Below are positions 1 to 49,324 of a stretch of 49,324 nucleotides of DNA, one piece after another. The first letter of the stretch is position 1; each line of letters opens with the position of its first letter. The notes beneath the pieces are model-generated. The model was not told the origin of the DNA. It saw only the letters and a program-made list of their open reading frames with translations, and searched no databases. The translations under genes were made by a program, and so were the position numbers. Origin of the DNA: Acholeplasmataceae bacterium (GTDB lineage Bacteria > Bacillota_I > Bacilli_A > Acholeplasmatales > Acholeplasmataceae); the NCBI GenBank assembly GCA_016934015.1, contig JAFGTQ010000037.1:1-49324 (forward strand), in the 5' to 3' direction.

Positions 1-937
1 CCATTTTATGTTGATCATAATAGAATTTTTCGGCTTTATTATGGAAATCTCCATGGAAGACTGTCAATACATTTTCATAAATTGAATAAGCGAAATATGT
101 TTTATTCTTACTTTTGATATAACTGACTATTAGTTGGTTTTCTTCTACCGGAATAGGGTTAGTCTTAGTAAAATGATATGTTTTTGAATCGTATAATGCT
201 GCTCCCTTCATCAGGATCATCGGAAGATTAAAATTGACGCCATTTAATGCTTGAAAGAGTGTGCTTGGTGTTCGTGTTGTTGCTATCGTGATGCTAGCTC
301 CTTGACCTATAAGATGATTAAGTTTATGTTTGGAATATCCAGATAGTTCCTGTTGATCAACAAACAGAGTTCCATCTAAACCACTGATAAACAAGATATC
401 TTTATTTTTAACATAATTGAAATGAATGCTATTAATTAGCAATGCTAAAATAACACCAAATATAGTTGATAAAATACGGTTAGCCGCGAAATATTCGATT
501 GGAAGGTTATTTCTTATCGATACTGTGACGCTTAAGTATGTAAGGATGGTAACGAAGGTTGCCATCGTTTGTTTCATTAAAACTGTAGCATATATTAAAG
601 GAATTACCCCTAATCCAACAAGCATATAAAAAATAAACATATTAATTGAAACATTTAATGCAGTTTCAATCGGATTATGGAAAATAGCTTGATAAATATA
701 GATAATCAGAACACCGTAGATTCCTCCAAAAACTGATCCTATAGCTCTAATTTTCGCTTGTCTAAAACTTGCTGAATAATCGGTTTGGAGTGAATAAGCA
801 GCTGCTATTCCTGCAAAAAATGGTGAATACCATAAAGTGGCAGTCTCGGGATTGATGGAATGAATCACAAAATAAACGAATAAAGTCATTAGAACCGCTA
901 AAGAAGTTTTTATATTTCTTAATCCTATTTTAGGCAT
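1..937 (-). CDS. FUSC/aromatic-acid-exporter-type membrane protein fused to HAD-like domain (partial)
   Basis: The reading frame is open from an ATG at 937 (ribosome site AGGAG just upstream) to the window edge, so the C-terminus is missing and at least 312 residues are present. Residues 1-175 form a run of hydrophobic helices resembling the N-terminal half of FUSC/DUF939-type membrane proteins (YqjA-like). From about residue 181 the sequence changes to a Cof-type HAD hydrolase start, ISGLDGTLF, followed by a plausible cap and core segment. The normal HAD motif is DxDGT; here the nucleophile Asp is Gly186 (codon 380-382), so phosphatase activity is doubtful. It is the last gene of the minus-strand accessory array. 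The family call rests on motif and hydrophobicity only. Confidence 0.7.
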   Translation of the reverse strand, partial: MPKIGLRNIKTSLAVLMTLFVYFVIHSINPETATLWYSPFFAGIAAAYSLQTDYSASFRQAKIRAIGSVFGGIYGVLIIYIYQAIFHNPIETALNVSINMFIFYMLVGLGVIPLIYATVLMKQTMATFVTILTYLSVTVSIRNNLPIEYFAANRILSTIFGVILALLINSIHFNYVKNKDILFISGLDGTLFVDQQELSGYSKHKLNHLIGQGASITIATTRTPSTLFQALNGVNFNLPMILMKGAALYDSKTYHFTKTNPIPVEENQLIVSYIKSKNKTYFAYSIYENVLTVFHGDFHNKAEKFYYDQHKM

Positions 938-1304
938 AATAAGCATCTCCTTTTTATTTCTCACACTAAGCATTTTGATTATATTTTAATAATATCAATC
1001 GAATATAACAGAATTTCTTATCCATATTGTCCACTATTCTATACTAGCGCCTTAAAGTATCTTTTTGATGTTTCATAAAGATTATAATACAAAATAATAA
1101 AGAATTGAGTGAAGTAATTTTAAAAGATTAATTTATATAAATAAAGCTCTTCCTAAGAATAAAAAGAGCGTTTCATAATAATATTGGTGACCAGTACAGA
1201 TCATTAATGCAAATTTGAAATTCATGTATAACCTACTTAAAATGTTTTTTGTTTAACTATATGTCTTTAATACAGAACATAAAATTCTTTCAAACTAAAT
1301 CAAA
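938..1304. other. Intergenic spacer 1 (no gene)
   Basis: This 367-bp AT-rich spacer holds no convincing ORF. It contains the ribosome site of the gene at 1-937 and the most degenerate tRNA-end/terminator module of the array (1141-1204). No clear copy of the 102-bp inverted-palindrome element is visible here. Confidence 0.6.
1141..1204 (-). repeat. tRNA-end/terminator module 1 (degenerate)
   Basis: Read on the minus strand, a hairpin made by TGGTCA pairing with TGATC (1188-1203) ends in GGTCACCA like the 3' end of tRNA-Glu. A terminator hairpin GCTCTT/AAGAGC (1146-1151 with 1164-1169) follows, then a T-rich tail. The stretch AGAGCGTTTCATAATAATAT next to the tRNA end is nearly the same as in the module at 10641-10664, so the two are homologous beyond the tRNA part. 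Confidence 0.65.
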
Positions 1305-2441
1305 CTATAATTCCTCAACAACAATTTGGTTTTTCCCGTGAGTTTTTCCATGAATAAGGGCTTTATCTGCGTGATGTAATAACGTATCAAAATCTCTGTT
1401 TTCTTCAGTATATACCATGCCTATGGTAACGGTAATTCTTACTTTTTTTGAAGTGTAAGATGTTTTATTAATAATCTTTTTAATTTCATCAGCAAAAAGA
1501 AATGCTTCCTCTTTAGTAACACCAGAAGCCATCATGACAAACTCTTCTCCTCCCCATCGACAGAGCAAGTCTTCTTCACGTATGGCTTTTTTGATAGAGG
1601 TAATCATTTGTAGTAAAATATCATCTCCGGTAATATGACCATAGATATCATTGACCGCTTTGAAATCATCGACATCAATCATGTATAGAGCGATACCACG
1701 TTCTTTAATAAAATCTTTACATAAATATTCTTGTGCCAGTGTTAAAAATCCTCGACGATTATAAACTTTCGTTAAATAATCAATTGTTGATTGTTCTTTA
1801 AGTAACTCGGTTTTTTTGATTAACTCAGTATTTAATTCAGTGATTTTAGCATTTAAAAGAATGATTTCTTCTTTACTCAATATCAGTTTAACTAATGATT
1901 GATAGCGATAATGGGCGACAAAAGGAGCAATGATACTGAACATGATGATGAAACCTCCCCCATGTAAATACCAATCTGAGAAAGAGTAAGTTTGAAAAAC
2001 GAGCTTTGCTGTCAACAATAATAGCATGTATAGTACACTGAGCAAAGCAGATTGTTTAAGAGAAACAACATTAATCAATGAAGGAAAAAGAATGACCACA
2101 AATGCTGCCGTAAAGTTAACTACATTAAGCTCAGCAACATCAAAAACAAAAATCTCTGGAGCAATGGTCATAAAGAGATAAATTGGGGTAAGTTGGGATA
2201 TAAGTAAAGTAAAGTGTGAAACCTTATTCTTCTTAAAAAGATTAAGCAAAAATAATATGATTACAACAATCATAATACGAATAATAAGTACGTAATACCA
2301 TTGATCGGGAAGTGTTTGAATGTCAAAAATAGCATTGATAAGCAGTAACGCGATTGCTATATAAATAAAAATAGTTAAGGATGAGGATTTACGTTGATCA
2401 AGCTCGTGTTGAACGTATTCTGAATAAATGCTGTGTGTCAT
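1305..2441 (-). CDS. Membrane-bound diguanylate cyclase (GGDEF)
   Basis: Predicted to make c-di-GMP from two GTP at the inner face of the membrane. Residues about 20-200 hold roughly six hydrophobic helices with no recognised extracellular sensor; a short helical linker follows. The GGDEF domain begins at DYLTKVYNRRGF and carries the active motif RWGGEEF. An inhibitory I-site (REED, RxxD) sits five residues before the active site, so product feedback is expected. The ATG has a good ribosome site (AAGAGG) and the 378-aa length suits a 6TM-GGDEF protein. It stands alone between two tRNA-end spacers, so it behaves as a single-gene cassette. The signal it senses is unknown. Confidence 0.9.
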   Translation of the reverse strand: MTHSIYSEYVQHELDQRKSSSLTIFIYIAIALLLINAIFDIQTLPDQWYYVLIIRIMIVVIILFLLNLFKKNKVSHFTLLISQLTPIYLFMTIAPEIFVFDVAELNVVNFTAAFVVILFPSLINVVSLKQSALLSVLYMLLLLTAKLVFQTYSFSDWYLHGGGFIIMFSIIAPFVAHYRYQSLVKLILSKEEIILLNAKITELNTELIKKTELLKEQSTIDYLTKVYNRRGFLTLAQEYLCKDFIKERGIALYMIDVDDFKAVNDIYGHITGDDILLQMITSIKKAIREEDLLCRWGGEEFVMMASGVTKEEAFLFADEIKKIINKTSYTSKKVRITVTIGMVYTEENRDFDTLLHHADKALIHGKTHGKNQIVVEEL

Positions 2442-2800
2442 AAATTACCTCTTAATAAATAGTTTGAAGTGCAATCTAATTTTACCAAAAACCATCATAT
2501 AAGTATATATAGAAAGATATTACTATTTCCTTAATGCATAATTTCATAAATTCTTCCTAATTTGAATATATGTTTTAGATCTTGATTCTTGGATTGAAAG
2601 CAGTGTAGGTTAATGATAATCCAGTAAACGATAAGATCTACTTTTTTAGTATAAAATCTATTTTTTTGTTAGTTCTGGAATACCTTCAAAAAGGATAGGT
2701 ATACTCAAACTTAATGTGCGCTAATTTATTTTAAAGATAGTTATTGTAAAATGAAAAACGCATAGGAGATTGATGATTATTTCAGTTTAATAAATATAAA

Positions 2801-2880
2801 AGTAGTCATTCTCTAGCATGAGAATGACTACTCTATTAACTTTAGTGACTCGTACTGACTCACGAATTTTGCTGAGTGAA
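2801..2880 (-). repeat. tRNA-end/terminator module 2
   Basis: Minus strand: hairpin formed by 2845-2851 and 2857-2863 (plus-strand arms GTGACTC and GACTCAC, loop GTACT), then a terminator with a perfect 13-bp stem (2801-2813 with 2820-2832, loop TAGCAT) and a T-rich tail. The loop equals that of module 3 at 8795-8799, while one stem pair changed from C:G to T:A, a compensatory substitution. The flank TTTTGCTGAGT also matches module 3. Confidence 0.75.
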
Positions 2881-3080
2881 CCAATTTAGACTAGCATAGA
2901 AGTATTGATTTGTGCTGAACTACCCCTTATAAGGTACTACATTGCATTACAATTAAACCTTACAGTTCATTAAATTATCAGCCACCAGTGCCACTTATAG
3001 TTCAAGAACTAAGATCATAAATCTCTATTCTATATTGGAACATTTTATGGGGCAGTGCAAAATGACACCTTTAAAAATAG

Positions 3081-3101
3081 CCCTTCCTATTCAAGGAAGG
3101 G
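3081..3101 (-). terminator. Rho-independent terminator of the 3117-4894 genes
   Basis: Inverted repeat CCCTTCCT (3081-3088) with AGGAAGGG (3094-3101), loop ATTCA. On the minus strand it is followed by a short T-run. It lies 16 bp after the stop codon of the hydrolase gene. Confidence 0.85.
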
Positions 3102-3116
3102 TTAAAGTTTATTATT

Positions 3117-4496
3117 TTAAGCTGTTATATCAATCCATGTCAGTTCATCGTACGCACTTAAATCAATATTCTCTCTGATAACACCCTTTAAATGCTCATC
3201 GAAAAATAAGATCATTATATCTTTTTGCATGTCCACAAGATACTCTTTATCTAAAGAACCCGTGTATCCAATGAGACGCATCAGGGGAGAAAACATATAT
3301 GCCATAGTGAAATCTGAATGTGTCGTACCTTGAATTTGGTATAAGCTCGCTTGATTACTTGCTAAAATCAAATCATAGAGATGTGCGTTATTGAATCCTG
3401 TTTCCCACGTTTCACTTCTAAGGAAAAGCGCGGGCATATCTAAGCCCCTTACAATGTCCTCATTTAATATCGGTTCAACCCATGCGTCAAGTCCAATCAA
3501 TGCCGTAATACGATCATCATTTAGTGCAACAGCAACATCAGCTCCTCCACCTGTTGAATGTCCAATCAAGCCTATATGGTCTAAATCGAGTTTCCCGTAA
3601 AAAAATGAAGAGATATCACTGTTTTCTTCTTCTAAATAATCGAGTGTCTTTGATACATCACCTGCATATGTATAAACGAGTTGATTGGCAGCATCTAAAA
3701 AATGAGATTCAGATCGATCAGGTAAAGCATCTAAATTTTGGAATACAATCTCGTCTTGAAATTTGGTTGCTACAGATCCATATGTGTGATCAATCGATAT
3801 AACAATATATCCTTGGCTGGCAAGTTCTTCCGCTAAATCTGTATGAAGATACATAAAACCGCCCCAGCCGTGTGAAATAATCACAACAGGATATGTTTCC
3901 TCTTCATTGCTCATGAGAGGAAACCAATAAGCGTTTGATTCGATATCATTGATTTGATTTAAAACAAATGATGGTAGTCCAATACTTGTTGATAGACGTT
4001 TTGAAATATCATTATTTTGAATCCATGGTAAAGGCTCTTTAGATGGCGTGTTATGTGCAGGATACCACATTGTAAAAGTGAATTTTCTAATATCCATCGT
4101 ATCATCTGTATATAGTTCTAGACGATCCTCATCTTCTATATAAAATATAAATTGTCCAATAGGATAACTACCTCTTGGATCTGGAATCTCATATGCGGGA
4201 AATGCATAAAGAAAACCAAGCGATAAGAAAATACTTAGGGTAGAAATAACTATAAAGAGTACTTTGAAAATTTTTCTACTCGGTTTCAGTAAGTCAAACA
4301 GAATAAAAAGTATCCAAAACAAAAGGAGTGGAAAAAGCTGCCATTTAGCATGTCCAAATGAACTATGAATGATGAGTCCTATGACAGTAAAAATCATAAA
4401 AAATAGAATAATCTTTTGATTTAGTTTATTTTTGTTGAGTAATAGAATAAACATAAATAAAGATAAACCAACGATGAATAAATCCAAAAATTGCAT
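3117..4496 (-). CDS. Membrane-anchored PAF-acetylhydrolase-like alpha/beta hydrolase
   Basis: Likely an esterase or phospholipase-type hydrolase acting outside the cell or at the membrane. About the first 105 residues are four hydrophobic helices. The rest resembles platelet-activating-factor acetylhydrolase family II: oxyanion segment HGWGG, nucleophile elbow GHSTGGG, and later Asp and His in GLDAW and THSDF. The start is placed at the ATG at 4496 because AGGAGAGG lies five bases before it; an in-frame ATG at 4526 lies upstream of that ribosome site. This gives 459 aa. The 110-aa membrane protein gene lies 65 bp upstream on the same strand, and a terminator follows at 3081. The substrate cannot be told from sequence. 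Confidence 0.8.
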   Translation of the reverse strand: MQFLDLFIVGLSLFMFILLLNKNKLNQKIILFFMIFTVIGLIIHSSFGHAKWQLFPLLLFWILFILFDLLKPSRKIFKVLFIVISTLSIFLSLGFLYAFPAYEIPDPRGSYPIGQFIFYIEDEDRLELYTDDTMDIRKFTFTMWYPAHNTPSKEPLPWIQNNDISKRLSTSIGLPSFVLNQINDIESNAYWFPLMSNEEETYPVVIISHGWGGFMYLHTDLAEELASQGYIVISIDHTYGSVATKFQDEIVFQNLDALPDRSESHFLDAANQLVYTYAGDVSKTLDYLEEENSDISSFFYGKLDLDHIGLIGHSTGGGADVAVALNDDRITALIGLDAWVEPILNEDIVRGLDMPALFLRSETWETGFNNAHLYDLILASNQASLYQIQGTTHSDFTMAYMFSPLMRLIGYTGSLDKEYLVDMQKDIMILFFDEHLKGVIRENIDLSAYDELTWIDITA

Positions 4497-4561
4497 AAAG
4501 GCCTCTCCTAAAGATATATAATACATGTGATATGCTCTATGTCACGTTCATAGTCAAATGA

Positions 4562-4894
4562 TTATTTTTGATGTACAAATCTAAATAAAACAAGTTCTAT
4601 AATGATACCATACGCTAATCCTGCAAGAAAACCCATTAAATCTAAAAACTCAGTCGAACTATAAAAAGCAAATGATACAAAGGCCCCCAGTAAAAGACCT
4701 CTTACGCTTGCGATCATTAAAGTCTTTGGTCTAGAGAATAGCCCAATGATTAAGCCCATTAATAGACGATTAAACCAAAATGAAAACAAGTAAACATTGC
4801 TTAATGTATCAGGCATTCTAAGTGATGCACCCACAATGCATACAATACCAAGCATAGTTCCTAAAGCTAAACCATAGATTAAACGTTTGTTCAT
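4562..4894 (-). CDS. Small four-helix membrane protein, unknown
   Basis: A 110-aa protein made almost entirely of four hydrophobic segments (about residues 7-24, 38-55, 62-80, 85-104) with short polar turns. No catalytic motif or recognised family. The ATG is preceded by GGGAGGA, a strong ribosome site. It is the first gene of a two-gene unit with the downstream PAF-acetylhydrolase-like gene, so it may help that enzyme or the membrane it acts on; that is a guess from position alone. Confidence 0.75.
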   Translation of the reverse strand: MNKRLIYGLALGTMLGIVCIVGASLRMPDTLSNVYLFSFWFNRLLMGLIIGLFSRPKTLMIASVRGLLLGAFVSFAFYSSTEFLDLMGFLAGLAYGIIIELVLFRFVHQK

Positions 4895-5255
4895 AGGAAA
4901 TCCTCCCTTAAATAAAAAAACATCAAGATTAATCTTATCATATCATCAAACAAATAAATGTATAGATCACATTTGATAGAATCTTGAGTATGCGTGAACT
5001 CAATCTCATATGGCACTATAGAAGATTAAATCGTGTTAATCTATGAAAAAAACAGCCTTACTCTAATTAAATATATCATATCATAAATCATTTTATTGTT
5101 CAATTGAGTCTACTCTATCCACTTAGGTTTCTGATGTCCTATCAATAATGCAAATTGTAAAAAAAACTCAATTTTTCGTTATCGATAACAAGGAGCAATT
5201 ATTCACAATTTTATTTATAACACAAATACCACGTTATATTTTAATAAAAGACTCT

Positions 5256-5277
5256 AAAACTTATATCAACATAAGTT
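5256..5277. repeat. Single palindrome of the AACTTAT/ATAAGTT family
   Basis: AACTTAT (5258-5264), loop ATCAAC, ATAAGTT (5271-5277). It matches the left palindrome of the 102-bp elements at 8509, 10422 and 12357, but here it joins directly to sequence that in the 8509 copy follows the right palindrome. The interior and second palindrome (about 80 bp) are missing, as expected from deletion or recombination between the two ends. Confidence 0.75.
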
Positions 5278-5414
5278 ATACAAAAACAGGTGTTGACTCC
5301 CTAAATAGATAATTTTGTTTCAAACCAATTTTTTGAGCATTCCAAAATTCAGTTTCACACCCCATATAATTGCTTAAGGATTAAATGCAATAATGGCTTA
5401 ACAAGAATAAAAAA

Positions 5415-5473
5415 GCCCATCTCATGCATGAGATGGGCGGCAATAAAATTGTTGGTGATCCGTAGCGGTTTAG
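5415..5473 (-). repeat. tRNA-end/terminator module A
   Basis: The terminator is a perfect 24-bp palindrome (5415-5438, arms GCCCATCTCATG/CATGAGATGGGC) followed on the minus strand by a run of T. Next to it, 5453-5463 reads TGGTGATCCGT on the plus strand, the reverse complement of a tRNA-Glu-like acceptor end with one change. The module lies about 15 bp beyond the stop codon of the large sensor gene. Confidence 0.75.
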
Positions 5474-5487
5474 AATCCAGGAATCCA

Positions 5488-8181
5488 TTATGACGTCATA
5501 TACTCTTTTTCTGTAATTGCTTTTATAAATATCCCAACTAATTCTTTATCAAATTGAGAACCAGCACATCGATTTAATTCTGAAATCGCAACTTTGTAAT
5601 CTAAGGCTTTTCTATAGGGTCTATCAGCAGTCATTGCTTCATAAGCATCACAAATGCAAATTACTCTTGAAAACAGTGGTATTTCTTCTTCTTTAAGTCC
5701 ATTAGGATACCCTTTTCCATCCCATCTTTCATGATGAGTGAGTGCATATTCAGCTAGTTTAGAATATTTATCTGCAGAACGTAGGATATGATAACCATTA
5801 ATGGTATGAGTTTTCATAATAACCCATTCTTCATCTGTTAATTTCCCTGGCTTATCTAAAATACGATCTGGTATTGTTATTTTTCCTATATCATGCATCA
5901 AACCAGCAAATTCTAATTCTTTAGTTTGATCCTCACTTAAATAAAGTTTTTCACCCATCATCTTACAATAATCGCTCACTCTACTTGAATGTAATTTTTC
6001 TTCTTCATATTTCTCTTTTAATGTCTCAAAAAGAGTCATAATCGTTTCGTTGCGTGCGCTTTGTCCATGTAGAATTTTGTTTGCATACATTCTATCTTCT
6101 GCATTCTTTAAAACATCTTTTATATTGATAGATGAATTGATTTTAACATCATGACCTATGGATATAGAAAATTTAAAATCGTGATATTCGAAAGATAAAT
6201 TACCACTAGAGATAGAATTACGTATGATTTCGAACTCTTTTTCATTTGTATTGGGACAGATCATTACAAATTCATCTCCACCAATTCTTGCAACAAAATC
6301 ATCTTTTCTAATATGTTTTGTTAAGATGTTACTAACCTTGATAAGAACTGTATCACCTAAATCGTGCCCGTAGGCATCATTAATAAGTTTTAACCCATCT
6401 AAATCAATCATAGCAACAGTTAGAGGATAATATTCCTCATGATCCAATTCTAAAAGTTTTTCTTCAAAATATTTACGATTAGGTAGTCCTGTAAGATAAT
6501 CATGATTACTAGTGTATAAAATATCTTCTTCTTTATGCTTTTGCTCGGTTACATCCATCACCATCGAAATAATGAGTGGTGAGTTAGGAACATTAACACC
6601 TTGAGCTGTAATATAACGTACAATTTTACCATTTTTAGTAATCGGTACATATTCCCATCTTTTCAGTTTAGGATCATTACTAGCTAGTCCCATTAATACT
6701 TTTTCTTTAATTTCTTTTCTAAATGTTTCATCTTCATAAACTACATCCCAAAATGAATCTGGTTTCATCAAAGCTTCTCTAGTCGTTCCATAAAATATAG
6801 GAAAATTACTATTCATATATTCAAAATTAACTTCAGGATCAACTGAATTTACAGCGATACCGATAATTAGATTATCCATTACCAGTTTTAAACGATCGAG
6901 TGTTTCATTAAGTTGCAGTTCAGTTTCAATCAAATCATTAATGACTTCAGTATAAATAATGATACCAGCAATTTCACCATTGACATCATACCAAGGTTGA
7001 GATAACCAGCGTGTATATTGAACGCTTCCGTCTAATCGTATGAAATCATCGCGATCACCTGAAACAGTTTCACCTTTTAAACTTCTTTGATGCACATCTC
7101 TCCATTTTTGTGGAAGATCAGGAAAAACCTCATAATGATGTTTACCTACAATATCTTTACTTACGTTATATATTTCACAATATCGATCACTAACATACAC
7201 GTAATTTAAATCTTTATCGTGAACAGCTATCCCTTGGTTACTTCGACCAATAATGTATTGCAACAGTTCTTTTCTGTAGTTGATTTCATGCTCTGATTCT
7301 ATTCTATCAGTGATATCTCTTGCAAATGCAGAAGCACCAATAATCTCTTGTTTATCATTATATATTGGATTATAAATTGACTCATAATACCTAATATTTA
7401 CGTCACCATACTCTTGAATTGTTTTGTGTGATTTACCTGATAATGCTAAATCATAGTTTCTTTTAGCGTTTTCTTTATCTACATTTGATGATATAGCATC
7501 CATTAAGTTTGAACCAGTTTTTATATCTGCATTGTATGCGAATTTCATTACGTCTTTATGCACTTTATTGAAATATAAGTAATTGTAATTCTTATCGATA
7601 GCCAATATGATGAAATCTGTAGGGCTTTCTAAACTGGATTTCAGTAGCAATTCAGAGTTTTCTTTTTCAATCCTATCGATAGTTAAATCAACAATCATTT
7701 GAGTGAGATTTAATAAAAAATCAATAATATCTTCGATTTGTTTTTCAGTAACTATTGGAACTTCCTTAAGTGATTTTAAGTATGCTTTTTCATCAAAACC
7801 ATATTTCTTAGCTTGATCAACAAAAAAATTAATATTTGGTTTTTCTAAAAAACATTGTCCAGTAAAAAGATTGGCTATATGTTCACCTTGAATGATAATT
7901 GGTACTGCAATATCAATTAGACCATTATGACATTTATAGATGCTGTATTTTTTATCTCTACTTACATCATTTGCTAAAACTGTATCACTGATTTTGCAGT
8001 TTTTGCTCGTCTCTGTGTTGACACGATGAAAATCTGTACATATGTGTCTCCATCCTGATTTAGAAATAATATTTCCTTCAATATCTAAAATAGCAGTTAC
8101 AAATCCAGTCGACTTATTAAACCCCTCTAACAAAATATTGAATCTATTAAAATCAATGTACTTCAATATGTCTTTTTTCAT
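5488..8181 (-). CDS. PocR-PAS-PAS-PAS-GGDEF-HD-GYP c-di-GMP sensor enzyme
   Basis: A soluble, multi-sensor protein predicted both to make and to degrade c-di-GMP. In order: a PocR-type ligand-binding domain (about residues 10-165, with conserved C, GWRHIC, and the CHNGLIDIAVPI and TGQCF segments), three PAS domains (about 180-550), a GGDEF domain with intact RIGGDEF and I-site RKDD, and an HD-GYP domain with HDIGK, HHERWDGKGYP and the DAYEAMTADRPYR tail. The start is placed at the ATG at 8181 because GAGGTG (8189-8194) precedes it; the longer frame from 8208 would include that ribosome site inside the coding sequence. The result is 897 aa. It is a single-gene unit flanked by tRNA-end modules. 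Which activity dominates is unknown. Confidence 0.9.
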   Translation of the reverse strand: MKKDILKYIDFNRFNILLEGFNKSTGFVTAILDIEGNIISKSGWRHICTDFHRVNTETSKNCKISDTVLANDVSRDKKYSIYKCHNGLIDIAVPIIIQGEHIANLFTGQCFLEKPNINFFVDQAKKYGFDEKAYLKSLKEVPIVTEKQIEDIIDFLLNLTQMIVDLTIDRIEKENSELLLKSSLESPTDFIILAIDKNYNYLYFNKVHKDVMKFAYNADIKTGSNLMDAISSNVDKENAKRNYDLALSGKSHKTIQEYGDVNIRYYESIYNPIYNDKQEIIGASAFARDITDRIESEHEINYRKELLQYIIGRSNQGIAVHDKDLNYVYVSDRYCEIYNVSKDIVGKHHYEVFPDLPQKWRDVHQRSLKGETVSGDRDDFIRLDGSVQYTRWLSQPWYDVNGEIAGIIIYTEVINDLIETELQLNETLDRLKLVMDNLIIGIAVNSVDPEVNFEYMNSNFPIFYGTTREALMKPDSFWDVVYEDETFRKEIKEKVLMGLASNDPKLKRWEYVPITKNGKIVRYITAQGVNVPNSPLIISMVMDVTEQKHKEEDILYTSNHDYLTGLPNRKYFEEKLLELDHEEYYPLTVAMIDLDGLKLINDAYGHDLGDTVLIKVSNILTKHIRKDDFVARIGGDEFVMICPNTNEKEFEIIRNSISSGNLSFEYHDFKFSISIGHDVKINSSINIKDVLKNAEDRMYANKILHGQSARNETIMTLFETLKEKYEEEKLHSSRVSDYCKMMGEKLYLSEDQTKELEFAGLMHDIGKITIPDRILDKPGKLTDEEWVIMKTHTINGYHILRSADKYSKLAEYALTHHERWDGKGYPNGLKEEEIPLFSRVICICDAYEAMTADRPYRKALDYKVAISELNRCAGSQFDKELVGIFIKAITEKEYMTS

Positions 8182-8508
8182 TCTCATCACCTCGATTGAT
8201 TTTGTCATTAGGTTAAGAAAATAAAGTCACAAATCATTATATATGTGTTGACATTTGCTTGTAGAAATGTACTTAATTGTTTTTATTATACTACAAAATC
8301 GAGCATAGACATATATTTCATCTTTTGATTGCCTATTTTGCAAAAAGAATTATCTTTGTACTTTTATGCATGTTAAATCCACAATTCTCTATCGGGATGG
8401 AATTCAACTCACAATTTGGTATACCTATTCTTTTATTTATTTTACTGGGTTTGACTTTATTTACCACGCATACCACGTGTACCACGTCATATTTTGAAGA
8501 AGCCTAGT

Positions 8509-8610
8509 AAAAACTTATATTTATATAAATTGGTATTTTTGCTGTCTTTTTGAAATAATGTATCAACTTCTAAACATGCGATTTAATTTTGCTTATATTG
8601 TCATAAGTTT
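8509..8610. repeat. 102-bp element with inverted terminal palindromes, copy B
   Basis: Left end AAAACTTATATTTATATAAA and right end GCTTATATTGTCATAAGTTT are inverted relative to each other, and each is itself palindromic. The interior is AT-rich and not conserved. The right 25 bp are almost identical to those of the copy at 12357-12460, and the overall length is the same as the other two full copies. Confidence 0.75.
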
Positions 8611-8747
8611 GGTAAAAACAGTGCTGACTTCCTAAATGGATGTTTTTGTTATAAACTAGTGTTTTTAAGCGTTCCAAAATTCAGTTTCATAATCTGATGA
8701 CTTGTTTAAAAATTCAAGTATAACAATCGCTTTACAAAGATAAAAAA

Positions 8748-8822
8748 GCCCCCATTTCGATATGAAATGAGGACACTCAAAGCGATGGTGACCCGTACTG
8801 GTTCACGATTTTTCCCGAGTAA
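8748..8822 (-). repeat. tRNA-end/terminator module B
   Basis: Terminator stem 8750-8758 with 8764-8772 (loop GATAT), with six T on the minus strand after it. Beside it, 8787-8798 reads GGTGACCCGTAC, identical to the reverse complement of the tRNA-Glu acceptor end. It folds as GTGACCC (8788-8794) with GGTTCAC (8800-8806), loop GTACT. Beyond the acceptor stem it no longer matches the tRNA T-arm but matches modules 2 and C. Confidence 0.8.
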
Positions 8823-9024
8823 TCTAAACTTAACAAGTATTTAAATGCAAACTTTTTACTGATATTTTTTGTTATTGCTGTATTTTTAAAATTAATTTCA
8901 TAATATTGGTGCAGATTGGATGATAGAAAATTTTATTACTATAGAAAATCACTTTAAAGACTTTATTTGCGTTACTAGCTTTAACAAAAAGAGAAACCTC
9001 TAGGTGTTACTAAACAAATATATG

Positions 9025-10019
9025 TTATTCCCTTGTATAGTATCCGGTACCAAAATCAAAGGCAAATTGAGCGTACTCAATTCTTTCACTATCTGTTAAA
9101 GCCCCTGATAAAAAACTATGTCCCATACCTTCAATTCTAAATATTTGATTTTCTATATTTAACATTTCAAGTTTTTCGTGTAACATAATTGAACTTTGTA
9201 TGTTTACGGTTGTATCCTCTGTGCCGTGAAATGTTATCGTAGGAGTGTCACTCTCATCTAAATAGGATAATGAGTTAAAATCATTCATTCTTTCGATGAT
9301 TTCTTGTAAACTATTATCTTCTGTTATGCCTATTTTATATCCTTCCTTATACAACTCAACTAATAAATCATTAGGAACTTCGTCGATTGTTGAGTACCCC
9401 TCTAATAAGGATAAATAGTCTCGAGTATCCCCACCATACATATTGATGACAAATGAAACATTGCTGTTGTATAAACTAAGTTCTTGATCACCGATAAAAT
9501 CTTCGTTTTCTGTATACCCCAACATCGTAACTATACCCCCGCCAGCACTGCTTCCAAAGAGTCCAATATTCGATGCATCGATTCCTAATGTAGATGAATT
9601 TTTATGAAGCCATCTAATCGCATCTTTTGTATCAATGAAGCAATCTTCCATGGTTGTTCCTTTGTCTTGATTAGCTAGTGTATAATTCACACTTACAACT
9701 GCATATCCAGCTTCTAGAAACATTTGATTGAGATACCAAAAAAATCCTTTTTCAAAACCAAAACTTTTATCTCCACCCTTATAAGCTCCTCCGTGAACAT
9801 AAACTAAAACTGGATAAGAATCAAAACTAGAATCAAATGGATAAACGATATCAAGCTCAATATCTTCTCCATAAGATTGTTTATATACATGTGTTTGTAT
9901 TTTATAGTCAGTATCTCCGATAGATTGATTGAATATACTACCTGTATTTGTTCCAAACGTAGAGCATCCTGAAAGAAATATCAAGATTCCTAAAATTGGT
10001 AATAAAAGAATTTTTTCAT
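9025..10019 (-). CDS. Lipoprotein alpha/beta-hydrolase (BD-FAE/carboxylesterase type), apparent frameshift at the start
   Basis: A secreted lipid-anchored esterase: lipobox LSGC after a hydrophobic signal segment, oxyanion motif HGGAYKGG, nucleophile elbow GSSAGGG, Asp in HGTEDTT and His in GMGHSF. A fine start exists at 10019 (ribosome site GAAAGGTG at 10028-10035, eight bases away), giving MKK as expected of a signal peptide. However, the run of six A after ATG (10011-10016) leaves that ATG one base out of frame; a seventh A would give MKKILLLPILG. The open frame instead extends upstream to 10092 through poor sequence without a ribosome site. A promoter-like pair TTCTCA-17-TAAAAT (10066-10071, 10043-10048) sits between 10092 and 10019. 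Homopolymer indel, sequencing error or slippage are possible. Confidence 0.75.
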
Positions 10020-10042
10020 TAATATCACACCTTTCAAATATT

Positions 10043-10071
10043 ATTTTACAGCATGGCATGACTACTGAGAA
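10043..10071 (-). promoter_or_regulatory. Possible promoter of the esterase gene
   Basis: On the minus strand TTCTCA (10066-10071) lies 17 bp before TAAAAT (10043-10048). Transcription from here would begin downstream of the upstream in-frame ATG codons at 10092 and 10059, which supports translation starting at 10019. Match to consensus is moderate. Confidence 0.4.
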
Positions 10072-10421
10072 AAGAAACCACCTGAGTTGCATAAAAAGTA
10101 TCTTAAGATGCTTTTTAAAGGCGAGTTGTTTGAAGTTTTTACGTGTTTCGATTTATCACATACCTCATTGTTTGACTATAATCCTCCGTATATATGGTTA
10201 CCCAATAATATTACATTCAAATCTTATTCTAATGTCTAAAAGATGGATTTTCCCATTTTAATTATCATTTTGATCATGATGTGATAAATAAATCTATTAT
10301 TCTTCAAATATAAGAAACTCCTCCAAAGTTTTGCAATCATCAAAATTTAATATTTTTTCTGAATATTCCAATATTTTCTAAGTTTACAACACGTATAAGG
10401 ATGTAAATTTAAGTTATAACC

Positions 10422-10524
10422 AAAACTTATATCAACATAAATTGTCTTTTTGTGTAAAAATTGGAAACTTGCCATAGATCTTTAAGAATTGATTACAAAT
10501 TTGCTTATGTGCACATAAGTTTAA
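10422..10524. repeat. 102-bp element with inverted terminal palindromes, copy C
   Basis: Left palindrome AAAACTTATATCAACATAAA and right palindrome GCTTATGTGCACATAAGTTT; the core of the right one, CTTATGTGCACATAAG, is a perfect palindrome. Spacing end to end equals copies B and D although the interior differs, as expected if the ends are the functional parts. Confidence 0.75.
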
Positions 10525-10628
10525 AAGAATTTTCTAAATTTTTATAAACTCTCCATTTTTTCATATTTTTAACAATATTTACCTGATAGTAAGTTTGAAA
10601 ACTATATTTAGATTTCGAGAAAAAAACC

Positions 10629-10700
10629 CTTCTCGCGGGTGAGAAGAGCGTTTCATATTCATATTGGTGACCCGTAGGGGTTCACACTTTCATCAGTGTC
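10629..10700 (-). repeat. tRNA-end/terminator module C
   Basis: Terminator stem CTTCTC (10629-10634) with GAGAAG (10641-10646) and a T-run on the minus strand. The tRNA-like end GGTGACCCGTA starts at 10666 and folds with GGGGTTCAC (10667-10673 with 10678-10685, one bulge). The stretch between terminator and tRNA end is nearly identical to module 1. Confidence 0.8.
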
Positions 10701-10763
10701 TATCTGACTAGACTGATATAGAAACCTAAATTACACGGATAGATTTGGTTACGTTATATATTC

Positions 10764-11420
10764 TTATATATTGTTGTTAATTTTTAAACCTTTAATTATT
10801 AGATAGAATCCTAAGAATAGCTCATTTGTTATAATTGGAAGTGCAAATAGCATTTGAATATTTCCACTAATGCCAAACACATTCATTGAAAAGATTAACA
10901 CTACTCCAACTAATCCCCAAATTGAAATATATCTTGGTACTAATTTTATTCTATAGAATGTGTAATATAAAATGAAACTACTTAAACTAAAGAATATTGG
11001 CACTAATATTCCTAATATGTCATTTCTAAATCCCTTAATAACATTTTCAATAATATTTAAGCTTACTAAATTTATCGCTGAAAAGTCTCTACTTAAAGTA
11101 ATGAATGACATAGCAATAACTGCAGCTAAAACACATGCGATTGCTTCTATGATTCTTAATCCAATATATGCAACTGCATACCGCTCACTATAGATCTTAA
11201 TATATTTATAAAGAATTACTGCAATTCCTATGACTGCAATTCCATTAACTAATTCAAGAATTACACCAAATCTTAAATTTGAAGAATTATCTGCCAATGT
11301 TTCTAAATATCCTTCAGTAGTAATAACGCCTTCAATAATCGTTCCTCCTATTAAACTTGCAAATATAGCAATGATAAATAGAAGTCCTACAACAATTGAA
11401 TCTTTTCTTATTTTACTCAT
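10764..11420 (-). CDS. DUF4386-type six-helix membrane protein
   Basis: A 218-aa integral membrane protein with about six hydrophobic segments. The N-terminal pattern (basic start, then IAIFASLIGGTIIEG) and overall layout fit the DUF4386 family, whose function is not known. The ATG has AAAGGAG as ribosome site. It is the third gene of a tight operon behind a membrane protein and an XRE-type regulator, six bases after the regulator's stop. No enzyme motif is visible. Confidence 0.75.
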   Translation of the reverse strand: MSKIRKDSIVVGLLFIIAIFASLIGGTIIEGVITTEGYLETLADNSSNLRFGVILELVNGIAVIGIAVILYKYIKIYSERYAVAYIGLRIIEAIACVLAAVIAMSFITLSRDFSAINLVSLNIIENVIKGFRNDILGILVPIFFSLSSFILYYTFYRIKLVPRYISIWGLVGVVLIFSMNVFGISGNIQMLFALPIITNELFLGFYLIIKGLKINNNI

Positions 11421-11426
11421 TTTAAT

Positions 11427-11660
11427 TTATTTCTCCTTTTCATTTGATGTATCAATGTAAAATATTTCACCAATAGATTTATCAAATACTAATGCTAATT
11501 TAAAACAAAGATCTAGAGTTGGTGAATATTGTCCTTTTTCAATAGCAACAATTGTCTGTCTTGAGACTCCCACTTTAGATGCTAAATCTTTTTGAGTCAT
11601 TTCATCGTTTAAGAATCTTAGTTTCCTTACATAATTATTTATTATTAAATTTTTCATCAT
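11427..11660 (-). CDS. XRE/Cro-family DNA-binding regulator
   Basis: A compact 76-77-aa helix-turn-helix protein: MTQKDLASKVGVSRQTIVAIEKGQYSPTL is the classic XRE signature (quoted in part: QKDLASKVGVSRQTI), followed by LALVFDKSIGEIF. It consists of little more than the DNA-binding domain, like many small regulators paired with membrane proteins. Its start overlaps the stop of the preceding membrane gene (TAATG), so translation is coupled. It probably controls its own operon; the promoter at 12172-12200 overlaps short inverted repeats that could be its operator. Confidence 0.88.
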   Translation of the reverse strand: MMKNLIINNYVRKLRFLNDEMTQKDLASKVGVSRQTIVAIEKGQYSPTLDLCFKLALVFDKSIGEIFYIDTSNEKEK

Positions 11661-12121
11661 TATATCCCTTTTCTGTAATAAATTATTGTCGTTGTTTCAG
11701 ATACAATTTCAGAAATAACTCCAAATATAATTAATACTATAAAGAACATGTGATGACTCATACTAGTAATCTGTGTAACTAGGGCAAGTATAAATCCTAT
11801 TGAGAAAACTATTAAAGATATTTTTGTAGCATTTAATTCAATTAATTTATCTCTTTCATCAGTAATTTCTAATTCGTCTGTTTCTTCTCCTTTTGCTGTT
11901 TGAATTGCTGCATTGATAATTGAGAAGATACTCATAATAATGATTCTTGCAACAATTGATATTGGAATAAAAATTAATATCGTTAATGCCCAAAATCTAA
12001 ATACATCTGTTGTGTCTGCTACCCCATTTAAATATCTTTGATATACCACTAATGAATATATTCCTGTAATGAGAATAGTGCTAATTATGTTTGTTAAACT
12101 TCTACTTTCTTGATATGACAT
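11660..12121 (-). CDS. Four-helix membrane protein (DUF2178-like), partner of XRE regulator
   Basis: A 153-aa membrane protein: hydrophobic segments at about 10-28, 42-62, 103-120 and 125-143, separated by a charged cytoplasmic loop (ELEITDERDKLIELNATK). The ITDERD..I motif between helix pairs is typical of the DUF2178-like proteins commonly encoded beside a small XRE regulator. First gene of the three-gene operon, with ribosome site GGAGGT. Function unknown; membrane-stress or immunity roles are guesses. Confidence 0.7.
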   Translation of the reverse strand: MSYQESRSLTNIISTILITGIYSLVVYQRYLNGVADTTDVFRFWALTILIFIPISIVARIIIMSIFSIINAAIQTAKGEETDELEITDERDKLIELNATKISLIVFSIGFILALVTQITSMSHHMFFIVLIIFGVISEIVSETTTIIYYRKGI

Positions 12122-12171
12122 CTTTGTACCTCCGTTTATTTTTTTGTTTATATGTTAGTTTTTACATACAT

Positions 12172-12200
12172 AGTGTAACAATATATATACTTTGTGTCAA
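12172..12200 (-). promoter_or_regulatory. Promoter of the XRE operon
   Basis: Perfect -35 TTGACA (12195-12200 on the minus strand), 17-bp spacer, -10 TACACT (12172-12177). The start region contains short inverted matches (TACATACATAGTGTA) that could be the binding site of the encoded regulator. Confidence 0.75.
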
Positions 12201-12356
12201 GTTTATTTTACATTTATTTATTTTTTTAGCAACTATAGCTGAATTTTCACTAAAATAACTTCCAAAAATGAAAATGAGATGCATGGATTAATGATACGGC
12301 TCATTGTTGTTAATTCTAAACGAACGACTATTTACTCAAGCGTTTACTATATTATC

Positions 12357-12460
12357 GAAAACTTATGTCAATATGAGTTGTATTTTTAGGTATATTTTAC
12401 AGACTTATTATTGACTTTCTTTTCCTGGTGGTAATTTTGCTTATGTTGTCATAAGTTTTA
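12357..12460. repeat. 102-bp element with inverted terminal palindromes, copy D
   Basis: Left end AAAACTTATGTCAATATGAG, right end GCTTATGTTGTCATAAGTTT; the right end reversed reads AAACTTATGACAACATAAGC, so the two ends are inverted copies of about 20 bp. This copy lies immediately downstream of the intact tRNA-Glu and its terminator. Confidence 0.78.
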
Positions 12461-12571
12461 CAATCTTAAGTCTTTTTGCTTAATTTCTTGAAAATTTTAT
12501 ACATATACCCCAAAAATATAGCGCACTTCTATTTAAATAATTATTTAACATATATAAAACTCCATATAAAA

Positions 12572-12597
12572 AGCCCATTTATTGGCTTAAATGAGCT
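12572..12597 (-). terminator. Terminator of the tRNA-Ser/tRNA-Glu operon
   Basis: Stem 12572-12580 with 12589-12597 (AGCCCATTT/AAATGAGCT, one mismatch) followed on the minus strand by T-rich sequence, 15 bp after the tRNA-Glu CCA end. It is the intact counterpart of the terminators in the five derived modules. Confidence 0.8.
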
Positions 12598-12612
12598 GTT
12601 TTATGATTTTAT

Positions 12613-12688
12613 TGGTGACCCGTACGGGATTCGAACCCGTGAATGCATGCGTGAAAGGCATGTGAGTTAACCGTTTCTCCAACGGGCC
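12613..12688 (-). tRNA. tRNA-Glu (anticodon TTC)
   Basis: 76-nt cloverleaf on the minus strand: acceptor GGCCCGT pairs with ACGGGTC, anticodon loop CTTTCAC gives TTC, T-loop TTCGAAT, discriminator A and an encoded CCA. It begins five bases after tRNA-Ser. Its last 12-16 nt are repeated in five spacers to the left. Confidence 0.97.
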
Positions 12689-12693
12689 GTTGG

Positions 12694-12784
12694 TGGCGGA
12701 GCAGGAGGGATTTGAACCCTCGCACCAGTTTCCTGATCTACACCCTTAGCAGGGGCGCCTCTTCAGCCACTTGAGTACTACTCC
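12694..12784 (-). tRNA. tRNA-Ser (anticodon GCT)
   Basis: 91-nt cloverleaf with long variable arm; acceptor GGAGTAG pairs with CTGCTCC, anticodon loop CTGCTAA gives GCT, T-loop TTCAAAT, discriminator G and encoded CCA. First gene of a two-tRNA operon. Confidence 0.96.
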
Positions 12785-12815
12785 AGCCCAATATTTGACG
12801 CCTAAGCGCCTCTAT

Positions 12816-12844
12816 AGAATAGCGTATTTTTAATATTTTGTCAA
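12816..12844 (-). promoter_or_regulatory. Promoter of the tRNA operon
   Basis: Minus strand TTGACA (12839-12844), 17-bp spacer, TATTCT (12816-12821), then a GC-rich stretch before tRNA-Ser as is common for growth-rate-controlled stable-RNA promoters. It lies right after the tex stop codon. Confidence 0.8.
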
Positions 12845-12850
12845 CCGTTA

Positions 12851-15016
12851 TTAATCTTTTAACATGGTTAATCCGACTTTGCCTTTTTGAAGATCTATGT
12901 TCAAAACATAAACCTTAACAATGTCACCAACATTTAATACATCCTTTGGATGTTTAATGTATTTTCTTGAAATTTTGGAGATATGTAATAACCCATCCTC
13001 TTTTAACCCAACATCAATAAATGCTCCAAAGTCCACAACATTTCTTACTGTACCTTCAAGTTCCATACCTATTTGTAAATCATCAATTTTTAAAATATCT
13101 GATCTTAAAATTGGTTGAGAAAACTGGTCTCTTGGATCTCTTAAAGGCGCAATAAATGCATCTAAAATATCGTTTAAGGTATATGAGTCAACTTTAAGTT
13201 CATCTTGTAGCTGTTTACGGTTCACATGTTCAATTAAAAACTTAACTTCTTCTTTACCAAACATATCACCAGTAATATTTAATTTCTTCATAATTTCTTT
13301 TGCGATATGATAGCTTTCTGGATGGACTGCTGTCATGTCAAGTGCTTCATCACCATCTGGAATACGCAAGAATCCAATCGCTTGTTCAAATGTTTTATCA
13401 CCTAAACGTGGAACACCTTTAATATCATCTCTACGTCTAAATTTACCCATTTGATCACGGTATTTAACCAAATTTTCAGCACTTGTTTTATTTAATCCGC
13501 TGACATACATTAGAAGTGCTTTAGATGCTGTATTAACATTCACTCCCACTTGGTTAACTGCTTGTGTGACAACAAAGTTTAATGAATCATTCAATTTTTT
13601 TGGTGACACATCGTGTTGATATTGACCTACTCCAATACTCTTAGGATCAATTTTAACAAGTTCTGATAATGGATCTTGAAGTCTTCTTGCGATGGATGCT
13701 GCTGAGCGTTCTTCAACTGAAAAATCAGGGAATTCTTCTCTGGCAAGTTCACTTGCTGAATACACAGATGCTCCAGCTTCATTGACAATCACATATTGAA
13801 CAGTCATGCTGGTTGTTTTAATAAGTTCTGCAACAAAACTTTCCGTTTCTCTACTTGCAGTACCATTGCCAATCGCAATCAATTCAACTTTATATCTTCT
13901 AATAAGTCTTAATAAATCTCTTTGGCTTTCTTGAACCTGTTTCTCAGAGATGGTTCCACCTAATTGTTTTTCATGGGGATAAATGACACCTTTTTCTAAA
14001 ACTTGACCTGTCTCAGAAACCACAGATAATTTGCAACCTGTTCTAAAAGCGGGGTCAATACCTAATATGACTTTACCTTTTAAAGGTGGTTGTAATAATA
14101 ATTTTTGTAAGTTGACACTGAAGATATCAATCGCTTGTTCTTCAGCAACTTCATTTAACTCAGATCGAACTTCTCTTTCAAGCGATGGATAAATTAAACG
14201 CTTCAATGAATCATCGATTGCTTCTAAAATATAGGGAACAGCTGGTGAACTTTCATCTTTAATGACTTTAAATTCTAAATATTTCGTCATGATGGACTTA
14301 TCTAAATCGATCTTAACTGTAATAACCTTCTCTTTTTCAGCCCGATTAATTGCTAAAATACGGTGAGGTTTGATTTTAGAAACCTGTTCGTTATAGTCAT
14401 AATACATTTCATATACTTTTTTAACATCTTCAGCATTTTTCTTTACTTGAGTGATCATAACGCCACTTCGCATCATTTCTTCACGAAGTGCTTTACGATA
14501 ATTCGCATCATCAGAAATCATTTCAGCGATAATGTATTTAGCACCTTCAATGGCTTCATCAACAGACAATACTTGGTCATTCATATATTTTTCTGCTTCT
14601 TTTAAAACATCTTCTTTTGTAAATAATAAAAGGAAATTAGCAAGAGGTTCAAGCCCTTTAGCAATCGCTTCAGTGGCTTTTGTTTTTTTCTTTTCTTTGA
14701 ATGGACGATATAAATCCTCAACTTCAACAAGCTTTTGAGCAGAAAGGATTTCATTCTTTAACGCTTCTGTAAGCATGCCCTTTTCATCAATCAATCGAAT
14801 GACTTGTTCTTTTCTTTCGAGTAAGTTCTTTCCATATTCCCAAAGTTTAAAGATTTCATTGATTTGTTCTTCATCAAGTCCTCCAGTCACTTCTTTACGA
14901 TAACGCGCAATAAAAGGAATGGTATTACCTTGATCAAGCAAATCAAGCACTGATTTTACTTGATTTTCTGAAATTTTTAAGCTGTTTTTTATTTCGTATA
15001 TAATTGTTTCATGCAT
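12851..15016 (-). CDS. tex: Tex-family RNA-binding transcription accessory protein
   Basis: A 721-aa Tex protein, the usual length. It shows the Tex N-terminal helical domain (GNTIPFIARYRKE), a YqgF/RNase-H-like core (LGIDPAFRTGCKL), tandem helix-hairpin-helix motifs (near VNVNTASKALL and GVPRLGDKTFEQA), and a C-terminal S1 domain (MELEGTVRNVVDFGAFIDVG). Tex binds nucleic acid and affects transcription and RNA turnover; its exact role is still debated. The ATG has AAGGAG. Last gene of the long minus-strand core operon, 46 bp after the unknown membrane protein gene. Confidence 0.96.
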   Translation of the reverse strand: MHETIIYEIKNSLKISENQVKSVLDLLDQGNTIPFIARYRKEVTGGLDEEQINEIFKLWEYGKNLLERKEQVIRLIDEKGMLTEALKNEILSAQKLVEVEDLYRPFKEKKKTKATEAIAKGLEPLANFLLLFTKEDVLKEAEKYMNDQVLSVDEAIEGAKYIIAEMISDDANYRKALREEMMRSGVMITQVKKNAEDVKKVYEMYYDYNEQVSKIKPHRILAINRAEKEKVITVKIDLDKSIMTKYLEFKVIKDESSPAVPYILEAIDDSLKRLIYPSLEREVRSELNEVAEEQAIDIFSVNLQKLLLQPPLKGKVILGIDPAFRTGCKLSVVSETGQVLEKGVIYPHEKQLGGTISEKQVQESQRDLLRLIRRYKVELIAIGNGTASRETESFVAELIKTTSMTVQYVIVNEAGASVYSASELAREEFPDFSVEERSAASIARRLQDPLSELVKIDPKSIGVGQYQHDVSPKKLNDSLNFVVTQAVNQVGVNVNTASKALLMYVSGLNKTSAENLVKYRDQMGKFRRRDDIKGVPRLGDKTFEQAIGFLRIPDGDEALDMTAVHPESYHIAKEIMKKLNITGDMFGKEEVKFLIEHVNRKQLQDELKVDSYTLNDILDAFIAPLRDPRDQFSQPILRSDILKIDDLQIGMELEGTVRNVVDFGAFIDVGLKEDGLLHISKISRKYIKHPKDVLNVGDIVKVYVLNIDLQKGKVGLTMLKD

Positions 15017-15062
15017 ATTTTTTCGCTCCTTAATAAGACAAAAGGGCTATGCCCTTATGTGA

Positions 15063-15686
15063 TTAGTTCAATTGATTAATTATTGATTGAATCGATGATG
15101 CAGTATATAGCGTTTCAAACCCTTGATCATTAGTATTAAAGATCACAAGCATTTCAGGTTCATTTTCAAGTAAGTTCAGATGCTCAAGATTTGAATTTTC
15201 ATAAATAGTCGTAAATACATCTAAATCCAGAAAGAAAAATGCGCGGCCTTCTAAATTTGTTTCATTAATGATAGTTTCTGTTTCTAGGTTTACTTCTGAT
15301 GACTTATAGAAATAAATATAAATTTCATCATTCTCATTAATTAATGTTCGCCACTCTGAATAGTTGTCATACTTCGTGAAGTAATCTTGATCAACGACAT
15401 ATCCAAAAGATGGATCATTAATCATCAAATGGACTAAATCATCTTCCGTAATTTGAAACTCATCAATAAATGGTTTTTGTTCAGCTTCTTTATCCATGAA
15501 ATATGTCACAAGCATAATAATAGCTGCGACCGCAATCGTTAATGTGATAACGATAATACCTATTCTAAAGAACATAATTTCTTGTTTAGAAGGTTCTTTT
15601 TTTTCAATCTTTTTAGCTACTGGTTTTGTTGTTGGATTTTGCTTTATTTCTACTTTTTTTGGCTGTTGTTTTTTGTTGTTTGCCAT
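15063..15686 (-). CDS. Single-pass membrane protein, unknown
   Basis: 207 aa: a Lys/Pro/Gln-rich cytoplasmic tail (1-37), one transmembrane helix (about 40-66) and an extracellular domain of about 140 residues rich in Asp, Glu and Asn. The outer part (DDEIYIYFYKSS, LDVFTTIYEN, PEMLVIFN) has the alternating strand/helix look of a thioredoxin-like fold but lacks a CxxC motif. The start is the ATG at 15686 with GGGAG eight bases before; a GTG at 15695 lies inside that ribosome site. It lies between acpS and tex. No function can be assigned. Confidence 0.7.
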   Translation of the reverse strand: MANNKKQQPKKVEIKQNPTTKPVAKKIEKKEPSKQEIMFFRIGIIVITLTIAVAAIIMLVTYFMDKEAEQKPFIDEFQITEDDLVHLMINDPSFGYVVDQDYFTKYDNYSEWRTLINENDEIYIYFYKSSEVNLETETIINETNLEGRAFFFLDLDVFTTIYENSNLEHLNLLENEPEMLVIFNTNDQGFETLYTASSIQSIINQLN

Positions 15687-15755
15687 GGTTGTCACTCCCT
15701 ATCATAAGCATTATACCGAAATTATCGGTCTTATTCAACAAGATGGAAAATTATG

Positions 15756-16112
15756 TTAAAGCCTTTCACAAATCACGAAAGCAATTGCTTGTTTTTCAGT
15801 GTGTGAAATAGAGATTTGAAACTTAAAATTTTGATCGAAAGGGTGGGCTTTAAGATATGGTTTCCCATATTGATCATTCATAATGGAGAGATCCTTAAAA
15901 TTCACATTGCCTTCACCATGACTCATTGATTTAAAGATGGCTTCTTTCGCTGCGAATCTTCCACCTAAAAAAGTGAGTTGTCTTTCACTAGAAGTCATTG
16001 ATTGTAAGTAGTTAATTTCTTCTTCAGATAAAACACGTGATATATGCTTATAATCAAGCCAGTGTCTGATCCGATCTAAATCAACTAAATCAGTTCCGAT
16101 TCCATAGATCAT
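15756..16112 (-). CDS. acpS: Holo-[acyl-carrier-protein] synthase
   Basis: Transfers 4'-phosphopantetheine from CoA to acyl carrier protein. 118 aa, the family norm; Mg2+/CoA motifs GTDLVDLDRI at residues 6-15 and GGRFAAKEAIFK near 50 are intact, as is the ISISHTE end. Its ATG overlaps the whiA stop by four bases, so the two are translationally coupled. Presence implies membrane-lipid or acyl-chain synthesis. Confidence 0.96.
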   Translation of the reverse strand: MIYGIGTDLVDLDRIRHWLDYKHISRVLSEEEINYLQSMTSSERQLTFLGGRFAAKEAIFKSMSHGEGNVNFKDLSIMNDQYGKPYLKAHPFDQNFKFQISISHTEKQAIAFVICERL

Positions 16113-17047
16113 AAGCCATTATCCTCCCTTATCTGATCTGCCATCATTTTAATCTTTTTTAATCGATGGTTTAAACCAGATTTTGAGATTTGTTCCTTAA
16201 AAACTTCCTCATAATATCCGGTCAACTCAAGAAGTGAAGCTTCTGGATACTCTTTTCTTAATTCAATGATTTGTTTTGTCTTTTCATCTATTTGTGATTC
16301 TGGGATATAAGTTTCAATAATTTCGATGTCTTTCAATTGATCATTTGCTGCAACAAATATCTTTTTCTCATTGGCAATTTCACAATTCATCAAACGATTA
16401 ATTGAATTATTAAAATCTCTTTTAATCCGAATATCTTCAAATTGAAAAACAGAATTTTGTGCACCCATCACTTGCAAGAAATCACTAATACCCTCAGCAT
16501 CTTTTAGATAAACGATAAATCCATTTCTTCTTTTTGTAATTTTAGCATTTAAGTCGAAGTGAACCATCAAGTTTTGAATAAATACTATTTGTTCAGAATC
16601 TCTTGAAAAAATTTCTAAATGATATTCTGCTGTTTTCGGATGATTAACCGAGCCATAAGCTAAAAACGCTGCTCTTAAATATGCTCTTTTTGATTCATCA
16701 GAACGAGTCATCATTTCTTGATATTCTAAAGGGCTTTCTAATAAACCATGCTCTGACAAAATATCTTCAACTTTTGATTGAATCCGAATAATAATGGTTT
16801 GTCTTTGTTTTAAACGAGGTTGTTTCTGAGTAATCAAACTTGTTTCTGCTTGATATAAAGTTCTTGTTAACTGTAAAAACCGTTTTGCAACGGTTGGATT
16901 ATTGGTTCTAAAATCGAGCATTTTTTCTCGATTTTCGATATGAAATTCCGCATTTGAATTGATGAATGCTGAAAACTCAGCAAGTTGTTCATCAAGTTCT
17001 ACGGGAATAGTAACCAATTCTTCTTTTACAGTTTTCGCAAAACTCAT
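16109..17047 (-). CDS. whiA: WhiA DNA-binding regulator
   Basis: 312-aa WhiA: an N-terminal pair of degenerate LAGLIDADG homing-endonuclease-like folds (RAAFLAYGSVNHPKTAEYHLE) and a C-terminal helix-turn-helix (EASLLELTGYYEEVFKEQISKSGLNHRLKK). In Gram-positive bacteria it influences division and, in actinomycetes, sporulation; in B. subtilis it lies with yvcJ-yvcK, which are not seen here. It follows trxB by three bases. Confidence 0.95.
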   Translation of the reverse strand: MSFAKTVKEELVTIPVELDEQLAEFSAFINSNAEFHIENREKMLDFRTNNPTVAKRFLQLTRTLYQAETSLITQKQPRLKQRQTIIIRIQSKVEDILSEHGLLESPLEYQEMMTRSDESKRAYLRAAFLAYGSVNHPKTAEYHLEIFSRDSEQIVFIQNLMVHFDLNAKITKRRNGFIVYLKDAEGISDFLQVMGAQNSVFQFEDIRIKRDFNNSINRLMNCEIANEKKIFVAANDQLKDIEIIETYIPESQIDEKTKQIIELRKEYPEASLLELTGYYEEVFKEQISKSGLNHRLKKIKMMADQIREDNGL

Positions 17048-17050
17048 AAA

Positions 17051-17968
17051 TTATTCCCAAGTCTCTAAATATCTTAATGCATTTTGAACAGCAATAGCAC
17101 CATCTGCAGTCGCTGTAACCACTTGTCTAATTTGTTTTTGGTTCACATCACCTGCACCATAAATACCAGGAACTTTCGTTTCCATTTTTTCGTTTGCAAG
17201 AATGTAACCATAATCATTGGTAATTCCTAAATCTTTAACCATTGTAGTGACAGGAATTAAGCCAACATATTCAAAGACGCCATCTGCTTTAATTTCAACT
17301 TCAGATTTGTCTTTCTTTGTAATAATAACGCCGGTTAAGCCTTTATCATCTTTCAAGAATTTTTTAACCACTGAGCCATAATGGAAATCAACATTAGGCT
17401 GTTTTCTTAAAATATCTTGTGCTTTCATATCAGCTGTTAAATCATCTAAGTTTTGAACAATTGTCACGTGTGTGGCAAGTGTTGACAAATAAGAAGCTTC
17501 TTCAACCGCTGAATTACCCCCGCCAATAACAACAACTTTTCTATCTTTATATAGTGGACCATCACAGATTGCACACCAACTAATACCATTCATCGCTAAT
17601 TCATCTTCATTTTCAACACCTAAACGTCTTGGAACGTTTCCGGTAGCAATAATGACAGCCTTAGATTCATACGTCGCATTCGGTGTTTTAACAATCTTTT
17701 TATTTCCATCTAATTCGACTTTAGTAACTTCATCATAAATGACTTCAACACCTAAATCATAGGCATGATCAATCATCATGGTTGCTAATTCATAGCCTGC
17801 AACTTTTTTAGCACCTGTATAGTTTTCAATCTCATTATATTTAGAGAGTTGACCACCAGGAGTATCTTTTTCAAACATGGCAACTTTCAAATTTGCACGT
17901 TTTGCATAAATTCCAGCGGTAATTCCTGCTGGACCTGTCCCAATAATTAAAATATCGTATAACATCAT
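17051..17968 (-). CDS. trxB: Thioredoxin reductase
   Basis: FAD/NADPH-dependent enzyme that reduces thioredoxin. 304-305 aa with FAD motif GTGPAGITAG, the redox motif CAIC at residues 132-135, NADPH motif GGGNSAVEEA and the C-terminal GAGDV motif. The usual motif is CATC; Ile replaces Thr between the cysteines, which should not abolish activity. ATG ATG start behind AAAGGAG; the second ATG (17965) has better spacing. The trxB-whiA link follows the B. subtilis pattern. Confidence 0.94.
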   Translation of the reverse strand: MMLYDILIIGTGPAGITAGIYAKRANLKVAMFEKDTPGGQLSKYNEIENYTGAKKVAGYELATMMIDHAYDLGVEVIYDEVTKVELDGNKKIVKTPNATYESKAVIIATGNVPRRLGVENEDELAMNGISWCAICDGPLYKDRKVVVIGGGNSAVEEASYLSTLATHVTIVQNLDDLTADMKAQDILRKQPNVDFHYGSVVKKFLKDDKGLTGVIITKKDKSEVEIKADGVFEYVGLIPVTTMVKDLGITNDYGYILANEKMETKVPGIYGAGDVNQKQIRQVVTATADGAIAVQNALRYLETWE

Positions 17969-17976
17969 AATCTCCT

Positions 17977-18618
17977 TTATATTAAATCTTTTAAATTTTT
18001 AAGTTCATCAATCACAAAATCTGGGTTTTCAAATAGCATTTGTTTTGTTCGCATACTATATGTAACAGCACATGACTGAATATTCGCTGCTTTAGCAGCT
18101 TTAATATCATTTTCGTGATCCCCAACATAAATCGTCTCTTTATTTTTTGCATTAAAAATTTCAAGTGCTTTCAAAATAGGATCCGGATGTGGTTTATGAA
18201 GTTTTGTGCTTTCATAGCCAATTAAATGATCAACATAAGGTAATAGTCCTACTAAATCAAGGTGATGTGTTGCTACTTCAATCATTTTTGAAGTTACAAC
18301 TCCTATATTTTTTTTCTTATGTTTTAAATGTTTTAATATTTCTAAAGCACCTTCATAACTTGTTAGTCCTTTTTCTATGAATGATTCTGAAGTCATTCGA
18401 TAGAATGAAACCATTTCATCGATTAAATTTTGATCAGTGGTATAATTCCCAAACGTTTCAAAAAGTGTATGACCTAATAAGTTACTTTCCTCATCAGTAC
18501 TTAGTTTTATTTCAGGAAAATATTTATCAAACGTTATTTTAAACGTTTTTAAAATTAATTCAGGCGTTTGAATCAAAGTTCCATCAAGATCAAATAAGAA
18601 TGTTTTAATCATTTTCAT
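17977..18618 (-). CDS. ppaX: HAD hydrolase, PpaX-like pyrophosphatase
   Basis: 213-aa HAD phosphatase with intact motif I FDLDGTL, motif II VTSK, motif III KPHPDP and motif IV GDHENDI. Position directly after hprK-lgt is the B. subtilis ppaX arrangement, where PpaX removes pyrophosphate made when HPr kinase/phosphorylase dephosphorylates HPr-Ser-P. By motif alone it could be another phosphoglycolate-type phosphatase; context favours PpaX. The start overlaps the lgt end. Confidence 0.85.
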   Translation of the reverse strand: MKMIKTFLFDLDGTLIQTPELILKTFKITFDKYFPEIKLSTDEESNLLGHTLFETFGNYTTDQNLIDEMVSFYRMTSESFIEKGLTSYEGALEILKHLKHKKKNIGVVTSKMIEVATHHLDLVGLLPYVDHLIGYESTKLHKPHPDPILKALEIFNAKNKETIYVGDHENDIKAAKAANIQSCAVTYSMRTKQMLFENPDFVIDELKNLKDLI

Positions 18619-19549
18619 TTCCTTTCACTAACATATCTGCATAATAAGGTTGATCCTTAATGACAAACCGATTGACGATAAGTAATAAGATTCCACCTAA
18701 CATGAATAAACCAAGTGAAAGCACAATGTTTGCTGGTAATCCAAATAATCTCAATGCATCATCAGGATGCCCACCAACACGTAATGGTTCAATGATTAAT
18801 CCACGACCTAGACCGTACCATATCAAGTAAAGACCTAACATATCGCCAACTTTAAACCATCTTTTACGCCGTGCAATAAGTAAAAATACTAATCCTGCAA
18901 AGTTCCAAAGTCCTTCATATAAAAATGTGGGATGATGGAAAGCACCATCAATAAACATTTGATCTAAAATAAATGTAGGTAAAATATTTAATATAAATTG
19001 GCTTTCGATGACTGGTCCATAAGCTTCTTGATTCATGAAATTTCCCCATCTACCAACAATTTGGCCAATGAGAAAACCAATCATAATCATATCTGCCATT
19101 GCCCAAAATGATATTTTTTTCTTCTTTGTAAAAAATATCATGAAAATCAATGTGACGAGAACCGCACCATGAATAGCCAATCCACCCTGTGTGATATTAA
19201 TGACATCAATGAATGATTCATAATTTGGTGAAGGATCGAAAACAACATAATAAAGTCTAGCTCCTAAAATAGCAAGTGGAACTGCATATAATATGCCATC
19301 ATATAATATATTGACATCCCAATTAAACTTTTTAAATTCTTGATAAGTAAGAAATGCTCCTAAAATGATCCCGGTCAAAATAAATACAGCATACCATGCA
19401 ATTTGAGCAAATCCTAAATCAATCGCAATCGATTTATATGGAACACCACTTTGTGTCCCAACAGCAATCGTTACCATTAAAAAGAATACTAAGAGTGGTC
19501 CACCATAAATAAATAGTGGGTGATCTGTCCATTTTTTATTCGTCTTCAT
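18605..19549 (-). CDS. lgt: Prolipoprotein diacylglyceryl transferase
   Basis: Attaches diacylglycerol to the lipobox cysteine of prelipoproteins, consistent with the lipoprotein esterase in this window. 314 aa, seven membrane helices, Lgt signature GRWGNFMNQEAYG, and QGGLAIHGA with the conserved His. Start set at the ATG at 19549: the ribosome site GAGGTG lies in the end of hprK and the genes overlap by 14 bp. An ATG at 19591 would lie upstream of that site. Confidence 0.96.
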   Translation of the reverse strand: MKTNKKWTDHPLFIYGGPLLVFFLMVTIAVGTQSGVPYKSIAIDLGFAQIAWYAVFILTGIILGAFLTYQEFKKFNWDVNILYDGILYAVPLAILGARLYYVVFDPSPNYESFIDVINITQGGLAIHGAVLVTLIFMIFFTKKKKISFWAMADMIMIGFLIGQIVGRWGNFMNQEAYGPVIESQFILNILPTFILDQMFIDGAFHHPTFLYEGLWNFAGLVFLLIARRKRWFKVGDMLGLYLIWYGLGRGLIIEPLRVGGHPDDALRLFGLPANIVLSLGLFMLGGILLLIVNRFVIKDQPYYADMLVKGNEND

Positions 19550-20477
19550 CTTCTTCACCTCGTTGTCTATTTGCGCGTTTTGCAACTGCATCCATTAATT
19601 CTTCAGATGCATTATAACCAAGATATTTTAGTTTTTGGTTTAAAGCTGCTGTCTCAACCAAAGTTGCAACATTTCGTCCAGGTAATACGGGAATGGTAAC
19701 CTTTGTAATTTCAGTATTAAAATATTTAACAGATTCTGCTTCTGTTCCTAGACGATCATATTGTTTATCTTTTTTCCAATGCTCAAGTTCAACCACTAAA
19801 CGAATCTTTTTAGATTCTCTAAATGCGCCAGCACCAAACATTTTCACAACATCCACGATACCAATACCACGAACTTCAATATATCGTTCTAATATTTTTG
19901 GTGCATGTCCAACAAGTAGACCAGGAGAAGCTTCATAAATATCAACACGATCATCACTGATAAGAATATGCCCGCGCTTAATGAGTTCAAGCGCTGTCTC
20001 GCTTTTTCCAATACCGCTTTTCCCAGTAATTAATGTCCCCATACCGTGAATATCCATCAAGACACCATGAACACTTTTTCTAGGTGCCAGTTTATCTCTT
20101 AAATATTGGTAAAGCATTCCATTTAGTGGTGTAGTTCTTACTTTTCCTTTAAGAATTGCGACTTGATATTTTTCACCTAATTCAATCATCCAATCTTCCA
20201 CATCAACGTTGACACTAAATAAAATTCCGGGAGGATTTTTAATCATGATGTCTTCAATACGTTGTCTACGGATATCAAAAGGTAAGAGGTTCATAAAATG
20301 TGATTCCTTCGACCCAATTAAAACAAGTCTATCGTTATCAAAAAATTCTAAGTAACCCGCGAGTTCGACACCTGGACGAGATAGCATTTCTGACTTAATT
20401 TGTCTTTCAGAAGTTTTTTTGCTTGTTATGAGTAATAAATTCAAGTCTCTTAATAAATGCTTGATTTTTAATTTCAT
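19536..20477 (-). CDS. hprK: HPr kinase/phosphorylase
   Basis: Phosphorylates or dephosphorylates HPr on a serine, the master switch of carbon catabolite control in low-GC Gram-positives. 313 aa; Walker A GKSGIGKS at 152-159, HprK signature EVRGIGIVDV later, and a typical N-terminal domain. Its presence implies a PTS elsewhere. Starts behind a GGGGG ribosome site and overlaps the preceding membrane gene by four bases. Confidence 0.97.
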   Translation of the reverse strand: MKLKIKHLLRDLNLLLITSKKTSERQIKSEMLSRPGVELAGYLEFFDNDRLVLIGSKESHFMNLLPFDIRRQRIEDIMIKNPPGILFSVNVDVEDWMIELGEKYQVAILKGKVRTTPLNGMLYQYLRDKLAPRKSVHGVLMDIHGMGTLITGKSGIGKSETALELIKRGHILISDDRVDIYEASPGLLVGHAPKILERYIEVRGIGIVDVVKMFGAGAFRESKKIRLVVELEHWKKDKQYDRLGTEAESVKYFNTEITKVTIPVLPGRNVATLVETAALNQKLKYLGYNASEELMDAVAKRANRQRGEEDEDE

Positions 20478-21007
20478 AATGACCCCCTATGTTTCATACG
20501 TTTTGCATAAATGAATTTACGTAAATATGTGGAGAATACTAATCTAAAAATAGAGAAAATTACTGAAAAGATAATTAAAGATTCAATACCAGTAAAATGG
20601 AATCCAACTTCTAAGAGTTGATCAATTCCAAATAAAATTAAAATTTGAGTCATCACATTGATGGTTCCCATACTCATAATCATCGTTCTGGGAAGATATC
20701 TAAACAGTAGAATTTTTACAAAGTTCTCTGCGAGGGTTAATAATGTAATCGCAATAAAAAAACCAAACGCTGTCATTTGAACCATGTCTTGATTAATTCC
20801 TGCAGCAAGTCCAAATACGACTGCAGAAAGTAAGATATTAATTCCAAATGAAATCGCTAGATGATATACATAGTTTGGATGAAGTAAAAAGCCTAAACTT
20901 ATCGCGATATGTTTGTTTTGTTTGTGTTTTTTTAATTCTTCGATAAGTTCAAGAATTTCTTCTTCCGTTAATTCTTTTTTGTCATCTGGTTTTTTTTCAG
21001 GATCCAT
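20474..21007 (-). CDS. Four-helix membrane protein upstream of hprK, unknown
   Basis: About 177 aa. The first 35 residues are charged and helical (acidic then KKHKQNK), followed by four hydrophobic segments (about 50-70, 80-98, 110-128, 138-158). In some Bacillota hprK is preceded by a phage-holin-like or YvlD-like membrane protein; this one is not clearly either. Start chosen at the ATG at 21007 because GGAGG lies five bases before; an ATG at 21019 abuts that site. Translationally coupled to hprK. Confidence 0.65.
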   Translation of the reverse strand: MDPEKKPDDKKELTEEEILELIEELKKHKQNKHIAISLGFLLHPNYVYHLAISFGINILLSAVVFGLAAGINQDMVQMTAFGFFIAITLLTLAENFVKILLFRYLPRTMIMSMGTINVMTQILILFGIDQLLEVGFHFTGIESLIIFSVIFSIFRLVFSTYLRKFIYAKRMKHRGSL

Positions 21008-21049
21008 CATATCCTCCATATCATATTATAACAAATTTATAAAATCAGT

Positions 21050-25847
<4,798 letters not shown>

Positions 25848-25855
25848 CTATTATA

Positions 25856-27091
25856 TCATTTTATAGAGGGATGGTGGTGTGTTTTCACACGAGATTCATT
25901 AAGAAACACCGAGGGCGTGTAAGTTTTCTTTGAGTCATCTGTTTTGATATGAGTTAAAATAAGTTTTTTCTTAGCTCGCGTCATACCTACAAAACATAAA
26001 CGACGCTCTTCTTCTAATTCAAGCATTTGATTTTCAACTAATGAGGGAAGTTCTCCTTGTTCAAGGCCAATCATGATTACAATGTCAAATTCTAATCCTT
26101 TTGATTGATGAATCGTTAAAAAGTGAATGGTTTCATCAATGATTAGTCGATAATCATCCAATTGGTAAAGATATTGTTTTAAATGAAAGGCTCGTTCGTG
26201 ATTTCGATAAAGCACTGCAATCGTTTGATGGTGTTTATCTTGTATCAAAGTTTTACACAAACTCACAATATAAAGGCATTCATCAACCCGATTATGAAAT
26301 GAAAAGCTCTCAACCTTTTCACCACGTTTATGATATGGAATCATTTTTAAATTATCTCTTTTGGGATTGTGAAATATTAAATGGTTAACTGAATGGATGA
26401 TGTTTTGATTTGACCGGTAATTAGTAGAAAGTGTTAATGTATTTGCTTGGAAATCTTTAATAAATTGTTGAATAATTTGATAATTTGATCCTCTAAAACG
26501 ATAAATACTTTGATTAGGATCACCGACTGCGAAAATATGTGTATGTTTGTTTTTAAGTTTTTTGATGATTTCATATTGTAAAAGATTCGTATCTTGAAAC
26601 TCATCAATCAAGATGTATTGAAATTGATTAAAAATATTACTTTTAAGATAATCAATTAATAAATCATCGAAATCCTTTAACTTATTTTCATTTAAATACT
26701 TTTGATATTCATGATACGAATTTGGCTTATTTGTGCGATACAATGAGTTTTTATAATTCGCGATTTGTAGTAATTGATTGGGGCTATATGCTAAATCGTT
26801 AGGATCTATAATTTCATATGGATAAGATGAATTTTCTTTTAACATGTTTAAACAAAACTGATGAAATGTATAAACATTTTTAATTCGATGTTTTAATCTT
26901 TCGTCCATTTCTACTGACGCTTTTCTTGTGAAAGTTATACATAAAATATGATCTTGGTTTACGTTTTCTAAAAGATGTCGTTTCACTCTTTCAACAATGA
27001 CTCTTGTTTTACCACTACCAGCACAAGCCTGTAAAAAAAGGAAAGGCTGATCACTTGCGATCGCTTTCCTTTGTTCTTCACTAAATTTCAT
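25856..27091 (-). CDS. Compact UvrD/Rep-like superfamily 1 helicase (411 aa)
   Basis: Carries every SF1A helicase motif: Walker A GSGKT at 25-29, motif Ia TFTRKA, motif II DEFQDT, III GDPNQSIYRFRG, IV NYRS, V TIHQSKGLEFD and VI VGMTRAKKKL. Yet it is only 411 aa against about 700 for PcrA: the 1B and especially the 2B inserts are cut to a minimum, and the C-terminal tail is missing. Since all catalytic motifs are intact it is probably an active, stripped-down ATPase/translocase rather than a pseudogene. It lies between the full-length pcrA and ligA in the same operon, so a repair role is likely. Confidence 0.88.
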   Translation of the reverse strand: MKFSEEQRKAIASDQPFLFLQACAGSGKTRVIVERVKRHLLENVNQDHILCITFTRKASVEMDERLKHRIKNVYTFHQFCLNMLKENSSYPYEIIDPNDLAYSPNQLLQIANYKNSLYRTNKPNSYHEYQKYLNENKLKDFDDLLIDYLKSNIFNQFQYILIDEFQDTNLLQYEIIKKLKNKHTHIFAVGDPNQSIYRFRGSNYQIIQQFIKDFQANTLTLSTNYRSNQNIIHSVNHLIFHNPKRDNLKMIPYHKRGEKVESFSFHNRVDECLYIVSLCKTLIQDKHHQTIAVLYRNHERAFHLKQYLYQLDDYRLIIDETIHFLTIHQSKGLEFDIVIMIGLEQGELPSLVENQMLELEEERRLCFVGMTRAKKKLILTHIKTDDSKKTYTPSVFLNESRVKTHHHPSIK

Positions 27092-27124
27092 ATGATCACC
27101 TATCTTATGATAGATGTTAAACCT

Positions 27125-29212
27125 CTAATTTTCTTTTTTTACTTTACGAATCGACGGATGGCTTTCTAATATTTTTTTAATGCCATGTGGAAAATCAAAC
27201 GCGATGGTTGCGATATCCGAATCAACCCGAATGACCACACCTTTTCCAAAGATTTGATGTAAAACATGATCGCCCGTCTGTAACATATGTTTACTTGAGG
27301 TATTTATTTGTTCTCTATCGTTGTTATCTTCAGTTTTAATACGTGATTCTTTGAGAAATCTTGAAGGTAAACTGTGTCTCATGGAACCATAGAGCATCCG
27401 TTGATCTGCATAGGATAAGTAGAGTTTTTGTTTGGCACGCGTCATTCCGACATACGCGACTCTGCGCTCTTCTTCAATTTCAAATGAACTTCCTAAAGCA
27501 CGATCACCTGGAAAAATACCTTCTTCCATGACCACCATAAATACTGCTTGAAATTCTAATCCTTTAACCTGATGATAGGTTGATAATCTGACACGATTTA
27601 TATCTTCAACATCTTGATCTAAGTCACTATAGAGTGAAATTTGATCTAATTGTTGAATAAGTTTTTCAGTAAAGGTACCTTCGTAATAATGGTCACCTCT
27701 CGAAAAGACGGTTTTCAAATCCATTAAGTTTTCAATGCGATCATCTGCAATATCATCGCCTTCTTCTCTTAAACTTTCAATATATTTTGTTTTTGCCATT
27801 AAAAGCGCCATGATTTCATCAAGGCTTTCCATATCTAAAAATGCTTCATGGATTTCAATCATCATTTGTTTGAAATCTTGCATCCCTTTTTTTGCTTGTG
27901 GGGTAACTTCGACATAGTCAATGGCTTTAAACATCGATAAATTTAAGTCTTTTGCTTTTTGTTCGAGTTTTTGAAGGGACACTTGACCGATTTGTCGTTT
28001 TGGAACATTTATAACTCTTTTTAAATAAAAATCTTGATTAAAATCTAAAGCAAGACGAATAAATGCTAAGGCATCTTTTATTTCTCTTCTCGCATAGAAT
28101 GAAATCCCACCATAAATAATGTAAGGTATTTCTGATTTTATGAATGTATCTTCAAACATTCTCGATAAAACATTATTTCTATAAAGCACCGCCATTTCAT
28201 CATAAGGAATGCCTAATTGGTGTAATCTTTGGATTTCATTTGCTACAAAAAATGATTCTTGAAAATCATTCATCGCGTGATGATAATAAGGTGCATCACC
28301 CAACCCTTTATCACTCTCTAAGTTTTTAGCTGCTGGTCGATTTAAATTAAATTGGATTAATTGATTAGCAGCTTGTAATATAAGATTTGTAGAACGGTAA
28401 TTTTGATCAAGAATAATCTTTTCTGCATTGAAATCACGTTCAAAAAAACGTGCATTCTCGTAATTTGCCCCTCTAAATGAGTAAATACTTTGATCAGGAT
28501 CACCAACAATAAACACTTGTCGATGAACTTCTCCTAATATCTTTAATAAACAATATTGAATGTGATCGGTATCTTGAAACTCGTCAACTAGCACATGTTG
28601 AAAATAATTTTGATAATACGTTTTTATTTTAGGAATCGTTTCAAATATTTCAAGTGGATATAATAACAAATCATCAAAATCAACAAGCTGGCTTTCTCTA
28701 AGATAACTCTGGTATCTTAAAAAAATCTTTTCTTCTTCTGTTTTCTCAAAATCATCAATACGTTTCATTTTATAAAGACTAAATAGATTTCTTAATCCTT
28801 TGACAGAAAACATTTTTAAATCTAAACCCATATCTTTAATCTGATCACTGATAATCTTCTTTTGATCGTCATCATCAATCACAGTAAAATTGGGTCGATA
28901 GCCATAGGGTAATTCTGCAATATGTTTTCTTAAAATTTGAAGACCAAACGCATGAAACGTATATAACCAAACACTAGTAGCATAAGGTCCTGTCATGTCA
29001 ATGACTCGTTGTTTCATTTCTCTTGCAGCTTTATTTGTAAATGTAACTGCTAATATTTTTGAAGGGTCCATGCCTTCTAAAATCAAGTATGCAATCTTTG
29101 AAGTTAACGTTTTTGTTTTACCAGTCCCTGCACCAGCAACAACAAAAAGCGGACCACCTGGATGGATGACCGCTTTAAGCTGCGATTCATTTAGGGATGT
29201 TAAAAAATTCAT
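27125..29212 (-). CDS. pcrA: ATP-dependent DNA helicase PcrA/UvrD
   Basis: 695-aa SF1A helicase of replication, repair and RecA removal. Walker A GAGTGKT, DEFQDT, GDPDQSIYSFRG, NYRS, STYHQVKGLEF and VGMTRAKQKLYLSYA are in place, with normal-size 1B and 2B inserts. The C-terminal end (HQIFGKGVVIRVD) is the Tudor-like domain that in PcrA contacts RNA polymerase. Thirteen bases after glnS; the pcrA-ligA link is conserved in Bacillota. Confidence 0.96.
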   Translation of the reverse strand: MNFLTSLNESQLKAVIHPGGPLFVVAGAGTGKTKTLTSKIAYLILEGMDPSKILAVTFTNKAAREMKQRVIDMTGPYATSVWLYTFHAFGLQILRKHIAELPYGYRPNFTVIDDDDQKKIISDQIKDMGLDLKMFSVKGLRNLFSLYKMKRIDDFEKTEEEKIFLRYQSYLRESQLVDFDDLLLYPLEIFETIPKIKTYYQNYFQHVLVDEFQDTDHIQYCLLKILGEVHRQVFIVGDPDQSIYSFRGANYENARFFERDFNAEKIILDQNYRSTNLILQAANQLIQFNLNRPAAKNLESDKGLGDAPYYHHAMNDFQESFFVANEIQRLHQLGIPYDEMAVLYRNNVLSRMFEDTFIKSEIPYIIYGGISFYARREIKDALAFIRLALDFNQDFYLKRVINVPKRQIGQVSLQKLEQKAKDLNLSMFKAIDYVEVTPQAKKGMQDFKQMMIEIHEAFLDMESLDEIMALLMAKTKYIESLREEGDDIADDRIENLMDLKTVFSRGDHYYEGTFTEKLIQQLDQISLYSDLDQDVEDINRVRLSTYHQVKGLEFQAVFMVVMEEGIFPGDRALGSSFEIEEERRVAYVGMTRAKQKLYLSYADQRMLYGSMRHSLPSRFLKESRIKTEDNNDREQINTSSKHMLQTGDHVLHQIFGKGVVIRVDSDIATIAFDFPHGIKKILESHPSIRKVKKEN

Positions 29213-29225
29213 ATAATCCCACTTT

Positions 29226-30857
29226 CTATTTGTAAGAACTCTTTAATGGTACGATTTCGTTAAACACTAAATGATCTTTTTTAGAATCATGGTCAACGCT
29301 AAAATATCCATTACGCATAAATTGAAACTTATCTAGAGCATGAGCATTTTTTAGGGCTTCTTCGACCATGCCATGTTCAACATGCCATGAATCTTTATTA
29401 AAGCGATCCATTAAGTCCATCGATTCGTCACCAATGATGAGTGGTCCGAAAAAGTTAAATGTTGCATGATAGCCGTGTGTCTTTTCAACATAATGAATGG
29501 TACCGTTGGGTTTTCTTTCATTGAATCCACTGCCACTCTTTGTGTTTTCATCATAAGTAGCTAGTACTTCAATAATATCGCCTCGGTCATCGTAGATAAC
29601 ATCATATGCTTTAATAAAATAAGCATGGAATAGACGCACTTCTTCGTTTAAAGCAAGTCGCTTGTATTTATTATTTGGCTTATTTAAAACAAAATCATCT
29701 TGTTCGATATAGATATGTCTCGAAAAAGGTATTTTTCTTGACCCTAATTCAGGATAATCTTGATGATATAAAACATCAAAGTACTCAATTTTATTTTCGG
29801 GGTAATTGGTAATTGTTACTTTTAAAGGTTTAATAATTGCCATAACCCGTTTTGCATGATCTTGTAAATCATCACGAACTGCAGCCTCAAGCATATCAAA
29901 GCTTGCAGTTGAATTCACTTTAGATAACCCTGTAGAAACTACAAAGTTCCGAATAGCTTCCGGTGTATAACCTCTTCTGCGCATACCTCTTAAGGTTGGC
30001 ATTCTTGGGTCATCCCAACCAATGACTTTATTTTCTTCCACAAGTTGTCTTAAAAAACGTTTACTCATCACAGTGTTTTCAATATTTAAACGACCAAATT
30101 CAATTTGTCGTGGAATCTTAGGCATTTCAGTTTCACGAACAACCCAATCATATAAAGGACGATGATCTTCAAATTCTAAACTACACAATGAATGTGTAAT
30201 GCCTTCAATCGCATCTTCTAATGGATGTGCATAGTCATACATAGGATAGATACACCATTTAGTTCCGGTATTATGATGTTCAGCAAACGAAATTCGATAT
30301 AAAACAGGATCCCTCATATTCATATTCGGACTTGCCATATCGATTTTTGCACGCAAAACACATTCGCCTTCTTTGAATTTACCCAAACGCATATCTTCAA
30401 ATAATTTTAAGTTTTCTTCAATAGATCGATGACGATATTTAGATTCAACTCCTGGTGTGTTGACATTCCCGCGATCTTTTGCAATCTCTTCAGCTGATGA
30501 ATGGTCAACGTAGGCTAAACCTTTTTTTATGAGTACAATAGCTCTTTCATACATTTCTTCAAAATAATCAGAAGCAAAATAAACATTTTTAGGCTCGTAT
30601 CCTAACCAGCGAATATCTTCTAAGATTGATTTGACATAAATATCATCTTCTTTTTCAGGATTTGTATCATCATAACGAAGATTGGTATAACCACCATATT
30701 GTTTCGCACTTTCAAAATCTGTAATGATCGCTCGTGCATGACCTATATGTAAAAAACCATTAGGTTCAGGAGGAAATCTTGTAATAATTTCATGATGTTT
30801 TCCTGATTCTAAATCTTGTTCGATAATTGTTTTAATAAAATTGGATGTGTTCTCCAT
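29226..30857 (-). CDS. glnS: Glutaminyl-tRNA synthetase
   Basis: Charges tRNA-Gln directly. 543 aa, typical for bacterial GlnRS: FPPEPNGFLHIGHA at 28-41 (HIGH), the GlnRS-type KMSKS equivalent VMSKR near residue 265, and C-terminal anticodon-binding beta barrels. Most Bacillota instead use GatCAB with non-discriminating GluRS, so this gene probably arrived by transfer and is worth noting. First gene of the long repair/HPr operon, with ribosome site GAGGTGATGCT just before ATG. Confidence 0.95.
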   Translation of the reverse strand: MENTSNFIKTIIEQDLESGKHHEIITRFPPEPNGFLHIGHARAIITDFESAKQYGGYTNLRYDDTNPEKEDDIYVKSILEDIRWLGYEPKNVYFASDYFEEMYERAIVLIKKGLAYVDHSSAEEIAKDRGNVNTPGVESKYRHRSIEENLKLFEDMRLGKFKEGECVLRAKIDMASPNMNMRDPVLYRISFAEHHNTGTKWCIYPMYDYAHPLEDAIEGITHSLCSLEFEDHRPLYDWVVRETEMPKIPRQIEFGRLNIENTVMSKRFLRQLVEENKVIGWDDPRMPTLRGMRRRGYTPEAIRNFVVSTGLSKVNSTASFDMLEAAVRDDLQDHAKRVMAIIKPLKVTITNYPENKIEYFDVLYHQDYPELGSRKIPFSRHIYIEQDDFVLNKPNNKYKRLALNEEVRLFHAYFIKAYDVIYDDRGDIIEVLATYDENTKSGSGFNERKPNGTIHYVEKTHGYHATFNFFGPLIIGDESMDLMDRFNKDSWHVEHGMVEEALKNAHALDKFQFMRNGYFSVDHDSKKDHLVFNEIVPLKSSYK

Positions 30858-30881
30858 AGCATCACCTCATAACGTATATTT

Positions 30882-30910
30882 ATTATACGATAAAACCCCT
30901 CGTTCTACAA
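30882..30910 (-). promoter_or_regulatory. Promoter of the glnS operon
   Basis: Minus strand TTGTAG (30905-30910), 17 bp, perfect TATAAT (30882-30887). It overlaps the terminator stem of the upstream GGDEF gene, so stopping that transcript and starting this one occupy the same 30 bp. Confidence 0.65.
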
Positions 30911-30920
30911 GCACAAGGGG
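30892..30920 (-). terminator. Terminator of the 30948-32069 GGDEF gene
   Basis: Stem CCCCTCGT (30896-30903) with ACAAGGGG (30913-30920), one wobble, followed by TTTT on the minus strand. Confidence 0.8.
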
Positions 30921-30947
30921 TATAACAATTTCAAAATTAAAAATTGA

Positions 30948-32069
30948 CTATCTTGATTTATTTTGATACATTTTTTGATCAACTTTAAAATAGATATCAT
31001 CAAAAGACAAGTCTTTGTTCATCGATTCAAATCCATAACTAAAAGATAAAGTTTGAATTTGAGGAATTTTATTGCTCTTCAGTATATTTTTTAGTTCACT
31101 AACCAAATCTTCAATATGACATTGATCACAATTTTCATGAACTACAATGAATTCGTCGCCACCTAATCTGGCAACCATAGCTTGTTTTGAAAATACTTTT
31201 AATAATCCATTCGCAAACTCTGTTAATACCAAATCACCAATGAGATGCCCATTTAGATCATTGATTTCTTTAAAATGATCAAGATCAAACATGAGTAAAA
31301 CAAAATCATTTTTCTTTTCAATAAGTTGATTTGTATAATCCTCAAAACTTTGTCGATTATATACTTTTGTTAAGTAATCTTTCCCGGTAGAAGTTGTCTC
31401 TAGCAAAAAATAAGCCATAAATAATGCAATTCCAATCGTGGACCAGCTAAAAAATAAACGCGAATAAACTGTTTGGATTAGTGCTCCTGCTAAAGGAATA
31501 AACAAGAAAAGTAAAACTATCCATATGAGTGATGAAGAAACACGCTTTCTATGTATATAAACAAGTACTATGGAATAAAAATAAACAAGATATGTTAATA
31601 TTTCATTTAACCATTTGAATGGACCACCGTGGTATCCATAAGTCAAAGGATTAATTTCAAAAAATACCGGTGTGACTGCATTGACGATAAGTAGTAAGGC
31701 AACAATCATAAATGCATGCATATAATAGAATCTATTTTTAAGTCTTTTTTTAGATCCAAATGTTTTAAAATCAACATAGCATACCCATAAGCCTGCCATG
31801 CTGGTCCCTAATAAAACTAATAAAAAATTTGAAAAATAACTATAGAAAAAACCACCCTTTATGAGAAGTCCATCCGTAATCCATGTTAAAGGCTCTATGA
31901 CTAAAGCTGCCATATTCATGATGACCAAAATTCTTAATAGCTGCTTAGAATAATTGTCGATGGAATCTTTACTTTTCGCTTTCATAATGATGAATAAAAC
32001 AATCAGCATCATAAGTGCAAAAATATTGACAGAAAACATTTGTAAATATTGATAGATGGCCATGTTCAA
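30948..32069 (-). CDS. Seven-helix membrane GGDEF protein (diguanylate cyclase)
   Basis: 373 aa: seven hydrophobic helices in residues 1-215 (a 7TM-like sensor with no soluble domain) and a C-terminal GGDEF domain starting at DYLTKVYNRQSF with intact ARLGGDEF. The position five residues before the active site reads KQAM instead of RxxD, so product inhibition through the I-site is probably absent, unlike the cyclase at 1305-2441. Single gene, ended by the terminator at 30896-30920. Divergent from the ferredoxin gene. Confidence 0.88.
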   Translation of the reverse strand: MNMAIYQYLQMFSVNIFALMMLIVLFIIMKAKSKDSIDNYSKQLLRILVIMNMAALVIEPLTWITDGLLIKGGFFYSYFSNFLLVLLGTSMAGLWVCYVDFKTFGSKKRLKNRFYYMHAFMIVALLLIVNAVTPVFFEINPLTYGYHGGPFKWLNEILTYLVYFYSIVLVYIHRKRVSSSLIWIVLLFLFIPLAGALIQTVYSRLFFSWSTIGIALFMAYFLLETTSTGKDYLTKVYNRQSFEDYTNQLIEKKNDFVLLMFDLDHFKEINDLNGHLIGDLVLTEFANGLLKVFSKQAMVARLGGDEFIVVHENCDQCHIEDLVSELKNILKSNKIPQIQTLSFSYGFESMNKDLSFDDIYFKVDQKMYQNKSR

Positions 32070-32176
32070 ACCTCACACCATTCTTTGTCGTCATTATACC
32101 GTGATTTATAATCCTTCTATATATCATAAACATTTATCTTTTAATCTATATTTTTTGTATCTACAGGTTTACTTTC

Positions 32177-32204
32177 TTGACAAACTCATATACAATAATA
32201 ATAG
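32177..32204 (+). promoter_or_regulatory. Promoter of the ferredoxin gene
   Basis: Perfect -35 TTGACA (32177-32182), with a -10 around TAATAG (32199-32204), 16-bp spacer. The -10 is only approximate in an AT-rich stretch. Confidence 0.5.
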
Positions 32205-32228
32205 ACCACACGTATGGAGGATTAAAAT

Positions 32229-32396
32229 ATGCCAAGAAGAATTACTGATGTTTGTATCGCTTGTGGCGCTTGCCAAGCGGAATGTCCAGTGGATTGTATT
32301 TCAGAAGGCGATATCTACGTTATTGACGAAGATATTTGCATTGACTGTGGCGCATGCCAAGCGGTTTGCCCAACAGACGCAATTATTGAAGTATAA
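32229..32396 (+). CDS. 2[4Fe-4S] ferredoxin
   Basis: A 55-aa bacterial-type ferredoxin starting MPRRITDVCIACGACQAECP. Two CxxCxxCxxxC clusters: Cys 9/12/15/19 and 37/40/43/47, with the final Cys followed by Pro (CP) in each. The two halves are visibly an internal duplication (CGACQAEC and CGACQAVC). Strong ribosome site GGAGG eight bases before ATG. Low-potential electron carrier, expected in an anaerobe; partners (hydrogenase, PFOR, Rnf) are not in this window. It is one of only two main plus-strand genes and has its own promoter and terminator. Confidence 0.96.
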   Translation: MPRRITDVCIACGACQAECPVDCISEGDIYVIDEDICIDCGACQAVCPTDAIIEV

Positions 32397-32420
32397 TCAT
32401 ATTGATTTTTTAGAAAAGAA

Positions 32421-32447
32421 AAACTACCACAATTTGGTAGTTTTTTT
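32421..32447. terminator. Bidirectional terminator between ferredoxin and the 599-aa protein gene
   Basis: Perfect 9-bp stem AAACTACCA (32421-32429) with TGGTAGTTT (32435-32443), loop CAATT. T-run follows on the plus strand and A-run precedes it, so it can end the ferredoxin transcript and the converging minus-strand gene. Confidence 0.88.
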
Positions 32448-32470
32448 ATTTTATCAAAATGCATCTCGTA

Positions 32471-34270
32471 TTATGAGAATAGTCCTAATAAATCCTCATA
32501 TGTCATACCAGTATCTCCTAAAGCTGCTGTAAGTTCTGTAAAGAGTGCTTCTTGTTCTGCTTCATCCATACCTTCAATCACGGTCATTACTTCGGTAATT
32601 GATGCTTCTAAAGCAACTGGATCATCGACATTTTCGATAACACTTGTTAATGCTGTACTTAGTTCTTCAGGAATATTTTCACTTTCACTAACAATTGTTA
32701 TAGTTGTTTCAATCATTTCACCAACCATATCATTAATGAGATCATTGATAACTTCTGGGTCATCAATATTATCAATAACAGCTTGGATAGATTCTTCAAG
32801 TTCAGGTGGTAAATCAGGATTATTTTGAACAAGATCTAAAGCTGCTTGTGCTAAAGTTTCAACATCCACTAAATTTTCAAATAGATTAAGTTGAATATAT
32901 AAATATAAATGAAGATCTTTGATTTCAGCACCAATAATATCTATACCGGTTGAATCCATCATTTGATCAAAATCATGAATCACAATCGAATCACCTGTAA
33001 TGAGATCATTTTCACCCATGACATCTAAAATTAATCCTATATGTTCTTCACTCAAACTGAGCAAACCTGCATCTAGCCCCTTGAGATGAAAATACAAATC
33101 TGATCCAATGATTTCTGGAATAGCGTGAATTTTAATAATCGATGGCAGAACTTTCGATGGATCATTAATGTCGACAATTTGTATTGGAATATTAACAATC
33201 AAATCGTCTTCCATGGTCACATATGGAACAAAAATAAGAGCTTTATAATTTTCCATTAATAACGCTTCAGTAACATAGCCAGTTTCAGTTAAATTAGCAC
33301 GCATGAAATACTCAAACACACGATTTAAAGTAAAATCATCTAGTTTAATATAGGGATTATCTCCAGTCACTGATGAGAGAATAACTGTACTAGCTTTTGA
33401 TGTTAAGATAGTTTGCATATGTGCATCGTCAATGATTTTATCTGCTTCAGTAAGAATGAATTGATCAGTTTCATCAATGATTTTACCTAAAGCTATTTTA
33501 GCTGCGAACACTTCATCATCAAAGCCAATATCAATCAATTCATTATCGCTAATGAATTGTAAGAGTGCGTCAATTAAAGGTTTATTTTCGTCATCTTCAT
33601 TCATAAAAGAGTCTATGAGTGCATTGACTTGAACAGTTACTTTTCTTTCAATTGGATCAAAAGTTCCGAATCCTTCAATTTGACTTGAAATTAATTCTTC
33701 TAAATCTTGACCTGTCACTTTTTGTGATATCCAACTTGCTGCAGTCATCGCCCACGCAAGTGGAACATTACCGATGGTCACTTTATCGAGTGTCAATACA
33801 ATTTCTTCAGTATCTATTTCCAAAATGAACGACAATAACAATCTCGTTTTAAAAGTAAATCCTCCAACATAGGCATGTAATCCGGATTCAATTTCAATAA
33901 TATTACCTTCTTTGAATCGAACCCAAGTGCCTTGATAAGCATACATTTCTTCTTTTAAAACATAATTTTTTTCATCATCGGTTGCTGTATCAACTAAATA
34001 ATTAGGATTCATTTGTCTAAATTGATCCAATAATAGTTGATTAACTGTTTCTTGATTAATTTCTAAATCAAATGTAGACGTTGGAGTTGCATTTAATAAG
34101 AAGGTATCTATTTCCTCAATAACCATTTCTTCAAAATTAATTTCCCCAGTTCCTGAAATAAATTCATCAACAGGAATTTCTACACTTTTATACATTGCAC
34201 CTACAGCAGCTAATGGAATTCCTACCATAAGTAGTATGGGTAAAATAAATAATCTAAATAAAAATCTCAT
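32471..34270 (-). CDS. Membrane-anchored protein of unknown function with C-terminal repeats
   Basis: 599 aa: one N-terminal hydrophobic helix (about 5-27) that can act as signal anchor, then a long acidic extracellular part with no recognised domain. The middle (EIESGLHAYVGGFTFKTRLLLSF, quoted in part as GLHAYVGGFTF) alternates short strands, reminiscent of lipid- or ligand-binding barrels. Near the C-terminus two units align: DLPPELEESIQAVIDNIDDP and NIPEELSTALTSVIENVDDP, about 45 residues apart. Start is the ATG at 34270 with GGGAG eight bases upstream. It stands alone. I do not recognise the family. Confidence 0.75.
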   Translation of the reverse strand: MRFLFRLFILPILLMVGIPLAAVGAMYKSVEIPVDEFISGTGEINFEEMVIEEIDTFLLNATPTSTFDLEINQETVNQLLLDQFRQMNPNYLVDTATDDEKNYVLKEEMYAYQGTWVRFKEGNIIEIESGLHAYVGGFTFKTRLLLSFILEIDTEEIVLTLDKVTIGNVPLAWAMTAASWISQKVTGQDLEELISSQIEGFGTFDPIERKVTVQVNALIDSFMNEDDENKPLIDALLQFISDNELIDIGFDDEVFAAKIALGKIIDETDQFILTEADKIIDDAHMQTILTSKASTVILSSVTGDNPYIKLDDFTLNRVFEYFMRANLTETGYVTEALLMENYKALIFVPYVTMEDDLIVNIPIQIVDINDPSKVLPSIIKIHAIPEIIGSDLYFHLKGLDAGLLSLSEEHIGLILDVMGENDLITGDSIVIHDFDQMMDSTGIDIIGAEIKDLHLYLYIQLNLFENLVDVETLAQAALDLVQNNPDLPPELEESIQAVIDNIDDPEVINDLINDMVGEMIETTITIVSESENIPEELSTALTSVIENVDDPVALEASITEVMTVIEGMDEAEQEALFTELTAALGDTGMTYEDLLGLFS

Positions 34271-34344
34271 GCTATTCACTCCCTTCTTTTCTTCATCATA
34301 TTACTTTTATGTTCAAAATACAATATTTTCGCAAATGAATAAAA

Positions 34345-34366
34345 AAGGAATCAACAATGATTCCTT
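34345..34366 (-). terminator. Terminator of the pgi-tsaD operon
   Basis: Perfect 9-bp stem AAGGAATCA (34345-34353) with TGATTCCTT (34358-34366), loop ACAA, then TTTT on the minus strand. The stem reaches into the tsaD stop codon. Confidence 0.85.
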
Positions 34367-35366
34367 ATAATTCTTCAATATTTAGTGTTGATGAACCACC
34401 TAAAAGATAATTTGGCAGTGGACCAACAGCATCATTATAGTAAAATGCTGCAGCACCAATCATCGCTGCATTATCAGTACAATACTTCATCGATGGCATA
34501 ATAATTTCGCGATTTGGTATTTCTTGATGAATACGTGCTCTAAGGCCACGATTAGCGGCGACACCACCAGCAACAATAATTTGTTTCACATCATAAGTAT
34601 CTGCAGCTAAACGAGTTTTTTCAATTAACACATCTAATACACTCGCTTGGAATGATGCACACATATTATTGACATCAATCGTTTCATTTCTTTGTTCTGC
34701 ATTATGAACTAAATTAATGACTGCGCTCTTAAGTCCTGAAAAACTAAAATCAAATTTTGTTTTATCTAAAAAAGGTCTTGGAAGATTGTAGGTATCTTTA
34801 CCTAAAGCGGCAAGTTTATCAACAATCGGGCCTCCCGGATAGGATAATCCTAGAGTTCTTGCAACTTTGTCATATGCTTCACCAACGGCGTCATCAAAAG
34901 TAGTTCCAAGCATTTTAAATGACATATGTTTTTCCATATATATAAGTTCTGTATGACCACCACTTACAAGCAATGCTAAAGCCGGAAATTTCATTTCATG
35001 CTCAAGATTTGCTGCATAAATATGACCAATCAAATGATTTATCCCTATGATAGGTTTTTGATGAGCAAATGCAAACGCAGTTGCGGCATTAATCCCAACT
35101 AATAAAGATCCAATTAACCCAGGTCCTCGTGTAACTGCAACTAAATCGATATCACTTTCTTTAATTCCAGCGTTTAATATGGCTTGTTCAAAAACTCTTG
35201 TCATATGGACAACATGGTTTCGTGATGCGATTTCTGGGACAACGCCACCATATACTTTATGAATATCAATTTGTGATAAAACAATGTGTGACAAAACTTC
35301 TTTATAGTCTTTTAATACAGCTACACTACTTTCATCACAACTACTTTCAACAGCTAATATAATCAT
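34365..35366 (-). CDS. tsaD: tRNA t6A37 threonylcarbamoyltransferase TsaD
   Basis: Transfers threonylcarbamoyl to A37 of ANN-decoding tRNAs, with TsaB and TsaE. 333 aa; ESSCDES start, metal-binding HLIGH (HxxxH) and the ATP-binding VSGGHTEL and [11 protein letters not shown] segments are intact. Four-base overlap with the preceding rimI-like gene. Last gene of the operon, followed by a terminator. Confidence 0.96.
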
Positions 35367-35797
35367 TTTGTCACCTCCCTAATATAGACAATAGCATCTT
35401 CTGTTTCGTAATAGTTCGAACGTGTATAAGATGCTTTAAATTGAAATTTCTCATAAAAGTGTCGTGCTCTTTTGTTGCTTTTTCGAACTTCTAAAGCAAT
35501 TTTTAAAACACCTAATTCATGTAAATAATTTAAGACATATACCATTAATTCACTACCTATTCCTTGGTCTTGATAATCAAGATCAACGATAAAGTTCATC
35601 ATTTCTGCACTATCATCAATGGCTCTAAATCCAACGTAAGCAACGATTTCTTTGTTTTTTTCATAAACAAAATAATGACCAAATGGATTAATAGCTAATT
35701 CATCATATAAAAATGATTGTCCTAACCCATCACCTAATACTTTTTTTTCTAAATGATGGATTGCGGGGACATCATTAAGTGTTGCTTTTCTGATCAT
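35363..35797 (-). CDS. rimI: RimI-type GNAT N-acetyltransferase
   Basis: 144-aa GNAT fold with acetyl-CoA loop DQGIGSELM and the [20 protein letters not shown] segment typical of RimI, which acetylates the N-terminus of ribosomal protein S18. Position between tsaB and tsaD is the standard tsaE-tsaB-rimI-tsaD order. Other N-terminal targets are possible. Confidence 0.9.
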
Positions 35798-36374
35798 GGC
35801 TTGTCTCTGCTTCCGTTTTTCTTAGATAATGAGGAATTAAATCGTGAATATTGGTAACATATTTGCTGTGTTCGCGAACACGTTTTGGACAAACTTCATA
35901 ATTTCTATCATCAATAAATATTGTTTGTGCATCTTTATATAGTGGGTTTTCCTTTAATTCACTAAAAAGACGATACCCATCTTCAAGAACTGTTTGACCA
36001 TTATGGTAAATTGCTGAAAAAACATGGCCTCTTCTTGCATCAATAAGTGCTGCAACTTTACCTTCATGTCCCGATGTCATAAAATACAATGAACTGATTG
36101 TTTTAAGTTTCACTTGTTTTGTGTAAGCAAGCATTTTGCCCACCATCACTGCAATTCGAATTCCAGTGTATGAACCCGGACCAACACCAATGATGACTTC
36201 GTCAATATCATCAAGTTTTAATTTATTTCTTTTTAAAACTTGATCAACACGATCTACTAAATATTTAGCATGATCACGTATCGCAATACGAATTGAAAAA
36301 TCAACTAGAATATCGTCTTTTGCGTAACCAACGAACATCACATTCGTTGAAACATCAAACATTAAAATTTTCAT
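35775..36374 (-). CDS. tsaB: t6A pathway protein TsaB
   Basis: 199-aa ASKHA-fold paralogue of TsaD that forms the TsaBDE complex; the TsaB signature GVGPGSYTGIRI is clear near residue 68. Overlaps tsaE by four and rimI by 23 bases. Shorter C-terminus than in E. coli TsaB, as in other Bacillota. Confidence 0.94.
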   Translation of the reverse strand: MKILMFDVSTNVMFVGYAKDDILVDFSIRIAIRDHAKYLVDRVDQVLKRNKLKLDDIDEVIIGVGPGSYTGIRIAVMVGKMLAYTKQVKLKTISSLYFMTSGHEGKVAALIDARRGHVFSAIYHNGQTVLEDGYRLFSELKENPLYKDAQTIFIDDRNYEVCPKRVREHSKYVTNIHDLIPHYLRKTEAETSHDQKSNT

Positions 36375-36829
36375 ATCATTTCAACCGCCCTTTTACATGG
36401 ATAACCAACACAACTCATGATAATTTCACGTGAATCATCACCAGTCTTACAAATTTGAACTAATAAGTGATCTTTCGGAAGTAAGGATTCAACGCGATAA
36501 GGCCATTCTACAACGACCATTCCTATGCCATCTATATATTCTTCCAAGTCAAAATCAGATCCTTCACCATCGAGGCGATAAAGGTCTAAATGATATAATG
36601 TCCGAAGGCGATCTTTTGATTGATATTTTTTCATAATCGTAAATGTTGGACTATTCACAATTGTTTCAATTCCTAATCCTAATGCTAAGCCTTTCGTAAA
36701 TGTGGTTTTCCCTGATCCTAAATCACCATCAAGTAAAATCACAACTTTTGGCTCATATTTTAGTAACAATCCAAGTTCATAACCTAGACGTTCTGTTTCT
36801 TTTGCTGAATTCGATATTTTTTTCTTCAT
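36371..36829 (-). CDS. tsaE: t6A pathway ATPase TsaE
   Basis: 152-aa P-loop ATPase that resets the TsaBD complex. Walker A GDLGSGKTTFTKG near residues 36-48; the SPTFTI and HLDLYRL segments are family hallmarks. Seven bases after pgi. Confidence 0.95.
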   Translation of the reverse strand: MKKKISNSAKETERLGYELGLLLKYEPKVVILLDGDLGSGKTTFTKGLALGLGIETIVNSPTFTIMKKYQSKDRLRTLYHLDLYRLDGEGSDFDLEEYIDGIGMVVVEWPYRVESLLPKDHLLVQICKTGDDSREIIMSCVGYPCKRAVEMI

Positions 36830-36836
36830 GAATCTC

Positions 36837-38141
36837 CTACTTTATATAATGTTCAAAGCCTTTCTTTCCTAAAAGAGCGAACATATTTTTCTTATACGCT
36901 TCTACACCTGGTTGGTTAAATGGATTGACACCAATCCAATAAGCCGACATTGCACATGCAATTTCAAAAAAATACACAAGATAGCCAAATGTATAGCTAT
37001 CCATTTTGGGGATTTGGATGAGAATATTAGGCACTCCACCATCCACATGCGCCATCATCGTTCCTTTTAGTGCTTGCAAATTGACATATGATAATGTTTT
37101 TCCTGATAAATAATTAAGTTCATCTAAATCATTTTCTTCTTTCGTTAAAACTACATCACGATGAGGTTCAACAACTTGAATCACAGTTTCAAATAAATGA
37201 CGTTCTCCGTCTTGAATATATTGGCCTAATGAGTGAAGATCTGTTGAAAATCCCGCACTCGCAACGAATAAACCTTTATGGTCTTTCCCTTCGGATTCTC
37301 CAAAAAGTTGTTTCCACCATTCATTCAAATATAATAGATTAGGTTCATAACCAACCATCATTTCAATTTTTTTACCTGATTCGTATAATAATGCACGAGT
37401 TGCAGCATATAAATAGGCTTCATTGTCTTTCAAATTTGGATTTGAAAAACGATGATAAGCATCTTTAGCGCCATTCATCATTGAATCAACATCAATACCT
37501 TGACACGCTAAAGGAAGCAACCCTACCGCAGTTAAAACACTAAAGCGTCCCCCAACATCATCCGGAATCACAAACATTTCATAGCCGTTTGTTTTCGATA
37601 ATGAGTGGAGTGCACCACGCGCTTTATCCGTCGTTGCATAAATACGTTTTTTCGATTGTTCAACTCCATATTTATCTTCTAATACACTCTTTAACATACG
37701 GAATGCAATCGCAGGTTCTGTTGTAGTTCCAGATTTTGAAATAACATTAATTGAAAAATCTTTATCCTGTAAATAATCAAGAAGATTCGCCATATATTCG
37801 CTCGACATTTGATGTCCAGCAAAAATAATTTCCAGTGAATCTTTAACAAAAGGTTTACGCAAGAATTCTAAACCTGCTTTTGCTCCTAAATATGAACCAC
37901 CAATACCTATAACCACTAAAACTTGACTATCTTTTCTAATTTTTTGACTTGCTTTTAAAATTCGTTGATATTCTTCTTTATCATAATGAATGGGTAGGTC
38001 AAGCCAACCCAAAAATTCATTACCCAAGCCTGATTTTTCATGAATCATCGTATGAATTTGATTTATTTTTTCTTGAAAACTTTCAGGTTGCGCACTTAAA
38101 AATGAACGCGCATCCTTTAGATAAAGTTCAACGTGTGACAT
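36837..38141 (-). CDS. pgi: Glucose-6-phosphate isomerase
   Basis: Interconverts glucose-6-P and fructose-6-P. 434 aa, slightly shorter than the usual about 450 of Bacillota. Sugar-phosphate motif [17 protein letters not shown], catalytic [12 protein letters not shown] (Glu), and the C-terminal [15 protein letters not shown] with the catalytic Lys are present. Shares an operon with the upstream S1 protein and downstream t6A genes. Confidence 0.96.
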
Positions 38142-38152
38142 TTCTTATCCCT

Positions 38153-38476
38153 CTATTTCTTTGTTTTTTCAATCCAATGCGGTAAAGCTTTTGCTAAACT
38201 ATGAAATCCAATTTTAATTTTAACTAATCTTTGAATCTTAGGGTGCACAGGATGTGCTTTTTTATAGCTCAATTTTAATCGCTTATTTTCTTCATCAATT
38301 TCGATAATTTTGGTTTCAATATCGTCACCAACACTTAGCATATCTTCAAGTGAAGAAACATATTGATCTGACATCTCCGAAATATGAATTAATCCTGAAT
38401 ATTCCCCACAAGATACGAAGACCCCATAAGCTTGAATCCCTGTGACTTGACATATTATACTATCATCTATTTTCAT
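38153..38476 (-). CDS. S1-domain RNA-binding protein (YugI/GSP13-like)
   Basis: 107 aa: an S1 domain (SIICQVTGIQAYGVFVS, GLIHISEMSD, VGDDIETKI) with a basic C-terminal tail. Resembles general stress protein 13/YugI, encoded near pgi in B. subtilis and associated with ribosomes. Start set at ATG 38476; the ATG at 38494 falls between the -10 box and the expected transcription start. Confidence 0.88.
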   Translation of the reverse strand: MKIDDSIICQVTGIQAYGVFVSCGEYSGLIHISEMSDQYVSSLEDMLSVGDDIETKIIEIDEENKRLKLSYKKAHPVHPKIQRLVKIKIGFHSLAKALPHWIEKTKK

Positions 38477-38494
38477 ATCCAAAACCTCGTGCAT

Positions 38495-38522
38495 ATTATA
38501 TCATAATTAGAAATAGACTCAA
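38495..38522 (-). promoter_or_regulatory. Promoter of the S1-pgi-t6A operon
   Basis: Minus strand TTGAGT (38517-38522), 16-bp spacer, extended -10 TGATATAAT (TATAAT at 38495-38500). It leaves a 5' UTR of only about a dozen bases before the ATG at 38476. Confidence 0.7.
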
Positions 38523-38526
38523 TTAA

Positions 38527-38546
38527 AAAACGCGTTTCCGCGTTTT
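38527..38546 (-). terminator. Terminator of the cdaA-degV operon
   Basis: Stem AAAACGCG (38527-38534) with CGCGTTTT (38539-38546), loop TTTC, and T-rich tail on the minus strand, touching the degV stop codon. Confidence 0.85.
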
Positions 38547-39387
38547 ATTGATATGTCAAATATACACCAAGTCCACCAAGCCCTATATGAGCCGAAATGA
38601 CTGGACTCACAATACCTGCGAGTTTAACTTTGACTTGACCCCCCAAATTAAATATCGCCTGTTGCAGTTCTTTAGCAGAAATCGATTGATCAACAAAATC
38701 AATGATGACTTCTACTGGATGGTTTTCAAGCATTTTCTTAACTTCATTAACAATATAGATGATAACATTTTGTGGACTTCTAACTTTATGTTCTAATTCT
38801 AAGACACCGCGTCTAAATCTTAATATTGGTTTTACCTTTAATATGTTACCGATGAATGCTGATACTTTGCCTAATCTTCCATTTCTTACAAGTGTTTGCA
38901 AATTATCGACTGTGAAAATGAGTGAACCTTTTTCTTTAAGTTCTTCAATATAAGCTAATCCTTCGTTGATTTTATTGCCCTTACTAAAGAAATCAATCAT
39001 TTTTTGTGCTAAATAAGTTCCACCGCTAATTGTTGTTTCTGAATCAACAATATAAACATTTGGATTTTCAAAAATCGTTTTAGCTAATGATGCTGAATTA
39101 TAAGTCCCACTCAAACTTTGCGAAAGCGTAAGACATAATACTTCATCATATAAGGCCAATTGTTCTTTAAATGCTTCCATTAAGGCTTCAGGCGATGGTT
39201 GGCTTGTTTTAATTTGAACTCCATCTCTCATTGCTTGAATCGCAATTTCTGGATCAAATGTACCATCAACATACTCTTCATTTCCGACCATTACTTTGAG
39301 TGGCACAATGGTGACGTGTTCATCTTTTGCATATGTTTTATCCATACCAAATGTTGAATCAATAACTAACCCAACCGTGCGTTTCAT
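38545..39387 (-). CDS. DegV-family fatty-acid-binding protein
   Basis: 280-aa DegV fold: VIDSTFGM near the start, TSQPSPEALMEAF, the LSQSLSGTYNSA fatty-acid-binding loop and VDSETTISGGTYLAQ. DegV/FakB-type proteins present fatty acids to the kinase FakA; no fakA is in the window, so its lipid role is inferred. Start ATG at 39387. Last gene before the terminator at 38527. Confidence 0.92.
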   Translation of the reverse strand: MKRTVGLVIDSTFGMDKTYAKDEHVTIVPLKVMVGNEEYVDGTFDPEIAIQAMRDGVQIKTSQPSPEALMEAFKEQLALYDEVLCLTLSQSLSGTYNSASLAKTIFENPNVYIVDSETTISGGTYLAQKMIDFFSKGNKINEGLAYIEELKEKGSLIFTVDNLQTLVRNGRLGKVSAFIGNILKVKPILRFRRGVLELEHKVRSPQNVIIYIVNEVKKMLENHPVEVIIDFVDQSISAKELQQAIFNLGGQVKVKLAGIVSPVISAHIGLGGLGVYLTYQ

Positions 39388-39428
39388 AATTTCACCTCAC
39401 CAATTATTATTTGATATCTTAATAACTA

Positions 39429-39659
39429 TTAGTCAACTGTTACGACTGCAATAATTCCTGGAACGTTTTCTAATAACATGGTTTCAATCCCCTGTTTCAA
39501 GGTCACGTCAATTGCCATACAACCGTCACATGCGCCAAGCATTTTGACATATACAATGCCATCTTCAACATTGATGACTTCGATATCGCCACCATCACGT
39601 TGTAAATAAGGTCTTACTTTATGAATTAAATCTAAAACTTGTTGTTTTGTATTATCCAT
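39429..39659 (-). CDS. NifU-like (NfuA/YutI) Fe-S scaffold domain protein
   Basis: 76-aa NifU C-terminal-type domain: VRPYLQRDGGDIEV and MLGACDGCMAIDVTLKQGIE with the CxxC (CDGC) that binds a [4Fe-4S] cluster in the dimer. Matches YutI of B. subtilis, which also lies near yutD. Fits the ferredoxin nearby as a client type. Confidence 0.93.
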   Translation of the reverse strand: MDNTKQQVLDLIHKVRPYLQRDGGDIEVINVEDGIVYVKMLGACDGCMAIDVTLKQGIETMLLENVPGIIAVVTVD

Positions 39660-39704
39660 GACTTCACTCTCCTAATCGCACCTAGTATATATGATTTTAA
39701 ATAA

Positions 39705-39995
39705 TTATTCAATCGAAGTATCTTGAACATTTTTCAAACGTTTTAAAATATAGTGTCCGCAATTCATACTGCATGATTCATTTAAATAATCCGGGATTCT
39801 TTTATAGCCATTTGGACTCTTTGGATCTGAATTAAATCCTTTTAATCGGTGTATCCCTGATGAAACATCACCTACTAAATATGTATAACGATCAAATGCA
39901 ACATCAACATAACGTTCTTGAAATTTAAGTAAATCAAAAGCGTCTCGATGATTTTTTACAAGTTCAAATTGCCCAAATTCTGTATCTATTATCAT
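39705..39995 (-). CDS. YutD-family protein
   Basis: 96 aa, recognised by FDRYTYLVGDVSSGIHRLKGF and the CSMNCGHYILK tail with two cysteines. YutD is conserved across Bacillota beside the NifU-like yutI, of unknown function. Overlaps the IspDF gene end by four bases. Confidence 0.82.
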   Translation of the reverse strand: MIIDTEFGQFELVKNHRDAFDLLKFQERYVDVAFDRYTYLVGDVSSGIHRLKGFNSDPKSPNGYKRIPDYLNESCSMNCGHYILKRLKNVQDTSIE

Positions 39996-41119
39996 GAAAT
40001 ATTCCTCCTAAGTAAGCATATCGCTTCAGCAGCTATTGCTTCTCCACGTCCAATCGATTCTAAACCTTCATAAGTCGTTGCTTTAACACTGATTTGATCT
40101 AAATCAATGGATAAATGTTCACATATGTTTTCTTTTATTTTTGAGATATAAGGATTTAGTTTCGGATATTCAGCAAAAACTGTTGAGTCAATATTAACGA
40201 TTTGATATCCTTTATCTTGAATTTTTTTATGGATGTCAATGAGTAAATCCATCGAGTTAACATCTTTATATTTAGGATCAGTGTCTGGATAAAATGTTCC
40301 TAAGTCTCCTAAAGACAGAGCCCCTAACATCGATTCACCAATCGCGTGTAATAGAACGTCTGCGTCACTATGTCCAAGTAATCCTTTTGAAAAAGGTAGT
40401 TTAATCCCACCTAAGATTAAAGGTCTTCCTTCAACAAGACGATGTAAATCAAAACTCTTTCCAATCCTTAAATGATTCCCTTGATTCATTAAAGCTTCAA
40501 CAAGAACTAAATCTTTAGCATAAGTCACTTTGAGATTGGGTTCATCATTCATGACAACATGAATGGCTTCTTCCGGATAAAATGATTGATATAATCCTAT
40601 ATCATCATCAAACGTTTGTTCGCTTCGTAAATATGCATATCTAATTTTTTCAGTTAAGAAAGCTTGAGGTGTTTGAGATTGAATATAGTGATCTCTGATC
40701 TCACTTTTTAAAACCCCATTTTCAAACTTTTTTAATGCTTGAGTCATTGGTTCGGCCAGTAAAATGGCATCATGAACACTTAAAGCTTTTTCAATTTCTT
40801 CAATTTTACTTTTAGAAATCAATGGACGTGCAGCATCGTGAATAAATACATAAGGTGTTTGAATTTCTTTCAACCCTTTCATGACACTTTCGCCACGAGT
40901 CTTCCCACCTAACACAATCGTTACAGACGTAGGAACTAATTCTTTAACTAATTCATAATCTGATTTTGAAACCACTAAAACAATTTCATATCCTAATTCT
41001 AAAAATGTTTCTACGCTGTATAGAAATAATGGTTTATGATGTATCTCAAGTAATATCTTGGATTGGTTTAGTTTTGTTCTTGTTCCTGTTCCGGCACCAA
41101 CAATTAACGCTGTATTCAT
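39992..41119 (-). CDS. ispDF: Bifunctional IspD-IspF
   Basis: Two enzymes of the MEP isoprenoid pathway in one chain. Residues 1-215 are IspD (CTP:MEP cytidylyltransferase; nucleotide loop IVGAGTGTRT with KLNQSK, HDAARP). Residues about 218-375 are IspF (FDLHRL metal site, GHSDADVLLHAI, FPDTDPKY-like TFYPDTDPKY, and the IGRGEAIAAEA tail). IspE normally acts between the two steps and is not in this window. Fusion is known from proteobacteria and some others and is unusual in Bacillota-type genomes. Overlaps the cyclo-ligase gene by four bases. Confidence 0.94.
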   Translation of the reverse strand: MNTALIVGAGTGTRTKLNQSKILLEIHHKPLFLYSVETFLELGYEIVLVVSKSDYELVKELVPTSVTIVLGGKTRGESVMKGLKEIQTPYVFIHDAARPLISKSKIEEIEKALSVHDAILLAEPMTQALKKFENGVLKSEIRDHYIQSQTPQAFLTEKIRYAYLRSEQTFDDDIGLYQSFYPEEAIHVVMNDEPNLKVTYAKDLVLVEALMNQGNHLRIGKSFDLHRLVEGRPLILGGIKLPFSKGLLGHSDADVLLHAIGESMLGALSLGDLGTFYPDTDPKYKDVNSMDLLIDIHKKIQDKGYQIVNIDSTVFAEYPKLNPYISKIKENICEHLSIDLDQISVKATTYEGLESIGRGEAIAAEAICLLRRNIS

Positions 41120-41640
41120 AGTTTCCCCTTCATATAGTCATCGAGTTTCTGATCATGTGAATTCATATCAATATGGTTAACCTCTTGAAAATCATAAATA
41201 ACACCAACAACTTTTGTTGGTCGATGAGCCATTAAAAATTGATCATAGTATCCCTTACCATAACCCACACGAATCTTATCTTTTGATATCGCGAGTGCTG
41301 GTGCAATCATATAATCAATCGATGTATCTAGGTTTATATCGCCTTTAGGTTCCATGACACCAAATTTACTTTTATGAAAGACTGTTTGATCTGTGAATGG
41401 ATAAAAATGCATACCATCTTGATCAATTCGTGGAAAAACAAAGACCTTTTCTTCAGTAATAAGCCCTCGTAAATCGACTTCATTTCCCATGGGATAAAAA
41501 ATAGCGATAACTTTCGCATTTTGATATGCGTGATCTTTTTGAATCTGCTCTAAAATATGAGAATTCTGTTGTAATTTCTCTTCATTGTGCATTTCATTTC
41601 TCAATTTGAACATGTGTTTCCTAATTTCTTGTTTTGTCAT
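41116..41640 (-). CDS. 5-formyltetrahydrofolate cyclo-ligase
   Basis: 174 aa; ATP-dependent conversion of 5-formyl-THF to 5,10-methenyl-THF. Family motifs: IFYPMGNEVDLRGL, FPRIDQDGMHFY and the ATP-binding VGYGKGYYDQFL. Overlaps its upstream neighbour by four bases. Confidence 0.93.
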   Translation of the reverse strand: MTKQEIRKHMFKLRNEMHNEEKLQQNSHILEQIQKDHAYQNAKVIAIFYPMGNEVDLRGLITEEKVFVFPRIDQDGMHFYPFTDQTVFHKSKFGVMEPKGDINLDTSIDYMIAPALAISKDKIRVGYGKGYYDQFLMAHRPTKVVGVIYDFQEVNHIDMNSHDQKLDDYMKGKL

Positions 41641-43211
41641 GCGATATCCTTATAATAACATCCTTGATTTTCAAATTGTGGATTTTCAGCAATCTTAAGC
41701 GCTTGAAAAGCTGCTTGATAAAGTTCTTGTTCTTGTGTAGCATCACTACCACCGATACTGATACCTGCATAAACATCGAGTTCAACGGCTAATGACCCAT
41801 ATTGCATATTTAGATTTAAAAATGTCGGATTTGATTTAATACCATTCGCTAAAACATCCATTTTTCTTGTGTCAGTGATGGTAACTGCAAACTCAAGCCC
41901 TGATAAACGGAAGATATCGCCACTTTCTGAGACAAATGTAGATCGCATTTTTTTAATGTACTCGGCAATCATCATGTTCCCAACCTCACGTCCATGCATT
42001 TCATTGATTTTAGGAATATTTTTGAGTTTGAAAACAACGAGTTCAAAATAACGACTTTCATTGAAAAAATGATGCATCGAAACCATCAGTTCATGTTGAT
42101 CTCTAAGGTTATCTAAAACATCAATATTTGATGACATATAGTGTTTCGTTTTTACCGGGTTAATTGTCCCCATAATAAATGATCCACTCGCATCTTCAAA
42201 AAGACGTTTTCCTTTTTCTTTAAACCAAACATAGCGATTAGAGACCAAAATGCGATAAGAGGTTTGATAATGTGGTTTTGTTGGTGTCAATTCACTCACT
42301 AATCCTAAATATTTTTTTAAATCTTCAGCTTCAATGCGACGTCTAAAATCGGTTAAATCCATATAATTCTTAGGTAAGTCCAACATTTTGACAAGTGAAT
42401 CTGATGCCCAAATTGTTCTTTCATCTAAATCAATATAAAACAAACCTTCTTCTGAAATTTCAAGTGTTGCAATAAATTTATGACGAACACTTTCCAATTC
42501 ATTGGTGGTTTGATTAAGTTCTTTTTCAACAGATAATAAATCATAATCAGTTTTTTTCTCACCAACACAAATTCTTCCTTTATATTTGCCAAGAGCATAA
42601 ACTGGCTGCATGACTAAATGTAGAAAAATTTGGACACCATCCACATTTAAAAGTGTTAACTCTTGAATTTCATCATCGCCTGGTTTTGCATGCTCTTTAT
42701 AACTTTGATAATAACTTTCTAGCATGCGATTGTTCACTTCTTGTCCATTGAGTTTAATAAATCTTACCCGTTGGTTTAAAACACTGAAAAGCTTTTTACC
42801 AATAACATCTTCTTTTTCAAGCCCAATTTCATGAAGTAAAGAAATTGACATATCTTTTATGCGTTCTTTTTTATCGACAACGTAATAAGCATTCCATTTA
42901 CTGTTTTTGATGGATTTAACAAATAATTGGTAATGATTTGCTTTAAGAGTTGATGATTTAAATAAACGATAAAAAGTGACTAAAAAGACTAAATAAATAT
43001 AAAAAGTGAATCCAATATATACCCATTGGTAAATTTCATGATTCTGAATCGTTTGATTGAAAATCATAAGCGAAAAGATGGATAAGGCAATATTAAGAAA
43101 TGCCAAACCCATACTAAATTTTAAAACTTTTTCGGATTGAATACTTTGGATCACAACAATGAACAATGTCATAGTTGCAATCACCAAAGGATAAATTGGA
43201 TGTTGAAGCAT
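41637..43211 (-). CDS. Membrane PAS-PAS protein with degenerate GGDEF domain
   Basis: 524 aa: three N-terminal membrane helices (1-80), a PAS domain (about 105-220), a second PAS (about 245-355) and a GGDEF-fold domain (about 375-524). The active motif reads LSGLEF (SGLEF) instead of GGDEF and the I-site is absent, so cyclase activity is unlikely; such domains often bind nucleotide. The layout TM-PAS-degenerate GGDEF recalls the c-di-AMP phosphodiesterase GdpP but lacks the DHH/DHHA1 part. It lies just behind cdaA and a small membrane gene, suggesting a regulatory role for c-di-AMP. Start: ATG 43211, behind GTGGTGA. Confidence 0.8.
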   Translation of the reverse strand: MLQHPIYPLVIATMTLFIVVIQSIQSEKVLKFSMGLAFLNIALSIFSLMIFNQTIQNHEIYQWVYIGFTFYIYLVFLVTFYRLFKSSTLKANHYQLFVKSIKNSKWNAYYVVDKKERIKDMSISLLHEIGLEKEDVIGKKLFSVLNQRVRFIKLNGQEVNNRMLESYYQSYKEHAKPGDDEIQELTLLNVDGVQIFLHLVMQPVYALGKYKGRICVGEKKTDYDLLSVEKELNQTTNELESVRHKFIATLEISEEGLFYIDLDERTIWASDSLVKMLDLPKNYMDLTDFRRRIEAEDLKKYLGLVSELTPTKPHYQTSYRILVSNRYVWFKEKGKRLFEDASGSFIMGTINPVKTKHYMSSNIDVLDNLRDQHELMVSMHHFFNESRYFELVVFKLKNIPKINEMHGREVGNMMIAEYIKKMRSTFVSESGDIFRLSGLEFAVTITDTRKMDVLANGIKSNPTFLNLNMQYGSLAVELDVYAGISIGGSDATQEQELYQAAFQALKIAENPQFENQGCYYKDIA

Positions 43212-43216
43212 GTTTG

Positions 43217-43393
43217 TCACCACGTTATATTAGGAAATATGTACTTAAAAAAGATAATTGTTAGCGTAACAAAAATTGAAATAATCACAATTAATGCTGG
43301 ATTTTTGGATAAGTAAATCGACATTTTTTCTGCAACACTGCGATTAGCAAAAAACTTAAAAGGTTCAAAGATAAGGGTTATCAATTTTTTCAT
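43217..43393 (-). CDS. 58-aa membrane protein between cdaA and PAS/GGDEF gene
   Basis: A short gene with GAGGT before its ATG and a TGA stop that overlaps the ribosome site of the next gene. It reads MKKLITLIFEPFKFFANRSV, then a basic/amphipathic part (AEKMSIYLSKNPA) and one membrane helix (LIVIISIFVTLTIIFFKYIF). No family recognised. It occupies the place where CdaR, the membrane regulator of CdaA, normally sits, so it may be a partner of the cyclase; that is inference from position. Confidence 0.7.
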   Translation of the reverse strand: MKKLITLIFEPFKFFANRSVAEKMSIYLSKNPALIVIISIFVTLTIIFFKYIFPNITW

Positions 43394-43403
43394 TTTTTAT
43401 ACC

Positions 43404-44156
43404 TCACTTCATAAACATATTGATGTATTCCATCAATTTGTCACGATCATTAAGTTTAAGCATAATCCCTTCGACAGCAATCGAAACACTTCCTGTTTCT
43501 TCAGAGACAATAATCGTTAAACTATCGGTAACTTCACTAATACCTAATCCTGCACGATGTCTTGAACCCATTGTTTTATCAAAGTTCTGATTGTCAGATA
43601 GTACAAAATATGCCCCTGCACAAAGAATTTGGTCACCACGGATAATCACAGCACCATCATGAAGCGGCGTATTAGGTGTAAATATATTAATTAAAATTTC
43701 CTTTGAAACAATACTATTCATTTGAATAGCACGATCAGCATATTGATCAAGAGTATTATGTTTTTCAATCGTCATCAATGCACCAATTTGTTGTGAGGAT
43801 AAAAACATCGCTGCGTCAACGATACTTTGTTTCGTTTTTTCACTACCCATCACAATATTGTCTCTTTTTGTATCTGCTTTCCAAATGTTTTCAATAGAGC
43901 GGCGAAGATCGGGAGCCATAACAACAATAAGTGCTATTGGTAACCATTCAGTCAAATAATTTAAAACCATAGAACTTATAAGGATTCCAAAATAATTCGC
44001 AAAATAAGCGATAATGTAAATAAATACAAACGAAAGTACGACCGATAATATTTTTTTATTTGTTACTAAAAATTTGATGAGAAAGAAAACCATGACCCAA
44101 ATGACATAAGCATCAACGATTATCTTCCATATAGGGATACCAAAAATCATCGCCAT
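43404..44156 (-). CDS. cdaA: Diadenylate cyclase CdaA
   Basis: Makes c-di-AMP from two ATP. About 248-250 aa: three N-terminal membrane helices (to about residue 80) and a DAC domain with the catalytic DGA (LHDGAVIIRGD) and RHR (GSRHRAGLGISE) motifs intact. Either ATG at 44156 or the one two codons later (44150, better spaced from AAAGGAG) may be used. First gene of an eight-gene operon. In most Bacillota the next gene is cdaR; it is missing here. Confidence 0.95.
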   Translation of the reverse strand: MAMIFGIPIWKIIVDAYVIWVMVFFLIKFLVTNKKILSVVLSFVFIYIIAYFANYFGILISSMVLNYLTEWLPIALIVVMAPDLRRSIENIWKADTKRDNIVMGSEKTKQSIVDAAMFLSSQQIGALMTIEKHNTLDQYADRAIQMNSIVSKEILINIFTPNTPLHDGAVIIRGDQILCAGAYFVLSDNQNFDKTMGSRHRAGLGISEVTDSLTIIVSEETGSVSIAVEGIMLKLNDRDKLMEYINMFMK

Positions 44157-44241
44157 CGACTCCTTTATTGAACTATCATTATTATATCATAAGATATCCT
44201 TCATAAAAGATTAAGATTCATCGAATAATTAGAATATAACA

Positions 44242-44270
44242 TTGTAAAATACTTGAATCCACACTATAAT
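44242..44270 (+). promoter_or_regulatory. Promoter of hflX
   Basis: TTGTAA (44242-44247), 17 bp, perfect TATAAT (44265-44270). The transcript would start near 44277, leaving a leader of about 136 nt before hflX. Confidence 0.8.
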
Positions 44271-44300
44271 TAAAGTGCGTAAAAGGATGGAGGTTAGACC

Positions 44301-44333
44301 ATGTCCAATCAATTATTTAATCTTAATCATTAA
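44301..44333 (+). CDS. Ten-residue leader peptide of hflX
   Basis: A tiny ORF MSNQLFNLNH with a strong ribosome site GGAGG seven bases before ATG, right after the promoter. Its stop codon is four bases before a hairpin. Short translated ORFs followed by alternative hairpins are the mark of ribosome-mediated attenuation; leader-based, antibiotic-responsive control has been reported for HflX-type and other resistance genes in Listeria. Confidence 0.65.
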   Translation: MSNQLFNLNH

Positions 44334-44336
44334 TTC

Positions 44337-44392
44337 ATCCATGGAAAGATCCATGGGTATTTAAAAGGCTACTTAAGCAGTTTGTTAAAACC
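44337..44392 (+). promoter_or_regulatory. Mutually exclusive hairpins in hflX leader
   Basis: Hairpin 1: 44337-44345 with 44350-44358 (ATCCATGGA/TCCATGGGT, loop AAGA, nine pairs). Hairpin 2: 44356-44364 with 44385-44392 (GGTATTTAA/TTAAAACC, one bulge), sharing three bases with hairpin 1. There is no T-run after either, so translational or antitermination control is more likely than a simple terminator. Confidence 0.5.
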
Positions 44393-44412
44393 ATTCAAGA
44401 TGAGGTAAAACT

Positions 44413-45666
44413 ATGGATCAAGCATTACTTGTTGGTTTAAATATCAACAGTCAGTACGAAAAAATGGTCAAATCGCTCGATGAATTAGAGCATTTAGCTT
44501 TAGCATTGGGTATTGAGACAAAAGAAAAAGTCATTCAAAATGCACACACAATAACACCTAGATACTATATTGGAAGCGGAAAAGTTAAAGAAATCAAACA
44601 AATGATTCCTGTGATGGATATCACGATGGTTATATTTGATGACACACTATCACCTGCACAACTTAAAAATTTAGAAAAAGAGCTTGAAGTTCAAGTCATG
44701 GATCGAAGCTTTTTAATTCTATCGATCTTCGCATTAAGAGCACAAAGTAAAGAAGCAGTTTTAGAAGTTTCATTAGCCCAAAAATTATATATGCTCCCTC
44801 GGCTTATTGGCCTTGGAAACTCACTTTCAAGACAAGGTGGGGGTTCTTATAATGCAAAAGGCCCCGGTGAAACAAAATTAGAACTCGATCGAAGAAAGTT
44901 AGTACGTGAGATAAGCATTATTAAAAAGGAACTTGAAAAGATTGATGCTGAAAAAGAATTATCGCGTAAGCAACGTAAGAAAAATCAAATTCCTGTTGTC
45001 GCACTTGTGGGATACACAAACGCGGGTAAATCTTCAATTATGAATAGTTTATCTGAATTTCTGCATCATGATTCTGAACCTGTATTCGAAAAGGATATGT
45101 TATTCGCAACTCTTGATACCAAAGCTAAACGACTTAAAAAACCAAATTATCCACCTTTTATATTAATCGACACCGTTGGGTTTGTGTCAAAACTTCCCCA
45201 TGAACTCATTCGTTCATTCGAATCGACTTTAAAAGATGTGGTTGAAGCAGATTTGTTGTTGCATGTCGTTGATGGATATGATTTTGATCAGCTGCAAATT
45301 GATACTACAAAATCAGTATTAAAATCAATTGGTGCAGATGAAATTGAGCGTATCTTAGTCTTTACAAAAAAAGAAATTGCAGAGAAAAATCCACCGATAG
45401 ATGAGGATTATATCTTTGTATCAAACCGTACGAAAGAAAACATTGACACATTAGTTGATACGATTTATGGCCATATTTACAAAGAAAGTCGAATTACACA
45501 TTTATTAATTCCTTTTGATCAAGGACAAATTTATTCACAGATTAAAGAAAATAATACTGTATTAGAAACAAAATATGATGAAAATGGAACATTCGTCCGC
45601 GTGATATTAACCCCTGATCAACAAACATTATATCGACAATATATTTTAGAAAAAAAGTCTTTATAA
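44413..45666 (+). CDS. hflX: Ribosome-associated GTPase HflX
   Basis: 417-aa GTPase that splits stalled 70S ribosomes. N-terminal HflX domain (PRYYIGSGKVKEI, VMDRSFLILSIFA, GPGETKLELDRR), coiled linker, then the G domain with Walker A GYTNAGKSS, DTVGFVSKLP and the variant G4 VFTKKE (usual NKxD). Start ATG with GATGAGG-type ribosome site. Monocistronic with its own promoter and terminator. The short leader ORF points to induction by ribosome stalling, which would suit an antibiotic-responsive HflX. Confidence 0.95.
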   Translation: MDQALLVGLNINSQYEKMVKSLDELEHLALALGIETKEKVIQNAHTITPRYYIGSGKVKEIKQMIPVMDITMVIFDDTLSPAQLKNLEKELEVQVMDRSFLILSIFALRAQSKEAVLEVSLAQKLYMLPRLIGLGNSLSRQGGGSYNAKGPGETKLELDRRKLVREISIIKKELEKIDAEKELSRKQRKKNQIPVVALVGYTNAGKSSIMNSLSEFLHHDSEPVFEKDMLFATLDTKAKRLKKPNYPPFILIDTVGFVSKLPHELIRSFESTLKDVVEADLLLHVVDGYDFDQLQIDTTKSVLKSIGADEIERILVFTKKEIAEKNPPIDEDYIFVSNRTKENIDTLVDTIYGHIYKESRITHLLIPFDQGQIYSQIKENNTVLETKYDENGTFVRVILTPDQQTLYRQYILEKKSL

Positions 45667-45711
45667 TAATGTTTTCTGATATTTGATGAATGAATCTTTT
45701 TAGTGATTTAA

Positions 45712-45741
45712 AAAAGTAGACCTATAAAATGGTCTACTTTT
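45712..45741. terminator. Bidirectional terminator between hflX and the SBP-GGDEF gene
   Basis: Perfect 11-bp stem 45712-45722 with 45731-45741 (AAAAGTAGACC/GGTCTACTTTT), loop TATAAAAT. A/T runs on both sides allow it to end both converging transcripts. Confidence 0.88.
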
Positions 45742-45775
45742 ATTCTTTATCTGTATTCTTTTATAAATCAAGTTT

Positions 45776-47671
45776 TTATGTGTCTAAACGTTTGGATTGA
45801 TACATCATTTCTTCTGCTTCAATCATAGCATCTATAATGTTTGAATCAAAGTCTTGTTTTATTGCATATCCTAGAGCAATCGAAATGTCTCCAAAACCTA
45901 AATTTAACTCCTTTGTAGCTAATGTCATTTGTTCAATAAATTTTTCAGCATCTTCTTTCTTAGAGTTAAATTTTAAAATAACAAATTCATCTCCACCCCA
46001 TCTAACTACAACATCATGATTTTCAGTTAACTTATTAAACAATTTAGCTGCTTCTTTCAATAATTGATCACCTTTTAGATGCCCATAATGATCATTGACT
46101 TCTTTTAACTTATTAACATCAGCAAACAAAATTGCAATCGGATGGTTTTTCTTATGGTTTAATTCTTTTAACTGATCTTCAAAATATCGACGATTGAATA
46201 AACCCGTTAAACTATCATGATAACTCAGATATTCAATTTGCTTTAAGTAATTTGAACGATCAATCATCGAAACAAATCCAGAAATCAAAATTGAAATTTG
46301 TGTCAAGTCATCATTCGAATATGTAGATGGTTTATTCGCAATAATTGTGTAAAACAAATCCTTTGAATCTGTATAAAAAGATAATAATATTGCTCGTTTA
46401 GTACCGTTAAGGCAATGCATTTCGTAACTTTCAAATTGATTTTCAATATCTAAATCATTGAAAATTAGTTGATTAGTTTGATTGTTTGAAGGTATGCTTT
46501 CAAGAATTTTTTCAATCTGGATTTCCATTTCTTTTAAAGTACAATTAGGGTTAATCTTGTCAAACTCTACTGCATTAATTGCTATCTTACCATTACTTTT
46601 TCTTGTAAACATTATACCGTCTTTACTATCACTCAGTTTTAATGTTTCGCGTAAAAAGTAGGCATATCTTTCTGAATCAGATTGAAACTTTTTTTCAAAT
46701 GCTTCAAGAATTATTTGATTGCTTAATGAACTCTTAACAATTTTACTTGTCTGTTCTTTAACTTGTTTTTTAATAATAAAAATAGCTGAGATAAGCGTAA
46801 TGACGATCAATGGGACCAAAACGTAAAGGCTAATACCAAGAACATCTTTTAAAGTTGGTTTATTATCAATCAGAAATGGAAACCAAATTTGATATAAAGC
46901 ATCATATGTTCCATTTGCAGAAACGATGGATAATCCTTCATTTAAAATTGATAACAATTCATCATTATCTTCGGTAACCGCAAAACAAAATTTTTGTTCA
47001 TATCCCTCGAGATTAAGTTTAGTTTTGCTGATGCCATCATCATCAAAAACATAAACAGGAGTTATGTTTGATAAATTTTCATCAAAAATTATTTTTTCAC
47101 CAACAAGACCTTGAGCTAAAACTGCATCGTACTGCCCTGATGATAATAATTTGAAAGCTTCCGTATATGTACTTGTTGCAGTCAATTCATTATCTAAACC
47201 TATGGATTTTGCATATTCCTCAGAATTATCCCCCGATAAAACAAGAACTTCTTTTCCATATAGATCATCAACAGATTGAATCGCATTATCTCCATCACGC
47301 ACAAATATGTTTCCGCGCATAACAATGTAAGGCACAGTGAAATCAAGTACTTCATCTCGTTCAATTGTATATCCAACTAATGGTAGTACATCTAATTTCC
47401 CATCAATCAATTCTTGTTTAATAACCGACCAATAATCCATCTTAAATTCAATCGTAATACCCATTTCAATAGCGACTGCTTTAAGTAATTGAACACTAAA
47501 TCCATCTGGTTGACCATTATTTTCAATAGAAAAAGGAGGATAATCGTACTCAGCAGCACTTAAATATACCACTGAATTTGAATTTCCTTCAACTTCTAAA
47601 TTAAGGTCTACAACAAAGGCTATGAAAATGATAAACATAACGATAATTATTTTCTTTGTAATTTGAATCAT
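45776..47671 (-). CDS. Extracellular amino-acid-binding-type sensor fused to GGDEF
   Basis: 631 aa. N-terminal signal anchor (1-25), a periplasmic-binding-protein type 3 domain outside the cell (about 35-265: YDYPPFSIENNGQPDGFSVQ-type start, later YDAVLAQG), a membrane helix (about 275-302), a GAF-like stretch, and a C-terminal GGDEF with active VRWGGDEF. The I-site arginine is Glu (ENHD). It should convert detection of an outside small molecule, perhaps an amino acid, into c-di-GMP. Its ribosome site GGAGAA overlaps the stop of the upstream GGDEF-HD-GYP gene, so the two form an operon and may synthesise and remove the same signal. Confidence 0.88.
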   Translation of the reverse strand: MIQITKKIIIVMFIIFIAFVVDLNLEVEGNSNSVVYLSAAEYDYPPFSIENNGQPDGFSVQLLKAVAIEMGITIEFKMDYWSVIKQELIDGKLDVLPLVGYTIERDEVLDFTVPYIVMRGNIFVRDGDNAIQSVDDLYGKEVLVLSGDNSEEYAKSIGLDNELTATSTYTEAFKLLSSGQYDAVLAQGLVGEKIIFDENLSNITPVYVFDDDGISKTKLNLEGYEQKFCFAVTEDNDELLSILNEGLSIVSANGTYDALYQIWFPFLIDNKPTLKDVLGISLYVLVPLIVITLISAIFIIKKQVKEQTSKIVKSSLSNQIILEAFEKKFQSDSERYAYFLRETLKLSDSKDGIMFTRKSNGKIAINAVEFDKINPNCTLKEMEIQIEKILESIPSNNQTNQLIFNDLDIENQFESYEMHCLNGTKRAILLSFYTDSKDLFYTIIANKPSTYSNDDLTQISILISGFVSMIDRSNYLKQIEYLSYHDSLTGLFNRRYFEDQLKELNHKKNHPIAILFADVNKLKEVNDHYGHLKGDQLLKEAAKLFNKLTENHDVVVRWGGDEFVILKFNSKKEDAEKFIEQMTLATKELNLGFGDISIALGYAIKQDFDSNIIDAMIEAEEMMYQSKRLDT

Positions 47672-47674
47672 ATG

Positions 47675-49147
47675 TTATTCTCCAAAATCAACGATATTAT
47701 CAAGTTGATTTAATTGTTCTAATTTTATCATATTAATAAATATTTCAGCAAGATTTGGGTCAAACTGTGTTTCAATACAACGATTAATCTCAATCAAGGC
47801 ATTTTCAATACTCATTCCTTTTCGATAAGGTCGATCTGCTGTCATTGCCTCAAATGAGTCAGCAACATTGATAATTCTTGCAAATAATGGGATTTCATTA
47901 CCTTTTAAACCCCTCGGATATCCTTGACCATCCCATCTTTCATGATGATAAAGAGCATATTCGGCAAGTCCAGAATATTCATCTGCAGCCTTTAATATTT
48001 GATAACCTATACTCGTGTGTGTTTTAATTATTTCATATTCATCTTTAGTTAAGCGTCCAGGTTTATTGATAATCGCATCAGGAATTGATATTTTACCAAT
48101 ATCGTGATAAAGACCGGCTAATTCGAGCACATCTAAATCTTCTTTATTAAGTCCTAATTTGAGTCCTATCATTTTACAAAAGTGACCTACACGTTGTGAA
48201 TGCAATTTTTCTTCTAAATATTTATCCGTTAATGTGTTCATCAAAGCTCTAATGGTGCGATTTCTAACACTCATGCCAACTGTAATTTTATGTCGTAAAA
48301 GGTGATTCTCCGCAAGCTTCAAAACCTCGTCCATCGATTGATTGATAGATGTCGCAATCTCAAATCCAACAGATACAGAAACTTTAATTTTTTCTACTTG
48401 TATGTTATCTAATATATTTAAAATGCTTTCTTTCATCTCTAACATACTCATAACATCTTGATTAATCATCAAAATAGCAAATTCATCACTCCCAATGCGG
48501 GCAACAATGTCATTATTATGCAATATTTTTTTTAACTTTTCTGAAATCATAACAATAATAGAGTCACCATAAAGATGACCATATGTATCATTGATAATTT
48601 TTAACCCGTTAATGTCAATCATGATAAGTCCTAAAGGATATTTTTCAAAATTAGATCCCAGATAGACTTTTTCTAAGTATCTCCGATTATATAGACCCGT
48701 TAGATAATCATGATTTTTCATATAGATGATTTGATTTTTCAGTTCAATAATCTCTGTTACATCCCTAGTATTAACGATTGCACCAATGATGTCTTGATTT
48801 TCATTAAAAAGCGGTTCGTAATTGGTTTCATAGTAACTCTTTTGCTCATATCCGATCTCTTCAATAACTTTTTTTGAATCCCCTAACAAAGCAACATCAA
48901 GACAAATTTTGATATCGTCCCAATCTAATAAATTTTTCATTCCATCCATCACATTCATACCTATTATTATTTTTTTGCCATATTTTTCTTCAATCAATTC
49001 CTTGTATGCCTTATTGAAAAATAAATATTGATAATTTTGATTGATACCATATGTATAAATATTTATGTTGCTATTTAAAATAATTGATATCGATGAATGG
49101 TCTTCAATTATTTTTCTAAGTCTTTTGTCATTTGTGAAACTTTGCAT
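47675..49147 (-). CDS. PAS-GGDEF-HD-GYP c-di-GMP enzyme with GSDEF motif
   Basis: 490 aa, no membrane helix. PAS domain (about 20-135), GGDEF-fold domain with the variant motif ARIGSDEF (second Gly replaced by Ser, no RxxD I-site), and a complete HD-GYP phosphodiesterase (YHDIGKISIPD, HHERWDGQGYP, NVADSFEAMTADRPYRKG). The cyclase half may be weak or serve as GTP sensor, leaving the protein mainly a c-di-GMP hydrolase. Strongly related in domain order to the sensor at 5488-8181. The start ATG 49147 has only a weak ribosome site (TAGG). Confidence 0.88.
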   Translation of the reverse strand: MQSFTNDKRLRKIIEDHSSISIILNSNINIYTYGINQNYQYLFFNKAYKELIEEKYGKKIIIGMNVMDGMKNLLDWDDIKICLDVALLGDSKKVIEEIGYEQKSYYETNYEPLFNENQDIIGAIVNTRDVTEIIELKNQIIYMKNHDYLTGLYNRRYLEKVYLGSNFEKYPLGLIMIDINGLKIINDTYGHLYGDSIIVMISEKLKKILHNNDIVARIGSDEFAILMINQDVMSMLEMKESILNILDNIQVEKIKVSVSVGFEIATSINQSMDEVLKLAENHLLRHKITVGMSVRNRTIRALMNTLTDKYLEEKLHSQRVGHFCKMIGLKLGLNKEDLDVLELAGLYHDIGKISIPDAIINKPGRLTKDEYEIIKTHTSIGYQILKAADEYSGLAEYALYHHERWDGQGYPRGLKGNEIPLFARIINVADSFEAMTADRPYRKGMSIENALIEINRCIETQFDPNLAEIFINMIKLEQLNQLDNIVDFGE

Positions 49148-49324
49148 CTTGTAGCCTACTTATCTCTTCTTTGCATAGATGAGTTGATTAAACATTCAAC
49201 TTCATTGCGTAAACTCATTATACGCTGATTATGAACATAACTATTTATATGGCCAATTATGTATTAAACACATAATTTGAATTCTTATTAATCAACAATT
49301 ATTTCTAGTAAATAAAAAACCTTC
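49148..49324. other. Right-edge intergenic stretch
   Basis: AT-rich 177 bp upstream of the GGDEF-HD-GYP gene. No ORF, repeat or clear promoter was recognised. Confidence 0.5.

Follow-up and report, generated by a model that had tools for sequence, protein, structure and literature searches.

The stretch of DNA analysed here (the window) comprises 49,324 bp of an Acholeplasmataceae contig and contains a tRNA-Glu(TTC) gene at 12613..12688, predicted by ARAGORN and matching Rfam RF00005, which adjoins a tRNA-Ser gene at 12694-12784. Both genes, and all other window features given below, lie on the minus strand, and tRNA-Glu is the probable chromosomal attachment gene. The shared attachment segment is formed by the final 12 nt of this tRNA (TACGGGTCACCA). 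With up to 2 mismatches allowed, the segment occurs 6 times in the window, tRNA copy included, and always on the minus strand (12613-12624, 10665-10676, 8786-8797, 5453-5464, 2843-2854, and 1185-1196). The chance expectation is 0.80 matches (sd 0.84), and 6 were reached in none of 100 shuffles, which bears out the description in the initial annotation of spacers carrying co-oriented copies of the tRNA-Glu 3′ end. The repeat is not the 12 to 16 nt stated there, however: the copies of the tRNA end are real, but the conserved match spans 12 nt and is joined to a near-palindromic left half not present in the tRNA itself.

The unit repeated in the spacers consists, in order, of a near-palindromic core (GTGAACC-NN-TAC-GGGTCAC-CA), a terminator, and, in 3 of 5 intervals, a pair of palindromes. 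Two cores are perfect, with the GTGAACC..GGGTCAC arrangement in its intact palindromic form and 0 mismatches, at 10665..10685 (GTGAACCCCTACGGGTCACCA) and 8786..8806 (GTGAACCAGTACGGGTCACCA). The remaining 3 of the 5 are more decayed, with a degenerate copy whose left half is tRNA-like at 5453..5473 (CTAAACCGCTACGGATCACCA), a partly degenerate copy at 2843..2863 (GTGAGTCAGTACGAGTCACTA), and a copy with a decayed left half at 1185..1205 (AATGATCTGTACTGGTCACCA). On the tRNA side, the core at 12613..12633 (CGAATCCCGTACGGGTCACCA) combines a left half from the tRNA with a right half from cassette 1. Every copy of TACGGGTCACCA is followed by a terminator-like hairpin, as initially annotated: after tRNA-Glu within the 5′ end of cassette 1 (12572..12597), and after the successive cores at 10626..10649, 8748..8774, 5415..5438, 2799..2834, and 1146..1169. 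Terminators numbered 12 against 3.9 expected, and a promoter scan returned matches at chance level. An Rfam search of the spacers for known RNA elements matched the two tRNAs only.

Between the cores lie segments of one to three genes, all pointing in the same direction, in agreement with the initial annotation. Based on Pfam matches, cassette 1 (10677..12624) encodes a DUF2178-like membrane protein (a weak match), an HTH_3 regulator, and a DUF4386 membrane protein, cassette 2 (8798..10676) an alpha/beta hydrolase of the BD-FAE family (9025-10092), and cassette 3 (5465..8797) a PocR-PAS-GGDEF-HD signalling protein of 906 aa (5488-8208). Cassette 4 (2855..5464) holds a 110-aa membrane protein and a PAF-acetylhydrolase-like protein. 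A blastp homologue of the 110-aa protein, 71% identical, is found in the related genome G043 downstream of the same tRNA, past the last core detected there. Cassette 5 (1197..2854) encodes a membrane GGDEF protein (1305-2441), and the remaining 1..1196, either an incomplete further cassette or the flank of the array, holds a FUSC/HAD-domain protein truncated by the contig end. In several relatives a conserved aldo/keto reductase sits past the last core. This gene was considered as a marker of the far end of the array and rejected, the copy in the window's own genome being on contig C6 with no core nearby.

The palindromes of the spacers are 18 bp each and paired exactly 78 bp apart, at 12439-12456 and 12361-12378 (pair 12361..12456), 10503-10520 and 10425-10442 (10425..10520), and 8591-8608 and 8513-8530 (8513..8608). 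This pairing did not occur in shuffled windows, and the same spacing was found in 43 cassette ends across the order. A single palindrome at 5259..5276 looks like two that were fused by a deletion between direct repeats. An attC-like folding of the pairs was considered and rejected as inconsistent between modules, since single-strand folds of the palindrome-pair region were no better than those of shuffles in 2 of 3 modules (z 0.4 to 1.1).

The system is not confined to the window. Searching 160 genomes of the order with up to 1 mismatch located the core GTGAACCNNTACGGGTCACCA at 60 sites, spread over 24 of these genomes, against 0 for a reversed-pattern control. In most examined loci that reach the tRNA, the arrays lie directly downstream of a tex-tRNA-Ser-tRNA-Glu locus, and elsewhere in the genomes the 12-mer sits, where inspected, at other tRNA-Glu copies, with two ectopic exceptions. 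Relatives carry different cassettes on the same tRNA-Glu system, often with toxin-antitoxin genes. The 68 cassettes that were delimited have a median length of 2.2 kb, and 135 of 139 ORFs in 61 short cassettes share one orientation. No empty tRNA-Glu site, circular form, or excision was seen, and the exact core was absent from the viral contigs searched.

Comparison between genomes reveals that whole cassettes are exchanged. Two genomes from different genera share a cassette from core to core (G004:4291-6493 and G019:6777-8976, 91.6% identity over 2,223 bp) between different neighbours, and G004 and G071 share another, 83% identical across its whole 1.29 kb, at a different rank in the array. 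About 265 bp of the 5′ end are common to cassettes with unrelated cargo. The conserved 3′ end of cassette 1 in the window, of class A (10686..10729), matches the 3′ end of a recombinase-bearing element in G027 at 39 of 44 nt as aligned by eye. This unit-wise exchange, together with the conserved element ends, supports the suggestion in the initial annotation that small site-specific elements have stacked at the tRNA 3′ end. The duller reading offered there, a tandem duplication of the tRNA-Glu 3′ end and terminator without mobility, would account for the repetition of these two parts, but it is extremely improbable: the terminators of successive copies differ and recur with their own cassette class in other genera, cassettes move as units between genera with unrelated neighbours, and the copies bear a palindromic left half that is missing from the tRNA.

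The classes of cassette ends suggest where the exchange takes place. At a single junction, left- and right-end classes are independent (mutual information 0.253 versus 0.222 shuffled, p = 0.25), whereas within one cassette the two end classes are linked (0.459 versus 0.256 shuffled, p = 0.0026); both p-values are approximate because end classes were assigned by patterns of our own making and related cassettes are not independent. The NN bases of the core track the left end, being CC in 29 of 35 class A ends, AG in 18 of 23 class B ends, and CG in 19 of 21 tRNA ends, which places the crossover in the conserved 12 bp.

Candidate enzymes are found in relatives. In G002, G027, G066, and G078, a tandem of large serine recombinases (LSR1-LSR2; 516 and 530 aa) with Resolvase, Recombinase, and Zn-ribbon domains lies 0.2 to 3.4 kb before a core, and the link between recombinase and core is based on these four elements. 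One of them, G002, is a congener of the window's bacterium, and its pair sits at a tRNA-Glu junction of the same kind. Genes for a DUF927 helicase (PF06048, E 1.8e-24), DUF960 (PF06124, E 4.2e-23), RadC, an HU-like protein, and DUF3846 accompany the pair in an order common to all four. Among NCBIfam models, CcrB was the best for all four proteins tested (E 5e-31 to 2e-42) and CcrA also matched, with scores far below the curated cut-offs. Close homologues of LSR2 (E ≤ 1e-60) were detected in 6 of the 160 genomes; the best plasmid and phage homologues of LSR2 among the matches listed are at most 37% identical. The window's own assembly, which is 83% complete, yielded no PF07508 serine recombinase, and neither did the array genomes G004, G016, G019, and G043 (92-99% complete); arrays can therefore outlive the enzyme or be static.

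The 3′ ends of tRNA genes are classical targets of tyrosine integrases, and the cassettes could in principle be remnants of tRNA-Glu islands brought by a phage-type tyrosine integrase, or have been mobilised by XerC/XerD. In favour of such an origin, G005 carries tandem elements of ~9.65 kb that encode a 303-aa tyrosine recombinase and adjoin this same tRNA-Glu, and the 3′ ends of class C are similar to the tRNA T-arm. The G005 elements, however, duplicate the whole tRNA and lack the palindromic core, and all recombinases found within arrays beside a core are of the serine type. The initial annotation had seen no integrase, and no tyrosine integrase gene lies next to the tRNA or an att site in the window; the PF00589 matches in the assembly are XerC and XerD only, assigned by gene context and located elsewhere, and the complete array genome G035 contains XerC, XerD, and one partial match. 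Mobilisation by XerC/XerD or by a further tyrosine recombinase was accordingly rejected, and this origin is unlikely.

The initial annotation also raised, as its more exciting reading, an integron-like cassette system mobilised in trans, and the in-trans part of this idea is made plausible by the recombinase-bearing elements of the relatives. An integron proper, with attC cassettes moved by an integron integrase, would agree with the single-orientation array, the mostly one- to three-gene cassettes, the many toxin-antitoxin genes, and an integrase encoded elsewhere. It is nevertheless very unlikely, given that the likely enzymes are paired LSRs of the Ccr kind known from the staphylococcal cassette chromosome (SCC), that the large elements bearing them hold SCC-type genes, that the sites have no consistent attC fold, that a terminator stands ahead of every cassette, and that the only PF00589 matches in the 83% complete assembly are XerC and XerD.

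The segments of the window are thus best explained, with considerable confidence, as small non-autonomous integrative cassettes of an SCC-like system, with the tRNA-Glu 3′ end as attB and LSR-pair elements serving them in trans. Direct support comes from four observations: element ends are conserved, genomes have exchanged single cassettes precisely, orientation is biased, and the recombinase pair lies beside a core in relatives. Larger autonomous elements visiting or occupying the site would encode the paired recombinases, which would join the near-palindromic site of a cassette to the tRNA end through a crossover within TACGGGTCACCA. Each insertion would place the newcomer next to the tRNA, restore the tRNA 3′ end and terminator, and separate the earlier cassette from the newcomer by a new palindromic core, and such tRNA-proximal insertion with a restored 3′ end would cause cassettes to stack in one orientation. 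Action of the LSRs on small cassettes in trans is plausible, given that this tRNA also hosts, in relatives that include one congener, recombinase-bearing elements whose core and types of ends match those of the cassettes. Alternatively, the array could be a fossil in which past insertions by this same mechanism have decayed into an immobile relic. The degenerate cores (3 of 5) and an assembly without a detected recombinase make this a serious possibility, albeit one we do not favour, as two cores are perfect, the assembly is 83% complete, and the congener G002 possesses a recombinase pair at a comparable tRNA-Glu junction. The array in the window's genome is probably more than a mere relic.

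SCC elements are chiefly known from staphylococci and their relatives, as one or a few large islands at rlmH. Related comparison systems include the Enterococcus cassette chromosome (PMC6222049) and ccrDE islands at rimL (PMC10581047). The tRNA-Glu system resembles SCC and SCCmec (the MRSA resistance cassette), including composite and pseudo-SCC forms, in an LSR pair whose nearest curated models, matched far below their cut-offs, are CcrA/CcrB, and in the Cch-like DUF927 helicase and DUF960 of the ccr complex, which here are found in the autonomous elements of recombinase-bearing relatives only. Elements of both systems also insert at a conserved gene's 3′ end, are bounded by short direct repeats that have dyad symmetry, stack in tandem, include members that lack a recombinase, and carry type I RM cargo. 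In contrast to SCC, the target is tRNA-Glu rather than rlmH or rimL, the core GTGAACCNNTACGGGTCACCA is unrelated to the SCC core TATCATAA, the hosts are Mycoplasmatota-like, and most units are 0.4-6 kb long and without a recombinase, many with toxin-antitoxin genes, and have a long conserved 5′ end, a terminator, and palindromes at 78-bp spacing.

Sedentary chromosomal integrons consist of co-oriented arrays of small cassettes in which toxin-antitoxin genes abound, and their recombinase is encoded separately. The arrays described here share these traits but differ in recombinase chemistry, have no consistent attC hairpin, and are anchored on a tRNA; no shared promoter was seen, the promoter scan being at chance level. 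Bacillota also harbour SCC-like islands inserted at rlmH or ssrA (PMC10061031). The ssrA islands of Dehalococcoides, which encode the CcrB-like DsiB and of which 15 of 31 have no integration module (PMC3146451), are likewise tandem islands downstream of one small-RNA gene, with direct repeats of its 3′ end between them and a CcrB-like integrase on some. They differ in their ssrA target, 20-bp repeat, DsiB/DsiA module of one large and one small serine recombinase, and reductive dehalogenase cargo, and are not reported as short single-orientation cassette arrays; here, the repeats match tRNA-Glu, and the module is a different one with two large recombinases. The concept of cis-mobilizable elements and island accretion at tRNA genes (PMC3146451) also fits in that att sites without an integrase are stacked at a small-RNA gene, although such elements usually derive from tyrosine-integrase ICEs/IMEs and the candidate enzymes here are paired serine recombinases. 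No description of SCC-like cassette arrays at tRNA-Glu was found in a literature search with most subscription papers and preprints outside its coverage.

A tRNA-anchored array of small cassettes with high capacity appears to be operated by SCC-like machinery in an uncultivated, Mycoplasmatota-like order. Somewhat more tentatively, at close to even odds in our judgement, the array may be an equivalent of the chromosomal integron that is built on serine recombinases: a tRNA-Glu platform found throughout the lineage, on which many one- to three-gene cassettes, each insulated by a terminator of its own and equipped with a dedicated 265-bp end with 78-bp-spaced palindromes, would be collected, stacked, and exchanged between genera by LSR pairs acting in trans. 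If the SCC-like reading is true, the integron lifestyle, in which small, one-directional, toxin-antitoxin-rich cassettes accumulate on a fixed platform, would have arisen a second time, via an unrelated recombinase chemistry. The system also supplies paired LSRs with many natural attachment sites for testing.

The window comprises the whole of contig C35 (49,324 bp) in a 1.17-Mb assembly that is 83% complete; its closest named relative is Tenericutes bacterium HGW-Tenericutes-2 (Mycoplasmatota), whose Tex is 80% identical. The minus strand carries the housekeeping gene tex, a tRNA-Ser, and tRNA-Glu (12613-12688), with accessory genes downstream of tRNA-Glu extending towards position 1 and the far end of the array outside the contig. 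Five further copies of the final 12 nt of tRNA-Glu lie on the same strand, where 0.8 matches are expected by chance and 0 of 100 shuffles gave six, and a terminator follows the tRNA and every copy, bearing out the initial annotation on both points. The repeat unit it described holds for these tRNA-Glu end copies and falls short in extent, as the real unit is longer, with a palindromic left half, the terminator, and paired palindromes.

The well-preserved core, a 21-bp near-palindromic repeat that includes the 12 nt, reads GTGAACC-NN-TAC-GGGTCAC-CA on the minus strand. Most class A sites and many class B sites (classes A to C being pattern-defined types of cassette ends) have a left half that mirrors the right at 6 of 7 positions; in the left half of tRNA-Glu itself, only 3 or 4 positions match. 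We refer to the interval between cores as a cassette, numbered in the window from tRNA-Glu. Downstream of the terminator, at the cassette 5′ end, 3 of the 5 complete window intervals contain a pair of 18-bp palindromes with the pattern ACTTATGNNNNCATAAGY at a spacing of exactly 78 bp (12361-12456, 10425-10520, and 8513-8608). Across the order this spacing is 78 bp in 43 cases and 79 bp in four, with no other value seen more than twice, and the pair is possibly a protein-binding platform or a replication origin of the element. One palindrome is found at 5259-5276 where other cassettes carry two, and the flanking sequence suggests a deletion between them.

With at most 1 mismatch, the core occurs at 60 sites in 24 of 160 genomes of the order and 6 of 28 genera, which are minimum counts, since the pattern misses decayed cores; the reversed pattern, as a control, had zero matches in the same genomes. 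Arrays start at tRNA-Glu wherever the fetched stretch reaches the tRNA, mostly beside tRNA-Ser and tex. The 68 delimited core-to-core intervals have a median of 2.2 kb and a minimum of 404 bp, with three of 27-33 kb, and 135 of 139 ORFs (≥75 aa) in the 61 surveyed intervals <6 kb run along the tRNA direction. Throughout one relative's array (G077:C48, L256), cassettes with tRNA-like 3′ ends (GTAAACCGTTAC, class C) and cassettes with palindromic class A/B ends alternate. Outside the tRNA-Glu array, G027:C1 has a core near 1711790 (L126) that directly follows a carbamoyltransferase-like gene, and another 7.6 kb on; G071:C47 (L255) has a second series of three cores, the first with a tRNA T-arm-like left half. 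These may be secondary insertion sites or rearrangements.

Among 128 of the proteins encoded in these intervals <6 kb are matches to ParE toxin (11), Phd/YefM antitoxin (8), and Fic/DOC (9), with further matches to HepT-like ribonuclease or nucleotidyltransferase families. In the window, the cassette products are instead regulators, hydrolases, and cyclic-di-GMP-type signalling proteins. At the opposite contig end (45776-49147) are two neighbouring GGDEF-type signalling proteins, one of which (47675-49147) resembles by eye the C-terminal part of the cassette 3 protein. A type I restriction-modification-like cluster (L067, L070-L071, L113) follows a CGAAACCGTTACGGG-type core in G017 and G027, whereas its G019 counterpart is situated past the final core detected there; its two large proteins share 89-95% identity between genomes.

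The initial annotation weighed stacked small elements against tandem duplication of the tRNA terminator region. A 2.2-kb cassette is 91.6% identical from core to core between two genera of the family (G004 and G019) with different neighbours, and a second whole cassette is common to G004 and G071 (83% identity) at another rank in the array. Between two families (G017 and G043), a 508-bp stretch ending at the next core is 95% identical, and a ~265-bp 5′ end is common to cassettes with unrelated cargo. Left- and right-end classes are independent at any given junction, and the classes of the two ends of a single cassette are associated, although the p-values of these tests are approximate because the classes are pattern-defined and the sequences related. 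The two variable core bases go with the left end, which places the exchange within TACGGGTCACCA. Judged from these sequences, unit-wise sharing and the end-class pattern are as stepwise site-specific insertion would predict, favouring stacked elements; a static duplication predicts neither.

The small cassettes of the window contain no recombinase gene. A large element with two tandem large serine recombinases of ~510-530 aa occurs in four relatives, namely G027, G066, G078, and G002, the last from the same genus as the window; the recombinase pair shares the orientation of a core that follows it at 0.2 to 3.4 kb. In G002 the contig itself extends from one tRNA-Glu-type core (position 4) to another (32015). 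Each of the two G002 recombinases combines Resolvase, Recombinase, and zinc-ribbon domains; the NCBIfam models that fit them best are CcrB and CcrA, which represent the recombinases of the staphylococcal cassette chromosome (SCC), with XisF matching too, all well below curated cut-offs. The recombinase-bearing elements also encode DUF927 helicase, DUF960, RadC-like, HU-like, and DUF3846 proteins, and SCC and SCC-like islands feature DUF927 helicases and DUF960 (PMC10061031, PMC10581047). Window cassette 1 matches the G027 element at 39 of 44 nt of its 3′ end (by eye), and its 5′ 271 bp are 89% identical to the cassette after that element. These pairs are likely the enzymes of the cassette system. 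Homologues of the second recombinase (E ≤ 1e-60) occur in 6 of 160 genomes, and several array genomes that are 92-99% complete have no recombinase of this kind, so that an array can evidently endure in its absence. In G005 (C1 1-14000 and 1856000-1883099; L078, L127, L128) the same tRNA-Glu is occupied by another type of element, in tandem copies of ~9.65 kb that each comprise a complete tRNA-Glu copy plus a 303-aa tyrosine recombinase (one copy broken).

In the mechanism we propose, an autonomous element would supply the two recombinases that join a circular cassette, at its palindromic site, to the end of tRNA-Glu; the newcomer would give tRNA-Glu back its 3′ end and a terminator, and the previous occupant would be displaced behind the new palindromic core. 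From the shared cores and ends we infer that the enzymes serving small cassettes are encoded by other elements and act in trans. Such arrays behave much like a chromosomal integron, the reading the initial annotation had raised, but neither decidable defining feature was found, an integron integrase in the window's own 83%-complete assembly or consistently folding attC sites in the window's palindrome-pair regions, and the system is therefore called here one of the SCC kind, with new features. In composite SCC, too, islands with and without recombinases are stacked behind a conserved 3′ end, and the ssrA islands of Dehalococcoides, which have a CcrB-like integrase, follow the same logic (PMC3146451). 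The tRNA-Glu system differs from both in its target, host group, and unrelated core, and in its small cassettes, often toxin-antitoxin, with a long conserved cassette end.
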